Shown here piece by piece: positions 1 through 64,000 of a DNA stretch of 64,000 bases. The DNA is taken from contig JAHHIA010000011.1 of assembly GCA_019359045.1 (NCBI GenBank), positions 186,001-250,000 of the forward strand, written 5' to 3'. The position numbers and the translations under genes were made by a program. The DNA is from Scytolyngbya sp. HA4215-MV1 (GTDB lineage: Bacteria; Cyanobacteriota; Cyanobacteriia; Leptolyngbyales; Leptolyngbyaceae). How positions within the stretch are numbered: the first letter of the stretch is position 1; the number at the start of each line of letters is the position of its first letter. Under the pieces are notes generated by a model. The model saw only the letters and a program-made list of their open reading frames with translations. It had not been told where the DNA came from and ran no database searches.

Positions 1-59
1 CACTTCTTTACCCCAACCCCTCAAACCCAACACCCGATCGTCACAATCTCACACGGAGT

Positions 60-1355
60 ATGACCAAACAATCACTCCTAGAGCGATTTCGTCGAGCTTA
101 CCGAGATCTAGAACTATTTCCATTGCTGACCGCCGAAGAGATTGATGCCTTTCGGGTGGAATACGGCAGAGATACCTTGGCAAAGCTGGAACAAGTGGTG
201 GACGATGCCGAGCAAGACGGCAAGATTATCTTTGCAGGGCACCGGGGCTGTGGCAAATCAACGCTGCTGGCACGCTTTGCCAAGCAAATGATGCAGCAGG
301 GATACTTTGTTGTCTTTTTTTCCATTGCCGATATGGTGGAAATGTCGGCAGTAGACCATATCAATATTCTCTACGCCATCGCAGTGCAGCTCCTGAGCAA
401 AGCCACTGAGCGGAAAATCCCTATTCCCGAAAAAACCAAAAAAGAAATTCTTACCTGGTTGATTACTTCTCGGACTGAGACGACCGATCGCAGTTTGACT
501 AGTGAGATGGGTATGGGCGGAGACGTGCTCAAACTGGTGACTGCTAAGCTCAAAACCGAGTCCAAGTTTCGGGAAGAAATCAAGCGCACCTACGAGCGAC
601 GAGTATCCGATCTGGTTGCCAAGGTGGATGAAATTGCCCAATGTGTGAGGGATGCAACTCAAAAAGATGTGCTGGTGGTGATTGATGACCTGGACAAGCT
701 GGATTGGAAACTGGTTGAGGAGATCTATAAAAACAACATCAATGCTCTGTTTCAGCCCAAGTTGCGAATTGTCTTCACCATCCCCATTTCAGTGATCCGG
801 GATATTGAACTACGCACCATTCTGCAAACAGCATCCGGTAGCCCCATACAACAGATGGAGGTTGCTAAATTCTTCAGCAAAGCAGATCGCCACAATCCTG
901 AGGCAGTGCCGCTGCAAAGTAAAGTGGAGGTTTTTTTGGAAGTCTTGCAAAAACGACTTCCTGAGGATTTGATTGAGCTAGAAACTGCCCGCAAGATGGT
1001 GGTCTATAGCGGTGGCGTGATTCGGGAACTGGTCAGAATTGCCAGAGCCAGTTGTTCTCAATGCTTACTCCTGATTCGGCAAAACCCAGACCAAACCGAA
1101 CTCCAGATCAACGACGAGATTTTGCAACAGGCGCTGCGCGATTTACGCAATGATTTTGCCTCATCACTGGGAGCCAGTCGCTACCAAATCCTGACTACTA
1201 CCTATCAGGAAGGCAAACCTGCCGACTTGACCGACGAATTTTTGCTGTTGCTGCATGGGCTGTATATTCTGGAATATCGCAATGATGAGGTCTGGTATGA
1301 CGTTCACCCGATCGTCGTAGAACTCCTCAAACGAGCCAACCTGGTGCCCTCCTAA
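60..1355 (+). CDS. P-loop AAA/STAND-like ATPase, partner of the downstream TPR protein
   Basis: A 431-residue soluble ATPase. A Walker A motif (GHRGCGKST) lies at residues 60-68 and a Walker B motif (VLVVIDDLDKL) at about 204-214. Residues 390-431 look like a small winged-helix-type tail. There is no signal peptide or membrane segment. The ATG at 60 follows a CGGAG ribosome site. The next gene starts 74 bp downstream on the same strand, so the two are probably co-transcribed. The arrangement of P-loop, then DDLDK box, then helical C-terminus resembles Orc1/KAP/STAND ATPases, but I cannot name a family with certainty. Its function is unknown. By inference it is a nucleotide-driven switch acting with the TPR protein. 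Confidence 0.85.
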   Translation: MTKQSLLERFRRAYRDLELFPLLTAEEIDAFRVEYGRDTLAKLEQVVDDAEQDGKIIFAGHRGCGKSTLLARFAKQMMQQGYFVVFFSIADMVEMSAVDHINILYAIAVQLLSKATERKIPIPEKTKKEILTWLITSRTETTDRSLTSEMGMGGDVLKLVTAKLKTESKFREEIKRTYERRVSDLVAKVDEIAQCVRDATQKDVLVVIDDLDKLDWKLVEEIYKNNINALFQPKLRIVFTIPISVIRDIELRTILQTASGSPIQQMEVAKFFSKADRHNPEAVPLQSKVEVFLEVLQKRLPEDLIELETARKMVVYSGGVIRELVRIARASCSQCLLLIRQNPDQTELQINDEILQQALRDLRNDFASSLGASRYQILTTTYQEGKPADLTDEFLLLLHGLYILEYRNDEVWYDVHPIVVELLKRANLVPS

Positions 1356-1429
1356 TCTCCTCTAGGCAGGTCCCCAAGTATTTCGTCTAAGATCTAAGAT
1401 CTAAAGTCACCCGTCTTCCCCTCCCTTTA

Positions 1430-3982
1430 ATGGCATCCTCAGAAGACATTGCCCAAGAGAATCAGCGCAACTACGATCGGTTGATCGTAGCGTTGGAAGC
1501 TAGTTTGGGTAAATTGGACTTGCTGCTGGCAGTGTGTGACGATCGGAACTTGCAAGAAAGCTTGATTCAACGCTACGAAGCCGAACTGAAGCAAGAGGGT
1601 ATTGAACATTACCGGGTTCTGGTGCGTCGGCAGGAACCTAGTTTACGGCACGCGATCGAGCAAGTAGTGCAGCAAAAAAACGCCTTGCAACAAGGACTAC
1701 CCGCTGTTGTGACCGTATTGGGTGTAGATGATCTGTTACCCCTGCGGTTAGATGCCGCGCGATCGCAGCTAGAAAAGTTATTCGGCTATTTGCAATGGAC
1801 ACGGGAAGCCTTCCGCTCATTTCAATTTCCGGTGGTGGTGTGGTTGACGCAGGCAGTTCTGGCGCAACTGACAGAAAAAGCCCCCGATTTTTGGAGTTGG
1901 CGCGGCGGTGTATTTTGGTTTGGTCAGACCAAAGTCAATTTCGTGACTGCTAAAGGGTGGGCAATCAATTCGTTACCGACTTCAGCAGAATTACTGTCGA
2001 TTCGCCCACAGTCCCAATCTGGATTGGCAATTAATCCAGAAATTGCTGGATGGTTGCACTTAATTGAATATATTCAGCAGCAACAAGGGCAAGACACGCC
2101 CTTACTGGCGGGACTGTATGAGCGATTGGGCAAAGCATACACCCAACTCGGTAATACGCGTCAAGATCGCCAATTTGCCATTCAAGCTATGAAGCGATCG
2201 ATCGTCCTCAAAAGGAAATTGGGTCTGGAGACTGATCTGGTGCAAAGTTTGAAGCAACTGGGCGATTTGCACTTTGAGGTCAAACTGGATAGTAGTAGCG
2301 TTCAATCTGCCTTTGAGGCATATACCGAAGCCCTGGAAGTGGCACAGAAAACGGGCGATCGCCTCGGTGAAGCAGATACCCTCAAAGCGATCGGGGATGT
2401 CCGAAAATTTCTCAAACAGAATCAGGAAGCTCTGTGCTACTATGACGACGCCTTAGCCCGGTATCGCGAAATTCGGGAACGTCGTGGGGAAGCCACCACC
2501 CTCGAAGCGATCGGCGATGTCTTGCAATTTCTCAAACAAAGCCAGGAAGCCTTGAACTTCTACGATCAAGCGCTGGTGCTCTATCGGCAAGTGGGCGATT
2601 GTTTAGGCGAAGCCAATACACTTAAAGCCATTGGCGATGTCTTGCAATTTCTCAAGCAAAGTCAGGCAGCTTGGAGCCGTTATAACCAGGCGCTTGCCCT
2701 CTACTGTCAGGTAGGCAATCGGTTGGGAGAAGCCAACACGCTCAAAGTGATTGGCGATGTGCTGCAATTTCTCAAACAAAGTCAGGATGCGTTAAGTCGA
2801 TATAATCAGGCACTCACTCTTTATCGGGAAGTGGGCGATCGCTTCGGTGAAGCCAACACGCTCAAAGCAATCGGCGACATGCTGCAATTTCTCGACCAAC
2901 GCAACGAAGCCCTCAACCGCTATGACCAGGCGCTCCCCCTCTATCGCGAAGTCGGCGATCGCCTCGGCGAAGCCAATACGTTGCAGGTGATTGGCGATGT
3001 CTTACAGTTTCTCAACCAACGGAATGATGCCTTAGAACACTACCATCAGGCATTAGCGTTGTATCGCGAAGTTGGTGCCCGTCTCGGTGAAGCCAACACC
3101 CTCCAAGCGATTGGCGATGTGCTGCAATTTCTCGATCAGCGCAGTGAAGCCCTGAATCGCTATGACCAGGCATTGACCCTGTATCGTGAAGTCGGCGATC
3201 GCCTGGGTGAAGCCAACACCCTCAAAGCGATCGGCGACCTCCTGCAATTTCTTGACCAACGCCACGAAGCCCTCCAGCGCTACGACCAGGCACTGACCCT
3301 CTACCGCGAAGTCGGTGCCCGCCTCGGCGAAGCCAACACCCTCCAGGCGATCGGCGATGTCTTGCAATTTCTTGACCAACGGGACGAAGCCCTTCAGCGC
3401 TACGACCAGGCATTGAGCCTCTATCGCGAAGTTGGTGCCCGCCTCGGCGAAGCCAACACCCTCCAGGCGATCGGCGATATCTTGCAATTTCTCGACCAAC
3501 GGGACGAAGCTCTTCAGCGCTACGACCAGGCATTGACCCTCTATCGCGCAATCGGTGCTCACCTCGGTGAAGCCAACACCCTTCAAGCGATCGGAGATGT
3601 GTCGCAACTACTCAATCACCCAGATGAAGCCTTGAGTCGCTATGACCAGGCTTTAAACTTGTATCGCGAGGTTGGCGATCGTCTGGGCGAAGCCAACGTT
3701 TTGCAAGCGATTGGACGAACGCAGGCAGATGCCACCCAACGCCTACATCATTTACAACAAGCCCAGGTTCTTTACGAAGCTATTGGCGATCGTTATAGCC
3801 AGAGCCGTAACCTGGCACAATTTCTGGCAGATGCCCAACTCCAACTTGGACAGACCGGTCCCGCCCTCGAATCCTTAACTCGGGCAGCCCAACTGGCAGA
3901 CGGTAGCGAATATGAATTTTTTCGCCAAGATGCCCTAGCCAAAATTCAGGAAATTCGGCAAGAACAAAGCCAGCTTTCCTAG
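1430..3982 (+). CDS. TPR-repeat protein with N-terminal inactive-NTPase-like domain
   Basis: An 850-residue protein. Residues 1-200 form an alpha/beta domain without a P-loop; the stretches AVVTVLG, VVVWLTQ and FWSWRGGVFWF resemble a degenerate NTPase domain seen in cyanobacterial TPR proteins. From about residue 225 the protein is built of TPRs. Roughly 12 consecutive 40-residue units carry the signature GDRLGEANTL..IGDVLQFL. This type of TPR usually binds proteins or peptides. It follows the ATPase gene by 74 bp, so the pair is probably one functional unit. No convincing ribosome site precedes the ATG. The 3' end overlaps a convergent small gene by 48 bp. The repeats are unusually similar at DNA level, which suggests recent expansion or gene conversion. 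Confidence 0.85.
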   Translation: MASSEDIAQENQRNYDRLIVALEASLGKLDLLLAVCDDRNLQESLIQRYEAELKQEGIEHYRVLVRRQEPSLRHAIEQVVQQKNALQQGLPAVVTVLGVDDLLPLRLDAARSQLEKLFGYLQWTREAFRSFQFPVVVWLTQAVLAQLTEKAPDFWSWRGGVFWFGQTKVNFVTAKGWAINSLPTSAELLSIRPQSQSGLAINPEIAGWLHLIEYIQQQQGQDTPLLAGLYERLGKAYTQLGNTRQDRQFAIQAMKRSIVLKRKLGLETDLVQSLKQLGDLHFEVKLDSSSVQSAFEAYTEALEVAQKTGDRLGEADTLKAIGDVRKFLKQNQEALCYYDDALARYREIRERRGEATTLEAIGDVLQFLKQSQEALNFYDQALVLYRQVGDCLGEANTLKAIGDVLQFLKQSQAAWSRYNQALALYCQVGNRLGEANTLKVIGDVLQFLKQSQDALSRYNQALTLYREVGDRFGEANTLKAIGDMLQFLDQRNEALNRYDQALPLYREVGDRLGEANTLQVIGDVLQFLNQRNDALEHYHQALALYREVGARLGEANTLQAIGDVLQFLDQRSEALNRYDQALTLYREVGDRLGEANTLKAIGDLLQFLDQRHEALQRYDQALTLYREVGARLGEANTLQAIGDVLQFLDQRDEALQRYDQALSLYREVGARLGEANTLQAIGDILQFLDQRDEALQRYDQALTLYRAIGAHLGEANTLQAIGDVSQLLNHPDEALSRYDQALNLYREVGDRLGEANVLQAIGRTQADATQRLHHLQQAQVLYEAIGDRYSQSRNLAQFLADAQLQLGQTGPALESLTRAAQLADGSEYEFFRQDALAKIQEIRQEQSQLS
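2357..3720 (+). repeat. Coding tandem repeat, 120-bp unit, about 12 copies
   Basis: The motif GGCGATCGCCTCGGTGAAGC and close variants recur every 120 bp (for example near 2357, 2837, 2957, 3197 and 3677). Each unit encodes one 40-residue TPR. Units between about 2840 and 3560 are the most alike, as expected for recent duplication or gene conversion. Confidence 0.9.
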
Positions 3983-4123
3983 CCCATCCAGCGACAACCC
4001 GCCCACTGGAGCAGGCAACATCTCACCCCGAAAGTCCAGCAATTGTACTACCAACAGGTAAACGACACTGAGGAGAATTGCGATCGCCCCTGTAATCACT
4101 GCCACCACTTTCGATCGATCCAT
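3935..4123 (-). CDS. Small single-pass membrane protein, function unknown
   Basis: A 62-residue protein starting MDRSKVVAVITGA. One hydrophobic segment (about residues 5-26, ending LLVVQLLDFRGE) is followed by a short soluble tail. I recall similar small proteins in other cyanobacteria, which supports it being real, but I know no function. An in-frame GTG at 4135 would add four residues; the ATG at 4123 has AAGG just upstream. Its 3' end overlaps the convergent TPR gene by 48 bp, so its C-terminal codons are constrained on both strands. Confidence 0.6.
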   Translation of the reverse strand: MDRSKVVAVITGAIAILLSVVYLLVVQLLDFRGEMLPAPVGGLSLDGLGKLALFLPNFLNFG

Positions 4124-4251
4124 AACCTTGCCCACTGCCGACTCTTTCAGTGTATCGCAGGGGTCGTCGGAGTTAGGAGAAGTCAGGAGTCAGAAGTCGA
4201 AACTAAAATTCAAAGCTTAAAAATTCTGCCATTTTTCTCCTCCCTTATTCC

Positions 4252-4515
4252 TCACACTTCCGGCTTAGGCAAAATTCTGAGAAACTTCACAACCTGACCT
4301 ATTACTTCCAGACTCACCAGGTGTTCTGCTAGCTCGAAACAGTAGAAAATCCCACTGGTCCCAATTTGGCGATACTCAGGCAAGTCGTAGAGTTGACCAA
4401 TGTTCTGAAATTCTTCAAATACAAACTGGTGAACCTGTTGATAGAGGGCAGGTTCCAGATTCTTCAAATCCAGCAGAAACGATCGTTCGTATCTCACCTC
4501 AAGCCGCACGGGCAT
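4252..4515 (-). CDS. RelE/ParE-type toxin of a type II toxin-antitoxin pair
   Basis: An 87-residue basic protein with the RelE-superfamily pattern: an N-terminal strand plus YERSFLLDLK helix, a central helix, then strands SGIFYCFELAEHLV and VVKFLRILPKP. Such toxins cleave mRNA on the ribosome or poison gyrase; the target here is unknown. The ATG at 4515 is preferred over the one at 4545 because GGAG lies 7 bases before it. The antitoxin gene sits immediately upstream (65 bp gap), the classical antitoxin-then-toxin order. Family call is good; activity is not shown. Confidence 0.75.
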   Translation of the reverse strand: MPVRLEVRYERSFLLDLKNLEPALYQQVHQFVFEEFQNIGQLYDLPEYRQIGTSGIFYCFELAEHLVSLEVIGQVVKFLRILPKPEV

Positions 4516-4580
4516 GGGCACTCTCCGGGTAGAAAGTTGAGTCATTGGGATGCACCATTACAGATTACAAAAGTGGATGA

Positions 4581-4781
4581 CTAGGAAAGAAATGCCAGAA
4601 ACTCCAAAGCACCTTCACGGGTGAGGGTATCTCCAGGCTGAAGGGATTGTTTGGAGGATTGAATCGCTTTCAGTAAATAATCATCCTGGTATACCGCTTC
4701 CAGCCTTTTCCACAATTTGGTGCGTTCGTCTTCGGGTAGCCGATCGATCAAGCGATAGAGTCGATTTCTCATCAAATCCAT
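4581..4781 (-). CDS. Antitoxin of the adjacent RelE-type toxin
   Basis: A 66-residue protein, mostly helical and charged (RLYRLIDRLPEDERTKLWKRLEAVYQDD), ending with a helix carrying LTREGALEFLAFL. The ATG has a strong ribosome site (GGGAGGG, 7 bases upstream). Small size, charge, position directly upstream of the toxin and the same strand make it the antitoxin. By analogy it would neutralise the toxin and repress the operon. I see no clear ribbon-helix-helix signature, so the DNA-binding role is inferred. Confidence 0.7.
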   Translation of the reverse strand: MDLMRNRLYRLIDRLPEDERTKLWKRLEAVYQDDYLLKAIQSSKQSLQPGDTLTREGALEFLAFLS

Positions 4782-5301
4782 GGTGAACCCTCCCGGTAAA
4801 GACTCAACAAGATTAGGGGTCTAGTGTCAGAGGTGCGGTATCAGGTGTCAAGGAATATTGATGACATCGAGACGACCGAAGCACTGCCACGAGAGCTTAT
4901 GCCTTATTCAGACTGCCCAAAACAGAGCTAGAAATCACAATCTGTCAGAAGATTTGGCTGAACTTTTGCCCAATCATGGCTTTGACGTCTCAATTTCTGC
5001 AAGGTTGGTTCGCTATCTTTTCGGACTCTTAATCTCAAATTTGCAATCTCAAAGCTTTCATCACTTTTCCGAGACGTCTGTTGGCTAGGTTGTTTCCTAG
5101 TGGTCTGTCAAGACTGTTTTGAGAGTTTCCAACCCCTCAAAACAGCTCAAAAATGATTTTTGTAGATTTGAGTGACTCCTCTTATCCTGACGGATTACTA
5201 GGTAGCACGGAAAATTATCTGAGAATTTTGAGTCAAGTTCGATACCGGGGGACGCTCCCTGCTACGATACGATCGCTCCATCTGAAAATGTAAGACTCGG
5301 T
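4782..5301. other. Intergenic region, no gene supported
   Basis: This 520-bp gap separates the toxin-antitoxin operon from livM. It is AT-rich with short stop-interrupted frames on both strands. A 76-codon open frame at 4858-5088 has no ribosome site and unlikely composition. The stretch might be a decayed insertion sequence, but I cannot identify one. The livM promoter should lie towards its right end. Confidence 0.5.
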
Positions 5302-6459
5302 ATGGATCACGATTCCTTCTCGGTTGGCTATCTGGTTTCCCTGATTATCTTCACTGGCACCTATGCCCTGTTTAGCCTGGGATTGAATCTGCAATGGGGC
5401 TTTACGGGGCTGATTAACTTTGGGCATATCGCCTTTATGACCGTTGGGGCGTACACTACCATTTTGTTGAGTTTGGCGCAGGTGCCGCTAATTCTGGCAA
5501 CCTTGATGGGTGCTGGGGTTGCAGCTTTACTGGGCTTGTTGATTGGTTTTTCAACATTACGGTTGCGAGAAGATTATTTAGCGATCGTGACGATCGGGGT
5601 CTCCGAAGTGGTGCGGCTGATTGCACTCAACGAAGAGTGGCTGACTCGTGGTCCCCGGGGGGTGTATGGCTATCCATTGCCCCTAGAGGGCTTTCGCCCA
5701 ACCCTATTGAGTAAGGGAGTGATGATTGCGATCTGGACTGTGATTTTTGCGATCGCGTTCTGGCAATTGGGACAATGGGTTAGCCGAAAGCTCAAGCAAA
5801 ATGCCAAGCTGCAACAAGTGACAACCGAAAACGAATTCACCCCGATTGAACGCTCTCGCCCGATCGGCAAACTGGTTCTCGCTGGCATGGCTGCCATTTT
5901 GGGATTGGTGCTCTACGGAGCGGGTGCAGCGAGTCTTTTTAACTATGACTACAAAGCAGGCTTGATGTTGGTACTGGTCATTGTGCTGGCGCTGATTTTT
6001 TGGCGGTTGGAATGGTTGGTGCGATCGCCCTGGGGCAGAGTACTGAAAGCCATTCGGGAAGATGAGGAAGTTGCCAAAGCGCTCGGTAAAAATGTGTTCT
6101 GGTACAAGCTCCAGTCTTTGATGTTGGGTGGAGCGATCGCTGGACTGGCTGGCGCTTTTTATGCCTGGAACTTGAGCTTTGTTAACCCTGATGGCTTCAT
6201 TCCTTTGATTACCTTCCAAGCCTGGACGATCGTCGTACTGGGAGGCGCCGGAAATAATGTCGGCACTCCTTTAGGAGCCGCGATTTTTTGGGGCTACAAC
6301 ACAATAACCCGCTTTGCTTTAGAAGATAATAGGCTCTTAGACGCTTCTCGCGCAGGCGCATTCCGGATTATGGTCATCGGCTTGCTGTTAATGATTTTGA
6401 TGGTCTGGAGACCTCAAGGTATCTTAGGCAAAAAGGAGGAACTAACCCTTGGTCGATAG
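5302..6459 (+). CDS. livM: Branched-chain/neutral amino acid ABC transporter permease (LivM type)
   Basis: A 385-residue inner-membrane permease with 8-10 hydrophobic segments. Typical LivM stretches are FGHIAFMTVGAYT near residue 45, the cytoplasmic coupling loop SPWGRVLKAIREDEEVAKALG near 240-260, and GGAGNNVGTPLGAAIFW near 313. It is longer than usual because of a charged insertion around residues 155-195. In cyanobacteria this family (Nat system) imports neutral amino acids. Its stop overlaps the start of the ATPase gene, so the two are translationally coupled. The LivH permease, binding protein and LivF ATPase are not in the window. Confidence 0.88.
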   Translation: MDHDSFSVGYLVSLIIFTGTYALFSLGLNLQWGFTGLINFGHIAFMTVGAYTTILLSLAQVPLILATLMGAGVAALLGLLIGFSTLRLREDYLAIVTIGVSEVVRLIALNEEWLTRGPRGVYGYPLPLEGFRPTLLSKGVMIAIWTVIFAIAFWQLGQWVSRKLKQNAKLQQVTTENEFTPIERSRPIGKLVLAGMAAILGLVLYGAGAASLFNYDYKAGLMLVLVIVLALIFWRLEWLVRSPWGRVLKAIREDEEVAKALGKNVFWYKLQSLMLGGAIAGLAGAFYAWNLSFVNPDGFIPLITFQAWTIVVLGGAGNNVGTPLGAAIFWGYNTITRFALEDNRLLDASRAGAFRIMVIGLLLMILMVWRPQGILGKKEELTLGR

Positions 6460-7342
6460 TGCCGCCCATCAACCGGACTCTTCGCCGGACAATTCTGCAT
6501 TAGATCCGCTAGCAAATGTGCAGAATCAAGACCTGGCAGAAGTGTTAGCAGAGGTGGAGAACGTTTCTCCCAGTCCCGCTTTAGAGTTGCCTCTTTTGGC
6601 AGCAGGAGGACTGATCAAAAATTTTGGTGGAATCCGAGCGGTAGATCATGCTTCCATTGAAGTGGCACCAGGCAGCATTACCGGACTAATTGGTCCTAAC
6701 GGTGCAGGCAAAACGACGTTGTTCAACCTGCTGTCCAGCTTTATTCGTCCTGATCAAGGCAGGGTGTTGTTCGATGGCGAACCGATTCAACACTTGCAGC
6801 CTTACCAGATTGCCCAACGCGGGATGGTGCGAACTTTTCAAGTCGCGCGGGTGCTATCACGGCTTTCTGTCCTGGAAAATATGCTATTGGCAGCCCAGCA
6901 GCAAACTGGCGAAAAATTCTGGAGTGCCTGGTTTCTGCCTAAACAAATTGCTAAGGAAGAGAAAGAACTCCGAGAACGAGCAATGGCAATTCTCCAGTCG
7001 GTTGGCTTAGCCCACATGGCGCATGAGTATGCAGGGGCACTGTCAGGTGGACAGCGCAAGTTGCTGGAGATGGCGCGGGCGCTAATGACTCGTCCAAAGT
7101 TGATTTTGCTCGATGAACCAGCGGCTGGGGTCAATCCTACCTTGATCAATCAGATCTGTGATCACATCGTCAATTGGAACAAAGAGGGCATGACCTTTTT
7201 GATCATTGAACACAATATGGATGTGATTATGTCTCTATGCGATCGCGTATGGGTATTGGCAGAAGGGCGAAACCTGGCAGTGGGCACGCCTGGAGAAATT
7301 CAGACGAACCCACAAGTGCTCGAAGCTTATTTGGGGCAATAA
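6449..7342 (+). CDS. livG: Branched-chain/neutral amino acid ABC transporter ATP-binding protein (LivG type)
   Basis: A 297-residue ABC ATPase that powers the LivM permease. It has Walker A GPNGAGKTT near residue 84, signature LSGGQRKLLEMARAL, Walker B LILLDEPAAG and the H-loop IIEHNMDVIM. The LivG hallmark is the longer central region (ARVLSRLSVLENMLLAAQ). The predicted start is TTG at 6449, supported by a perfect AAGGAGG at 6432-6438; it overlaps the livM stop by 11 bp. About 50 N-terminal residues are a Pro/Ser/Asp-rich extension before the ABC fold, absent from standard LivG. Confidence 0.9.
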   Translation: MVDSAAHQPDSSPDNSALDPLANVQNQDLAEVLAEVENVSPSPALELPLLAAGGLIKNFGGIRAVDHASIEVAPGSITGLIGPNGAGKTTLFNLLSSFIRPDQGRVLFDGEPIQHLQPYQIAQRGMVRTFQVARVLSRLSVLENMLLAAQQQTGEKFWSAWFLPKQIAKEEKELRERAMAILQSVGLAHMAHEYAGALSGGQRKLLEMARALMTRPKLILLDEPAAGVNPTLINQICDHIVNWNKEGMTFLIIEHNMDVIMSLCDRVWVLAEGRNLAVGTPGEIQTNPQVLEAYLGQ

Positions 7343-7355
7343 CCGACGATCGATC

Positions 7356-7664
7356 TCAGTCTTTTTTACCTTTCTTCTTCTTGCCCTTTTTCTCATCCAT
7401 GGGAAGTGGCGGATCTTGGGCGTTGGGTGTCTGCACTTGGGCGGGAGAGGGCGGCACTGAAACTGTAGGAGAAGGAGAAGGCTGTACTGAAGCAGCAGGG
7501 GATGGGCTGCTCACGGATGCTGGCGTGAGTGCTCGTTGCACCAGAATGGGAATTGCCGTGGTGCCTGCTAAGGTTGCAGCACCGATCACCCCTTGCGCAA
7601 CAGTCAGCTTGAGCTTCTGTCCTAGCTTAGGAGGTTGCGGCGAAGACCCTGAGTCATTTGTCAT
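7356..7664 (-). CDS. Small membrane-anchored Pro/Ser-rich protein with Lys-rich tail
   Basis: A 102-residue protein. A hydrophobic segment (LTVAQGVIGAATLAGTTAIPILVQ, about residues 20-43) precedes a Pro/Ser-rich linker and a tail of alternating Lys and Gly (KKGKKKKGKK). The order suggests an N-terminal anchor with an extended, highly basic end that could bind nucleic acid, phospholipid or an acidic surface; this is inference. No family recognised. It is convergent with livG, 13 bp from its stop. Confidence 0.55.
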   Translation of the reverse strand: MTNDSGSSPQPPKLGQKLKLTVAQGVIGAATLAGTTAIPILVQRALTPASVSSPSPAASVQPSPSPTVSVPPSPAQVQTPNAQDPPLPMDEKKGKKKKGKKD

Positions 7665-8149
7665 AGCTTTTCGATTCTTAAATAACGATTTGATTCATCC
7701 CATAGCACCCTTAAAAAAACGTAGGCAGCGGAAGACTCCTACAGATTTTATTGCAGATGCCCCTTGTTTAGATGGATGATCGTTATTTTTGTTCCTGGAA
7801 AAGATGGCGTGGAGGGCATCTCATACCGATTTCAATTGAAATCGTGGCAGATGAATCATGAAATGCCGATTAGTTAGTGAAACCTCTACACTCCAAAAGT
7901 GCTATCGCACCGCTTCGCTAACGCCAATCTAAGATTCAAAACAGTGTCATTTTTCAATCGGGACGCAATGCCTGGCGTCCCGACGAATTTTACCCGCGAT
8001 CGGCTAGTACTTTGGCGCCTAGGTAGGCAACCCCCCTGAGGGAGTCAGGAGTCAGAATGGTTGGTATATTCGCCAAGTTCTACTAGTCGTTTGTAGGATT
8101 GATTGAGGTATTTTTAGGGCTTATAACCCATCACAGGCTTAACAGACCC
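7665..8149. other. Intergenic region with small palindromes, no gene
   Basis: No coding frame is supported downstream of ndhK. Visible structures are the 16-bp palindrome GATTTCAATTGAAATC at about 7829-7844, a hairpin with 8-bp arms (CGGGACGC/GCGTCCCG) at 7959-7982, and one GGAGTCAGGAGTCAG heptamer repeat near 8040. The hairpin lacks a U tract. An ndhJ gene, expected next to ndhK in cyanobacteria, is absent. Confidence 0.55.
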
Positions 8150-8884
8150 TTAGCCTTCTTGACTTACAGGCAAGGATGGCAGCTTTGCTGGGATTGTCAG
8201 ACTAGGCGACTCTGACAGTGCCAAGGTTGGGCTTTGCCGAGTTGCTTTTTGCAAATACAGCCCATCATGCACCGGCGAAATGACTCGCATCTGGTGAGGA
8301 CGAGTGTAGTAGCGGTGAGTTTGCTCCGTTACCATTGGTTCTTGCAAGCTTTCGTTACCAATCTTTTTCCGCAATTTAATCAACGCATCCATAATTGCTT
8401 CAGGGCGAGGTGGGCAACCGGGAATATAAACATCAACTGGAATCAGCTTATCTACGCCTCGCACTGCGGAGGGTGAATCGACGCTGAACATGCCGCCCGT
8501 AATTGTGCAGGCACCCATCGCGATGACGTACTTCGGCTCTGGCATTTGCTCGTACAGTCGTACCAGGGCGGGAGCATATTTCATAGTGATTGTACCTGCT
8601 GTAATCATCAAATCCGCTTGCCGGGGAGACATGCGAGGAAAGATGCCAAACCGCTCCAGATCAAAGCGGGAACCGATCATGGCACTGAACTCAATAAAGC
8701 AACAGGCGGTGCCAAACATGAGTGGATAGAGACTGGACATCCGTGCCCAGTTGTAGAGGTCATCCACGGTGGTGAGGATCACATTTTCGGACAAACCCTG
8801 AGTTACCTGCGGGCGATCGATTGGGTTTGCAATTTTCGTTTCAGGTTGCTGGGGGGAGGCAACTGTTGAGGAAGAAACGGTCAT
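8150..8884 (-). CDS. ndhK: NAD(P)H-quinone oxidoreductase subunit K (NDH-1)
   Basis: A 244-residue NuoB-type subunit carrying the terminal [4Fe-4S] cluster N2 of the photosynthetic/respiratory NDH-1 complex, which passes electrons to plastoquinone. All four ligands are present: the Cys pair in GTACCFIEF (residues 61-62), Cys in MGACTITGG (about 126) and Cys in GCPPRPEA (about 157). The ATG at 8884 has AAGGAG 9 bases upstream, so it is preferred to the GTG at 8902. In most cyanobacteria the gene is the middle of ndhC-ndhK-ndhJ; here neither neighbour is present, so this may be a relocated or second copy. The Pro/Ser-rich C-terminus is variable in the family. Confidence 0.95.
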
Positions 8885-9060
8885 TTTGGAAAGCTCCTTC
8901 ACGTATAGAACAGGGTCTACATCGCGACATCTGTACAGGTTTAGATAGAAAACTACCCAGGAAACAGCGACAGAGCCAGGTCAAAAACGGGAGAACACAT
9001 GAATGAAGGTTAAATTCAATTGTTGAATTGTCGATATCAACGTGTAGTCAGAAAAATGTC

Positions 9061-9098
9061 CTAAAAAGTTGACAACCCTCGCCTTTGAGGTGGTCAAC
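9061..9098 (-). terminator. Probable rho-independent terminator of the phosphomutase-LapA unit
   Basis: Read on the minus strand, the arms GTTGACCACCTC and GAGGGTTGTCAAC pair with one bulge and are followed by TTTTT. It lies about 75 bp after the stop of the LapA-like gene. Confidence 0.6.
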
Positions 9099-9173
9099 TG
9101 TGTCTAGACTAGCTGAGTTACTTAAACTTTGCCTCCCCCATCTGGATGGGCTTTCAGGGTGATTTTGAGAGGC

Positions 9174-9458
9174 TTAGAAGTCTTCTTCGAGATCATCATC
9201 TTCAAAATTGTTCTGAGTGCTGCTGGAACCCAAAAGGGGCAGCAAGATCGCCGTCCCTGCTACCCCTGTACCTACCCCGAACGCCAGCACAATTCCCAGA
9301 GGCAGTTTGATCGACTGAAACGTGAGGAACTTGAGCGATACCAAGCTGGCATTCCCCTGTGCATCAGTAACATAGACGTTTTGCACCGAGAGAATTGCGA
9401 TCGCAATGACCCAAGTGGTGATGATGGCAGCAAGCAAGAGGTTGGTGAGCGACTTCAT
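9174..9458 (-). CDS. LapA/DUF1049-like membrane protein
   Basis: A 94-residue protein with two hydrophobic segments: LTNLLLAAIITTWVIAIAIL near the N-terminus and IVLAFGVGTGVAGTAILLPLL near residue 65. Between them is the DUF1049 core (VSLKFLTFQSIKLPLGIVLAF), and the tail is acidic (NFEDDDLEEDF). Family members act in envelope or lipopolysaccharide assembly in other bacteria. The ATG at 9458 gives a typical N-terminus; a GTG at 9491 would add 11 unlikely residues. It lies 52 bp downstream of the phosphohexomutase gene on the same strand, so co-transcription is likely. Confidence 0.8.
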   Translation of the reverse strand: MKSLTNLLLAAIITTWVIAIAILSVQNVYVTDAQGNASLVSLKFLTFQSIKLPLGIVLAFGVGTGVAGTAILLPLLGSSSTQNNFEDDDLEEDF

Positions 9459-9510
9459 AGGGAGATCGGGAAGCAAGGAGGAGGGGGACACGGAGAAGAG
9501 CCAATTGGAA

Positions 9511-10941
9511 TTAGAGAATTCTCTGTTCGATCCATTCTTTCATTTCTGCTGCGATCGCGGCAGATTGTTGGCAAGTTTGACTTTCTAACTGAACGCGGAG
9601 CAGAGGTTCGGTGCCGGAGGGACGGAGCAAAACCCAACTGTCATCTGCCAGATAAAGCTTGATGCCGTCCTGATAGCCAATTCGCCGAACTGCGATGTTT
9701 GCCAATTGTTTTGGGGGGGCAGTGATAAAAGATTCCAGGATATGAGTTTGGTGCCGATCGTCCAGTGGAAAATCGAGGCGCTGCTGGTAGAGAGGACCTC
9801 CCGTTTCTGCCAGAACTTCTTTTGTCAACTGACTCAGAGGTTTGCCAGCCGAGGCGATCGCCTCTGCTACCAGAAGCCCTGCCAAGATACCGTCCTTTTC
9901 GGGAATATGACCGAGGATACTCAAGCCGCCCGATTCTTCTCCACCAATCAGAACCTGTGTTTGGCGCATTTTCTCCCCAATGTATTTAAAGCCTACAGGG
10001 GTTTCGTAAAGGTCTAACCCGTGTTGAACAGCCAAGCGATCGAGTAAATGGGTTGTGGCAACGGTGCGGACGATCGCCCCCGTTTTGCCCCGATGGGTGA
10101 GTAAATGACGTGCTAGCAATAGCAGCACAACATTAGCTGAGAGAATATTGCCCTGTTCATCGACAATGCCGAAGCGATCGCCGTCTCCATCTGTAGCAAC
10201 TCCTAGATCAGCGCCATCTCGCCGCACCGCTTCAACTAGGCGATTGAGCTGTTGCCCTCTCGGTTCCGGTAACCCCCCCCCAAACAAGACATCGCGATAG
10301 GCGTGAAGGGTCTGAATCTGGCAACCACAGTGGGCTAAAGCAGTGTCCAGGTAGCCTCTTGACGTGGAATAGAGGGCATCGTATTTAACTTTGAGATGGG
10401 CACGCCGAATAGTCTCCACATCCAGCAGGCTGTAAAGAAATTGGAGATAGTCAGCGCTGGGATCAAAGGTGGAAATTGGGGCGATCGACGATGGTGCACT
10501 GGAGGCAGAGGCAGCCTGTGCCAGATTTGCCATGATTTGATCCGTGATGGTAGTAATGGCAGGTCCGCCATAGTCGGGGATGTATTTGATGCCGCAATAG
10601 GGAGCAGGATTGTGGCTGGCGGTGAACATCAGCGCTCCAGCTGTGTTGCGATGGCGTGCAGTGTAAGCAATGACTGGGGTGGGACAGTCGCGATCGGTCA
10701 ACTGCACCTGCCAACCTGAACCCGACAATATACCGGCAGCCGTCTCAGCAAACTGATCTGCCAAAAAACGGGTGTCGTAAGCAACAAGAACCGGACGATT
10801 TCGCGGGTAAGTCAGGTCTAAATAATGGACGATCGCTTGTGTGACCCGAACGACATTCGCAAACGTAAAGTCTTTGGCGATGATTCCTCGCCAGCCATCG
10901 GTGCCAAATCGAATTGCGGGGGAATGACTGTTCAGGCTCAC
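9511..10941 (-). CDS. Phosphoglucomutase/phosphomannomutase family enzyme
   Basis: A 476-residue alpha-D-phosphohexomutase, interconverting hexose 1- and 6-phosphates to feed sugar-nucleotide and glycan synthesis. All four signature loops are present: the phosphoserine loop FTASHNP near residue 104, the Mg-binding DGDGDRFGIVD near 248-258, the sugar-binding GGEESGGLS near 335-343 and the phosphate-binding RPSGTEPLLRV near 442-452. The N-terminal FGTDGWRGIIAKDFTFANVV is typical. Substrate (glucose or mannose) cannot be decided. The divergent neighbour opens a glycosyltransferase cluster, which fits a role in precursor supply. Confidence 0.93.
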   Translation of the reverse strand: MSLNSHSPAIRFGTDGWRGIIAKDFTFANVVRVTQAIVHYLDLTYPRNRPVLVAYDTRFLADQFAETAAGILSGSGWQVQLTDRDCPTPVIAYTARHRNTAGALMFTASHNPAPYCGIKYIPDYGGPAITTITDQIMANLAQAASASSAPSSIAPISTFDPSADYLQFLYSLLDVETIRRAHLKVKYDALYSTSRGYLDTALAHCGCQIQTLHAYRDVLFGGGLPEPRGQQLNRLVEAVRRDGADLGVATDGDGDRFGIVDEQGNILSANVVLLLLARHLLTHRGKTGAIVRTVATTHLLDRLAVQHGLDLYETPVGFKYIGEKMRQTQVLIGGEESGGLSILGHIPEKDGILAGLLVAEAIASAGKPLSQLTKEVLAETGGPLYQQRLDFPLDDRHQTHILESFITAPPKQLANIAVRRIGYQDGIKLYLADDSWVLLRPSGTEPLLRVQLESQTCQQSAAIAAEMKEWIEQRIL

Positions 10942-11146
10942 GGTTCCGAATCCATCAGATTAACTTCATCCTACAGGAGCTTTCTCAGCCCATGCTGCGA
11001 TCGGGCTGGGTAAAGCAACGAGAAAGTACATTTAGGGTTTGATCCTGATGGGCGATCGAATCGGTGAAGGAAAGAGTGATAGCACGCGATCGTAGTTTTT
11101 TGTGGTTGCTGAAAAGTTAACCCATCCATGTTTTTAGGACTCTGGT

Positions 11147-12340
11147 ATGAAAATTCTGCTGGTTGTTCCTGCGATTGGAGCAGTCTATGGAGGTCCTTCC
11201 AAAGTTGCATTGGAACTGGCAGAGGCACTTGGCAAACAAGGAATTTCGCTGGATTTGGTAACGACGAATGCCAATGGTGCCAGTGATTTAGATGTGCCTT
11301 TATACACCTGGGTAAACAGCGGCTCGTACCGAATTCAATATTTTGCTCATTGGCATTGGAAAGATTATAAGATCAGCAGCTCCCTGACTGCTTGGTTGTT
11401 TCGACACGTCACTGAGTATGACTTAGTGCACACCAATGCTCTTTTTTCCTATCCCATTCTGGTAACACATTGGGCTTGTCAGTGGCATCAGGTGCCTTAT
11501 GTGATGAGTCCACATGGCATGTTGGAACCCTGGGCACTTTCTTACAAAGCCTGGAAAAAAAAGCTTTACTACACTTTGCTAGAAAAGAATGCATTGAAAA
11601 AAGCCAGCGCTATTCAAATGCTAGCTACGAGCGAGGCGGAGAATACTCAACACTTAAATCTTTCGACTCCATTCGTGATTGTTCCGAATGGAATTGAACC
11701 AATAGATCTGGAAAATTTTCCGGATAGCGAGCTATTTTATCAACACTTTCCGACGACTAAAAATAAAACTCTTATTTTATTTTTAGGTCGAATTGATCCT
11801 AAAAAAGGATTAGATCTATTGGCAACTGCTTTTGCCAAAGTGCACCAACAATTTCCGCACACTCATCTGATTGTTGCAGGTCCTGATAATGTTGGATTTC
11901 TGCCCAAGGTTCAACAATTTTTTGTAGATGCAGGCTGTCTGGAGGCAGTCACATTTACTGGCATGATCAGTGGCAGCTTGAAATATGCAGCGCTAGCGGC
12001 TGCCAGTGTATATGTTTCACCTTCTTATTCAGAGGGATTTAGCCTATCGATTTTGGAAGGGATGGCAGCAGGATTGCCCTGTGTGTTTACTACAGGCTGC
12101 AATTTTCCGGAGGCTAAAATCGCCCAGGCTGCTTATGTTGTGGAGGCTGATTCGCAACAAATTGCAGATGCTTTGATCGAATGTTTAAAGCATCCTCAAC
12201 AGATGAAAGCGATGGGCGATCGCGCCCGAAAATTTATCTTAGAAACCTATACCTGGGATCGAATTGCAAGTCAGTTGATCAAAATCTATACCGCAATTTT
12301 GCAACAAAAAACTGTTCCGATCTCTTCATCACTCCTATGA
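11147..12340 (+). CDS. Family GT4 glycosyltransferase
   Basis: A 397-residue GT-B fold enzyme transferring a sugar from a nucleotide sugar to a growing glycan. The N-terminal Rossmann start (MKILLVVPAIGAVYGGPSKV) is of the GGPS type. The donor-binding half begins near residue 205 with LILFLGRIDPKKGLDLL, and the EX7E motif lies in SEGFSLSILEGMAAGLP near 298-314. There is no signal peptide. The stop codon overlaps the start of the methyltransferase gene (ATGA), so they are translationally coupled. The sugar is not predictable. Confidence 0.9.
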   Translation: MKILLVVPAIGAVYGGPSKVALELAEALGKQGISLDLVTTNANGASDLDVPLYTWVNSGSYRIQYFAHWHWKDYKISSSLTAWLFRHVTEYDLVHTNALFSYPILVTHWACQWHQVPYVMSPHGMLEPWALSYKAWKKKLYYTLLEKNALKKASAIQMLATSEAENTQHLNLSTPFVIVPNGIEPIDLENFPDSELFYQHFPTTKNKTLILFLGRIDPKKGLDLLATAFAKVHQQFPHTHLIVAGPDNVGFLPKVQQFFVDAGCLEAVTFTGMISGSLKYAALAAASVYVSPSYSEGFSLSILEGMAAGLPCVFTTGCNFPEAKIAQAAYVVEADSQQIADALIECLKHPQQMKAMGDRARKFILETYTWDRIASQLIKIYTAILQQKTVPISSSLL

Positions 12341-12987
12341 CCCAACACACTCGCCCTGCCTACGAATATGCCTATGTGAATGCAGATGAAATTCACCATC
12401 ATCGATACTTAATGGTACCGTTGCTAAAAATTCTAAATTCTGTTCAATCCCAGCATTCAACTAAATTAAAAATTCTTGATTTAGGCTGTGGAAATGGATA
12501 TCTGAGCAATTGGTTAGCCCAGCAAGGGCATCAAGTCGTTGGGGTTGAAAGCTCTGCATCAGGAGTGACTTTTGCATGTGAAAATTTTCCAAATTGTCAC
12601 TTTATTCAAGCCAGTATTTACGACTTACCCCTTCCGGAGTTAGGCGATCAATTTGATGTCGTTTTATCGGCAGAAGTGATTGAACATTTGCTCTATCCCA
12701 AAGAGTTAGTGAGAGCAGCTAAGAAATGTTTGAAGCCCAATGGAAGGCTAATTATTACGACTCCATATCATGGATATATCAAAAATTTAGTTCTGGCGCT
12801 TTTGGGCAAAATGGATCAACATCTCAATCCACTCTGGGATGGGGGACATATCAAGTTTTTCTCAGTTGCAACCCTACAAGAGCTTCTAATTTCAGAAGGC
12901 TATCGGGATCTCAAGTTTTCTTTTTCAGGTCGATCGCCCTATCTTTGGAAAACAATGCTGTGTTCCAGTTGTTCCCAATGTAACTAA
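12337..12987 (+). CDS. Class I SAM-dependent methyltransferase
   Basis: A 216-residue methyltransferase with SAM-binding motif I (LDLGCGNGYLSNWL, about residues 47-60), an acidic residue ending the second strand (VVGVESS) and motif IV (FDVVLSAEVIEHL) like UbiG/Methyltransf_11 enzymes. The ATG at 12337 overlaps the preceding stop as ATGA; the frame is open further upstream but that part only shadows the glycosyltransferase gene. Placement between glycosyltransferases suggests a glycan or lipid-linked sugar substrate. Inference only. Confidence 0.87.
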   Translation: MTQHTRPAYEYAYVNADEIHHHRYLMVPLLKILNSVQSQHSTKLKILDLGCGNGYLSNWLAQQGHQVVGVESSASGVTFACENFPNCHFIQASIYDLPLPELGDQFDVVLSAEVIEHLLYPKELVRAAKKCLKPNGRLIITTPYHGYIKNLVLALLGKMDQHLNPLWDGGHIKFFSVATLQELLISEGYRDLKFSFSGRSPYLWKTMLCSSCSQCN

Positions 12988-13018
12988 AGCCCGATTCACT
13001 CGATTTTTGTAGAAATTA

Positions 13019-13783
13019 ATGTTGGAAAAAATTACCCCCTTGATCTTAACCTTTAACGAGGCTAATAATCTCGATCGCACCCTAGAGAAACTAAGTTGGG
13101 CAGGAGAGATTGTGATCGTTGATAGCTATAGTACCGATAGCACATTAGCAATCTTAGCAAGGCATCCTCAAGCAAAAGTTTTTCAGCGAAAATTTGATTC
13201 TTTTGCAGAACAGTGTAATTACGGATTAACTAAGATTCAAACCGAGTGGGTATTATCACTCGACGCCGATTATGTATTAAGCGATGCATTAGTTGATGAA
13301 ATGAGTCAATTATCAGAAAACCCACAGATTAATAGTTATTTTGTCAGATTCAAATATTGTGTTTTTGGTAAACCATTGCGCGGAACTTTGTATCCACCTC
13401 GACGGGTTTTGTATCGAAAAGATCAAGCAATCTATCACCAAGATGGGCATGCTCATCGTGTGATAGTTACGGGTGAAACTGCTTTTTTAGAAAACTGGAT
13501 TGATCATGACGATCGCAAATCTTTGAGTCGCTGGTTATGGGCGCAGGATCGGTACATGATCACTGAGTCAAAAAAGCTACTTAACACCTCCTGGAAACAA
13601 CTGAGTCCAGGCGACCGAATTCGTCGCTGTAAGGTATTCGCTCCCCTGGCGATTCTATTTTATTGTTTGATTATTAACCGAGGCATCTTAGATGGATGGG
13701 CAGGTTGGTACTATGCTTTCCAACGAATGCTGGCAGAATTGCTCCTATCAATTCATCTCATGGAACAAGAAACATTGCGATGA
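13019..13783 (+). CDS. Family GT2 glycosyltransferase
   Basis: A 254-residue GT-A enzyme. It has ITPLILTFNEANNLDRTLEKL at the N-terminus, the donor loop VIVDSYSTDST near residue 33 and the metal-binding Asp-x-Asp in VLSLDADYVLS near residue 82. The pattern NEANNL...SYSTDST is typical of the WaaE/KdtX-like branch that adds sugars to lipopolysaccharide core. The gene lies 31 bp after the methyltransferase and is probably in the same operon. Confidence 0.9.
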   Translation: MLEKITPLILTFNEANNLDRTLEKLSWAGEIVIVDSYSTDSTLAILARHPQAKVFQRKFDSFAEQCNYGLTKIQTEWVLSLDADYVLSDALVDEMSQLSENPQINSYFVRFKYCVFGKPLRGTLYPPRRVLYRKDQAIYHQDGHAHRVIVTGETAFLENWIDHDDRKSLSRWLWAQDRYMITESKKLLNTSWKQLSPGDRIRRCKVFAPLAILFYCLIINRGILDGWAGWYYAFQRMLAELLLSIHLMEQETLR

Positions 13784-13999
13784 CGTCGCTAATAAATCGT
13801 ATATCAAAATAAAATCGGTATTTTCACATTATTTAATTAGAAGAAAAAGATAAAACATTGCAGTCAATTTTGCATTTTTCTGCGACGAAAAGACTGAAAA
13901 AATTACTTTTGAATTCCCGATCAAGATTGCAATCTCTGTAGATGTGTTAGAGCGCATTGATTCGCTCAAATACTTCACTGAGAGTGTCGGAGGCTCTGA

Positions 14000-15322
14000 A
14001 TGGCGGAGAAGGAATTGCTCCAGCAGCTTCACGTTTTGAAATCGATAGATTTGCAACAACGTGATGACATTGCCCAAGATTTGCAACAATCCATTCGCTT
14101 GCTAATTGTGACGCAGTTTTATCCACCGGATTATGCTGCAACTGGACAATTGATTGAAGAGCTTGCAGTTCAGTTAGGCAAAATGGGGGTGCGCGTACGT
14201 GTGTTTGCGGGACAGCCGGGATATGCGTTTAATCGAGATTCTGCGCCAGGGTTTGAGCGATCGGGGCGGTTGCAGGTTGTGCGATCGCGCGCTTCTCAAA
14301 TCTGGCCCCATCGCATTCGTGGGCGAGCCATCAACGGGTTCCTTTTTTGCATCCGAGCGGGGTTGCATTTACTCAAACGCGCCCGTGAAAATGACGTTTT
14401 GTTGCTGACTACTGAGCCTCCTTATCTCACGATTCTGGGCTATCTCGCGCACTTGTTTTTTCGCATCCCTTACGTCTGTTTACTCTACGACCTGTATCCC
14501 GACGTTGTGGTGGAACTAAATGTTTTGAAAAAGCATCATTGGCTAGTTAGATTTTGGGACTGGCTCAATGGTCGAATCTGGCGGAATGCTCAGGCGATCG
14601 TCGTACTTAGCTCCACTATGAAAGATCGCATTGTCACCAAGTGCCCAGGCATTGCTAGCAAAACGATCGTCATCCATAGTTGGGCAAATCCCGACATCAT
14701 TAAACCGATCGACAAAACTAGCAATTGGTTTGCTCAACAATTTGATCTAGAAGATAAATTTACGGTGCTCTATTCTGGCAATATGGGGCGTTGCCATGAT
14801 ATCGACACCATTTTGGCAGCCGCCGAAGCCCTGCAAGATGAACCGATCCAGTTCCTTTTTATCGGCGGTGGAGCAAAGCGACGCATCTCAGCAGAAAAAG
14901 CATTGAGTTTAGGATTGAGTAATTGTCGGTTTCTGCCTTATCAGAAAAAAGGTGATTTACCCTATTCCCTGACGGCTGGGGATCTTTCCCTGGTGAGCAT
15001 TAGTCCTGGCATGGAGGGGCTGGTGGCACCCAGTAAGCTATACGGCATTTTAGCAACGGGTCGTCCGGTTGCGGTGATTTGCGAACCCCATTCTTATCTG
15101 CGCCAGTTGATTTGCGAGGCGAAGTGTGGCGAAGCGTTTGATAATGGCGACGATCGGGGCTTGGCTCAATTTATCTATCGATTAGCCCACAATGCGTTGT
15201 TAGCGAAGGCATTGGGCAATGCGGGGCGGCGCTATTTGCAGTCGCACTTTACGCCCGAAATTACGGCGAGTCAATACTTGAAAGTACTGGTGAATTCGGT
15301 GAGAACAAGAAGTGACCGATAA
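14000..15322 (+). CDS. Family GT4 glycosyltransferase (WbuB-like)
   Basis: A 440-residue GT-B enzyme. The N-terminal 30 residues are an extension before the fold (LLIVTQFYPPDYAATGQLIEEL), which is the WbuB/capsular GT4 start. A hydrophobic stretch TILGYLAHLFFRIPYVCLLYDLYPD near 140-165 suggests membrane association. The C-terminal half has FTVLYSGNMGRCHDID and APSKLYGILATGRPV, placing the acidic and phosphate-contacting residues. GGAGG lies about 7 bases before the ATG at 14000. A 216-bp AT-rich gap separates it from the GT2 gene, so it may have its own promoter. Confidence 0.88.
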   Translation: MAEKELLQQLHVLKSIDLQQRDDIAQDLQQSIRLLIVTQFYPPDYAATGQLIEELAVQLGKMGVRVRVFAGQPGYAFNRDSAPGFERSGRLQVVRSRASQIWPHRIRGRAINGFLFCIRAGLHLLKRARENDVLLLTTEPPYLTILGYLAHLFFRIPYVCLLYDLYPDVVVELNVLKKHHWLVRFWDWLNGRIWRNAQAIVVLSSTMKDRIVTKCPGIASKTIVIHSWANPDIIKPIDKTSNWFAQQFDLEDKFTVLYSGNMGRCHDIDTILAAAEALQDEPIQFLFIGGGAKRRISAEKALSLGLSNCRFLPYQKKGDLPYSLTAGDLSLVSISPGMEGLVAPSKLYGILATGRPVAVICEPHSYLRQLICEAKCGEAFDNGDDRGLAQFIYRLAHNALLAKALGNAGRRYLQSHFTPEITASQYLKVLVNSVRTRSDR

Positions 15323-15437
15323 CAGAGAGGCAAAAAAAGCAATCGACTGCAATCAATGATTAATTAAGAGATTGGTAAAGACATTGATTGATAATGGGGT
15401 TCATGAGGTCTGATCTATTTCGGAGGAATGGGAATTC

Positions 15438-16088
15438 ATGTCTAGAGCCGCTATTATTCAACCTAACCAATCCTATACCTTTGCAGATTATTTTAAGCTC
15501 AACTTTGCTCCGCAAGATATCCTGGCGTACTTCGGCGCTTCATTGCAACGTCGCTCCCTCCCATTGCCTCGCTATGCTGGCATTCTCGATCGCCTCACCG
15601 ATCTCAAATCTCGCATCGAAGAGAGCCTACCTCGCCTGGGTCTCACCAGCGAAATGGCACGACGAGAATTCCTCATTGCACCTGTATTAACCGATGTATT
15701 GCACTACACTCAGGCAACGCTCAATGTTGAGTATCCGGTTGTGGTAAACAACCAACTCAAAGGGTCGCTGGATTATTTGCTACAAAATCAGCAGACATTT
15801 CTGGTCATTGAAGCGAAGAATGAAGATTTGGAACGGGGTTTTGTCCAGCTCGCGATCGAACTTATCGCCCTCGACCAGTGGATTGAGTCCGATCAAGCCA
15901 TTTTGCCAGGCGCAATTTCAACTGGAAATATCTGGCAATTTGGGCAATTCGATCGTCATTCTCGTAAAGTGACCCAAGATCTCAATCTCTACCGCGTCCC
16001 TGCTGATCTTGACGATCTCTTACGGATTCTCGTCCAAATTCTCAATTGCAATTCCTCTCTATCAGAAAATGATTTTCCTGGCTCATAG
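15438..16088 (+). CDS. PD-(D/E)XK nuclease-like protein, HSDR_N-type
   Basis: A 216-residue protein. The restriction-endonuclease-like core is visible: Asp112 in GSLDYLL, then Glu125-x-Lys127 in FLVIEAKNE, followed by a Gln-bearing helix (GFVQLAIELIALDQW). This is the pattern of type I restriction N-terminal domains and related solo proteins. No methylase or specificity gene is adjacent. A strong GGAGG lies 11 bases before the ATG. Whether it cuts DNA is unknown; solo copies are frequent in cyanobacteria. Confidence 0.75.
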   Translation: MSRAAIIQPNQSYTFADYFKLNFAPQDILAYFGASLQRRSLPLPRYAGILDRLTDLKSRIEESLPRLGLTSEMARREFLIAPVLTDVLHYTQATLNVEYPVVVNNQLKGSLDYLLQNQQTFLVIEAKNEDLERGFVQLAIELIALDQWIESDQAILPGAISTGNIWQFGQFDRHSRKVTQDLNLYRVPADLDDLLRILVQILNCNSSLSENDFPGS

Positions 16089-16092
16089 CAAA

Positions 16093-16141
16093 AGTCTTCT
16101 AAAGAAGACTGAGCCGAGGTTCTAGTCCATTTCAATGGACT
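16093..16141. repeat. Two adjacent small hairpins downstream of the nuclease-like gene
   Basis: AGTCTTCT/AGAAGACT at 16093-16110 and AGTCCATT/AATGGACT at 16124-16141 are perfect 8-bp inverted repeats with 2-bp centres. They resemble cyanobacterial REP-type hairpins and could also slow transcription after the gene ending at 16088. Confidence 0.6.
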
Positions 16142-16338
16142 TTAGATCAAAATCAGTCGTGGGTGTTTGTATCCATTGTTTCACCTCAACTGTTTCAACA
16201 TCGACAACTAACAAATTGAGCGTAACAAATTGAGCGGTAACTCTCGGAGCAGCAGTTCCCCGATCGGTTCTTGAAATAACTCATCGTATACCTGAGTGGT
16301 TAGGCGGTAGTGCTGTAGACCTGTTGTTGGTTGCTGCA

Positions 16339-16361
16339 GGGGCAATGCAGTGCATTGCCCC
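16339..16361. repeat. Perfect palindrome, 11-bp arms
   Basis: GGGGCAATGCA and its complement TGCATTGCCCC flank a single G. This is one of several GGGGC/GCCCC-ended palindromes in the RAYT neighbourhood. Confidence 0.7.
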
Positions 16362-16462
16362 TACCAAATTTCACCCACACATTTGAAGTACTACCTGGTT
16401 AGGCATTCACGTTTGTATCAACGCCTCTTTATCCTTGCAAATTCAACACCTCTTTACCTGAG

Positions 16463-16663
16463 GAGATTTCTAGGAAAATCTATTTAACGATCAACCACCT
16501 TACGTAGGGGCGAACGTCCGTGTGCCCCTACGTAAGTCTGTTAATAGTTAGCATTCCATGCGCTGGCGCACCGTCAGGGTGAAAGAAATTAGATTTGCCG
16601 ACGACTATTTATGCTTATTGAAAATCTAATTTCTTAGGAGGTAGATTCTTTCCTGGAAATCTC
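16463..16663. repeat. Nested inverted-repeat (MITE-like) element upstream of the RAYT gene
   Basis: Outer imperfect arms at about 16463-16482 and 16642-16663 enclose a perfect 14-bp inverted repeat (AAGAAATTAGATTT at 16583-16596, complement at 16622-16635) and a REP-like hairpin with 13-bp arms at 16499-16511 and 16524-16536 (CTTACGTAGGGGC). No coding potential seen. It looks like a composite of small mobile palindromes. Confidence 0.55.
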
Positions 16664-16751
16664 TTTATGGGAATCCTAACTGACAAGGCATTGTCAGCAT
16701 TAGAGCGATATGAAATATAACCCGGAAAAACACCACCGCTGATCGATTCGA

Positions 16752-17294
16752 TTGCAGGGGTATGATTATGCATCAGCGGGAATGTATTTTGTCACAATTT
16801 GTACGTTTCAGCGGCAATGTTTGTTTGGCGAAATTGTGGCCGGTGAGACGCGATTGAATGAATTGGGGCAGATTGTGGTTCATGAATGGTTGCGATCGCA
16901 GGATATTCGGCAGGAAATTGATTTTGATGCCTGGGTCATCATGCCAAATCATATTCATGGAATTGTCGTCATTCATCCACCGAATACACCGCAATCGTCG
17001 GATACACAACGACATCCCGTAGGGGCGAACGGCCGTTCGCCCCTACACGGCATCGCATTCCAACCCATGAAACCCCGTTCGTTATCGTCATTCATTGCCG
17101 GGTTCAAATCGGCAACGACGAAACAAATCAATCTCATCCGGAATGCACCAGGAACACCTGTGTGGCAACGCAATTATTACGACCATATCATCCGCAACGA
17201 GATATCGTTGGAACACCTGCGGGCTTACATCCACAACAATCCTTTATCCTGGCAGGAAGACCCGTTGCATCCTGATGTGGATTCAAACTGGTAG
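16752..17294 (+). CDS. REP-associated tyrosine transposase (RAYT), 5' end disrupted
   Basis: A Y1/HUH single-strand transposase of the IS200/IS605-related RAYT type that processes REP palindromes. It shows FVTICT, the HUH motif in PNHIHGIV and the catalytic Tyr region RNYYDHIIRNE, ending in HNPLSW. The natural start is probably ATG at 16710 (MKYNPEKHHR), but codon 11 is TGA at 16740-16742, followed in frame by SIRLQGYDYAS. Translation could only resume at the TTG at 16752. A perfect REP palindrome (17019-17046) is inserted in frame, reading PVGANGRSPLHG. The gene may be inactive or only weakly translated. Confidence 0.8.
   Translation: MQGYDYASAGMYFVTICTFQRQCLFGEIVAGETRLNELGQIVVHEWLRSQDIRQEIDFDAWVIMPNHIHGIVVIHPPNTPQSSDTQRHPVGANGRSPLHGIAFQPMKPRSLSSFIAGFKSATTKQINLIRNAPGTPVWQRNYYDHIIRNEISLEHLRAYIHNNPLSWQEDPLHPDVDSNW
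17019..17046. repeat. REP palindrome inside the RAYT coding sequence
   Basis: A perfect 28-nt palindrome beginning GTAGGGGCGAACGG and continuing with its complement. It is read in frame by the transposase gene. Identical to the copy at 17354-17381. Confidence 0.9.
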
Positions 17295-17353
17295 TGGCAT
17301 TGTTGCTGGTATTGATGATGCATGATTGGCTTGATCGCCCCTCCCAATCATCT

Positions 17354-17381
17354 GTAGGGGCGAACGGCCGTTCGCCCCTAC
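17354..17381. repeat. REP palindrome downstream of the RAYT gene
   Basis: A perfect 28-nt palindrome, identical to the one inside the RAYT gene 335 bp away, lying between that gene and the NACHT gene. Proximity to a RAYT gene is the usual arrangement of a REPtron. Confidence 0.9.
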
Positions 17382-17503
17382 GAGGATCTGTCAAGGGAAT
17401 TGAGGGAGTTGGTAGAATCCCCCGAATGGTGCGTGCTGCCGGGATGCAGGTCAATTTGGCTGATTGGGGTCATGAGGGTCATGGCGATACCATCTTCCCA
17501 TCT

Positions 17504-20437
17504 CTATTCGCCAACGACGATCGCCCACAATGCATCAACGCCATCTCCGGCTGAGTCCTCCGGAGCACATTGCTTCAGCCATTGCACCAGCACAGGCAAC
17601 ACCGTCTCATCGCGTTTGCCCAAATTCCCCAACGCGGCTGCCGCACGAGAACAAACATAAGCTTGCGGGTCTTGCAGCAGCCCCAGTAGCCCTTGCACCA
17701 CCTCAGACGAGGCATTGCCCAAATTCCCCAACGAGTGTGCCGCACGAAAACGAACATAATCTTGCGGGTCTTGCAGCAGATCCAGTAGCCCTTGCACCAC
17801 CGCCAAGGAGGCATTGCCCAAATTCACCAACGCCTCTGCCGCACGAGAACGCACAGAAGCGTCCTCGTCTTTGAGTAAGCTCAGCAAGCCCTGCACCACC
17901 GCCGAGGAGGCATTGCCCAAATTCACCAACGATGCTGCCGCACGATAACGCACATCAGAGTCCTCGTCTTTGAGTAAGCTCAGCAAGCCCTGCACCACCG
18001 CCGAGGAGGCATTGCCCAAATTCCCCAACGCCGCTGCCGCACGAGAACGCACATCAGAGTCCTCGTCTTTGAGTAAGCTCAGCAAGCCCTGCACCACCGC
18101 CGAGGAGGCATTGCTCAAATTCCCCAACGCCGCTGCCGCACGATAACGCACATCAGAGGCCTCGTCTTTGAGTAAGCTCAGCAGAGCTTGCACCACCGCC
18201 GAGGAGGCATTGCCCAAATTCACCAACGCCTCTGCCGCACGAGAACGCACAGAAGCGTCCTCGTCTTTGAGTAAGCTCAGTAACTGAGCGATCGCCTCTG
18301 GCTCCTGCCCCAAAGAGGCTTGAAACTCTGCCAGACGGACTGGATGAATCTTGTCCGCCTGAGCCTGTAACCGTGCCCAGGCATCGGCTTCCATTGCCGT
18401 TTCTCCCAGTCGATGCAAAATCTTCGCTGCCTCACTGCGAACTTTGCTGCCAATTTGCTGCCAATCGCTGACCTCTAAGGACACTAACCCATCTAGAATC
18501 TCAGCCACTAATTCTCCATCGGCTCCTTTTAAGCCCTGAGAGTCTTCGGTCAGGCACCAGCCGGCAAATAGCAAATCCCGGTGCAGCCATGGCTCATACG
18601 CACTCCCGGCTTGATAAATGCCCCGAATTGCCTCGGCTGCCCGCTTTTTCTTCAGCTTCGACACCAGCAACAGCAACACCTCGCGCCAGTGCTGCTGATG
18701 CAAATACTGCCGAATATGCTGAAGGATGATCTCATCCTCGCCTTCTTCAAACTGGTCGTAGATCTCTTCAGCCGTCAAATACTCTTGAAAGGTTTTATGC
18801 ACAAAGGCATAGCGTGCTCGCCCCTGTTCATTCAGCAATCCAGTCCGACGCTGCACAAAGTCCACAAACCGCTCAGCTTCCTTTTTAGCTTCATGTTTTT
18901 TGCAGTTTTTCAACCTGCAGATTTCCTGGCTCAACTGCTTCAGCAATTCTGCTTGCTCAATCAGAGTGCCACCTTCCGCATCTTCGGCACTGCCCTGAGC
19001 ATGAATCCAGTAGGCAAGCTTCTTCAGCACATAGAGTAAATCATCCGGCTTCAGGTACTGCAACACCTCATACAGCTTGATCTCCTTACCACTGTCCCAA
19101 CTGGTCAGCAGCGTTTCCACTGCTTTTTCATAGAGCTTATAGCGCTGTCTGGGCAACTCTGCCTGGTAGCGATGGATCAGGACAATGATGGTCAGCAGCA
19201 GGGGATTTTTTGCCAGTTGTCGGATGCGATCGTTGCCCTTCAACGCCTTCTGTAAATCGGCTTTGCGGCGTTCTGCCTGGGCTTTGTCGGGTACGCGACT
19301 GTCATACCAATGCTCAATAAACGCCTTGATTTGATCATCATCAAACGGTTCCAGGGTGTAGTGAGGAAACGCTTCCAGGTTAAAAAAGTCCCAGCGGTAT
19401 CCTGCTGGACGGGAGGTAATCACCGCCGGATTAGCATCATACTGAGCCAAAAATGTCTCAATCTGCTCCACCGTCTTGCGCTGTTGCGCCTCATCCGCCA
19501 CCTCATCCAGTCCATCCAACAAAATCAACGCCCGTCCCCGCTCCAGCCAATGCTCAAAAAAGTCCTGGGGCAAGTGCTTCATGCTTAGACTGTCCTCCGC
19601 ATACCAGCGCAGGTATGCCAGCAGTCCCAATTTTGGCTGCAACACCCAATCCCGAATCCGCACCACCAGCGGCAACCAGTCTGCCCCTGCCTCAAAACCA
19701 ATCTGGGTCGGGTCGCTCTGAGCCTGGTTGCCCAGCATCAAGGCAAAGTAACTCAACAGGGTGGTCTTGCCCGAACCCGGTGCCCCCAGCAACACCGCTT
19801 TATTTTTGGACTGACTGAGTACCTGCTGGGCTGGAAGTTTGCGCCCAGACCGATCGCGCTTTGCCCACGATCGTTGTTCTGCCAAAAGCCGTTGTTGTGG
19901 ATCAGCGGGTTCTAAATCGCTTTCGTCCTCAACCTGCGTCACCGAAGTGGAGCGGGATTCTGCCTGCACCGTTGGCATGACAAAAATCTGTGCCAACTGC
20001 TCCTGCTTTTCCACTTCTTCCCCTGGCACCGCGATCCCGACAAACTTCACATCATCGATACGCTGTGTTAGCTGACGCAGATATTCTTTGCGATAAGCAT
20101 TCAATTCAGCATTTGTTACATAGTTGGATGCAGATGCTTGTGACTTGTCATCAGATGTAGCAGCCTTTTCTTGATTGACAGCTAACCGTTGAATTACTGA
20201 TCGAAAATTAGCTTTGCTTACTTTCTCCCCGAAAGCTTGAGACAAGACTTTCCAGAGTGCTGGACCTACATCCCGTGTGAGGTAATTAAAACTATATTGA
20301 GATTTTTGCTGCATCTCTTCATAAGTTAAGCCTTCCCAAACACCTTGCAGGATAAAGGATTCAACATCACTGAGATGCCTACCTTCATATTGAAAGACTG
20401 CGTCATCAACAAGTTGTAAAACCGTCTCAAATTTCAT
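17504..20437 (-). CDS. NACHT-domain NTPase with HEAT repeats (NLR-like protein)
   Basis: A 977-residue STAND protein. Residues 1-90 match the helical N-terminal domain found on cyanobacterial vWA-MoxR/NACHT proteins (WEGLTYEEMQQ...GPALWKVLSQAFGEKVSKANF). The NACHT core has Walker A GAPGSGKTT at 218-226, Walker B ALILLDGLDEVAD at about 303-315 and the ITSRPAGYR sensor motif. A helical linker follows, with PLLLTIIVLIHR, RYKLYEKAV and FVHKTFQEYLTAEE. From about residue 710 there are 7-8 HEAT repeats of 33 residues. Bacterial NACHT proteins include known antiphage sensors in which the C-terminal repeats detect a ligand; that role is inferred here. No catalytic effector domain is visible, so the N-terminus may recruit a partner. 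No good ribosome site precedes the ATG. Confidence 0.88.
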   Translation of the reverse strand: MKFETVLQLVDDAVFQYEGRHLSDVESFILQGVWEGLTYEEMQQKSQYSFNYLTRDVGPALWKVLSQAFGEKVSKANFRSVIQRLAVNQEKAATSDDKSQASASNYVTNAELNAYRKEYLRQLTQRIDDVKFVGIAVPGEEVEKQEQLAQIFVMPTVQAESRSTSVTQVEDESDLEPADPQQRLLAEQRSWAKRDRSGRKLPAQQVLSQSKNKAVLLGAPGSGKTTLLSYFALMLGNQAQSDPTQIGFEAGADWLPLVVRIRDWVLQPKLGLLAYLRWYAEDSLSMKHLPQDFFEHWLERGRALILLDGLDEVADEAQQRKTVEQIETFLAQYDANPAVITSRPAGYRWDFFNLEAFPHYTLEPFDDDQIKAFIEHWYDSRVPDKAQAERRKADLQKALKGNDRIRQLAKNPLLLTIIVLIHRYQAELPRQRYKLYEKAVETLLTSWDSGKEIKLYEVLQYLKPDDLLYVLKKLAYWIHAQGSAEDAEGGTLIEQAELLKQLSQEICRLKNCKKHEAKKEAERFVDFVQRRTGLLNEQGRARYAFVHKTFQEYLTAEEIYDQFEEGEDEIILQHIRQYLHQQHWREVLLLLVSKLKKKRAAEAIRGIYQAGSAYEPWLHRDLLFAGWCLTEDSQGLKGADGELVAEILDGLVSLEVSDWQQIGSKVRSEAAKILHRLGETAMEADAWARLQAQADKIHPVRLAEFQASLGQEPEAIAQLLSLLKDEDASVRSRAAEALVNLGNASSAVVQALLSLLKDEASDVRYRAAAALGNLSNASSAVVQGLLSLLKDEDSDVRSRAAAALGNLGNASSAVVQGLLSLLKDEDSDVRYRAAASLVNLGNASSAVVQGLLSLLKDEDASVRSRAAEALVNLGNASLAVVQGLLDLLQDPQDYVRFRAAHSLGNLGNASSEVVQGLLGLLQDPQAYVCSRAAAALGNLGKRDETVLPVLVQWLKQCAPEDSAGDGVDALWAIVVGE
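17617..18300 (-). repeat. Coding tandem repeat, 99-bp unit (HEAT repeats)
   Basis: The motif TTGCCCAAATTC recurs at 99-bp steps near 17617, 17716, 17815, 17914, 18013, 18112 and 18211. Units between about 17815 and 18290 are nearly identical at DNA level. Each encodes one 33-residue HEAT repeat (DEDxxVRxRAAxALxNLGNA). Confidence 0.9.
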
Positions 20438-20502
20438 TTGAAAGGAGCATAAAATTACCGGATTTAGCTTTCGCCTTCTCTAGGGTGACATACATTAGCA
20501 TA

Positions 20503-20573
20503 CCTTGGCATACACAAAAATGTATGCTATTAGTCTTAATATGTATGCAAATGTATTTTTTTGTATGCCAAGG
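20503..20573. promoter_or_regulatory. Inverted repeat in the divergent NACHT/small-membrane-protein promoter region
   Basis: Arms CCTTGGCATACACAAAA (20503-20519) and its near-complement (20557-20573) enclose two direct ATGTATGC motifs (20520-20527, 20541-20548). The position, 66-136 bp from the NACHT start and just before the ribosome site of the divergent gene, suits an operator or a structured leader. Confidence 0.5.
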
Positions 20574-20589
20574 GCAAAGGAATAAAGGT

Positions 20590-20739
20590 ATGAAACACAA
20601 AAGAGTATTTCTTATTTGGCTGCAAATTATTGCGGCGCTGTTGGTTGGTGTTAATGCAGGTTTAGAAATTTATAATCACTTTCCCAAGTTGCCAGAGAGT
20701 GACTATAAAGTTTACCCTCCAGCTAAGTTAGAAATTTGA
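20590..20739 (+). CDS. Small single-pass membrane protein divergent from the NACHT gene
   Basis: A 49-residue protein: MKHKR, a hydrophobic helix (VFLIWLQIIAALLVGVNAG), then a short tail with NHFPKLPESDYKVYPP. AAAGGA lies 8 bases before the ATG at 20590; an upstream ATG at 20485 would add a stretch overlapping the inverted repeat and is unlikely. No homologue is recognised. Its divergent position suggests shared regulation with the NACHT gene, and a membrane effector role is possible but unproven. Confidence 0.55.
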   Translation: MKHKRVFLIWLQIIAALLVGVNAGLEIYNHFPKLPESDYKVYPPAKLEI

Positions 20740-20807
20740 CAATAATTCCAATTTGTCTGATCCACAAATTAAATGTGTGATCCGTCTACTCCAATTTCTC
20801 GTCAGTG

Positions 20808-20846
20808 CCAAGATCCCCGGAATCTTAGAGACTCCGGGGATCTTGG
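20808..20846. terminator. Strong hairpin, probable terminator
   Basis: Perfect 14-bp arms CCAAGATCCCCGGA and TCCGGGGATCTTGG enclose an 11-base loop. It lies 69 bp after the small membrane-protein gene. There is no U tract, so termination efficiency is uncertain. Confidence 0.6.
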
Positions 20847-20998
20847 CTTGTCACAATGCAGAGATACCTCGTTATCTTCGCCAGTAATGTAGGAACGATC
20901 GCCCCCCTTCGCAAAAAACGATCGACCCTTCTCAGAAGAATCGATCGCTCCACCCACCATCCGCTTATTCGGCTACGGTGTATACACAAGTGATCAGC

Positions 20999-21466
20999 CT
21001 ACTCGCTAACAGACTGCTGCGCCTTCCGCGATCGACGAAACTGATACGACAAATCCTCAACTACCTCATCCAACCCCATATTCTTACCCGACAACTTCGC
21101 CGAATTATACGCAAGCCGTGCCGCCGCATACGCCTCACTCCCCGCCAGCATCTGCGTATCCTCCAACAACTCCCGCAAATGATTCAACGCTTGCAAAATC
21201 GGGTTCAGCGCCTCATACAACGCCAGATCTCGCCGTGCCTCCTCCACATCCAAATGACGCGGCATCACATCATAATGTTGTACCGCCATATCCAGCGCCC
21301 GCACCGTAAAAGTTTGTGCCTTCCGTCCCAGCTTGGCAGTCTGGCGGCGTTCCTGCGGCGTTAAACCGACTAAAAAGGGAAGCTGCTCCCGAATCGCCTT
21401 GATTCCAGCCACAATCGTCTCAACTTCCTCATTCGCCAGCGTTGCAGTGATGGTCTGTGTGTTCAT
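20999..21466 (-). CDS. Conserved hypothetical helical protein
   Basis: A 155-residue all-helical protein with no membrane segment. The pattern FLVGLTPQERRQTAKLG, FTVRALDMAVQHYDVMP and DLALYEALNPILQALNHLRELLEDTQM is one I associate with an uncharacterised family scattered in bacteria, often with accessory genes. AAGGA lies 9 bases before the ATG at 21466, favouring it over the ATG at 21475. Function unknown. Confidence 0.7.
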   Translation of the reverse strand: MNTQTITATLANEEVETIVAGIKAIREQLPFLVGLTPQERRQTAKLGRKAQTFTVRALDMAVQHYDVMPRHLDVEEARRDLALYEALNPILQALNHLRELLEDTQMLAGSEAYAAARLAYNSAKLSGKNMGLDEVVEDLSYQFRRSRKAQQSVSE

Positions 21467-21680
21467 CTGATCCATTCCTTTTAAGCATTTGTAGATGCAC
21501 CCATTGGATGCAGTAATTTATAAATTCCCTGCCAGAAATTGATCTAAACTCTGTAAGGATACGGAAAAATTGCTTGAGAGAGACCTCAAAGATCCGTGCG
21601 TTTGGGGAATGGACTGGTCAATTGCCAGTTTCGACCCCGTCGTTTCTATTCGCGACCCCGTCACTTCCTTCTGCGATCGC

Positions 21681-21846
21681 ATCGATGCCCGATTCGACCC
21701 CATCATTGCGCGATCGAACCCCATCAACGCCAAAAAAGAGCCATCGATTCTATCTTTGACCGCATCGATGCCCGATTCGACCCCATCGTTGTGCGATCGA
21801 GCCCCATCAACGCCAAAAAAGAGCCATCGATTCTATCTTTGACCGC
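21681..21846. repeat. 83-bp tandem duplication in non-coding DNA
   Basis: The segment starting ATCGATGCCCGATTCGACCC at 21681 is repeated from 21764 with few changes. The period (83) is not a multiple of three, so the overlapping open frames across it switch frame and are not a credible gene. The repeated motif CGATGCCCGATTCGACCCC recalls coiled-coil (FDRIDARFD) coding repeats, so it may be a gene remnant. Confidence 0.7.
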
Positions 21847-21863
21847 ATCGACCCAGCAAATCT

Positions 21864-21891
21864 GTAAGGGCGAACGGCCGTTCGCCCTTAC
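21864..21891. repeat. REP palindrome with compensatory changes
   Basis: The same 28-nt palindrome as at 17019 and 17354, but with G-C replaced by A-T at one symmetric pair (GTAAGGGCG...CGCCCTTAC), so full pairing is kept. Confidence 0.85.
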
Positions 21892-21957
21892 CGTGTGATT
21901 AGGGACTTTATTTTCAATGCATGTCCCTGGTTATCACTCAATTTGTGTTGATTCGGC

Positions 21958-22144
21958 GTAGGGGCGCGGCATTCGGCAAATGATTTTTGGTTTTGTCAAC
22001 CATTTCCCGCCCGTAGCTTGCTTCCCGTAGGGTATGCCACACCCAGTTCGGATGGATTGAGTATATCGTTGGGGTTGGGCGTGGCATTGGGATAAACATT
22101 TTCGATGAGATTGGTTAAATCGTTGTCCAATGCCGCGCCCCTAC
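21958..22144. mobile_element. MITE-like element with 16-bp terminal inverted repeats
   Basis: GTAGGGGCGCGGCATT at 21958-21973 and its exact complement at 22129-22144 bound a 187-bp non-coding segment. The ends share the GTAGGGGCG start with the REP palindromes nearby, suggesting mobilisation by the same transposase type. Confidence 0.6.
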
Positions 22145-22229
22145 AGGGTTTGACATCTCAGACACAAAATCCATCAGAAGCAGGCATGTCCCTAAGCCCC
22201 ATGTCCTAACTTGCATGACTCTGACTAAA

Positions 22230-22268
22230 AATCCAAAATCGCCAATCCAAAATCGCCAATCCAAAATC
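22230..22268. repeat. Short tandem repeat, 14-bp unit
   Basis: AATCCAAAATCGCC is repeated almost three times next to the 3' end of the CHASE2-cyclase gene. A related AAAATCCAAAATCG repeat lies inside the sugar-binding protein gene at about 30297-30340. Confidence 0.75.
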
Positions 22269-22271
22269 AAA

Positions 22272-24332
22272 TCAAGCCGATGCCCGTTTTGCCTGAGATG
22301 CTCTCAAATCTTTCTGCACTTCGTGATAAAGCGTCGGGTCTTCGCCTTTCAACCCAACCAAACTATACAAGCCCACCTTGCTGTCACGCCCTCGCAGAGG
22401 GTGTTCTCCCAAAAAGACGGCATCCACCTCTGTTTGAACTAATTCGTACAGACTATCTGTAATTAAAATGTCGGTGCCAAATTCTTTGGTGAGTCCTTCC
22501 ACCCGACTCGCAATATTCACCGTATCGCCAATGACAGTGTATTCCAAACGCTGAATCGAGCCGATGTTGCCTGCGATCACTTCACCAAAACTGATGCCAA
22601 TCCCATTAAATAAAATCGGTTGACCTTGTTGTTGCCATTGTTGCCTCAGGGTAACTAGTGCTTTTCGCATATTGAGTGCCGCTTTGATGGCGTTCAGAGC
22701 ATCCGCTTTTGCTCCTTGAGAAACTGGCGTGCCAAACTCTGCCATCACGGCATCGCCAATGAATTTATCAACAGTGCCTCTGGCATCGACGATCGCAGCC
22801 ACCATCACATTCAGGTAAACATTGAGTTGGGCAACTAGTTGTTCGGGCGGCAGTTTGAAAGAAAGGGTCGTAAAGCCGCGAATGTCGCAAAACATGACAG
22901 CAGCATTGATTTTGCGCCCCTGGAGCAATGCGCGAAAGTCTTCAGGTTGGTTCAAAATCTCTTGGACGATCGGAGCTGAAACGTACCGTTCCAGGGTGCG
23001 ACGGAGGTGGTGCTTTTCGAGTTGTTCACGAATGATGCCTGTCCCTAAATGCACTAAGCCGCTGAGCGCAATCAACAAAACGGGAACAGCAACAGGTATG
23101 ATCGCCCCCATCCCTATCAAGCTAACGTAGCCGATACCAGCCCAAGCCGCAGCGATCGCCAACGCCCACAAGGCTCTTTTGACAGGACGCTGCGAAATTC
23201 GACTCACAAACCCTGATGCCAAACTGACCCCAACCAAGATTAAGAGCCCCTGGTACAACGGCGAGGGAATGGCATCGGTGATCGCGCGATTTTCCATCAA
23301 TGTGGCGATCGCATGGGCATGAACCTCTACCCCTGGCATCAAAGTGGGATAACGCCAGTTTCCCGAAAAAGGCGTGCGATGCAAATCTTGCAGAATGGTT
23401 GCTGTCGGTCCAATGATGACAATTTTGTCTTTGAAAAATTTTCCCTTTTGGAGTGACGTTTGCCATTCGTGTGGCTCTAAGACATAGAAAAACGGAATCG
23501 AGGGAAAAGTATTGCGGGGTCCGTAGAAGAAAATTTCATTGCCTTTAGGAACTGGGTAGGGGATAGCAGCCGCTTGCAAGATTGCTTCGTCAAAGGAGGG
23601 TAAAGCTTTGCCTAACCCCAAAGGTTGAATGATTTGTTTTTGGTATTCACTGGCAAAGTGATGAATCCTACCATCCACATCGGGCAAATAGTTGATAAAA
23701 CCAGTGGACAGCAGAGGATTGGCTGCATGGTTGCCATTGGGAAACAAGGAAGCATCGGGCAGTACTCTTTGCGTCAGGGGACCTTGCGGAGTTTCCGAAT
23801 CAGCATACATGGCAGCCAGGGTGACTCGTCCCGGATAGCGCTGGAGAGTTTGCTTTAGGGCGACATCATCGGCTGCACCATAGATACTGGGATCGGCAAA
23901 AATTAGGTCGATCGCAACCGCTTTGGCTCCTGCTGCCATCAATCGGTCAATTGCTTTGGCATAGGCAATCCGCCGCCAAGGCCAAGACTCTAGCGGTTTT
24001 AAGTGAGCTAGCTTTTGTGGATCAGCTTGATAGCTTTGTCCTTGGGCCAGGGATTCTTCATCGATCGCCAAAATCACAATATTGTCCGGCGGTTTTACCG
24101 AACCCCGCATTTCGAAAAAGGTCGCCTGAGCTTGTCGCTCCAAATTGCTAACCAGGCGCAAGTCGAGGGCGGTAATCGTTGCACCCGTCAGGGTGCCCAA
24201 CGCAATCAACCAATAGCCTAACCACTTGAGGTTAAGCCATTTCCAACGATCGGTCAGTGCTTGAATGGTGAACTTTTTTTTGGACACGTTAGTGGGGCGA
24301 TCGTGACCTGATGATGTGCGATTCGCTGCCAT
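22272..24332 (-). CDS. CHASE2-domain class III adenylate cyclase
   Basis: A 686-residue membrane signalling enzyme. After a cytoplasmic start, one membrane helix (GYWLIALGTLTGATITAL) leads to a periplasmic CHASE2 sensor (about residues 60-370; NIVILAIDEESLAQ and AIDLIFADPS are typical). Three closely spaced membrane helices follow (about 370-440), then a class III cyclase domain from about 490. The metal-binding Asp residues lie in FCDIRGFT and KFIGDAVMAEFG. The Lys of VDKFIGDA and the Thr of VIGDTVNIASR match the adenylate cyclase pattern, so cAMP is the likely product. Downstream of FecR and barrel genes, it probably transduces an envelope signal. Confidence 0.92.
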   Translation of the reverse strand: MAANRTSSGHDRPTNVSKKKFTIQALTDRWKWLNLKWLGYWLIALGTLTGATITALDLRLVSNLERQAQATFFEMRGSVKPPDNIVILAIDEESLAQGQSYQADPQKLAHLKPLESWPWRRIAYAKAIDRLMAAGAKAVAIDLIFADPSIYGAADDVALKQTLQRYPGRVTLAAMYADSETPQGPLTQRVLPDASLFPNGNHAANPLLSTGFINYLPDVDGRIHHFASEYQKQIIQPLGLGKALPSFDEAILQAAAIPYPVPKGNEIFFYGPRNTFPSIPFFYVLEPHEWQTSLQKGKFFKDKIVIIGPTATILQDLHRTPFSGNWRYPTLMPGVEVHAHAIATLMENRAITDAIPSPLYQGLLILVGVSLASGFVSRISQRPVKRALWALAIAAAWAGIGYVSLIGMGAIIPVAVPVLLIALSGLVHLGTGIIREQLEKHHLRRTLERYVSAPIVQEILNQPEDFRALLQGRKINAAVMFCDIRGFTTLSFKLPPEQLVAQLNVYLNVMVAAIVDARGTVDKFIGDAVMAEFGTPVSQGAKADALNAIKAALNMRKALVTLRQQWQQQGQPILFNGIGISFGEVIAGNIGSIQRLEYTVIGDTVNIASRVEGLTKEFGTDILITDSLYELVQTEVDAVFLGEHPLRGRDSKVGLYSLVGLKGEDPTLYHEVQKDLRASQAKRASA

Positions 24333-24480
24333 ACTCCAATTACCTGCTCACAGAAATGATGCGATCGTTCCTGGATTTAAAACGACAAGCTGAAGACAAT
24401 TAGCCCGAAGACATCATGTCTAAACACTTTCCAAGAACCCAATGCACCCAACGATTTCCTGGTCACCTTAGCCTATCGCG

Positions 24481-25434
24481 CTAGAACGGTAATCGTGGCA
24501 AAGAGACGGGGATCGGGAGACTGGGCACCCCTGGTAAGTGAATGGGAAAAGGCACCCCTGGATATAACTGCTCGAAACTCTGACGGACTTTATCAATCCC
24601 TGGCAACTGTTCGGTAAAGCTTTTGAACAGAGCCCCACTGAGCAGATTAACAAAATCTTCCTGAGACAATTTTTCAGGCTTACCAAACACGCCTTTGGGG
24701 TCAACCATCACCTTTTCACCGGCACCCAAGACCACTTCAGTGGATTGATCTGGCTGAGCAGGTTTAGGGAGAGGGGGTGGGTCAGAGGATGGCAGCGGGG
24801 GAGCAGGGAGTGGGATCTGGGCTTGCCGCTGTGGGTTTGGATGGGGGTTGGATTGCAACCATAGCCCTCGTTGCTTCAAGAAACGTGGCAATCCTTTTTC
24901 CGCAGGAACCACTTCTGGCAGATCATCAATGTCAGAGACGGAAGTTTGCGATCGATTGACCACCACTTTCCCTTCCAATACCTGAACCTGGGTATCGCCC
25001 GCTTCATTCACGGTTAGAAGATAGGTCGTGCCGCGCACCCCTGCCACAACCGAAGGAGTACAGCCGCTCACGGCACCGTTCACCAACAACGTACCGCGTT
25101 GCAACCGGGCACATTGCCCAACCGTGAGCACCGAGTTGTATGACAGACGGGCAACTGCACCTGTATTAAAGTTGAGTTGTACCCGCGTCTTGCCTGTCCG
25201 AATTCGTTGTCCCTGGTTTGCCCGATCGTTGAGCCGTGCCTGTTTATTTTGGATGTACACCTGGTTACCATCCAAAATTTCTGAGAGGGTGGCTTGTTGA
25301 ATACTGGCAGAATGGACGATCGTCGGGTTCCACAACCAATCCAGCATCAGTACAATGCAAAAGCCAACCAGCCCAAGCGCTAGCCAGTGCTGAAATCCTC
25401 CCCTGACGCGAAAGCGGGAGAAACCAGAAACCAT
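24481..25434 (-). CDS. FecR-domain protein with N-terminal membrane anchor
   Basis: A 317-residue protein. A hydrophobic segment (LALGLVGFCIVLMLDWLW, about residues 16-33) anchors it. The FecR domain spans about 65-190: GQRIRTGKTRVQLNFNTGAVARLSYNS, then VVAGVRGTTYLLTVNEAGDTQVQVLEGKVVV. The rest is a Pro/Gln-rich linker and a C-terminal region ending in Pro/Leu-rich PGVPFPIHLPGVPSLP. FecR domains sense or scaffold in the periplasm. It lies upstream of the CHASE2-cyclase on the same strand, 148 bp apart, a combination I recall from other cyanobacteria. Confidence 0.87.
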   Translation of the reverse strand: MVSGFSRFRVRGGFQHWLALGLVGFCIVLMLDWLWNPTIVHSASIQQATLSEILDGNQVYIQNKQARLNDRANQGQRIRTGKTRVQLNFNTGAVARLSYNSVLTVGQCARLQRGTLLVNGAVSGCTPSVVAGVRGTTYLLTVNEAGDTQVQVLEGKVVVNRSQTSVSDIDDLPEVVPAEKGLPRFLKQRGLWLQSNPHPNPQRQAQIPLPAPPLPSSDPPPLPKPAQPDQSTEVVLGAGEKVMVDPKGVFGKPEKLSQEDFVNLLSGALFKSFTEQLPGIDKVRQSFEQLYPGVPFPIHLPGVPSLPIPVSLPRLPF

Positions 25435-25739
25435 ATCGAAACCTCCAGGAACTTAAAAAAGAACTGAGTGCACCCCATTGTCGTTTCTACATCTCAACCT
25501 TAGAGGGGACAGGATGATTGAAGATGGAGAAGCACAAAAGCGATGATTGCGGCAAAACGCAGGAATCTGTGCCGTTGTTTTTTCGCGATCGGTATGATTT
25601 TTAACTCGCCCCTATTGAGAAATTTTGCGTTGGAATGATGACTGAGAAATAGGTAGCGTCCCGTGATGCCTACATCTCTCAGGACAGAATTTGCGGATAG
25701 GAGAGTTCCCAAATCTTAGATTTTCCTCAGCAGCATCCT

Positions 25740-27122
25740 TCAGAACAGGGGCAAATTGACACTCAAATTGATGCCAAAGGCAGCCCCATCAAAATCGAGC
25801 GTTGAGACGGTGGAATTGCCAAAACTAAATCCCGCAAAAGCACTGATATTAGTCGTCTTAGAAAGGTAATAAGTGAGACGTGTGCTGAGTTGATGATACT
25901 GATCTGTACGGTCTTGCCGAAGGAAACTCGTCAAGCCAAACTCGTAATCTAACCCAATCTCTAATTGGGGTTGAATGTTGTAGCTCAAAGAGGCATAGAG
26001 AAAATTAATTAACCGGGTGCGATCGCTCGGCTCGGCAAAACTCACTTGCAATTGATAGAACGTCGTCAACGTTAGATTTTTAGCCAAGGGATCTTGTCTA
26101 CTCAGTTCCAATCGCAGGGCATTTTCCCGAAAAAAGCGATCGCCGCTGTAAGGAGGCAGCAAGCCAGTATCAGCGGCAAAAAGTTGTTGGTTGGTCCAGC
26201 CAATTTCGCCAAACATGCGATCGCTGAGTTGTTGCAAAACCCCAGCTCGAATTCTCAGCTCGTCATAGTTAGCAGAAGTTTGCTCCACATAACGGACCAG
26301 ATTGCTATCAATGCCTGTAATCAGATAGGTTCGGGGTCCAATCTGGGGATTGACCGCCAGCGTTAGCCCTGTACGGATCAGGGCATCATCCACCGGATCA
26401 GTGCCCGAAAAAACATTGCTACTCCGAAAATAATTCACCCGACCCAAAAGGAATACCGACTTTAGCCGAGGCTGTTGAGTTGGGGCGGGTGCAATTTCTT
26501 GCTCCTTCAAAATAAAATCACCCAAATCATCTTTGAGGACCGGATCGGCGACTGGTGCCTCTGATGGAGCAGGTTCTTCTAAGGTGGGCTGTTCTGGAAA
26601 AGTCGGCTGTCCTTCTAATCCAGGTTGTTCTGGAAAGACAAACGGTGTTTCCAATGCCGGTTGTTCTGGAAAATTCGGCTGTTCTTGAAAGATCGGCTGC
26701 TCCAGAAAAATAGGCTTTTCCAGGATAACGGGATGTGCTGGCCCGATCGGCTGTTCGGGCACGATCGGGCGCTCTGGAGGATTGGGGAAATTGGGCGATC
26801 GTTCAGGTATTCCCTGTGATTGTTCGTTACTCAGCTCAGGATGGTCCGTTGCAACCGTTTGAGGATATCCAGCAACTTGAATCGGTTGACGAGAGAGTTC
26901 TAGGAACGGTGGAGGGAGGGATGATTGTGCCCCCGCGCCAGTATGGGAAGCTTCTGCATTATTGGGATGGGCTCGATTTTTTAAGATCGCCGGCGATGTC
27001 GCCATGCTTAGTGGGGCAGCCCAGACAGGAGCAGCTAACGACAATCCACTCAAACACAACAGCACGCACCAATTTTTCGATAGAATGCTGCCTTTCAAAA
27101 AATTAGCCAGAGTAAGAGACAT
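25740..27122 (-). CDS. Outer-membrane beta-barrel protein with Pro/Gln-rich spacer
   Basis: A 460-residue protein. A signal peptide precedes residue about 35 (LSGLSLAAPVWAAPLS). Residues 75-200 are a low-complexity spacer of FPEQP/LEKPI/FQEQP repeats. From about 222 (VFLLGRVNYFRSSNVF) alternating hydrophobic strands follow to the end, with aromatic girdles and a terminal Phe (SVNLPLF), the signature of outer-membrane barrels. About 14-16 strands are plausible. The spacer could cross peptidoglycan. The gene is divergent from a second FecR gene and upstream of the first. Function unknown. Confidence 0.75.
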   Translation of the reverse strand: MSLTLANFLKGSILSKNWCVLLCLSGLSLAAPVWAAPLSMATSPAILKNRAHPNNAEASHTGAGAQSSLPPPFLELSRQPIQVAGYPQTVATDHPELSNEQSQGIPERSPNFPNPPERPIVPEQPIGPAHPVILEKPIFLEQPIFQEQPNFPEQPALETPFVFPEQPGLEGQPTFPEQPTLEEPAPSEAPVADPVLKDDLGDFILKEQEIAPAPTQQPRLKSVFLLGRVNYFRSSNVFSGTDPVDDALIRTGLTLAVNPQIGPRTYLITGIDSNLVRYVEQTSANYDELRIRAGVLQQLSDRMFGEIGWTNQQLFAADTGLLPPYSGDRFFRENALRLELSRQDPLAKNLTLTTFYQLQVSFAEPSDRTRLINFLYASLSYNIQPQLEIGLDYEFGLTSFLRQDRTDQYHQLSTRLTYYLSKTTNISAFAGFSFGNSTVSTLDFDGAAFGINLSVNLPLF

Positions 27123-27687
27123 TCAGGAACAAACTCAGAGACATCGGGAACCAATCCAAAGGCAAAGTATTCAAAACTAGATGAATCCCCCTAAAGAAAG
27201 TTCCAACCAAAATTCATCTGCCCTATGCTGCCATTGGGTTATGTAGAGGAAGGAACTAGTAGATATAAAGCACATCTTCAAGCTAAGTCTTACCACATTA
27301 GAGTGGGATTTTAAGGTTCTAAAAAACTTACGTATGAGTGTAAATACAGAGACTAAATGGTCGTGTAAGTACAAAAAGGAATCTTTTGGGTCGATCGCTT
27401 TTCATCTCTAGCAGATTTACTTACATTCAACCGTGAGACGACTTTACTCCGGAAAACATCGACAAAAAGGTGTAGAAATCAAAGATGTAATTATCAGATA
27501 AAGCTTTCCTATTCAAATTTTGACCTTGTTATGATGAATACAGAGATAATTTTGTCTTATTTAGTGTGCCTTTGCCGGGAACTTAATATGTGTTTTTACT
27601 GAAGAAAAAGGGTTGGGGATTTCATGTCCAAGCTGAGAGTTCAGTGAAGACTTTACACTCAGATGAATTTACACCGGGAGAATGCTT
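27123..27687. promoter_or_regulatory. Divergent intergenic region between barrel and FecR-NNP genes
   Basis: A 565-bp AT-rich region holds the promoters of both divergent genes. I see no convincing -35/-10 pair, palindrome or small gene; one 64-codon minus-strand frame at 27177-27374 has no supporting features. Confidence 0.5.
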
Positions 27688-29346
27688 ATGAGACGCAATT
27701 TTGCTTTCCTACTCACGATCGCATTTTGTAGTCTGGGAGTCGTTTTCTCGGCAGCGCCAGCCAAGGCTGAGACCCAACTCACGCGCGCGGTGGTTCAGCT
27801 CATCCGAAACCAAGTGCGGTTGGTTCCTAGAAATCAGCAACCTCGCAGTGCCCGTGTTTCCGATCGCCTCACTCCCGGAGATGCCCTGTCTACTGCTGCT
27901 GCTGCCCGGGCTGATCTGCGCTTCAATGATGGTTCTCTGGCACGCATTGGCGAACGCACGTTGTTTCGTTTCACGCCTTCGACTCGTTCATTTCGGCTCT
28001 CCAACGGCACCGTGTTGCTGCTGATTCCGCCAGGGCAAGGCAGCACACGGGTGCGGACACCCAACGCAGCAGCAGGCATTCGGGGGTCAGCGCTATTTGT
28101 TCGCTACATTCCCGAAACCGATACCACGCTGGTTGGTGCGTTGACCAATAGCCGGATTCAGGTCTCCAACCAAAGTGAGTCGCAGAACCAGGAATTGAAA
28201 GCGGGTCAGATGGCAGTCGTGGTGAAAAATCGGATCGAGCGCCTCTATGAGTTTGATCTGAAAACTTTTTATCTGACTAGCCCACTGGTGGAGGGATTGG
28301 ACTTAACAGGAGAAAAGGCAACCGCAAACTCTGATCCCGCGATCGCGGCAGTCCAGCGAGAGACATCGGAAGCTGTGCGGTCTCAAACTCCGGTCGCGGG
28401 ACAGGGTGTGTTAGTGAACCCCACATTTGTTCGATCGCCCAATGCAGACAACACCGCGATCGTTCCCCCTAGTAACCTTGTGCCTCCGTCTGGTCTTCCC
28501 ACAACTGTTCCTGTAACCAGCATTACTCCAGTAACAACCACCCCGACAACTATTTCGCCAGGGCTTGACCCAGCCAATACATTAACCACACCGATCAATA
28601 ACCCTTCAGTGATCAACTCGGTGACGGTTTCTCCAGCAGCGAATTCACCCAATAATCCGAATTCACCCAATAATCCGAACCCTTCTGGAAGCGGGAATCA
28701 CCCAGTTCACCCTGTTCATCCCAACACGCCTAATAATCGAAACAACGGGAATCAACCGAATAACCTGCCTCCCGGATTTAACAACCCGAATAATCCCCAT
28801 AATCCAAATAATTCCAACCCCTCTGGCAATCCTGGCAATCATTTGGGTGGAGGAAATCAACCAACGGGGGGCAATAATAACGTCAATCGACCTAATAGCT
28901 TACCTCCTGGGTTTAACAATCCGAATAACCCGAACAATCCGAATAACCCGAATAACCCGAATAAGCCCAACAATCCCAATAACCCGAATAAGCCCAACAA
29001 TCCGAACAACCCGAATAACCCGAATAAGCCCAACAATCCGAACAACCCGAACAATCCGAACAATCCGAATAACCCGAACAATCCGAATAACCCGAACAAT
29101 CCGAACAATCCGAGTAACCCGAATAACCCGAGTAACCCGAATAATCCCAACAATCCGAATAACCCGAATAATCCCAACAATCCGAATAACCCGAATAATC
29201 CCAACAACCCGAGTAACCCGAATAACCCGAGTAACCCGAATAACCCGAGTAACCCGAATAACCCGAGTAACCCGAATAATCCCAACAATCCGAACAAACC
29301 CAATAATCCCAATGGACGCATCAATCCGGGTCGGGGCCTCAACTGA
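27688..29346 (+). CDS. Secreted FecR-domain protein with long Asn-Pro repeat tail
   Basis: A 552-residue protein with a Sec signal peptide (FAFLLTIAFCSLGVVFSAAPAKA). The FecR domain runs from about 40 to 210 (DRLTPGDALSTAAAARADLRF, LLIPPGQGSTRVRTPNAAAGIRGSALFVRY). Residues 215-310 are a Thr/Pro linker and 310-545 are nearly pure Asn-Asn-Pro repeats with occasional Lys, Ser or Gly. Such a tail is unstructured and hydrophilic, fitting a cell-wall-spanning or surface region. GGGAG lies 7 bases before the ATG at 27688, which is preferred to the ATG at 27682. The tail has good counterparts in no named family that I know. Confidence 0.85.
   Translation: MRRNFAFLLTIAFCSLGVVFSAAPAKAETQLTRAVVQLIRNQVRLVPRNQQPRSARVSDRLTPGDALSTAAAARADLRFNDGSLARIGERTLFRFTPSTRSFRLSNGTVLLLIPPGQGSTRVRTPNAAAGIRGSALFVRYIPETDTTLVGALTNSRIQVSNQSESQNQELKAGQMAVVVKNRIERLYEFDLKTFYLTSPLVEGLDLTGEKATANSDPAIAAVQRETSEAVRSQTPVAGQGVLVNPTFVRSPNADNTAIVPPSNLVPPSGLPTTVPVTSITPVTTTPTTISPGLDPANTLTTPINNPSVINSVTVSPAANSPNNPNSPNNPNPSGSGNHPVHPVHPNTPNNRNNGNQPNNLPPGFNNPNNPHNPNNSNPSGNPGNHLGGGNQPTGGNNNVNRPNSLPPGFNNPNNPNNPNNPNNPNKPNNPNNPNKPNNPNNPNNPNKPNNPNNPNNPNNPNNPNNPNNPNNPNNPSNPNNPSNPNNPNNPNNPNNPNNPNNPNNPNNPSNPNNPSNPNNPSNPNNPSNPNNPNNPNKPNNPNGRINPGRGLN
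28900..29310 (+). repeat. 9-bp coding microrepeat (Asn-Asn-Pro)
   Basis: Dozens of 9-bp units of the form AATAACCCG / AACAATCCG / AACAATCCC, with interspersed AGTAACCCG and AATAAGCCC. Period nine preserves the frame of the FecR-NNP gene; length changes by slippage are expected. Confidence 0.95.
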
Positions 29347-29485
29347 TTTCACTCGATAACGCCCCAAACCTGTTGGCAGTCATCCCGCAGAAAAGATCGT
29401 TGATTCGCAAAAGGGGACTTTTCAAGCATCCCTCGAATGAAAATTTAGCCGCAACGTCTAAGATGAATTAGCTGGCTAAAAACGG

Positions 29486-30940
29486 GTGTCTGTTGTGGGA
29501 TTTTTTTATCGTTGGCTTGTGATGGGGGTCTTGAGCCTCAGCCTGCTTTGGTTGACAGGCTGCCAACCGTCGCGATCGTACGCAGCAGATGTGATTCACC
29601 TAACCCTCTGGCAAGGGGTAAATCCACCTCCCAATCGGGATGTGTTGCAGAAGCTGGTGGATCAATTCAATCGCGAACATCCCCAAATTCAGGTGGAATC
29701 GCTCTATGTAGGACAGAGCGATCAACAGATGCCCAAGATTTTGGCAGCGGTGGTGGGAAATGCATCCCCTGATTTACTCTGGTATGCACCTGTCCTGACA
29801 GGGCAATTGTTGGAACTGGATGCCATTCGTCCCCTAGAAACTTGGCTGAATCAGTCGTCGGTACGATCGCAAATAGACCCAAGCCTCTTTTCTTCCATGG
29901 AATTGGAAGGGCATATCTGGTCAATTCCCTTTGGCACTAATAATGTCGGTATCTTCTATCGTCCCAGTCTTTTTCAGGCAGCGGGTATTACCCAACTCCC
30001 GCAAGATTGGCAGACGTTTCGACAAGTTGCTCATCGCTTGACCCGTGACACCAACGGTGATGGGCGAGTCGATCAACATGGTATGGTGTTGCCCCTGGGC
30101 AAAGGCGAGTGGACCGTTTTCACCTGGCTGCCTTTTATGTGGAGCGGTGGCGGGAATCTGGTTGAGCTAGCCAGTCCCAGCCAAAATGCTGCTGAAATCC
30201 AAAATCCAAAGAGGCAGGAGGCAGGAGGCAGGAGGCAGGAGGCAACGCTTCTGATTCCACCAGCGAAGCAGGAATTAGAAGCGTTGAAAGGAGTTCAAAA
30301 ATCCAAAATCGAAAATCCAAAATCGAAAATCCAAAGTCCCCCCATCCAATTGCTGAATCCGGGCGCGATCGCCGCCCTGCAACTCTGGCGTGACTTGATG
30401 CAGGATGGTTCTGCTATTCTCTCGGCACCCGAACGAGGCTATGAACTGGATGGCTTTCTGGCAGGCAAGGTGGCAATGCAACTGTCGGGACCCTGGACGC
30501 TGGGGCAACTCCAGGCGACCGGGGTCGATTTTGGCGTGTTACCGATTCCGGCAGACAAAGAACGCGCCACGGTGATTGGGGGCGAGAACTTGTTTGTGTT
30601 TAAGACCACGCCAGAGCGAGAACGGGCGGCCCTGGTTTTTGCCGAGTATGTATTGAGTGAGCGGTTCCAAACTGCCTGGGCGATCGGGACGGGGTATCTG
30701 CCCGTGAATCTGCAATCCCGTCAGAGTAAAGAATATCTCGCATTTAAGGCAAAGCAGCCCACAGTAGAAACGTTTTTGAAACAGGCGGCGTATGGACGAT
30801 CGCGTCCCATACTTGCAGGGTATAACCGGATTTCGGAAAATCTGGGACGGGCGATCGAGGCAGTGCTAATGGGGCGAGACACCCCTGAAGTAGCTCTCAA
30901 AGCTTCCCAACAACGCCTCGATCTCATTCTTAGACCGTAA
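29486..30940 (+). CDS. ABC transporter sugar-binding lipoprotein (family 1 solute-binding protein)
   Basis: A 484-residue extracellular solute-binding protein of the maltose/glycerol-phosphate type. The N-terminus has a lipoprotein signal with lipobox LTGC (Cys near residue 26). The start is GTG at 29486; an ATG at 29522 is possible. Motifs include FNREHPQIQVESL, GNASPDLLWYAP and FGTNNVGIFYR. Residues about 237-285 are a foreign, low-complexity insertion ([20 protein letters not shown]) from heptamer and AAAATCC repeats, within the frame. The permease genes are absent from the window. Binding specificity unknown. Confidence 0.88.
   Translation: MSVVGFFYRWLVMGVLSLSLLWLTGCQPSRSYAADVIHLTLWQGVNPPPNRDVLQKLVDQFNREHPQIQVESLYVGQSDQQMPKILAAVVGNASPDLLWYAPVLTGQLLELDAIRPLETWLNQSSVRSQIDPSLFSSMELEGHIWSIPFGTNNVGIFYRPSLFQAAGITQLPQDWQTFRQVAHRLTRDTNGDGRVDQHGMVLPLGKGEWTVFTWLPFMWSGGGNLVELASPSQNAAEIQNPKRQEAGGRRQEATLLIPPAKQELEALKGVQKSKIENPKSKIQSPPIQLLNPGAIAALQLWRDLMQDGSAILSAPERGYELDGFLAGKVAMQLSGPWTLGQLQATGVDFGVLPIPADKERATVIGGENLFVFKTTPERERAALVFAEYVLSERFQTAWAIGTGYLPVNLQSRQSKEYLAFKAKQPTVETFLKQAAYGRSRPILAGYNRISENLGRAIEAVLMGRDTPEVALKASQQRLDLILRP
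30190..30342. repeat. In-frame heptamer (GGAGGCA) and AAAATCC repeats inside the binding-protein gene
   Basis: AGGAGGCAGGAGGCAGG-type repeats at about 30213-30241, AATCCAAAATCG repeats at about 30297-30340, and a 10-bp inverted repeat CAACGCTTCT/AGAAGCGTTG between them. The frame stays open through the insert. Confidence 0.85.
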
Positions 30941-30983
30941 CAACATGCCAAATCACAATCTTGATTAGTGCCTTAGAGGATTG

Positions 30984-31796
30984 TTACAAGCTGACCTGAT
31001 CGTGGGTTTCCTTTTCAGGGATATGTGCAACTGCTTGTAATCGCTCATAAGTTTTGACGGCGAATCCTGGAATCTTATCTGAGGAACCTTTTTTTGCCTT
31101 AACAGAACTTTCTAAATTCTGCCAAGTTAACCCCCGATCGGATTGTTTCCAATAGTGAATTGCAGCGATCGCAGCACTAATTTGGTTGCTTTGAGTATTG
31201 ATCTGCTTCAAAGCCATTTCGATCTCTTGATCTAATGCTGTTAGAAGATTAATTGGATGCTCTATCGTTCCGATGATGGGTCTTTTACGAAAAGCCCCGC
31301 CTTGCTGTTGGAGCGCATCAAGTTTTTCTAGAATCGTTTCCAGTGTACTGAGGTCTTGATGACTGCTGAGATGATCAATTCGATAGTTTAAAGTCTTTAA
31401 TTTTTCATCTAGATCACTTCTGATTCCACTCAGGATGGAAGTGGTGTGATTTTTAATTGAATCAATCGCAAGCTGAAGTTTTTGATCGAGTTTTTGATCA
31501 ATGAGAACAGCAATATCGGAGCTTATAGCAGCATCTATATTGTCCGCAGGAGGTAATGCTCCGTGAGAACCTTTTGCCAACAATTCCATTTCTGTACTTG
31601 CTGCGATCGCTTGCTTGTCGGTCAAGTCAAAGACCCATGCCCATACCTTTTCAATCTCTAATTCTTGAGCAATTTGCAACCAATCGGCACCATAAACTAA
31701 CTCGTACTCAATATCATCATCGTCATAGGCATCGGTACGTCTGACAATCAGCGAGATCAAATTGCTTTGATGATTTAAGAGACTTTGTTCAATCAT
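30984..31796 (-). CDS. ParB/Srx-like N-terminal domain protein with coiled-coil tail
   Basis: A 270-residue protein. Residues 8-60 resemble the ParB N-terminal domain: [13 protein letters not shown], then [36 protein letters not shown] (compare VVRR..YELVAGERR..AAxxLG..xVxxxVxDLxDxxA). The usual Arg-Arg pair is replaced by Asp-Trp. A long coiled coil ([30 protein letters not shown]) and a helical C-terminus with GLTWQNLE follow. The ATG at 31796 overlaps the stop of the upstream gene (8 bp), so translation is coupled. Likely partner of the nuclease-ParA protein; function unknown. Confidence 0.6.
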
Positions 31797-32493
31797 TATC
31801 AATCAGCAGTACTCGTTTTCCCAACTGGGTCAACATTGCAGCTAGATTAATCGTTAAAGTTGTTTTGCCTACCCCACCTTTATTATTGAAAACAGTAATA
31901 ATCATAGACTTAGATCCCTTTTTAGAAGATGGGTCAATACTTTCGGATTGTTTTCTAAATAGTTTCAACATTTCCTGATTTTGAAATGCATTTGAAATCA
32001 AATTTGCGAATTTTAAATGAATTTGTTGTTGGCTATGATCCAATGCGTTTCTAACCTTTAGACAAGTTGCTTTGCTCAGCAACTTATAAATTAAGCCAAA
32101 ATTTTTGACCAAGGTTGATTGAGAATATTCAGAAATTGTGACAACCTGCCCCTGATATTGATAAAGCAGATGAAATAGATAGCCATTCGTCAGAAGACCC
32201 AGCGTCGATCTTGAGTGCCGCATGTATTCACTAATTTGCCAAATACTTTGAGAAATTTTTTTGTCAGGTGCTTTTACTTCAATGACTAAATAGGGTGGAT
32301 GATGACCCAATAGAGTGGGAGGATGTACCAAGAAATCTGCTTTATTTTTGCCAATTCCAGCCTGAGATTTCCAATCCGTATTACGATAGCCAAGGATGTT
32401 AAGCAGTGGCAGCACAACTTTATGTGCAATATCGGACTCATTACTTTGGGGTGTGATAGAGGTCAAAAATCTGAATTGATGAGAGGTATTCAA
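31789..32493 (-). CDS. Restriction-like (HSDR_N) domain fused to a truncated ParA P-loop
   Basis: A 234-residue fusion. Residues 15-110 show the PD-(D/E)XK pattern: Asp53 in KADFLVHP, Glu72-x-Lys74 in [11 protein letters not shown], then [14 protein letters not shown]. Residues 197-234 are a ParA start: [16 protein letters not shown] (deviant Walker A), [10 protein letters not shown], ending RVLLIDND. ParA proteins normally continue 150 or more residues with Walker B; here the frame stops right after this strand. The start is TTG at 32493 with an in-frame stop just upstream and no ribosome site. It could be a natural short form, or the scar of a deletion joining a ParA gene to the downstream ParB-like gene. 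Confidence 0.65.
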
Positions 32494-32548
32494 CGGATTG
32501 ATTTAAGCGATCGAGAGGACTCTTATTAGTTTAACGACAGATAATTCT

Positions 32549-32758
32549 ATGATCACTTTATGCAAAGAATTTTTGCGATCGCCTTTCTACGGTAATCAAT
32601 TCAACATACAAGCAGCTCATTCTCAGACGCGGTTGGCTTTGAAATTGACAACAGCAGCCTACAATAAAAATGATCTGTATACAATACTGACAGAATCTTT
32701 GGAAATAGCTATCTTTATCGATCAGCCAGAAGTGCTGAAGCAACTTTTCGTCAGATGA
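32549..32758 (+). pseudogene. Small open frame with an in-frame TGA, probably a decayed gene
   Basis: 69 codons from ATG at 32549 to TGA at 32756-32758, after which the same frame continues for 21 sense codons ([21 protein letters not shown] with a stop at 32822). The two parts read as one helical protein, so the TGA looks like a nonsense mutation. I recognise no family. The end touches the convergent ilvD stop. Confidence 0.4.
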
Positions 32759-32820
32759 GAAATCATCCGTGAATTTGCTCCAGCACTCGAAAACTACATT
32801 GCGATCGAACTCATGGACAA

Positions 32821-34506
32821 CTAATCCAGCCCCAAATCGGTGACTGCGCCCATACTGCTGGAAGCGACCAGCTTGGCGTATTTTGCTAGCACTCCTCGGC
32901 TATAGCGGGGGTTAGGCGGTTGCCATGCTGCACGGCGTTTTGCTAGTTCCTCATCGGGAACATTCAGTTGCAGCAGGCGTGCGGGAGCATCGATCGTAAT
33001 CGAGTCGCCTTCCTGCACCAGAGCGATCGTCCCCCCCACAAAGGCTTCGGGTGCAACGTGACCCACTACCATGCCATAGGTGCCACCAGAGAAGCGTCCA
33101 TCCGTAATCAATCCCACTGCATCCCCCAACCCTGCACCAATAATGGCAGAAGTGGGAGCCAGCATCTCGCGCATACCGGGTCCACCTTTGGGTCCTTCGT
33201 AACGAACGACAATCACATCACCAGGATGGATTTTGCCTGCCAGGACGGCATCTAAACAGGCTTCTTCGGACTCAAATACGCGGGCAGGGCCGGTAATCTG
33301 GGGATTCTTCACCCCGGTGATTTTGGCAACGGCGCCTTCAGTTGCCAGGTTGCCTTTGAGAATTGCCAGATGCCCAGTAGCGTAGAGGGGATTGCCCCAG
33401 GGACGAATTACATCCTGATCGGGGCGGGGTTCGGCGGGGATGTCCGCCAGCAGTTCGGCAACCGTTTGTCCGGTGATAGTAATGCAGTCGCCGTGGAGCA
33501 GTCCATTCACCAGCAACATTTTCATCACCTGGGGAATGCCGCCTGCTTTGTGCAAATCGGTGGCAACATAGCGACCGGAAGGCTTGAGATCGCATAGGAC
33601 AGGTACCCGCGCCCGAATCGTCTCGAAATCATCGAGAACTAGGGGAACTCCCGCTGCATGCGCGATCGCCAGAAAATGCAACACAGCATTAGTGGAACCG
33701 CCGATCGCCATAATCACCGAAATCGCATTTTCGATCGACTGACGAGTAATAATCTGGCGGGGCAGCAACTGGTTGCGGATGGCTTGCACCAGCGCGGTTG
33801 CTGATTTTTCGGCACTATCAGCTTTCTCCGCATCTTCGGCTGCCATGGTGGAAGAATACATCAGGCTCATCCCCATCGCTTCAAACGCTGAGGACATCGT
33901 ATTTGCGGTGAACATCCCACCACAGGAACCTGCACCAGGGCAGGCGTGGCGCTCCACCGCCATCAATTCTTCTTCAGTAATTTTTCCAGCACTCTGTTGA
34001 CCGACCGCTTCAAACGCGCTGACGACCGTCAAATCACGTCCGTCCAGATGTCCCGGTTTAATGGTGCCGCCATAAACGAAGATACCGGGAATATTCATGC
34101 GGGCGATCGCAATCATGGCACCGGGCATATTTTTGTCGCAACCGCCGATCGCTACCACACCATCCATGCTTTGCCCCATGCAAGCAGTTTCGATCGAGTC
34201 GGCAATCACATCTCGCGATACCAGCGAATACTTCATCCCCTCCGTACCCATGGAGATGCCATCGCTGATGGTAATGGTGCCAAACATTTGCGGCATTGCG
34301 CCTGCTGCCCGCGCCCCGGCTTCTGCCCGTTTTGCCAGTGGCTCAATGCCCATGTTACAGGGAGTAATGGTGCTGTGTCCGTTGGCAATTCCGACGATGG
34401 GTTTGCTAAAGTCTTCATCCCGAAACCCAACTGCTCGTAACATGGCGCGGTTGGGCGATCGTTGCACACCCTGGGTGACGACCTGGCTTTTGATATTGTC
34501 TGGCAT
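32821..34506 (-). CDS. ilvD: Dihydroxy-acid dehydratase
   Basis: A 561-residue enzyme, the family's usual length, converting 2,3-dihydroxy-3-methylbutanoate and its homologue to 2-oxo acids in valine, leucine and isoleucine synthesis. It binds an iron-sulfur cluster and Mg. Motifs seen: [48 protein letters not shown] and [19 protein letters not shown]. The cluster Cys residues in PCN, GCD and ACPGAGSC are intact. The ATG at 34506 ([20 protein letters not shown]) is preferred; 48 codons of open frame upstream are not family-like. Cytoplasmic. Confidence 0.95.
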
Positions 34507-34715
34507 GACTAATAGGGTTCCGTAAAGCGATTTGAGGAGTGAGTGAGCATTTGCTGCTAGCAATGAGCCATTCGCGATTGAGTCGTTTTTGGTCAGCAAC
34601 TCACCTTTTTGATTCTCGCAAACCAAAGGGCAGTTTCGACGGAGAAACATGTAACGGTTTCTCTCGTTTTCTCACAAATCAACTTCCATGCCCCTCGCCC
34701 GTTCACCCCTCCACC

Positions 34716-35756
34716 CTAAAACCCTAATCGCGTCACAATTCGATCACGAAAAGACATGGCAAACAACATCAGGCGCTTTAAGGCATAGCAGCGTTGCATG
34801 GGAGACGATCGCATCTCTGTTTCCGGTTCTGGTGCCACAATACTCTTCACTTCGTAAAGGCAATACTCCCCACTTTTGCCGGGTATCTCCACCTGAAAGC
34901 ATTGATTCACTGTGACCTTTTCTATCACTTGTTGATACGCTTCTTCGGAAATTAGAAATTGAGTGCCGAGCTTTTTGTTGGCAGATTCGATGCGGCTTGC
35001 CAGATTGACCGCATCACCGATCGCAGTCATTTTGGGATTTTTAGGATCGCCGATCGTGCCCAGCACTACACAGCCATAGTGAATGCCAATGCCAATTCGC
35101 AACCGCTGTCCATAGAGGGTTTCCAGCGAAGGATTCAAAGCTTCCACTGCTTTCAACATGTCTACCCCGGCGCGAATCGCTTCTTCAACAGCGCGATCGG
35201 GTTGCTCGACCCCAAACAACGCCATGAACCCATCGCCCATGTAGACATTAATCATGCCGTGATGACGGTTGATCACCTGCGCCATGCGCTGAAAATAGCG
35301 ATTAAGGACGTAAATGACGTCATAGGGCAACAAAAGCTCGGAAAAGGCGGTAAACCCACGAATATCGGCAAACAAGATGGCAACGTCTTTCTCTTCCCCC
35401 ATCATATGGGGTGTCACCTTACCAAAGGCTTGTCCTTGAAACAGTTCCATGTCTTCGGCATCTAGGGACAGTCGCCGCAGGGTAATCCGTCCCTCGCTTT
35501 GAATGGCAGTCTGACAAGCCAAACGTACTGTTGGGTCAAGACCCAGTTGTTTGGCTAAGGCCGTTTCAGCGACAGTGCGGGGGGCACAGTGCTCCTGTCC
35601 CTCCAAAATGATCACCCGACAGGTCGAACAACGGGCATTGCCACCGCAGACATGGGTATGGGGAATTCCGGCTGCCAGGGAGACATCTAGCAATGTATAG
35701 GCATCTTGTTCGGCATCAACCAGCTTTTGATCGGGCAGATAGTAGATTTGTGACAT
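34716..35756 (-). CDS. [2Fe-2S] ferredoxin domain fused to class III nucleotidyl cyclase
   Basis: A 346-residue soluble protein. Residues 1-95 are a plant-type ferredoxin fold with cluster ligands Cys37, Cys43, Cys46 and Cys81 (CGGNARCSTC...RLACQ). Residues 122-320 are a class III cyclase with metal Asp131 (LFADIRGFT) and Asp175 (YMGDGFMALFG). The two residues that normally select adenine differ: the Lys position reads Val171 in MINVYMGDG, and the Thr position is Ala in AIGDAVNLASR. So substrate and activity are uncertain, although the metal site is intact. A redox-controlled cyclase is a reasonable inference. It lies 209 bp upstream of the ilvD start on the same strand, which does not suggest a functional link. 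Confidence 0.88.
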   Translation of the reverse strand: MSQIYYLPDQKLVDAEQDAYTLLDVSLAAGIPHTHVCGGNARCSTCRVIILEGQEHCAPRTVAETALAKQLGLDPTVRLACQTAIQSEGRITLRRLSLDAEDMELFQGQAFGKVTPHMMGEEKDVAILFADIRGFTAFSELLLPYDVIYVLNRYFQRMAQVINRHHGMINVYMGDGFMALFGVEQPDRAVEEAIRAGVDMLKAVEALNPSLETLYGQRLRIGIGIHYGCVVLGTIGDPKNPKMTAIGDAVNLASRIESANKKLGTQFLISEEAYQQVIEKVTVNQCFQVEIPGKSGEYCLYEVKSIVAPEPETEMRSSPMQRCYALKRLMLFAMSFRDRIVTRLGF

Positions 35757-36076
35757 ATGAGATTTTCAGGATCTCCTGTTGGGATCTACACTAGCCTACT
35801 CAAGGAAACCGGAAGTCGTTAGTAGATGGCTTGACTCGCGTTGTGTTGGAATAAAAATCGGGATGCTTAGTGGTGCAGAAAACTCAGGTCGGTCTCAAAA
35901 ACTGGGATATCCCCCCTCATACAGGACTGAGAAGTAGCTGGGCTAAATTAAATTGAAGATGTTTTGGGGGTGGAGGGGGTAAAACCTCCTGCCTGGGGGC
36001 GCAGCCCCAAATCCCTTTCTTAACAATTAATTAGGGCTACTTACTTAGTTATCGGATGAATCAATAGAAAGCAGAC
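35757..36076. other. Intergenic region with GC-rich hairpin
   Basis: No gene supported in this 320-bp gap. A GGGGC/GCCCC hairpin with a GCA loop sits at 35996-36008, within a GGGGGTGGAGGGGG-type tract common in cyanobacterial intergenic DNA. Promoters for the divergent ferredoxin-cyclase and PCC genes must lie here but are not distinct. Confidence 0.5.
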
Positions 36077-36505
36077 ATGATAAAAACGTTTGCCTTGCGG
36101 TTAAATCCAGGTGAGGATCTTAAAAATTGCCTGTTAGAATTCACTGTGCAGCATCAGATCCAGGCAGGCTTCATTTTGACGACAGTGGGCAGTCTTCAGC
36201 AAGCCGCCATTCGTTTTGCCGCCCAGCCCCAAAGCCAAATCTTGACAGGTCGATTTGAAATTGTTTCGTTGGTGGGAACGCTGTCTCGGGATGGCGCACA
36301 TCTGCATATTGCTATTTCAGATCAACGGGGCACTACGATCGGGGGGCATGTCGATCTCGGTTGCATCATTTACACAACCGCAGAAATTGTGGTTGGACAA
36401 AGTCGAGATTATCAATTTTCGCGATCGCTGGATGAGCAAACGGGGTATTGGGAATTGCAGATTGGGATGAAGGATGGAGAGCAGGGGGATGGCGCAGAGG
36501 AGTAA
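36077..36505 (+). CDS. PCC/PPC (DUF296) domain protein
   Basis: A 142-residue protein formed almost entirely by the PPC fold: TFALRLNPGEDLKNCL, GFILTTVGSLQQAAIRFA, FEIVSLVGTLSRDGAHLHIAISD and GGHVDLGCIIYTTAEIVVG. The HLHIAISD/GGHV His residues can bind metal in this family. In plants the domain follows an AT hook and assembles as a trimer; bacterial solo forms have no settled role. Cytoplasmic. Confidence 0.88.
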   Translation: MIKTFALRLNPGEDLKNCLLEFTVQHQIQAGFILTTVGSLQQAAIRFAAQPQSQILTGRFEIVSLVGTLSRDGAHLHIAISDQRGTTIGGHVDLGCIIYTTAEIVVGQSRDYQFSRSLDEQTGYWELQIGMKDGEQGDGAEE

Positions 36506-36588
36506 TGGGGAAGATGGAGGCGTTTTGAGTTGACTCAGAGTTCATTGCTAGACAACTGGTTCCTACTTACTCATCGAAAAGCGCGTTA

Positions 36589-39075
36589 ATGTTTCAAAAA
36601 ATTGCTCCAATTTTTACTTTTTTGCAGGGTGGGGGGCAACGACTCTGGCAAATGTGGCACGGGTTGCGCTGGTGGTGGCGATCGCTGGTGGTGGCGTTGA
36701 TATTGGCGTTAGTAGTGAGATCGCTGCCTTATTTGGCTCCGATTCGGGCGGTGGATCTCGTGCAGGATCAGCAAGCGATCGAGTTGAGCGATCGCAATGG
36801 GTTATTGTTGGGGACTTTGTTGACTCGGGATCAGGAACATACGGCAGCAGTGCCGTTGCAGCAAGTCTCGCCACAGTTTATCCAGGCAATTGTCGCAGCA
36901 GAGGATGGACGGTTTTATCAGCATGGGGCGGTGGATTTGCGGGCGATCGTCCGCTCGGCGCTGGAAGCAATGCGTTCTCGTAGGATTTTGAGTGGGGCTT
37001 CGACCATCACCATGCAATTGGCGCGCATGATTGATCCCATCCCGCGCACCATTTCGGGCAAGTTGCGAGAAATCTGGACAGCCTGGCGATTGGTGGCTGG
37101 CATGAGTCGGGATGAGGTGCTTCAGGCTTATATCAATCGGTTACCGATGGGGGGCAATATCTATGGTGTGGAAGCGGCAGCTCGGACTTATTTTGCCATC
37201 CCTGCCAGTGACCTGAACCTGGCACAAGCTAGTCTGCTAGCAGCCTTGCCCAATGATCCGGTCTATCTCAATCCTTACGATCGCTGGCAACCGTTGAAAG
37301 AGCGGCAGGCATATGTGCTGGAGCGCATGGTCAAGGATAAACACATTGCTCCAGCTCAGGCCGAACAAGCTTACCGAGAAGCGGTCACATTGCAACCACG
37401 TCAGCAGGGAATTGTGGCAGCGCCACATTTTCTGTTCTGGGTTGCCAGTCAGTTACCTCAAGGACATCCGGCAAAAGTTCGTACAACGATCGATTTGCCG
37501 TTGCAGCAGTTTGTCGAAACACAGGTTACCCAGGTATTGCGATCGCTTGCCAGCCACAATGTCCATCATGCTGCTGCCTTGGTCATCGACAGCCATTCTG
37601 GCGAGGTACTGGCGTATGTTGGTTCTCCCAACTACTTTACGGAAGCAACTGGGGGACGCAATGATGGCGTGCAGGCATTGCGCCAACCTGGTTCCACCCT
37701 GAAGCCCTTTCTCTATCAACTGGCATTGGAAAATCGGGTGATTCACCCCAATACTGTGCTGGCAGATGTGCCTACTCACTATGCGATTTCCACGGAACAA
37801 ACCTATAGCCCACAGGATTACAGCGAAACCTTTCAAGGTCCAGTGCGGGTGCGGCTGGCTCTTGCCAATTCGCTGAATGTTCCTGCTGTGCGCGTGTTGG
37901 AAAAAGTGGGGGTTGCTGCGTTTCTCGATCGGTTGCACCAACTGGGGTTTGCCCATCTAACCCAGCCTCCAGAATATTATGGACTGGGTTTGACACTGGG
38001 CAGTGGCGAAGTCAGTCTTTGGGAACTGGCACGCGCTTATGGAGTGATGGCAAAGCGGGGGGAAGTGTTTGAGTTAACAGGTGTGAAGTTGGCAGGAGTC
38101 AGGAGTCGGGAGATAGGAGACAGGAGACAGGAATTGCACTCTGCTACTCCCGCTTACCCTACCCTCGCGTCTTCCCGTCTCAAGCCTGACCCTGATACTT
38201 GGTCTCTGATTGTGGATATGCTGAGCGATCGCCATGCCCGTGCCCGTGCCTTTGGCGTTCATTCAATTTTAGATTTACCGTTTGCGACGGCAGTGAAAAC
38301 AGGGACTTCTTCTCAATTTCGGGATACCTGGGCGATCGGGTTTTCCAGCGATTATATTGTGGCAACTTGGGTGGGCAATTTTGATGGGGAGTCAATGCGC
38401 CAGGTGTCTGGGGTAACGGGGGCTGCTCCCCTCTGGAGTCGCATTTTGTTGCACTTGCATGAACAGCAGGACCCCGCTCCTTTTCCGCAGCCATCAGGCA
38501 TGGTAAAGCGCCCTGTTTGTGCGTTGTCTGGCTTGAAGCCTACCCCCGCCTGTCCATCGGTTGTGCAGGAATACTTTTATCCACAAGATTTGGCTGACTA
38601 TGAACGTCAGCCGGATACGTTCTATCAGCTCTTGGCTCCGGCGCGTGCGGGGCAACCGCCGCGCTATCGATTGAATTTGCCGCGAGAATATGATGAATGG
38701 CTGGCAATGCAACAAACTTCGGGGGATGCTGAGTTAGCAAATGCAAAAAATGTGGAATCGCTATCAGGTTTGCGAATTGTTGCGCCTCGGAATGGAGATC
38801 AGTTTTTGCTCGATCCGGTAGATGCAGGTGCAAATGCTCCTCAAAAGCTGGAATTCAAGTTGGTCGGTTGTTCTGGGCAGGCGGTGGAATGGTGGCTAAA
38901 TGGACAAAAATTGGTAGGAACCTCTGGTGGTTCGCTGTTTTGGTCGATGCGTCCGGGCAACTGGACATTGGAGGTCAAGTGTGGTGAACAGCGCGATCGC
39001 GTCCAATTTCAAGTGCAAATTGCTGAGTCAGGCACCAGCGATCGGCGTGGCTTCTCCGTTTCACCTGATCAATAA
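36589..39075 (+). CDS. pbpC: Penicillin-binding protein 1C (bifunctional glycosyltransferase/transpeptidase)
   Basis: An 828-residue peptidoglycan enzyme anchored by one membrane helix (SLVVALILALVVRSLPYL, about 32-49). The GT51 domain has catalytic Glu105 in AAEDGRFYQHGAVD and GASTITMQLARM. The transpeptidase domain has RQPGSTLKPF (SxxK), ANSLNVPAVR (SxN) and VKTGTSSQFRDTW (KTG). The C-terminal BiPBP_C domain contains RIVAPRNGDQFLLDP. A low-complexity insertion at about residues 502-535 (VRSREIGDRRQEL) comes from heptamer repeats and lies between the SxN and KTG motifs. PBP1C enzymes are typically not essential. The insertion may hinder or merely decorate the domain. Confidence 0.93.
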   Translation: MFQKIAPIFTFLQGGGQRLWQMWHGLRWWWRSLVVALILALVVRSLPYLAPIRAVDLVQDQQAIELSDRNGLLLGTLLTRDQEHTAAVPLQQVSPQFIQAIVAAEDGRFYQHGAVDLRAIVRSALEAMRSRRILSGASTITMQLARMIDPIPRTISGKLREIWTAWRLVAGMSRDEVLQAYINRLPMGGNIYGVEAAARTYFAIPASDLNLAQASLLAALPNDPVYLNPYDRWQPLKERQAYVLERMVKDKHIAPAQAEQAYREAVTLQPRQQGIVAAPHFLFWVASQLPQGHPAKVRTTIDLPLQQFVETQVTQVLRSLASHNVHHAAALVIDSHSGEVLAYVGSPNYFTEATGGRNDGVQALRQPGSTLKPFLYQLALENRVIHPNTVLADVPTHYAISTEQTYSPQDYSETFQGPVRVRLALANSLNVPAVRVLEKVGVAAFLDRLHQLGFAHLTQPPEYYGLGLTLGSGEVSLWELARAYGVMAKRGEVFELTGVKLAGVRSREIGDRRQELHSATPAYPTLASSRLKPDPDTWSLIVDMLSDRHARARAFGVHSILDLPFATAVKTGTSSQFRDTWAIGFSSDYIVATWVGNFDGESMRQVSGVTGAAPLWSRILLHLHEQQDPAPFPQPSGMVKRPVCALSGLKPTPACPSVVQEYFYPQDLADYERQPDTFYQLLAPARAGQPPRYRLNLPREYDEWLAMQQTSGDAELANAKNVESLSGLRIVAPRNGDQFLLDPVDAGANAPQKLEFKLVGCSGQAVEWWLNGQKLVGTSGGSLFWSMRPGNWTLEVKCGEQRDRVQFQVQIAESGTSDRRGFSVSPDQ
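38094..38190. repeat. In-frame GGAGTCA/GGAGACA heptamers inside pbpC
   Basis: GGAGTCAGGAGTCGGGAGAT and GGAGACAGGAGACAGG are followed by a C/T-rich stretch. The frame remains open. Confidence 0.8.
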
Positions 39076-39207
39076 GCCCTGCCTGGGAAAGCGTTGCTAA
39101 ATTTTCCCACTACGGCTCTGATAGCCGATGGAAAAATGGCACTTCCCTTGAGGGGCAATGAAACGAATCGTTGCGATGAATCCTCTCTAGGTCCTTAATC
39201 AATCGGC

Positions 39208-41766
39208 TTACTCTCCAATCAAAACAAATGCTGCCCAATTACTGGGTTCGGGATACTGAGTCCGGGTGGTAAGCATGGCTTGACGTAGGGCTTGAGCTTT
39301 GTCGGGGTTTTGGCTGAGATTGCGGTAAAACTGAGTCATCAAGGTGGCAGTAGGTGCATCAGGAATTGCCCATAGAGAGACAATGAGACTGGTCGCGCCA
39401 GCACTAAGGAACGATCGTGAAAGTCCTAAAACACCATCTCCGGTAATTTTGCCTTGTCCAGTGTTGCAGGCGCTGAGGACAATCAGATCAGCGTTTAGCT
39501 TGAGGTGCAGGACTTCGTTTGCCGTGAGAAAACCGTCTGATTTGTCATCTGGTGCAAGGGCGATCGCGCTTTGTAATCCCTGCAAGTTGTCAAGGATGCC
39601 GTGGGTTGCTAGGTGGGCGATGCGGACTTTGGAAAGTTGCTGAACGATGGTGGTTTCGGTGGCTTGCTTGCCAATATAGGGTTGAGTTTTGAGGAGGGAT
39701 GCGATCGCTTTGGCTTCGGTTTCGCTACCCGGAAGGGATGCAAGTTGATCTGGAGGTTGGTCGATCTCAAAGAGCAGACTGGGCATGGTGGGGTTGCCAA
39801 CAACCAGGGCAGACTGAGAAAGTGAATCTCTTAGCCTGCTAGAGGCGTGCTTGATCTGTTGGGTCAGTTGCAAAATTTGGATTGAGGGTGCAGTGTCGAG
39901 TGTATGGGCTTCGATCAGATATTTACCAGTGCTGTCTTTGAGCGCAGCGAAGGGAACCAGGTAGAGGGTATCTTGCGGGATGAAGGTAAGGTGTTGAGTG
40001 GGGTCGGTAGGCAGCAGGTCGGCGATCGGTTGAATCAGTAAATCATAAAGCTGACGCAGTGTTTTCTCTTCATCTTGCTTGGCATCCTCTGCTTTAGGGC
40101 GCGTAGGCCGACCGCGTACCCCAATTTCTTCAAAGGATGATGTGATCAGGTCTGCTAGCTTTTGCTGAGGCAGTTGGGTCTTGAGATCAACCGATCGAAA
40201 AGCGATTTCTCCAGTCGGCTTAATCACCCAAATATAGAGATCCGTTTCTTTGGGCTTGTCTTGTCCCCAGCGAAATTCCAGAGTGTCGGTATACCCAACC
40301 AGATCAGGACTGATGACCGAATATTCAACCAGGGTAGAATTTTGGGCTTTAGCGATTTGTTTTATTTGCTCCAAATTGGGTGGGGTAATTTTTGCTTGGG
40401 CTTGGGAGTCGATGGCTAAACGATTTGTCAACAAGTCGATATATGCCCGGGTCCGTCCGGCTTCTGAAACTTCCAGGGCTTCATCGGTGCGTTTTTGAGC
40501 AACCAACGTTTCTTGGAGGTTGTGATAAAGGATGTTGGTCATTTCATATTGGCTACGCAGGTCGTCGTTGTAGCTGGTATTACTGTCGTTATAGAGATTG
40601 CTACTGCCTTCCGTCAGGACTGCACGAGATTGGGCATAATGCTCGATCGCCCGCTTTAAGGCAATTTCTGCCTCTTGTAGTTGTCCTGTGTGCAGATAAA
40701 AGGCGCCCAGGTGGTCATAAAAAATGGCATCCGGATCATTCTGGACTTGTGCAATTTGTTTTTGCAGATCGATCGCTTTGGCAGCATTTCCAGTCCAGCC
40801 ATAGACGAGGCTGATTTGATCCAGCACTTGTTGCTGCGTCGTGCGTCCCAAATCTTCATCCATCACCGTGGTCATCTGCATCGCTTGATCCAGCATTTGC
40901 AGCGTTGATTTCAGATCTTTTTGTGCGGCATAGCTCGTCGCCATTCCCTGTAATGCTTCGGCTGCCAGAAAGGGATCTTTGATCGCTGATGCATTTCGCA
41001 AAGCCTGGAGAAAGGCTTCTACGGCTTTGTGGGGGTCTCCCTGCTCCAGGTAAACTTCGCCCAATTGGGCAAGGTACGTATTTTGTTCCTGGGGATCAGC
41101 CCCCGCATTGAGGGCGATCGTCTGTTGCAATGCTTTAACGGCTGCCGGATAATTTCCCATTTCGTGATAGGCGCGCGATAGGTAATACAATGCCAATGTT
41201 TCTCTGGCAGAGTCTTTGTCTTGTCGCACCATGGGCAAATACATAGCATAGGTTTGCAGCGTTTTAGCATAGTTCTCGGCAAATAGATATGTCGTGCCCA
41301 GTTCTGCCAAGACAATTTTTTGGCTCTCGCGATCGCCCTTCTGTCGCAATCTCTGCAACTCTTGTTCTAGAAACTCGACGTTTCCTCCCACAGCAATTTT
41401 ATTGTGTGCCTTGGCGAGTTTCTCAATGATGTCAGATTCTTCATTCCGGGCTTTAATCGTGCGTGCCAGGGTTAACCCTGGCTGGTAGGTCTGGATCGCT
41501 TTCTGAAATTCGCCAAAGTAGAGGTAAGCGTCTCCAGCTTTCCGAATCACCTCGACTTCTTTCGCTTGATCCTTTACCCGTCTTGCTTCTGCCAAATCAG
41601 CATCATAAGTTGCGAGAATACTTCGCCACAGTTTTTGCTCACAATCTGCACCCGGAACACAGTCTTGTGCCAGCACGGATACGGGACGGAGGAATTGTCC
41701 CGCACTAATGGTGAGGGTTGCGATCGTCAGCAGAAGAGCCAAACCCCGCACACGGGTAAATTGCAT
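39208..41766 (-). CDS. Secreted CHAT-domain protein with TPR repeats
   Basis: An 852-residue protein. A Sec signal peptide (LALLLTIATLTISAGQFLRPVSVLA) opens it. Residues 50-420 hold about eight TPRs, and residues about 560-850 form a CHAT (caspase-like) domain. The catalytic pair is seen as His722 in AHLATHGILD and Cys767 in LSACNTGQG. CHAT proteases cleave partner proteins; some act in gasdermin or CRISPR-linked immunity. A signal peptide is typical of the cyanobacterial TPR-CHAT branch and points to the periplasm or outside. The ATG at 41766 is chosen; no strong ribosome site. Target unknown. Confidence 0.9.
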   Translation of the reverse strand: MQFTRVRGLALLLTIATLTISAGQFLRPVSVLAQDCVPGADCEQKLWRSILATYDADLAEARRVKDQAKEVEVIRKAGDAYLYFGEFQKAIQTYQPGLTLARTIKARNEESDIIEKLAKAHNKIAVGGNVEFLEQELQRLRQKGDRESQKIVLAELGTTYLFAENYAKTLQTYAMYLPMVRQDKDSARETLALYYLSRAYHEMGNYPAAVKALQQTIALNAGADPQEQNTYLAQLGEVYLEQGDPHKAVEAFLQALRNASAIKDPFLAAEALQGMATSYAAQKDLKSTLQMLDQAMQMTTVMDEDLGRTTQQQVLDQISLVYGWTGNAAKAIDLQKQIAQVQNDPDAIFYDHLGAFYLHTGQLQEAEIALKRAIEHYAQSRAVLTEGSSNLYNDSNTSYNDDLRSQYEMTNILYHNLQETLVAQKRTDEALEVSEAGRTRAYIDLLTNRLAIDSQAQAKITPPNLEQIKQIAKAQNSTLVEYSVISPDLVGYTDTLEFRWGQDKPKETDLYIWVIKPTGEIAFRSVDLKTQLPQQKLADLITSSFEEIGVRGRPTRPKAEDAKQDEEKTLRQLYDLLIQPIADLLPTDPTQHLTFIPQDTLYLVPFAALKDSTGKYLIEAHTLDTAPSIQILQLTQQIKHASSRLRDSLSQSALVVGNPTMPSLLFEIDQPPDQLASLPGSETEAKAIASLLKTQPYIGKQATETTIVQQLSKVRIAHLATHGILDNLQGLQSAIALAPDDKSDGFLTANEVLHLKLNADLIVLSACNTGQGKITGDGVLGLSRSFLSAGATSLIVSLWAIPDAPTATLMTQFYRNLSQNPDKAQALRQAMLTTRTQYPEPSNWAAFVLIGE

Positions 41767-41923
41767 CGTCAAGCGTTGGGAAGAAACAGCTCTTTGACTG
41801 TAGCGACTTCAGTCCCCCGATCGCCAGTTGTGTAAAGCATTGTTTATCGCAAGAGTTAGGAATCTGGCTACCAAACCACCCTAAAATTACGTCATACTGG
41901 CTCTGGACAAGTGATGAGATACT

Positions 41924-42349
41924 ATGCCTCCCTTACCTTTCCCCGTTCCAACCATTCTGCTTGACAGCATTGCCGCTGCCGCCACGTTAATCTATTTTCC
42001 TTTTCTGATTGTTGCTTTCGGACGGACGCAGGTGGGCTATTCTACATCCGCGCCTCGTGCTGTATTTGATAAACTGCCTGCCTTTGCCCAACGGGCAACC
42101 TGGGCACACCAAAACTCCTTCGAGACTTTTATGGGGTTTGCTGCCGCAGCGCTTACTGCCTACGTCACTGAGATTGACTCCACCCTCGCCGGATGGGCAG
42201 CGATCGCCTTTGTCACTGCACGTTTTTTTTACTCCGTGTTCTACATTACCAACATCCCGCTCGGACGCTCGTTGATGTTTGGCATCGGCACCCTCAGCAC
42301 TGTTACTCTATTTGTACTCAGTCTCAGTAAAGTCCATTCATTGCTGTAA
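41924..42349 (+). CDS. MAPEG-family membrane protein
   Basis: A 141-residue protein with four hydrophobic segments. The MAPEG signature is [34 protein letters not shown] (Arg and Asn before the second helix), then a [11 protein letters not shown] helix. Family members include glutathione-dependent enzymes and proteins of unknown role; this MAPEG branch is common in cyanobacteria. Inner membrane. Confidence 0.88.
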
Positions 42350-42428
42350 GTTGTTAATCAATAACTGTTTCAGCACCCCAAGTGAAACTCGAGATTCCAA
42401 CGACCAACCGTCAACTGCCCCCCTACCC

Positions 42429-42920
42429 ATGGCTTCTACATTTTCATTTGATGTTGTTAGTGATTTTGATCGTCAAGAACTGGTTAACGCGATCGACCAA
42501 ACCAATCGGGAAATTCAGAGTCGCTATGATCTGAAAGACACTAAAACCACTCTGGATCTTGGCGAAACTGCGATCGTCGTCAACTCCGACAGCGAATTTA
42601 CCCTAAACGCGGTTCATATTCTGCTGCAAACCAAAGCTGCCAAGCGCAACCTTTCTCTCAAAATCTTTGAATACGGCAAAATTGAGTCCGCCAGCGGCAA
42701 CCGAGTACGGCAAGAAATCACCTTGAAAAAAGGAATTAGCCAGGAGGTTGGCAAACAAATCACCAAACTGATTCGCGACGAATTCAAAAAAATTCAGGCA
42801 TCTATCCAGGGCGATGCGGTGCGAATTTCTGCCAAGTCTAAAGATGAGCTACAAGCCGTCATCCAACGTCTGAAACAGGAGGAGTACCCTGTGGCACTGC
42901 AATTTACGAACTATCGTTAG
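42429..42920 (+). CDS. yajQ: YajQ family nucleotide-binding protein
   Basis: A 163-residue soluble protein of the usual YajQ/DUF520 length, with two ferredoxin-like halves. [33 protein letters not shown] and [30 protein letters not shown] are diagnostic. Family members bind nucleotides or nucleic acid, and some bind cyclic di-GMP. The ATG at 42429 gives the canonical start; an open frame upstream to 42279 is only a shadow. Confidence 0.93.
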
Positions 42921-42927
42921 CAAGGCG

Positions 42928-43018
42928 TGGAGGAGCGAGGGGGTGGAGGAGTGAAGGGGTGGAAGAGGAAAGGGTGGAGAGGCAAAGAAACCCAAAACTC
43001 AGACCTCAGACCTGGAGT
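42928..43018. repeat. G-rich GTGGAGGAG-type repeat tract
   Basis: Degenerate repeats of the type GAGGGGGTGGAGGAGTGAAGG lie between the convergent yajQ and deacetylase genes. C-rich complements of the same type occur at about 34680-34725 and inside the oxoprolinase gene. Confidence 0.7.
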
Positions 43019-43020
43019 CC

Positions 43021-43935
43021 CTATCCATACAGCCTCAACACTTCTCCTGCAGCGCGGTGCACCAGAGAGTGACGGTAGGCTAGGGCTTTTAAGTCGTCGG
43101 CGTAGCCCCCACCAATGACGCAGGCGACAGGGTAGCCTTGCGATAGACAGGTCGTGAGAACTTGCATTTCGCGGCGAAAGAGTCCGGTGTCGGAGAGCGC
43201 CAGCTTGCCGAGCCGATCGCCTCCATGGGGATCGACGCCCGCATCATACAGCACCAAGTCGGGTTTGACTTGAGTCAACACATCGGGTAGGTAAGTTGCC
43301 AGGGTTTGCAGATAGGCTTCGTCTTCCATACCTTCCGGTAGGGGCACATCCAGATCGCTTTGCTGCTTGGTACTGGGAAAGTTGACTTCGCAATGCAGGG
43401 AGAAGGTGAAAACGCTTGGATCAGCTTGAAAGATATAAGCTGTGCCGTCTCCCTGATGGACATCCAAATCGACAATCAGGATTTTCTGAACCAATCCCCG
43501 TTGCTGAAGCACTCGTGCCGCGATCGCCAGATCATTGAAAATACAAAATCCTGAGCCATAGCTGGGGAAGGCATGATGAGTGCCCCCAGCAGTATTGCAG
43601 GCGATTCCGTGCTGAAGTGCCAGTTGAGCTGTCAAAATCGTCCCTCCCACAGCCACACAGGTGCGATTCACCAGTGCCGGACTCCAGGGCAACCCAATCC
43701 GGCGTTGTGCTTTGCTATCCAATGTGCCCTGGCAATAGGCGCGGACATAGTCTGGCGTATGCACTTGCTCAATCCATTCAGACGGTGCTCGATCGGGTTG
43801 ACACACCTGGGATTCCTGCACCACATCATCGGTAAGCAACAGCTCGTATAGTTGCTGAAATTTGGACATGGGAAACCGATGTCCTTCTGGCAAAGGAGTC
43901 ACGTAATCGGGATGATAGACGATCGGCAGAGACAT
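43021..43935 (-). CDS. Histone deacetylase family protein
   Basis: A 304-residue Zn-dependent deacylase of the AcuC/HDAC superfamily. Zn and catalytic motifs are intact: GGTHHAFPSYGSGFC (His pair), VDLDVHQGDGTAYIF (Asp and His ligands) and LYDAGVDPHGGDRLG (Asp ligand). The substrate could be acetyl-lysine, an acetylated polyamine or another amide. Cytoplasmic. The convergent neighbour is yajQ. Confidence 0.93.
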   Translation of the reverse strand: MSLPIVYHPDYVTPLPEGHRFPMSKFQQLYELLLTDDVVQESQVCQPDRAPSEWIEQVHTPDYVRAYCQGTLDSKAQRRIGLPWSPALVNRTCVAVGGTILTAQLALQHGIACNTAGGTHHAFPSYGSGFCIFNDLAIAARVLQQRGLVQKILIVDLDVHQGDGTAYIFQADPSVFTFSLHCEVNFPSTKQQSDLDVPLPEGMEDEAYLQTLATYLPDVLTQVKPDLVLYDAGVDPHGGDRLGKLALSDTGLFRREMQVLTTCLSQGYPVACVIGGGYADDLKALAYRHSLVHRAAGEVLRLYG

Positions 43936-43977
43936 TCTGTTCCTGCTGAGTTTTCGGCGTTGCTGATTCTGGGTATG

Positions 43978-44019
43978 AATTTGGAGTTGTATGAATTGAA
44001 TTTGGAGTTGTATGAATTG
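43978..44019. repeat. 21-bp direct repeat
   Basis: ATTTGGAGTTGTATGAATTGA is present twice in tandem, with its last half also forming the left arm of the adjacent hairpin. Confidence 0.8.
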
Positions 44020-44040
44020 AAACTTCGTTTCAATTCATAC
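44010..44040 (-). terminator. Perfect hairpin downstream of the STAND-like gene
   Basis: 14-bp arms GTATGAATTGAAAC and GTTTCAATTCATAC with a 3-base loop. It lies 17 bp beyond the stop at 44057. It lacks a long U tract, so it may be a REP or an RNA-stabilising hairpin. Confidence 0.5.
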
Positions 44041-44056
44041 TGCTATTCAGCACCAC

Positions 44057-47000
44057 CTAGTTTGCCGGTGGAGTTTGAGCCGCAGGTGTTACTTCGATTG
44101 AGACATCTTGCGTCACGGGTTGATTGTCCTGCCCTACCGCAGACAATGTATATGTGTACGTCGTTGAAGGTGGAGAAATCACAGGTTTCGCATTCACCAA
44201 GACACAGCGATTATCTGAAACGGCTACGTTACCAATATCGGGTTGAATTTCTGCCCGCACTGCATCTGTAACGCCGTAGCACAACTCAAAGGGTTTACCT
44301 TCCACCACTCGCGTTGTATCTGCCTTAAAGAGAAGGATTCTGGCAGTTTTGGCAGCTTCTACAGTCACGGTCACGGTTCTTCTCACGTAACTGCCATCGT
44401 TGCCGATTGCAGTCAGGGTATAGGGGGCGGTTTGGTTTGGGCTGACAGTGCGGCAATTGCTCCCTGTGGTTTCGACCTCTCCCACATCCGGTTGGATAGA
44501 AGCACTGGTCGCATTTGTCACTTCGTAACACAGTTGGCTCTTACCATCCGGTGCGATCGTGGCAGGCGTTGCCTTAAATTCAATAATTTGGGCGGGATTG
44601 CCGGTTACCCGAACGGTGGCTTGTTGTTGCACCCGGCGACCATTTTGACCGATCGCTACGAGCGTATAGGTTGTATCACGACTCGGCGTAATGGGGATGC
44701 AATCTTTTTCTGTGAGTTGCACATCGCCAATACCAGGACGAATAAACGCATGGGTTGCATTGGTAATCCCATAGCACAACCTGGCTCGCTGTCCCGGTCG
44801 CACTTCCGGTGGATTAACCCGAAACTCTAAAATTTCGGGAACTGCCGAAGTAGCCGTTCCGGCTCCTGTCCCGCTCAGCGCTACTTTGGCAGGGCTACCC
44901 GCTGCACTGTGGTTAATCACCAAGGTGTTGCGGAAGTCGCCCTTTTGGCTGGGTTTGAAGCGCAAGTACACCACACAACGCTGGTTGGCAGGCAGAGTGC
45001 CATTATTGGGACAGGTGTTCCGTTCGATCGCAAATTCGGGTTGGTTGGTGCTCAGTTGAATACTCCGGATTTGTAGCGGCACAACCCCATTACTGCCGAT
45101 GATGATTTGCCGGAGTCCCCCTCGGCTATTGAGAGGCACATCGCCAAATTGCACATTGACAGCACTGACATCGATCGAGGCTTCTGCACTGGTTGTGCCC
45201 AATCCCTTCAAGGGAATCCGTTGAGGTTCACCGGTAGCCGAATGGGCAATCAGCAATTCTGCTTGATAGGTTTGGGCTTTTTGCGGGGTGAAGTTGACCT
45301 GAATTTCACAGCTTTCTCCCGCTTTGAGGCTCGTTCCCTTGGCACAGCCCCCTGGCAGAATGGCAAAGCTACTGGCATTTGCTCCGGCTAACGTGATCTC
45401 ATTGAACATGATGGGGGTTGAGCCGTTGTTAGTCAGGGTCAGCACATAGGGGACATCTCGATTTCCTGCTGGTTGCTTGCCAAAGTCAATGCTATTGTCG
45501 CTGAGACTGAGGCTACCAGCTTCTCCGGTGGGCGAGGCAGAAGGCGAAGGCGATTCGGTGGGGGGAACCCCACCCCTGGTTCCGTTGCCTGTCTGGAGAT
45601 AGCGCGCCACATTGCCAATTAATAGCCCGATCGCGGCTGCCACCCCCAACACTCCCACTGCTAACACTACCAATGGCACGCGGAACCCTGAAGACTCTGG
45701 GTGCGGTATTGGCACTGGGTAAGGGTCCGGCTCCAAGGCGGCGACTTCATAGGCTGGAGTGGGTGCAGGGGGCAGAGATTGCAACACATCCAGGTTATGC
45801 CGTGTCACTTCAGCCGCTGTGGGTTCTCCCAGGTTCTCACGCAGGCGCAACGCCTGAGTCAGGTAATTGTGGGCTGCGGTGGGATCGTCCAGGCAGAGCG
45901 ATCGTGTGCCTAACTGATGCAAAATCAAGGCTTCTATACTGGTATTGCCTAGCGCTCGTGACGCCTGAAGTTGCCATTGCAACGATTTTTCCCAGCGATC
46001 CCACTGTTTGCCAGTCATCAAAGCTGCGGCGAGTGGCTGCCCCAATGCCAGCACTTCGCCCCAGCGACTGGTGTTCACCGCCCATTCAATCGTCTTTAAC
46101 AATGGCTCAGCCGATGGCAATAGCTGTTGGGGCTGTGCCTGGTGCTGTTCGACCCAGGGCAAAAAATAACTGAGAATTCGCTCCATCCAGGGCGACAAGT
46201 CACTTTCCTGCAACAGCAGCTCCATCAGCGCGGCTTCGGGCCGGTAGCGATTCCCAATCGCGGTCAGTAAATGCTCTCGGCGCAAATTTTGTAGCCCGGA
46301 TGCGGGGTCAGCAAGCGCGGCAATTTCCCCCACTTCCCCGGCTGAAAGGGTGGCTCCACCCATTGCTGCCAGAGACTCCAGTGTGGTGCGTTGGGGCACA
46401 GAAAGCAATCCTCGGATCTGCCGCAACAGCGATCGCTGGGGAAATGCGGGTTGTAGCCGCTGAACCAATTCTTCCAATGTGGTGCGTTGCTCTCGCACAC
46501 AGACCGCCGACTGTACCAACAGGGAAGGCTGTCCGTCCAATGACTGATGCAAATCTTCTGCGGTGAGACGTTCTTGAGGGGTCAATGCCCGTGCCAATTC
46601 GCGTTCAATCAATGTTAGGGACGGAACCGATGCCAGCCCATGCACCGCGATCGCTTTACCACGAGTGCCCAGACAACGCTCGGCAGATGCCAATACCACT
46701 CCAAAATCGGGCAAATCATCCACCAACCGTTCCACTCCGTCTGGTGGCAAATCGTGATCGTCCAGTAAAATGAACGCTCGCTTGCCTTGCAAGGCATTAC
46801 AGAGCTGGGTCTCGGTTAGTCTCAGGGGCAGGGGACTTTCGTAAAACAAATCGAAAAGCTGTTGCATCAAGTCTGCCAAAGATTTCCCCGCACCAGAAAG
46901 ATAAATGATCCCGGCTGGGAATAGAGACAGTACTTGCGAATGGTGCGCCAGATGGCGCAGGAGAGAAGTGCGCCCGATGCCATTTGGACCATAAAATTCC

Positions 47001-47689
47001 ACAGGTTGGTGAGCCTGCAAAGCCGCGATCGCCTCAGCCAATTCTGTTTCTCGTCCCACCAGGTTGGGGAAAGGTTCCGGTAATTCCAACACCGGCAAGG
47101 AACGTAAGCGTGGTTGGGGTTGGTTGGCAATCGGCACCCGCTCAACCCGATCGCCCGCTTGAGAATCGCGCTGCACTTCGTAATAAACCGAAGGCTGGAT
47201 ATTGGTTCCCACTGCCATCAAATCGGGTGGGGTGGCTTCGACTGGACTGGGCGGTGGCTCTGGCTGAGCCGCTGCGATCGGGGCAACATTCACCACAGGC
47301 TCAACCACTGCTTCATTGGCAATCCCGGCTGCCGAAGGAGCGGGTTGAGAAGGGGCAGGGGGTTGGTCAATCGGTTGGGTCGGCGGCTGCAGGGGATTGC
47401 TCAGATCCACTTCCTGATACCAGGTAGGTGAATCTTGCCCCGTTTGTCGCCCATAGATCCGTACGCTTCTGACTGGTTTTACCCTCAACTTGAGGATTGC
47501 CTGATGGATGAAAGGAGCAAACACACGCTGAGGTGGCACTTGCTCAGCTACGAGAGAAACATATAAGCAATCCCCTTTAATGCCAACTTTAGCGGTGATC
47601 CCTTTTGATTGCAGTGCCCGATTGAGCAGGGTTGCGATCGCCTCAACATTTCCCTGTCTTGCCTGTCCTAATAAGTCCTGCTGCGTCAT
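44057..47689 (-). CDS. STAND-like ATPase-derived protein with ASH and Ig-like domains
   Basis: A 1210-residue protein. Residues 1-85 are a small domain recurrent in cyanobacteria (QGNVEAIATLLNRALQSKGI, VRIYGRQ). After a Pro/Gln-rich linker comes an NB-ARC/AAA-like domain with FYGPNGIGRTSLL at about residue 228 and ALQGKRAFILLDDHDLP. Its Walker A has Arg in place of the invariant Lys, so ATP hydrolysis is doubtful. A helical region leads to a membrane helix (VPLVVLAVGVLGVAAAIGLLIG, near 675). Beyond it lie two ASH-type modules (SIDFGKQPAGN, VQFGDVPLNSRG) and three Ig-like repeats of 75-80 residues (ILEFRVNPPEVRPGQRARLCYGITNA). By topology, an intracellular sensor joined to extracellular adhesive domains. 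The start at 47689 has AGGGG 9 bases upstream. Confidence 0.8.
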   Translation of the reverse strand: MTQQDLLGQARQGNVEAIATLLNRALQSKGITAKVGIKGDCLYVSLVAEQVPPQRVFAPFIHQAILKLRVKPVRSVRIYGRQTGQDSPTWYQEVDLSNPLQPPTQPIDQPPAPSQPAPSAAGIANEAVVEPVVNVAPIAAAQPEPPPSPVEATPPDLMAVGTNIQPSVYYEVQRDSQAGDRVERVPIANQPQPRLRSLPVLELPEPFPNLVGRETELAEAIAALQAHQPVEFYGPNGIGRTSLLRHLAHHSQVLSLFPAGIIYLSGAGKSLADLMQQLFDLFYESPLPLRLTETQLCNALQGKRAFILLDDHDLPPDGVERLVDDLPDFGVVLASAERCLGTRGKAIAVHGLASVPSLTLIERELARALTPQERLTAEDLHQSLDGQPSLLVQSAVCVREQRTTLEELVQRLQPAFPQRSLLRQIRGLLSVPQRTTLESLAAMGGATLSAGEVGEIAALADPASGLQNLRREHLLTAIGNRYRPEAALMELLLQESDLSPWMERILSYFLPWVEQHQAQPQQLLPSAEPLLKTIEWAVNTSRWGEVLALGQPLAAALMTGKQWDRWEKSLQWQLQASRALGNTSIEALILHQLGTRSLCLDDPTAAHNYLTQALRLRENLGEPTAAEVTRHNLDVLQSLPPAPTPAYEVAALEPDPYPVPIPHPESSGFRVPLVVLAVGVLGVAAAIGLLIGNVARYLQTGNGTRGGVPPTESPSPSASPTGEAGSLSLSDNSIDFGKQPAGNRDVPYVLTLTNNGSTPIMFNEITLAGANASSFAILPGGCAKGTSLKAGESCEIQVNFTPQKAQTYQAELLIAHSATGEPQRIPLKGLGTTSAEASIDVSAVNVQFGDVPLNSRGGLRQIIIGSNGVVPLQIRSIQLSTNQPEFAIERNTCPNNGTLPANQRCVVYLRFKPSQKGDFRNTLVINHSAAGSPAKVALSGTGAGTATSAVPEILEFRVNPPEVRPGQRARLCYGITNATHAFIRPGIGDVQLTEKDCIPITPSRDTTYTLVAIGQNGRRVQQQATVRVTGNPAQIIEFKATPATIAPDGKSQLCYEVTNATSASIQPDVGEVETTGSNCRTVSPNQTAPYTLTAIGNDGSYVRRTVTVTVEAAKTARILLFKADTTRVVEGKPFELCYGVTDAVRAEIQPDIGNVAVSDNRCVLVNAKPVISPPSTTYTYTLSAVGQDNQPVTQDVSIEVTPAAQTPPAN

Positions 47690-47716
47690 ATCGGCAACCC
47701 CTGTCCCATTCCTCAA

Positions 47717-48089
47717 AACTACTCTTTATTTCAGCCCAACCTGACCAAATTGGCACATGCCAGGGAGCTTAATTTTGCAAACTAATGCAAATTACAATGG
47801 ATTTTGCTTTCTAGCTAGCCAACGCAAAGAGTAGTTTATTCTATTCCGAAAAATTCATTGAGGACACAAACCGTGATTGATAGGGGTTACAGCTTGCTGA
47901 GAATATAGGGGCGGAGGGCGGCACTCCCCAGCAAGGGCAACACCCCCTCCCTGCTAAAACAGCTTCCAATGAATGACTTTCGTCCCGTATCTGAATTTAT
48001 TTGAGTATTTCGAAACACAATCTGTCGCTAAAAAAGTTATTTAATAACTGCTGAGGGCGAATTTGCACAGAAGTTAGGAGCGAGTTTGT
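47717..48089. other. Intergenic region, no gene
   Basis: A 373-bp gap between divergent genes. AT-rich near 47760-47880, then a GGGGCGGAGGGCGG/CCCCCTCCCTG tract near 47911-47960 with weak dyads (CTTGCTG/CAGCAAG). No coding frame or clear promoter seen. Confidence 0.5.
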
Positions 48090-49163
48090 ATGACCTATCG
48101 GTACGATCGGCGGCAATTTCTTTGGTTGGGTTCTGCCGCCCTGGGTAGCACTTTATTTCTCAAAGCTTGCAGTACTGGCACCCCCACCAACTCCAGTCCC
48201 TCATCTGAAGCGTCGCCTGGTAGTGCTACCCCAGCCAAAGACTTTAAAGCCGCGATCGTTTTACCTGGGATCATTACCGACAAAGCCTGGAACCAAGCAG
48301 GCTACGAAGGACTCACTGTCGCCAAAGACAAGCTCGGCGTTGAAACCGCCTATGTCGAAAAAGTTTCTCAGGCAGATCAGGCAGAAGCCCTCTCCGATTT
48401 TGCCCGTCGGGGGTTCAATTTAGTATTTGCCCATGGGGGGCAATTTGATGCGGCGATTCAACAAGTCGCAGGGCAGTTCCCAAAAACCTTTTTTGTGGGA
48501 GTGAATGGAGCCGCCAAAGGTAGCAATATCGCTTCCTTACGCATCGATCACCTACAAGCCAGCTATATTTGCGGCATCATTGGCGCATCGATGACCAAGA
48601 CGAACAAAATGGCATATCTGGCAGGACAGGAGTTTCAAGCCACTCAAGAAGAAATGCGCGGATTTGAGTTGGGAGCTAAGTCGGTGAAGCCAGAAATTGC
48701 CATTACCGCTTCCTTCACAGGGGATTGGAACGATGCTGCTAAAGCTAAAGAAGCGGTGGAAGCCCTAATTTCTGCTGGCTCCGATGTCATCTTTCAATGG
48801 CTCGACAATGCAGCACCCACGGTGCTGCAAACTGCGGCAGACAAGGGGGTCTATGCCTTTGGCAACACCGCTGACCAACTCGAAGTGGCACCCAAAGCTG
48901 TGTTGACCAGTTCTGTCAAGCGAATTGATTTGGCGATCGCCTACCTAGCAGATTTAGCAGTCAAGCAAGAATTAAAAGGCGAAATTTATACCTTGGGCTT
49001 GGAAAAGTCCGATATTCTCTTTTTGGGCAAGTTTGGTGTTGCTGTGCCTGAATCAGTCAAGCGCAAAGCCGAAGAAACCAAACAGGCAATTTTGAGCAAA
49101 AAACTTGTCTTTACCGCCTGTCAAGAAAACGGCAAAGACACCCGCTGTGTGAAAAAAGCATAG
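48090..49163 (+). CDS. BMP-family ABC transporter substrate-binding lipoprotein
   Basis: A 357-residue solute-binding protein of the Bmp/Med/PnrA type, which usually binds nucleosides. Residues 6-27 combine a twin-Arg-like start (YDRRQFLWLG) with a lipobox ending LKAC. Family motifs: AIVLPGIITDKAWNQAGYEGL, FNLVFAHGGQFDAAI, SLRIDHLQASYICGIIGA and DVIFQWLDNAAPTVL. No permease or ATPase genes lie next to it. Ligand unknown; nucleoside is inference. Confidence 0.9.
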   Translation: MTYRYDRRQFLWLGSAALGSTLFLKACSTGTPTNSSPSSEASPGSATPAKDFKAAIVLPGIITDKAWNQAGYEGLTVAKDKLGVETAYVEKVSQADQAEALSDFARRGFNLVFAHGGQFDAAIQQVAGQFPKTFFVGVNGAAKGSNIASLRIDHLQASYICGIIGASMTKTNKMAYLAGQEFQATQEEMRGFELGAKSVKPEIAITASFTGDWNDAAKAKEAVEALISAGSDVIFQWLDNAAPTVLQTAADKGVYAFGNTADQLEVAPKAVLTSSVKRIDLAIAYLADLAVKQELKGEIYTLGLEKSDILFLGKFGVAVPESVKRKAEETKQAILSKKLVFTACQENGKDTRCVKKA

Positions 49164-49220
49164 AACCAGACCAGAAGGTTAGAATGACGACGGTACTGGT
49201 CATCATTCTCTAGAGAGATT

Positions 49221-49973
49221 TTGAGCGACCTATTCCCATTTGCTTCATCCCGTTCAAAATCTCCGATTCACTTTATGCCTGTTTTCTTCTCTAAACATCT
49301 CTCCTTCCTGCGAGGGGGACCTTCTCTGGCGTTGCTGTCTACTCTCACATTGGGGTTGACCTTTTTGAACGCCGCACCTTTGCCAGCAGAGCTTTTCAAC
49401 AGCCCAGTTGACAAGTTACCTGTTGCAGAACGAGTCTCCTTACGCAAAGGAGAAGCGATCGTAACGGGGGACAAAGGGATTTACACCGGTCGAATCCTCG
49501 TTGCCACGACGCCAGAGGTGGTCTGGGCTGTATTAACCGACTACGCCAGTTTTCCTCGCATTCTGCCCAATGTGGTTTCTAGTCAGGTTTTGAGCACCGA
49601 AGGCAATCGCAAAGTGATCGAGCAGGTCGATGTGCGCCCCTTTTTGCTGGTTAATGTGCGATCGCGCGTTCGTACCACTGTGACAGAAACCGACAAAAAT
49701 CGGATTGATTTTCGTCTGGTAGAAGGAGATTTGCAAAAGCTTCAAGGCTATTGGGAGATTCAGCCAATCTCACCCTACGCGGGAGCGGCTGCAAATCAAG
49801 TGCTGATTACCCAAGTGGTAGAGGCACAACCCTCGGCTGGCATTCCTAAAGATATCTTCTACGGAATTTTCAAGAATACGCTGGGCAAAAATTTGAATGC
49901 CCTGCGTCAAGAAATGTTGCGGCGGAGCCCCAGTTCATCGATGAACGAAGCTCTACCCAAAAAAAGTTCGTAA
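49221..49973 (+). CDS. SRPBCC/START-like domain protein with signal peptide
   Basis: A 250-residue protein. Residues 29-55 include a hydrophobic segment (LALLSTLTLGLTFLNAAPLPAEL) suiting a signal peptide, and the rest is a polyketide-cyclase/START-like fold (TGRILVATTPEVVWAVLTDYASFPRILPNVVSSQVL, RVRTTVTETDKNRIDF, EIQPI). Such folds bind hydrophobic ligands. The start is uncertain: TTG at 49221 or ATG at 49275; neither has a strong ribosome site. Probably periplasmic. Confidence 0.78.
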   Translation: MSDLFPFASSRSKSPIHFMPVFFSKHLSFLRGGPSLALLSTLTLGLTFLNAAPLPAELFNSPVDKLPVAERVSLRKGEAIVTGDKGIYTGRILVATTPEVVWAVLTDYASFPRILPNVVSSQVLSTEGNRKVIEQVDVRPFLLVNVRSRVRTTVTETDKNRIDFRLVEGDLQKLQGYWEIQPISPYAGAAANQVLITQVVEAQPSAGIPKDIFYGIFKNTLGKNLNALRQEMLRRSPSSSMNEALPKKSS

Positions 49974-50046
49974 TGTTTTCTGAAGAACCTGACAAGGTGT
50001 AGAAAATAGGTTAAATCTAGCAAGGATATCGGTATCTCGGTAAAAT

Positions 50047-51864
50047 ATGCTGCCAATTCAGCCGGAGCAGGTTCCTGTCTCAACCCTTTCCCCTCGTTAT
50101 TCGCTTCGTTCTCCTTCAGTCCTGAGCAAATCGTTGCTGGCAGGTTGTTTATCCTTCTCCTGGTTGCTGTTTGGGGCAGTCCCGATCGTCGGTGCCCAAG
50201 TACCGAATGAAACCGACGAAGCCCCGTCCCTCACGACTCACTGCCAACCGAGTCAGTCCGGTGAATTTACCAATTTCACGCAACTGGTGAGTGATGTTAG
50301 CCAGACAACCAACTGGTTTCAGGAACCGGCGATCGGCATGAATAGCCTGGTTACCAGCCTCACTCCCCAGCTTGCTGCCTATCTGAACGCCAGCCCTGCA
50401 CCAACACTGCACGAAAAAGCGCGGCAAGCAAGGGTGCCAGTGATGATGTATCACGACATCTTGCCCGAAAAAAAGGTGTTCTTTGATGTTACCCCGGATG
50501 AATTTGAGAGCCATTTGCGCCAGATTCAAGCACAGGGACTGACACCGATTAGCCTGGATCAATTAGTCATCCATTTGCGGACGGGGTTACCGTTGCCCGA
50601 AAAGCCGATCGTGCTCACCTTTGACGATGGCTACAGCGGACATTACCAGTATGTTTATCCACTGTTGAAAAAATATGGCTATCCGGCCACATTTTCTATC
50701 TACACCGCAAAAATAGGCAAACAGTTGGGGCGCTCTAGCTTGACCTGGGAGCAACTGCGTGAAATGGCGAAAGATCCCCTGGTGACGATCGCGTCTCACA
50801 GCCTCAGCCACCCCCCCGACTTAACCCAGTTTTCGGACGATAAGTTGCGTCCCGAAATCTTTGAGTCGAAGCAAATTCTGGAGCAAGAATTGGGAATTTC
50901 CATTCATTACTTTACTTATCCTGAAGGCAAATATGACCCCCGCGTGGCTCAGATGGTGGCTGCTGCAGGGTATGAGGCAGCCTTGACGATGAACGATACG
51001 GACGAACGATTTGCCGGACAATCGGAAAGTTTGCTAGCTATTTCGCGGATTGGGCAATCGCGTCTGGCGGAGATGTTGCCGCAAGCTTGGGGGGGACCGC
51101 CACTTGTCCCCCCCACGATGGGATTTAATTTTTCTGCGTCGATTGAAAAGATACAAACGGTAATTAATAATGTGCCGTTCACCTTTATTGCGGGGGGCAA
51201 ACCGATCACGATTCATGCCAAGAGTCGCTATCAGGTGCCAGAAATCCTTGCCAGTAGCCCTGCGATCGCAGGAGTCGATGGCGGCTTTTTCTCGCTAGAA
51301 TTTCTCGACTCGAATGTGATGATTGGACCTGTGATGAGCCAGACCACAGGGAAATTTATCCCTGGTAATCCCGGCGAAAATCGAAAATTGAAAGGCAGAC
51401 CGCTGATCCTGATTGGTTCGCGATCGGTCAGATTCATCCCCTTTGATCCCGACAAACATAATACTCTCGAAGGAATTCGGGCGGAAATGCCCGATGTTAC
51501 CGATGCTTTTGTCGGCGCTGCCTTTTTGGTCGAAGGGAGCCAACCCCAGCCACCGGAACGGTTTGGCGCTTTGTTTGACTTCAACGCCGAGCGCCATCGG
51601 GCATTTTGGGGCATTAATCAGATGGGGCAACCGCAGATTGGGGTCTCGATGGAGCCGATCGGATCGGTCAATCTGGGTATTGCCCTGGCAAAGGCAGGCT
51701 TTCGCGATGCGGTGATGCTGGATTCTGGCGCGAGTACATCGCTGGCCTATAAGGGCACATCGCTGGTTGGTTATACCCCGCGTCCGGTGCCCCATGTAGT
51801 GGGGTTAGTGCCTGCCGATGGCGCTTCTCAGTCTGCCAATGGCTGTGTGGTGGCGCAGCAATAG
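50047..51864 (+). CDS. Polysaccharide deacetylase fused to phosphodiester glycosidase (NAGPA) domain
   Basis: A 605-residue exported protein with a signal sequence (LLAGCLSFSWLLFGAVPIVGA, about 30-50). Residues 130-330 are a NodB-type deacetylase with TFDDGY at 191-196 and the His pair in ASHSLSHPPDL near 254. Residues 370-600 match the NAGPA/DUF2233 domain: GVDGGFFSLEFL, AAFLVEGSQPQP, LDSGASTSLAYKG. NodB domains remove N-acetyl groups from glycans; NAGPA domains hydrolyse GlcNAc-phosphodiesters. The fusion suggests sequential trimming of an envelope glycan. No ribosome site is obvious. Confidence 0.85.
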   Translation: MLPIQPEQVPVSTLSPRYSLRSPSVLSKSLLAGCLSFSWLLFGAVPIVGAQVPNETDEAPSLTTHCQPSQSGEFTNFTQLVSDVSQTTNWFQEPAIGMNSLVTSLTPQLAAYLNASPAPTLHEKARQARVPVMMYHDILPEKKVFFDVTPDEFESHLRQIQAQGLTPISLDQLVIHLRTGLPLPEKPIVLTFDDGYSGHYQYVYPLLKKYGYPATFSIYTAKIGKQLGRSSLTWEQLREMAKDPLVTIASHSLSHPPDLTQFSDDKLRPEIFESKQILEQELGISIHYFTYPEGKYDPRVAQMVAAAGYEAALTMNDTDERFAGQSESLLAISRIGQSRLAEMLPQAWGGPPLVPPTMGFNFSASIEKIQTVINNVPFTFIAGGKPITIHAKSRYQVPEILASSPAIAGVDGGFFSLEFLDSNVMIGPVMSQTTGKFIPGNPGENRKLKGRPLILIGSRSVRFIPFDPDKHNTLEGIRAEMPDVTDAFVGAAFLVEGSQPQPPERFGALFDFNAERHRAFWGINQMGQPQIGVSMEPIGSVNLGIALAKAGFRDAVMLDSGASTSLAYKGTSLVGYTPRPVPHVVGLVPADGASQSANGCVVAQQ

Positions 51865-51984
51865 TGGCTGACAGAGCCTCCCCTCAGTTTGGGAGAATTT
51901 TCCTTTGACTGCGCTCAGGGCATCAGCTGGCTGAGCGCACGTCGAAGCCAGCAATTAATGAGTTCAGCCGTCCGTTCGCTAACT

Positions 51985-52020
51985 CAGACCTGCGAGATTT
52001 TTGAAAATCTCGCAGGTCTG
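51985..52020. terminator. Bidirectional terminator between convergent genes
   Basis: A perfect inverted repeat, arms CAGACCTGCGAGATTTT and complement (17 bp each) around a TG centre, giving a hairpin with an A/T-rich top. It sits between the deacetylase and GH57 stops and can serve both. Confidence 0.7.
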
Positions 52021-52041
52021 ATCCCAATGTTCTGATGTCTC

Positions 52042-53631
52042 TTAGAGGGGACGATAGACGCGGTAGTTTATTTCGGGGAAGATATTATCGATCGCTTCTA
52101 CCTTCTCTAACCAGCCCGAATCAATCTTGCCCTCATTCATATCGTCATAGATTTTGTTGAGGCGCATCAGGTGCGATCGGGTACGCCGTACCGCATAGGG
52201 GACCATCGTACCTGTGCGCATAATAAATGCCCAATCTGACGACTGCGCTAACAACAACTCCCGCGCTGCCTGGTTCAAGGCTCGCCATTCCAGTTCATCG
52301 GCGGGTTCCTTTCTTGCCAGTTCAATCATGTGCTCTGCGCCTTTGTGCAGGTGCGGATAGATCCAGGCGTTGGTTTCATTCAACCAGTATTCATGGAAGC
52401 CTTTGTAACCCCAACTGGATTGGGAAGGGCGACAAACCTGCTGGGTGGGGTGCGATCGCAAATAGTCTGCCAGGTGGGTCATGCCATAAGTGTTCTGGTC
52501 AAACCAGGATTTCCGGAACAGATAATCGATAAACCAGGGTCCCTCATACCACCAGTGCCCAAATAGCTCCGCATCGTAGGGCGAAACAATGATGGGTGGA
52601 CGCTGCATAATGCCACTCAAATGCTGAACCTGGCGCTCGCGGTTATACATAAAGTTGGCGGCATGTTCTGCTGCTTTTTCGCGCGCCCAGTAGGGGTCGT
52701 ACAGTTGTTTGTCCCCCAAGCCCAACCCCCGCCCTGTAATTTTGTGATACTTAATGCCCACATTTTTGCGCTGACCATTGGGCATGACATAGGGCTTGAT
52801 GTACTCGTACTCTGCATCCCAGCCCAAATCACGGTAGAACTCACGATATTCCACCGCTCCCGGATAACCAACTTCCGATGACCAAACCTGCTGCGAAGAC
52901 TCGTGATCCCGTCCAAACGCCGCTACTCCCGTTTCGGTAAAGATCGGTGCATAGGTACCAAAGCGAGGACGAGGACGGGCATAGAGAATGCCATGTCCAT
53001 CCACCAGGAAGTATCGCAACCCGGCATCTGCTAGCATCCGCTCCAATCCTTCAAAGTAGGCACATTCGGGTAGCCAAATCCCTTTTGGCGGTTGTCCAAA
53101 GGTCTGCTCGTAGTGTTCACACGCAACCTTGATCTGTGCCCAAACTGCCTGGGGGTACATCTTCATCAGCGGCAGATACCCATGGGTGGCACCGCAGGTG
53201 ATGATTTCCAGGTTGTTGCTATCCAGAAATTGCCTGAATGCTTTGACTAGATTGCGATCGTACTTTTCCCAGGTATTTCTGACCTCGTTAAATTCCTTGG
53301 CGTAATGTTCCGCCAGGTACTTCATGTGCCCATTGAACTTGTTGCGCTCGATTTCCAGTTCTGTCAGTTCTTCTAGCTTTGCTAGGTGCTCATCGTAGCG
53401 TTCTTGCAGCAGGGGATCGAGCAGCATCGACACCAGCGGTGGCGTCATGCTCATGGTGAGTTTGAAGTCTACCCCGTCTCGCTTTAAGCCCTCAAAAACT
53501 TGTAACAACGGCACATAGGTTTCAGTAATGGCTTCAAACAACCATTCTTCTTCGAGAACATAATCACTTTCAGGGTGCCGAACAAAAGGCAGGTGAGCGT
53601 GTAGAACTAGGGCGAGATAACCAATACTCAT
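52042..53631 (-). CDS. GH57 1,4-alpha-glucan branching enzyme
   Basis: A 529-residue enzyme forming alpha-1,6 branches in glycogen. N-terminal GYLALVLHAHLPFVRHPE, nucleophile Glu189 in GIWLPECAYFEG, and acid/base region IIVSPYDAELFGHWWYEGP (Asp near 354) match the GH57 branching-enzyme subfamily, which is of this length. WSSEVGYPG is also typical. Cytoplasmic. Many cyanobacteria carry it beside a GH13 branching enzyme; the GH13 gene is not in the window. Confidence 0.92.
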   Translation of the reverse strand: MSIGYLALVLHAHLPFVRHPESDYVLEEEWLFEAITETYVPLLQVFEGLKRDGVDFKLTMSMTPPLVSMLLDPLLQERYDEHLAKLEELTELEIERNKFNGHMKYLAEHYAKEFNEVRNTWEKYDRNLVKAFRQFLDSNNLEIITCGATHGYLPLMKMYPQAVWAQIKVACEHYEQTFGQPPKGIWLPECAYFEGLERMLADAGLRYFLVDGHGILYARPRPRFGTYAPIFTETGVAAFGRDHESSQQVWSSEVGYPGAVEYREFYRDLGWDAEYEYIKPYVMPNGQRKNVGIKYHKITGRGLGLGDKQLYDPYWAREKAAEHAANFMYNRERQVQHLSGIMQRPPIIVSPYDAELFGHWWYEGPWFIDYLFRKSWFDQNTYGMTHLADYLRSHPTQQVCRPSQSSWGYKGFHEYWLNETNAWIYPHLHKGAEHMIELARKEPADELEWRALNQAARELLLAQSSDWAFIMRTGTMVPYAVRRTRSHLMRLNKIYDDMNEGKIDSGWLEKVEAIDNIFPEINYRVYRPL

Positions 53632-53726
53632 ATAAATTCCGGGGTCAGTTTGGTTGAGGGATCACTTGCAACAAGGGGGTTGGATTGATTGTAAAGCAAA
53701 TATGTAGAGAAAGTTTAGGAGAGTAT

Positions 53727-54746
53727 TTAGTTCTTCGTCGTGGGGCTTTTGCCTCGACTGAGGCAACCGGGCTGTTCCTTTTCTACCTCTTTTGCCTGGG
53801 TCAGTGCTGCTATATCTTTGACAACCTGCAAAAACTCCTGGAGCACAGGCGATGAATCGTTGTTTCGCCAGACGATCGCAATTCGCTTGATCAAATTGAC
53901 TCCTTCAATCATCCGGTAAACCACGCCCTTACGCTGAAGGGTCTGCACACTACTGGGCAAAATTGCCAATCCCACTTCTCCCGCAACCAAGCTGAGAATG
54001 TTGATCGCCCAGGTAGCTTTGATATTTTGCACAATTTTGGGATGAAAGCCTGCCTGGTGGCACAAATGCACAAATTCCTGATAGAAGGGAACTGCTTCCA
54101 GGGGAGGCAAAATCAACGGTTCATTCATCAAGGTTTGAAGTGGGATTTGAGCGTGAGTCGCCAGGGGGTGGTTTTCAGGAATCACGACGATGAGTGGGTC
54201 ATCTAGGATTGGCAAAAACTGGAGATTGGGTTCGAGTGCCTGGAGACTGGGATAGCGACTATGGGGATTCAGGATGGTTTCAAACGCAGCATGAATCCGT
54301 CGATCACGCAATTCTTGAATTTGCTCAGGAACGGTGAGTTCGCGCAACTCCAATTCCACACCGGGGCGACGCCGGCGAAATTCGCGCAACAGATCTGGCA
54401 GGATGGTGTTGGTGATGGAACTGCTGATGCCCACAGCTAGCCAGCCCCGCTCTCCCCGATCGGCTTCTTGCGCTTTGACAATGGCGCGATCGAGGTGGGT
54501 TAGGACGAGTTGGGCTTCTTCCAAAAAGACTCGACCCGCATCAGTGAGTTGTAACGGTCGGCGTTTGCGATCAAACAATTCCACCTTTAGCATTTTTTCC
54601 AGCGCCCGAATCCGCTGACTTAAGGGCGGTTGTTCAATTTGCAATCGCTCCGCTGCCCGACTAAAGTTATTGTCGGCTTCTATCACAGCAAGGAAGTAAC
54701 AAATTTGGCGTAACTCAACCTGACTCAACTGTTGAAGGTTCAGCAT
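53727..54746 (-). CDS. LysR-type transcriptional regulator
   Basis: A 339-residue regulator. The N-terminal winged helix-turn-helix is RQICYFLAVIEADNNFSRAAERLQIEQPPLSQRIRALEKMLKVELF split over residues 13-58, then the co-inducer domain (WLAVGISSSITNTILPDLLREF; PLILPPLEAVPF). It is divergent from a sigma-like gene with a 109-bp gap containing a 12-bp inverted repeat, so it probably regulates both. The ligand is unknown; similarity to CatR/BenM-type start (LRQICYFLAV) is only general. Confidence 0.92.
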   Translation of the reverse strand: MLNLQQLSQVELRQICYFLAVIEADNNFSRAAERLQIEQPPLSQRIRALEKMLKVELFDRKRRPLQLTDAGRVFLEEAQLVLTHLDRAIVKAQEADRGERGWLAVGISSSITNTILPDLLREFRRRRPGVELELRELTVPEQIQELRDRRIHAAFETILNPHSRYPSLQALEPNLQFLPILDDPLIVVIPENHPLATHAQIPLQTLMNEPLILPPLEAVPFYQEFVHLCHQAGFHPKIVQNIKATWAINILSLVAGEVGLAILPSSVQTLQRKGVVYRMIEGVNLIKRIAIVWRNNDSSPVLQEFLQVVKDIAALTQAKEVEKEQPGCLSRGKSPTTKN

Positions 54747-54754
54747 AAAACACT

Positions 54755-54811
54755 CTATTATATCTTTGACGATATTCTGACTTCATCAAATTAGCATTGA
54801 AGATATAATAG
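54755..54811. promoter_or_regulatory. Inverted repeat in the LysR/sigma-like divergent promoter
   Basis: CTATTATATCTT at 54755-54766 and its exact complement at 54800-54811 flank 33 bp. The spacing suits a LysR-type regulator bound at two half-sites. TATAAT within the right arm (54804-54809) could serve as a -10 element for the rightward gene. Confidence 0.55.
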
Positions 54812-54855
54812 TTCGCCGATATAGTAAAGAGCAACCTCTACCAGCAGAAAAACTG

Positions 54856-55500
54856 ATGAGAGCGCTTGTAAGACCGTCCAAACTCGTAAGTCTGTCCCCA
54901 GAAGAAGAACTGCTGCGATCGCTCATTGCCGAAGCAAAACAGTATTCTCCAGGAAGTCTAAAGCGACAAAAGGCATTGACTCAGGTGATTCGATTGGTCA
55001 CGCCAAAGCTCTGGAAATCGAGTACGCCAGATTACAACGATGCCCTGCAACAAACCTGGGAATATTTCGCTCGCAATGTCGATCGATATAATCCCAATCT
55101 TGCCAGTGTTGTCACCTGGCTCAATCGTTACCTGCGCTGGCGGCTATCTGATCTGGCAAGTGCTCGCCAGGAAATTCCCTTTAGCCAATTTGGGCAGCCT
55201 GCGGATGGCGATCTCACCCCTTTTGAGAACATTCCAGACAAAACCGGAGACGCAACCTTACTCCTGACGGAAGTGTTGACCTGGATGCAAACCGACCCCA
55301 CGGGCGAACTACGAGCATTGCACATCCAAGATCACCCCGAAGTTACAGCGCAATTACTGCTGCTCAAACGGTTGCCCCCCCAAACTTCCTGGAAAAAGTT
55401 ATCTCAAGCCTATGGTATTCCGATTCCCACTCTGTCCAGTTTCTATCGGCGGCATTGTTTTCCCCGCTTACGCAACTTCAAAGACTTTGTGTCAATTTAA
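54856..55500 (+). CDS. Sigma-70-family-like (region 2) protein
   Basis: A 214-residue protein resembling small cyanobacterial sigma-like proteins. A helical region-2-type segment carries PDYNDALQQTWEYFARNVDRYNP and ASVVTWLNRYLRWRLSDLA. The C-terminus has a helix-turn-helix-like stretch SWKKLSQAYGIPIPTLSSFYRRHCFPRLRNF. This fits an ECF-type architecture but with weak -10-recognition consensus. It is divergent from the LysR gene. Whether it directs transcription is unknown. Confidence 0.65.
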   Translation: MRALVRPSKLVSLSPEEELLRSLIAEAKQYSPGSLKRQKALTQVIRLVTPKLWKSSTPDYNDALQQTWEYFARNVDRYNPNLASVVTWLNRYLRWRLSDLASARQEIPFSQFGQPADGDLTPFENIPDKTGDATLLLTEVLTWMQTDPTGELRALHIQDHPEVTAQLLLLKRLPPQTSWKKLSQAYGIPIPTLSSFYRRHCFPRLRNFKDFVSI

Positions 55501-55525
55501 CGAATTAACGGAAAAATCAAGGACT

Positions 55526-55906
55526 TTAGCCCTGCCCGATCGGTGTCTCGTCTTCACCCATTGGGTGTGCCTCCAACCAGGTGAGCAAGTCGTTCAAATG
55601 AGTGAAATCCAGCAAGGTTTCGATGCTTCTCGCTCTTCTGCCTTGGCTTCCTGGTATACCTGTGTTTTCTGTAAGGTTAGCCCCAGCATTGCTTCCACCT
55701 CCGCCCGACTCAGTTGCCCAAGCTTATAAACCATAATGGTTGTTACTAGTTCCATCATGGCACGACATACCCTGTCCGACGGTTCTACCTGTTGCGCGTG
55801 CTAACAAATGGCGTGCTTCTACGGGTGCTTGTGCTTCCTCCAATGTTATTAACACCATTAATGCAATGCCCAGAGGCAACTGGCGGATCTCACCTTTGCA
55901 TCAAAA
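55526..55906 (-). pseudogene. Remnant of an Rpn/DUF2887-type nuclease (PD-(D/E)XK transposase-like) gene
   Basis: Three minus-strand frame fragments read in series. From 55906: KGEIRQLPLGIALMVLITLEEAQAPVEARHLL. From 55758: MMELVTTIMVYKLGQLSRAEVEAMLGLTLQ. Then in a third frame a C-terminal piece with LLDFTHLNDLLTWLEAHP, ending at TAA 55526-55528. These match the C-terminal half of the cyanobacterial DUF2887 proteins as I remember them (ETILVYKLxQLSREEIxxMLG). The N-terminal nuclease half is missing and at least two frameshifts separate the pieces. Confidence 0.65.
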
Positions 55907-55940
55907 AGAGCAAAGATAAATACATTAGCAGGGGATGGAG

Positions 55941-59765
<3,825 letters not shown>

Positions 59766-59784
59766 GCAGGCGATTGAGCGTTCT

Positions 59785-61941
59785 TTAATCCCGACCCGAT
59801 CGCATCGACAAACTAATCCGCTTTAGCTTTTCATTCACCTCCAACACCCGCACCTTCACTACCTGACCGACTTTCACAATCTGTTTCGGATCACTGACAA
59901 AGCGATCGGCGAGTTGGGAAATGTGAACCAATCCATCTTGATGCACCCCAATATCCACAAACGCACCAAAGTTTGCCACGTTGGTGACAACGCCTTCGAG
60001 CATCATGCCCACTGTTAAATCTTTGAGTTCGGTAATGCCTTCTTTGAAAGTGGCGTAGGTGAATTGGGCACGGGGGTCACGTCCGGGTTTCTCCAATTCA
60101 CTCACAATGTCTCGCAGGGTGGGTTCGCCGATCGTGTCGGTGATGTAGCGTTTCAGGTTGGCTTTGAGCCGATCGGCAATCTTGGGGGCTTCGGTGAGGG
60201 GTAGGTTGAGATCGGTGGCGATCGTTTGCACCAGACTGTAACTTTCGGGATGCACTGCCGTGTTATCGAGCGGTTGTTTGCCGTTGCGAATGCGGAGAAA
60301 GCCTGCCGCTTGTTCAAACGCTTTGGGACCCAGTTTTGCCACTTTCAACAACTGTTTGCGTTCTTGGAAAGCTCCATTTTGATTGCGGTAAGCGACGATG
60401 TTGTTGGCGATCGCGGGCGTGATTCCCGATACGAAGGTGAGCAGTTCTTTGGAGGCGGTGTTGAGATCAACGCCGACATAGTTAACGCAACTTTCTACCG
60501 TTTCTTCCAGTTTTTGCTTCAACCGTTTTTGATCCACATCGTGTTGATACTGTCCCACTCCGATCGATTTGGGGTCGATTTTCACCAGTTCTGCCAGGGG
60601 ATCTTGCAGGCGACGGGCAATGCTGATGGCACCGCGCACCGTAATATCCAGGTCGGGAAACTCGGCGATCGCCACGGGACTGGCAGAGTAAATCGACGCG
60701 CCCGATTCGTTCACCATGACTTTGATCGGTTTGAGATCGAGGGTTTGCAAGACATCGCTGACGAAGGCATCGGTTTCGCGTCCGGCGGTGCCATTGCCGA
60801 TCGCGATCAGTTCAATCTGGTGAGTTTGAATCATCTTTGCCAGAGTGCGGGCAGCTTGCTGACGCTGATTGTCGGATTGGTGGGGAAAGATTGCCTGGTA
60901 TTCCAGAAACTTGCCCGTTTCACTGAGGGCAACCACTTTGCAGCCGGTACGAAAGCCCGGATCAACACCCAGGGTGGGTTTCATGCCTGCGGGAGATGCC
61001 AGTAACAGTTCTCGCAGGTTTGCCTCAAAGGTTTTGATCGATTCATCGTCTGCCCAGGCTTTTTTCTCGGTCAGGACGGCACTGACCAGGGAGGTTTTCA
61101 TCAAACGCTGGAAGGCATCTTTGAGCATTGCCTGGTAGAACTGGCGAACGACGCTGGCTTTGGTGCGGATGATTTGCGATTCCAGATAATTTTGCACGAA
61201 AGCTTCGTCGAAGCTGAGTTCCAGGGTCAGGACTGCTTCGGTTTCGCCGCGCAGCAATGCCAGCAAATTATGAGGAGCGATCGCATTTACTTTTGCCTGA
61301 AAGTTACGATACATCTCAAACTTGGTGCTACCTTCGGGAAAGTCGGCTTTGATCTTGGAGACAAACATGCCAGATTTCATCAGGTACTCGCGCAGGTAAG
61401 CCCGCAGGTCTGCCCGATCGCCGATCGCTTCTGCCAGAATGTCAGCGGCACCTTTGAGGGCTTCTTCGGCACTGTTTACCCCTTTGTCGGCAGCGATGTA
61501 TTTGGCGGCTTCCGCCTCCAGGGAGTTGATGGAGACGTTAGGGCGGTTGAGCGATTCCAGCCAGGTTGCCAGGGGTTCCAGTCCTTTTTCGCGGGCGATC
61601 GTGGCGCGGGTGCGGCGTTTGGGACGGTAGGGCAGGTAGAGGTCTTCCAGTTCGGTTTTTTGCAGGCAAGTTTCGATGCTGGCGCGCAGGTCGTCGGTGA
61701 GTTTGCCTTGCTCTGCGATCGCATTGAGGATAGCGGCTTTGCGGTCTTCTAGCTCGGTGAGATAAGTGTGGCGATCGAGCAGATCTCGCAGTTGCACTTC
61801 GGTCATCTCTCCGGTGCGTTCTTTGCGGTAGCGGGCGATGAAGGGGACGGTTGAACCTTCGGCTAGCAGTTCCAGGGCAGCTTCAATCTGGGCGGGACGC
61901 AGCGAGAGTTCGGTTGCCAGCAGGTGAGGGATGTTGAGCAT
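59785..61941 (-). CDS. tex: Tex family RNA-binding transcription accessory protein
   Basis: A 718-residue cytoplasmic protein of the normal Tex length. Order: helical N-terminus (PFIARYRKERTGEMTEVQLRDL), YqgF-like fold (LGVDPGFRTGCKVVALSETG), paired helix-hairpin-helix (LLTFVSGITPAIANNIVAYR), and a C-terminal S1 RNA-binding domain (VVTNVANFGAFVDIGVHQDGLVHISQL). Tex and eukaryotic Spt6 are related and act in transcription and RNA binding. It is convergent with the oxoprolinase, 19 bp apart. Confidence 0.95.
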   Translation of the reverse strand: MLNIPHLLATELSLRPAQIEAALELLAEGSTVPFIARYRKERTGEMTEVQLRDLLDRHTYLTELEDRKAAILNAIAEQGKLTDDLRASIETCLQKTELEDLYLPYRPKRRTRATIAREKGLEPLATWLESLNRPNVSINSLEAEAAKYIAADKGVNSAEEALKGAADILAEAIGDRADLRAYLREYLMKSGMFVSKIKADFPEGSTKFEMYRNFQAKVNAIAPHNLLALLRGETEAVLTLELSFDEAFVQNYLESQIIRTKASVVRQFYQAMLKDAFQRLMKTSLVSAVLTEKKAWADDESIKTFEANLRELLLASPAGMKPTLGVDPGFRTGCKVVALSETGKFLEYQAIFPHQSDNQRQQAARTLAKMIQTHQIELIAIGNGTAGRETDAFVSDVLQTLDLKPIKVMVNESGASIYSASPVAIAEFPDLDITVRGAISIARRLQDPLAELVKIDPKSIGVGQYQHDVDQKRLKQKLEETVESCVNYVGVDLNTASKELLTFVSGITPAIANNIVAYRNQNGAFQERKQLLKVAKLGPKAFEQAAGFLRIRNGKQPLDNTAVHPESYSLVQTIATDLNLPLTEAPKIADRLKANLKRYITDTIGEPTLRDIVSELEKPGRDPRAQFTYATFKEGITELKDLTVGMMLEGVVTNVANFGAFVDIGVHQDGLVHISQLADRFVSDPKQIVKVGQVVKVRVLEVNEKLKRISLSMRSGRD

Positions 61942-62007
61942 ACGGTCAAGGGAAGTAGCTGTTTCTGATCAGTACACGGTAGCACTTCCGTTGGCAAGAT
62001 GACTCTT

Positions 62008-62170
62008 AGAGGGTGTTTGAAAAGGTGTTAGCTGTGATTTTGAGCACTCAGGGATCCCCCCTAGCCCCCTTAAAAAGGGGGGGGAATGCCTTAAAGTCCC
62101 CCTTTTTAAGGGGGATTTAGGGGGATCGTGTTTGTTGCTACTTGTGAAAGGACTTTTAAAACATCCTCTT
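62008..62170. mobile_element. MITE copy 1
   Basis: A 163-bp non-coding element with terminal inverted repeats (AGAGGGTGTTTGAAAAG at the left; AGAGGATGTTTTAAAAG as the complement of the right end). The core is a G/C-rich nested palindrome (CCCCCTAGCCCCCTTAAAAAGG and TTAGGGGGATC). A related copy lies at 63759-63940 in the same orientation. Confidence 0.8.
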
Positions 62171-62286
62171 AGAAAGAGAGTTAATTGACCAAGTTATGTT
62201 TAATCATAGCTTTAGTAAATATTTTCCATCTCGATTAAGTATAGCTATAATTATTCATAAAAACTATCGACCTCCATTTAAGGTTA

Positions 62287-63477
62287 ATGCCTCCTCTCCT
62301 CTCTAGCACTGAGATTGATCTTCTTCGCTATTTTTTTGCTAAGAACCAGCATTCTTCGGGTTGGTTCTCAAACACTTCTCAAGTGCCTATCTGGACTCGG
62401 ATGGCATATGTTGATGTATTAAAAGATATACATGAACTACCTATTCATGGCATTCAAGAAAAACTTGGAGAGGTGGGTTCCATTGGAAAGCTTATTCCAA
62501 CACTTGCTGAATTAAGAGCTGCCAAAGTATTGGCAATCAGAGGTTTTGAAGTGGAACTCTTATCAGATAACGATCTAAGATTTCCAGGCAAAAAAACAAA
62601 ACATCCCGGACCATCGCCAGATTTACTTGTGAATCGCCAAAAACTTACATTGTTGGTTGAAGTTTCGAGCATGTCTAGAGATGAAACCGAACTTTCAGTA
62701 AATGAGAAAATCCAACCCTTACTTGAGGAAAAAGATCTTGTTCTGTCCATAGAGTATTCAGAACATCTTTCTGAGTTAGCAGTAGATTATAACGATAGAA
62801 CAGATAAGGAAAATTTGTTTGATAATTTCGTAGATCGATTAAAAGAAAAACTTGAATCCATTAATAAAAATCAGTTACCTCTTGATTTTGTTCTAGATGC
62901 TTCAAAGGTATCTGTTGATTTGACTGCTCCAAGTTGGGGAAGAATTTCCAATACTAGTACTTCTTGGACATATGTTCCTAAAGAACGGTATATACATCAA
63001 ATTCAAAAAGTAGTGAAGAAAAAAGCTTCTAAACGTCAACCTAATTGGACAAATCAGTGTTTTTCATATCCTTTTTTAGTCTTTTTAGATTTAGGGCAAG
63101 CATCAGAGATTTACGATGCTGTATTTCCTGCCTTGTATGGATCTAGAACGTTGATAGACTGGTTGGAGCCTGAAGAGCTTGGTCCGCAACGAGTACGCTA
63201 TCCAAAATTTGTCATGGACAAGCTTCAAGGTGATCAACAAGAGTTACTTTGCAAGCTTGGATTTGACTCTCGGAGATATGTGCATATCAATGAACCTGGC
63301 TCCTTTGTAGTTGATGAAAATGTAAGGAGAAATGTTACCGGAGTTCTAACGATATTCAATAACAAAACAGAATGTTTCCCTAATCCATTTTGTGACGAAA
63401 TAATTCAGCTATCTAATCTTGCTGAAGTTCTTGATATACCACTTACATCTTCAGTAATTGATAATTCTTCTTTGTAG
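62287..63477 (+). CDS. AT-rich orphan gene, possible PD-(D/E)XK-fold protein
   Basis: A 396-residue soluble protein that I cannot assign to a named family. Residues 74-130 fit a restriction-like fold: ELRAAKVLAIRGFEVELL, Asp112 in PSPDLLVN and Glu125 in LLVEVSS. The usual Lys of the E-x-K motif is Ser127, so catalysis is uncertain. The rest is mixed alpha/beta with a SYPFLVFLDLG segment. Base composition is clearly richer in A+T than neighbouring genes, a sign of transfer. The gene is bounded by two MITE copies. A TATAAT at 62246-62251 could be its -10. No strong ribosome site precedes the ATG. Confidence 0.7.
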   Translation: MPPLLSSTEIDLLRYFFAKNQHSSGWFSNTSQVPIWTRMAYVDVLKDIHELPIHGIQEKLGEVGSIGKLIPTLAELRAAKVLAIRGFEVELLSDNDLRFPGKKTKHPGPSPDLLVNRQKLTLLVEVSSMSRDETELSVNEKIQPLLEEKDLVLSIEYSEHLSELAVDYNDRTDKENLFDNFVDRLKEKLESINKNQLPLDFVLDASKVSVDLTAPSWGRISNTSTSWTYVPKERYIHQIQKVVKKKASKRQPNWTNQCFSYPFLVFLDLGQASEIYDAVFPALYGSRTLIDWLEPEELGPQRVRYPKFVMDKLQGDQQELLCKLGFDSRRYVHINEPGSFVVDENVRRNVTGVLTIFNNKTECFPNPFCDEIIQLSNLAEVLDIPLTSSVIDNSSL

Positions 63478-63716
63478 TTAGCTGATAGATCTGCATCTGC
63501 TTGAAGACAACCAATAAACCCAGATTCTATAAAAATTTCCAGCGCCGTTTTACGAGGAGCTTCTAGTTGGTGATTAGGAGGAGCTTCTAGCTGGTGATAG
63601 TAAGCATCGATCGCGGCTTCAATCACAGCTTTAATCTCTTTCTGCTCCGTTTTTTGTTGAACCTGCTTGAGTTTCGATTCGTATTCAGCGTCCACTCGAT
63701 ATTGATTTGCATACAT
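63405..63716 (-). CDS. Antitoxin-like (ribbon-helix-helix type) protein, C-terminus probably replaced
   Basis: A 103-residue protein. YESKLKQVQQKTEQKEIKAVIEAAIDAYYHQL, RKTALEIFIESGFIGCL and DADLSANYKEEL match a cyanobacterial antitoxin family in my memory, whose tail usually continues from NYKEEL. Here the frame instead runs 73 bp antisense into the end of the AT-rich gene (residues SITEDVSGISRTSARLDS), so the original tail was probably cut off. A 24-bp internal duplication (NHQLEAP twice, about 63560-63600) is also visible. No toxin gene is adjacent within the window. Confidence 0.6.
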   Translation of the reverse strand: MYANQYRVDAEYESKLKQVQQKTEQKEIKAVIEAAIDAYYHQLEAPPNHQLEAPRKTALEIFIESGFIGCLQADADLSANYKEELSITEDVSGISRTSARLDS

Positions 63717-63758
63717 GCCTCAGAAGCCTCTAGCGCTCTCTCACCACTCAGTTACATG

Positions 63759-63940
63759 AAGGGCGTTTGAAAGGTGTTAGCTGTGATGTTGAGCACTCAG
63801 AGATCCCCCCTAAGCCCCCTTAAAAAGGGGAAACGGACTCAAAGTCCCCCTTTTTTCTGACGCAGCGGTGCGTCAGCACGGGGATTTAGGGGGATCGTAT
63901 GATTTGCTACTCACAATAGAACTTTTAAAACATCCTCTTA
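63759..63940. mobile_element. MITE copy 2, with an inserted palindrome
   Basis: The same element as at 62008-62170, 182 bp, in direct orientation. It contains an extra 20-bp palindrome (CTGACGCA gcgg TGCGTCAG, 63857-63876) where copy 1 has AAGGG. Confidence 0.8.
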
Positions 63941-64000
63941 TGACGCTGGCAAGGTGAAATTACCTGGCTCTAGTATATCTGAGTGCTAGAATTTCCGTAA

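Follow-up and report, generated by a model that had tools for sequence, protein, structure and literature searches.

What does a class III nucleotide cyclase make when the lysine that usually contacts its substrate base has become a valine? The question is raised by a gene in the 64,000-nucleotide stretch of Scytolyngbya sp. HA4215-MV1 DNA analysed here (the window), in which a 2Fe-2S ferredoxin is fused to a class III cyclase domain (Table 1). A preliminary description of the locus had taken both base-contacting residues to be changed and had offered, among its readings, a different cyclic nucleotide and an inactive enzyme.

Domain layout and active site

Both domains score above the curated Pfam cut-offs; the nearest NCBIfam model for the ferredoxin is fdx_isc (ISC type), which it matches far below that model's own cut-off. 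The four cluster ligands described earlier do lie in the Fer2 domain, as Cys37, Cys43, Cys46, and Cys81, and are invariant across the 34 homologues of our main alignment (A2). A short helix (residues 100–110) joins the N-terminal ferredoxin to the catalytic domain. At the other end of the protein, the alignment and the AlphaFold2 (AF2) model place a C-terminal helix in the cyanobacterial members, missing from the other aligned members, which may dock to a membrane or a partner. No membrane anchor or haem-binding region was found in the window protein, in which Fer2 begins at residue 12 and leaves no room upstream.

Table 1. Window coordinates of the ferredoxin–cyclase gene, its domains, and its active-site residues
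Feature	Coordinates	Strand	Basis
Fer2–class III cyclase fusion, 346 aa	34716..35756	-	ORF, Pfam domains, homologues
2Fe-2S ferredoxin domain, residues 12–85, ISC/adrenodoxin-like spacing CX5CX2C...C	35502..35723	-	Pfam Fer2, 43.8 bits
Class III nucleotide cyclase domain, residues 121–296	34869..35396	-	Pfam Guanylate_cyc (PF00211), 92.3 bits, and AF2 fold
C-terminal helix, residues 320–343	34728..34799	-	AF2 secondary structure and alignment
Asp131, metal ligand 1	35364..35366	-	Invariant, 34 homologues
Val171, replacing the base-contacting Lys	35244..35246	-	Alignment and structure offsets
Asp175, metal ligand 2	35232..35234	-	Invariant, 34 homologues
Thr244, second base-contacting residue, kept	35025..35027	-	Aligned with Thr of Spirulina CyaC and CyaB; invariant, 34 homologues
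Asn251, transition-state residue	35004..35006	-	Invariant, 34 homologues
Arg255, transition-state residue	34992..34994	-	Invariant, 34 homologues

The active site was read by aligning the protein with Spirulina CyaC (1wc1), Pseudomonas CyaB (3r5g), Synechocystis Cya2 (2w01), and the other cyclase of the window, at 22272–24332, which is a CHASE2–cyclase by Pfam and has Lys and Thr at the base positions, as the preliminary description had said. That description was also right about both metal aspartates and about Val171, which aligns with the Lys of CyaC and CyaB and the Glu of Cya2; the transition-state pair, Asn251 and Arg255, had gone unremarked. The protein thus has the fold, the two metal Asp, and the transition-state Asn and Arg of a class III cyclase, and of the canonical Lys/Thr pair of adenylyl cyclases it lacks the Lys and has the Thr. 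The reported change of that Thr to Ala comes from reading Ala249 of GDAVN as the base residue: the true position is Thr244, whose context MTAIGD aligns with FTAIGP in Spirulina CyaC and YTIIGR in CyaB. In the place of Ala249, Spirulina CyaC has Ser, CyaB has Glu, and the CHASE2–cyclase has Thr; a position that varies in this way among genuine adenylyl cyclases does not mark specificity. An altered pocket is therefore supported at the first base position, where Val/Ile is fixed in the clade, and not at the second.

The AF2 monomer model (mean pLDDT 85.7) folds like active cyclases, with solved class III enzymes matching it at Z 22–27: Cya2 2w01 at Z 27.3 (rmsd 1.6 over 190 residues), CyaB 3r5g at 27.0, Spirulina CyaC 1wc1 at 26.0, and Rv1900c of M. 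tuberculosis (1ybu) at 22.9. Cya2 E488, together with K1057 of Spirulina CyaC and N342 of Rv1900c, which we take to be the residue numbers of the Lys position, all land on model residue 171 when offsets are carried from the first aligned residues on the assumption of a gapless stretch. The structural alignment gives the same register as the sequence alignment, which places Val171 at the Lys position; the number E488 is confirmed in PMC5995499.

The closest solved relative is Cya2, the best PDB match by sequence (5.6e-31) as well as by fold, which has the MGDG motif in common with the window protein but places Glu, Gly, and Tyr as base-selecting residues where Val171, Thr244, and Ser254 stand, and carries a CHASE2 sensor rather than Fer2. 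Spirulina CyaC (1wc0–1wc6) and Pseudomonas CyaB agree with the window protein in metal Asp, Asn, Arg, and second-base Thr, and differ from it in their Lys and their sensors. In Rv1900c (1ybt, 1ybu), Asn342 occupies the Lys position by alignment offset, as Asn does in most of the soluble ferredoxin–cyclase family; unlike the window protein, it has an alpha/beta-hydrolase partner domain, Asp as the second base residue, and a His in place of the transition-state Asn (PMC4886424).

Residue 171 across the family

The 33 other sequences of A2 are 44–66% identical to the window protein and come from cyanobacteria, deltaproteobacterial bins, Polyangium, a Lysobacteraceae bin, a planctomycete bin, and others. 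D131, D175, T244, N251, and R255 are invariant throughout, like the four Cys, while position 171 is Asn in 29, Val in 4, and Thr in 1. Only four differences separate the Val sequences from the rest: position 171 itself, a one-residue insertion at 88, and positions 91 and 287, of which the last three are not known base contacts.

Within the order, the gene was found in 11 of 42 genomes (8 of 19 genera), with Val in ten members and Ile in one, and with Thr244 and every catalytic residue kept in all 11. The Val/Ile group forms a single clade (support 99; our trees are quick ones with SH-aLRT support only). In the wider set, Lys at 171 is found in the membrane-anchored forms and some short forms. 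The Asn, Val/Ile, Asp, Ala, Leu, and Thr forms make up a lineage set apart from most Lys forms (support 90–93); it comprises 46 sampled sequences (support 93), nearly all lacking Lys, and Asn is the residue in most of its other soluble members, from several phyla. One Lys-bearing member (L102) sits inside this lineage, so a reversal to Lys or a second loss is possible. The preliminary description had named the Lys/Thr pair in close homologues as the mark of a strain-specific change; of that pair the homologues retain the Thr only, the Lys being replaced by Val/Ile in the 11 members of the order and by Asn or Thr in the 30 others aligned (29 and 1). As judged from these alignments, Val171 is a fixed property of its clade and not a strain-specific change.

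The family also holds forms in which other parts of the active site have changed. A cyanobacterial sister clade (L016–L022), present in 7 of 291 sampled genomes, keeps the four ferredoxin Cys but has lost the second metal Asp (Asp175), mostly together with Asn251 or Arg255 (for example L022:1486-2484 (+) and L017:1501-2517 (+)); genome G116 carries one intact copy (L014) and one such copy (L022). By their residues, these are ferredoxin–pseudocyclases with a dead cyclase domain. Short ferredoxin–cyclases from Pseudomonadota (L101, L103–L107, L109) carry Asp in place of the Lys and, in most of them, Ala in place of the Thr (SDVAGDGMLILFG ... AAIGDTVN), with metal and transition-state residues intact; they carry the double change that had been ascribed to the window protein and are a stronger candidate for changed specificity. 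Two further members, L058:4801-6114 (+) and L108, have three domains, Fer2–cyclase–Rieske, in which two different 2Fe-2S domains flank one cyclase, the Rieske domain being confirmed by Pfam in L058 and read by eye in L108.

In the long Pseudomonadota members (L111–L125, ORFs of 557–616 aa), hydrophobic segments precede Fer2, which is followed by a Lys/Thr cyclase; both the Fer2 and the cyclase domain are homologous to those of the window protein. We liken them to S. meliloti CyaC, a link drawn from architecture and residue spacing rather than from the CyaC sequence itself: the spacing of 74 between K410 and T484 in CyaC recurs in the long forms checked. Work by Wissig in 2019 is said to have found a binuclear Fe-S (2Fe-2S) cluster in that enzyme. 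CyaC is redox-regulated and makes cAMP, its activity tracking the quinone pool via two haems in a six-helix (6TM diheme-B) anchor (PMC10463352); the window protein differs from it in having neither the anchor nor the haem-binding region, and Val for Lys.

Constraint, product, and competing readings

Whole-gene pairwise dN/dS is 0.02–0.08 over six pairs, three of which have dS > 1, so that the weight is carried by the low-divergence pairs, likewise at 0.02–0.08. Mean pairwise identity among the intact cyanobacterial members is 67% in the cyclase domain and 63% in Fer2, unlike the dead sister clade (39% and 59%), and therefore indicates strong constraint on the cyclase domain. Strong purifying selection and intact catalytic residues together favour an active cyclase, which the window protein likely is. 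The earlier suggestion of inactivity is correspondingly disfavoured, with metal and transition-state residues invariant, the cyclase at least as conserved as the ferredoxin, and dN/dS low.

We regard the window protein as probably a functional redox-linked class III cyclase of the soluble ferredoxin–cyclase family, which most likely makes cAMP from ATP, its affinity altered or its selectivity loosened. Redox control fits the architecture and may operate as follows. The protein would act as a homodimer whose active sites lie between the two subunits; a cellular electron donor would oxidise or reduce the 2Fe-2S cluster, and the change would shift the joining helices so that the catalytic dimer opens or closes. 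Thr244 and the shape of the pocket would hold the substrate base in place of Lys, giving cAMP from ATP at lower affinity or with looser selectivity than a Lys/Thr enzyme, and Val171 would be a clade-wide tuning of the pocket with no loss of function. Having no membrane anchor, the protein would need a soluble donor of electrons, which in a cyanobacterium could be the photosynthetic ferredoxin pool.

The assignment of ATP as substrate draws on characterised enzymes. Rv1900c, with Asn at the Lys position, was reportedly found by Sinha in 2005 to be an adenylyl cyclase with minor guanylyl activity; as it makes mainly cAMP, the Lys is not indispensable. To our knowledge there is no characterised precedent for a hydrophobic residue at this position, so the preference for ATP is one that we infer. 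In S. meliloti CyaC, the paired substitutions K410A and T484A leave very little activity (PMC10463352), so a protein without the Lys might be much less active. Guanylyl cyclases have Glu at the first base position, and Cya2 uses in addition a Tyr close to the two transition-state residues (PMC4215837, PMC7384201, PMC4886424); with Val171 and Ser254 in these places, the window protein lacks the known route to guanine selection. The literature searched, mostly outside subscription journals, held no study of soluble ferredoxin–cyclases and no report of their activity, cluster, or redox response, which is weak evidence of novelty.

A doubtful alternative is that replacement of the Lys marks a change of product, to cGMP, another cyclic nucleotide (cUMP, cCMP), or promiscuity, the base pocket having been reshaped first by Asn and later by Val/Ile. 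The Lys is gone in nearly all of the 46-sequence lineage with catalytic residues intact outside the dead clade, its sub-lineages have fixed different residues (N, V/I, A, D, L, T), and the best PDB match by both measures is a guanylyl cyclase. Among the host cyclases with a readable motif, the Lys is missing only from the ferredoxin–cyclase and from two Cya2-like enzymes, which have Glu and Asp there. Against this stand the invariance of Thr244 and the lack of the Glu and Tyr with which Cya2 selects guanine; a Val side chain, moreover, is incapable of hydrogen-bonding guanine N1/N2. For a pyrimidine product, the PADLOC PycC models give the ferredoxin–cyclase 81.9 bits, but they give 92.5 bits to the window's other cyclase, an ordinary Lys/Thr one, so that the match carries no clear signal for pyrimidines; nor did any Pycsar-like effector (PycTM or PycTIR) adjoin the gene, whose neighbours are ilvD, a PCC-domain protein, a PBP, and a CHAT protein. 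A Pycsar assignment was dropped as unsupported after this control. The earlier proposal of a different cyclic nucleotide is thus possible but not the best supported, given the kept Thr244, the missing Cya2 residues, and the Rv1900c precedent. It is unlikely that the Lys-replaced soluble ferredoxin–cyclases as a whole (Asn, Val/Ile, Asp, or Ala by clade) make a main product other than cAMP; if they did, motif-based annotation would be missing a family of redox-to-cGMP or redox-to-pyrimidine-cNMP signalling proteins.

It is quite improbable that the cyclase domain has little or no catalytic activity and instead senses redox state as a dimerisation or regulatory module that partners an active cyclase. 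The dead cyanobacterial clade, with Fer2 intact, shows that this route has been taken in the family, and the double mutant of S. meliloti CyaC is a second point for it (PMC10463352); in the window's own clade, however, metal and transition-state residues are invariant under strong purifying selection, quite unlike the relaxed constraint of the dead clade. Least credible of all is that an ordinary Lys/Thr adenylyl cyclase mutated in this strain alone or was misread in sequencing: nothing was found in favour of this, and the homologues refute it, with Val or Ile throughout the order's members in 8 genera and Asn in the majority of the wider family.

Genomic setting and significance

On the same strand, ilvD starts about 66 bp after the gene (gap 34650–34716); it encodes dihydroxy-acid dehydratase, normally an Fe-S enzyme. 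It also adjoins the gene in two other loci (L025, L146), with the order swapped, and is absent beside it in the other loci of the Val clade and of the family, where flanks are short, often 1.5 kb. We do not claim an operon with ilvD, given the swapped order and its absence elsewhere. No neighbourhood was conserved across the family loci compared; fabG and thioredoxin genes accompany the cyclase in Microcoleus, a conservation confined to that group. A scan for promoters and terminators at the gene gave nothing above shuffled sequence. Elsewhere in the window, 30984–32493 (−) encodes an HSDR_N-like domain followed by the start of a ParA-type ATPase that ends early, and a second ORF, lacking a Pfam match, overlaps its end; such a layout points to truncation, a frameshift, or an unusual fusion.

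The 6.6 Mb host genome has 23 matches to the cyclase family, which we compared as separate stretches, three of them having no usable motif. Its 14 cNMP-binding domains are possible receivers, none linked to the window gene. Two host cyclases, L069 and L070 (G000 C23:251523-252065 and C31:2136-2648), lack the Lys, have Asp/Thr and Glu/Thr pairs with Cya2-like motifs, and are candidate guanylyl cyclases.

Redox-linked cyclases are already known as a kind. What is newly described here, on the evidence of sequence, is a soluble class III cyclase, linked to a ferredoxin, in which Val/Ile is fixed across the clade in place of the adenine-contacting Lys and the Thr is kept. The Lys/Thr (or Lys/Asp) pair is the routine label for class III adenylyl cyclases, and a widespread lineage has replaced its Lys, mostly by Asn and then again clade-specifically, with the rest of the active site intact. 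As the sensor is a built-in electron carrier, the family offers a natural test both of the need for the Lys and of the switching of a cyclase by a 2Fe-2S cluster, with the dead sister clade as a natural comparison, and in a setting of oxygenic phototrophs, where the redox state of ferredoxin reports on photosynthesis.
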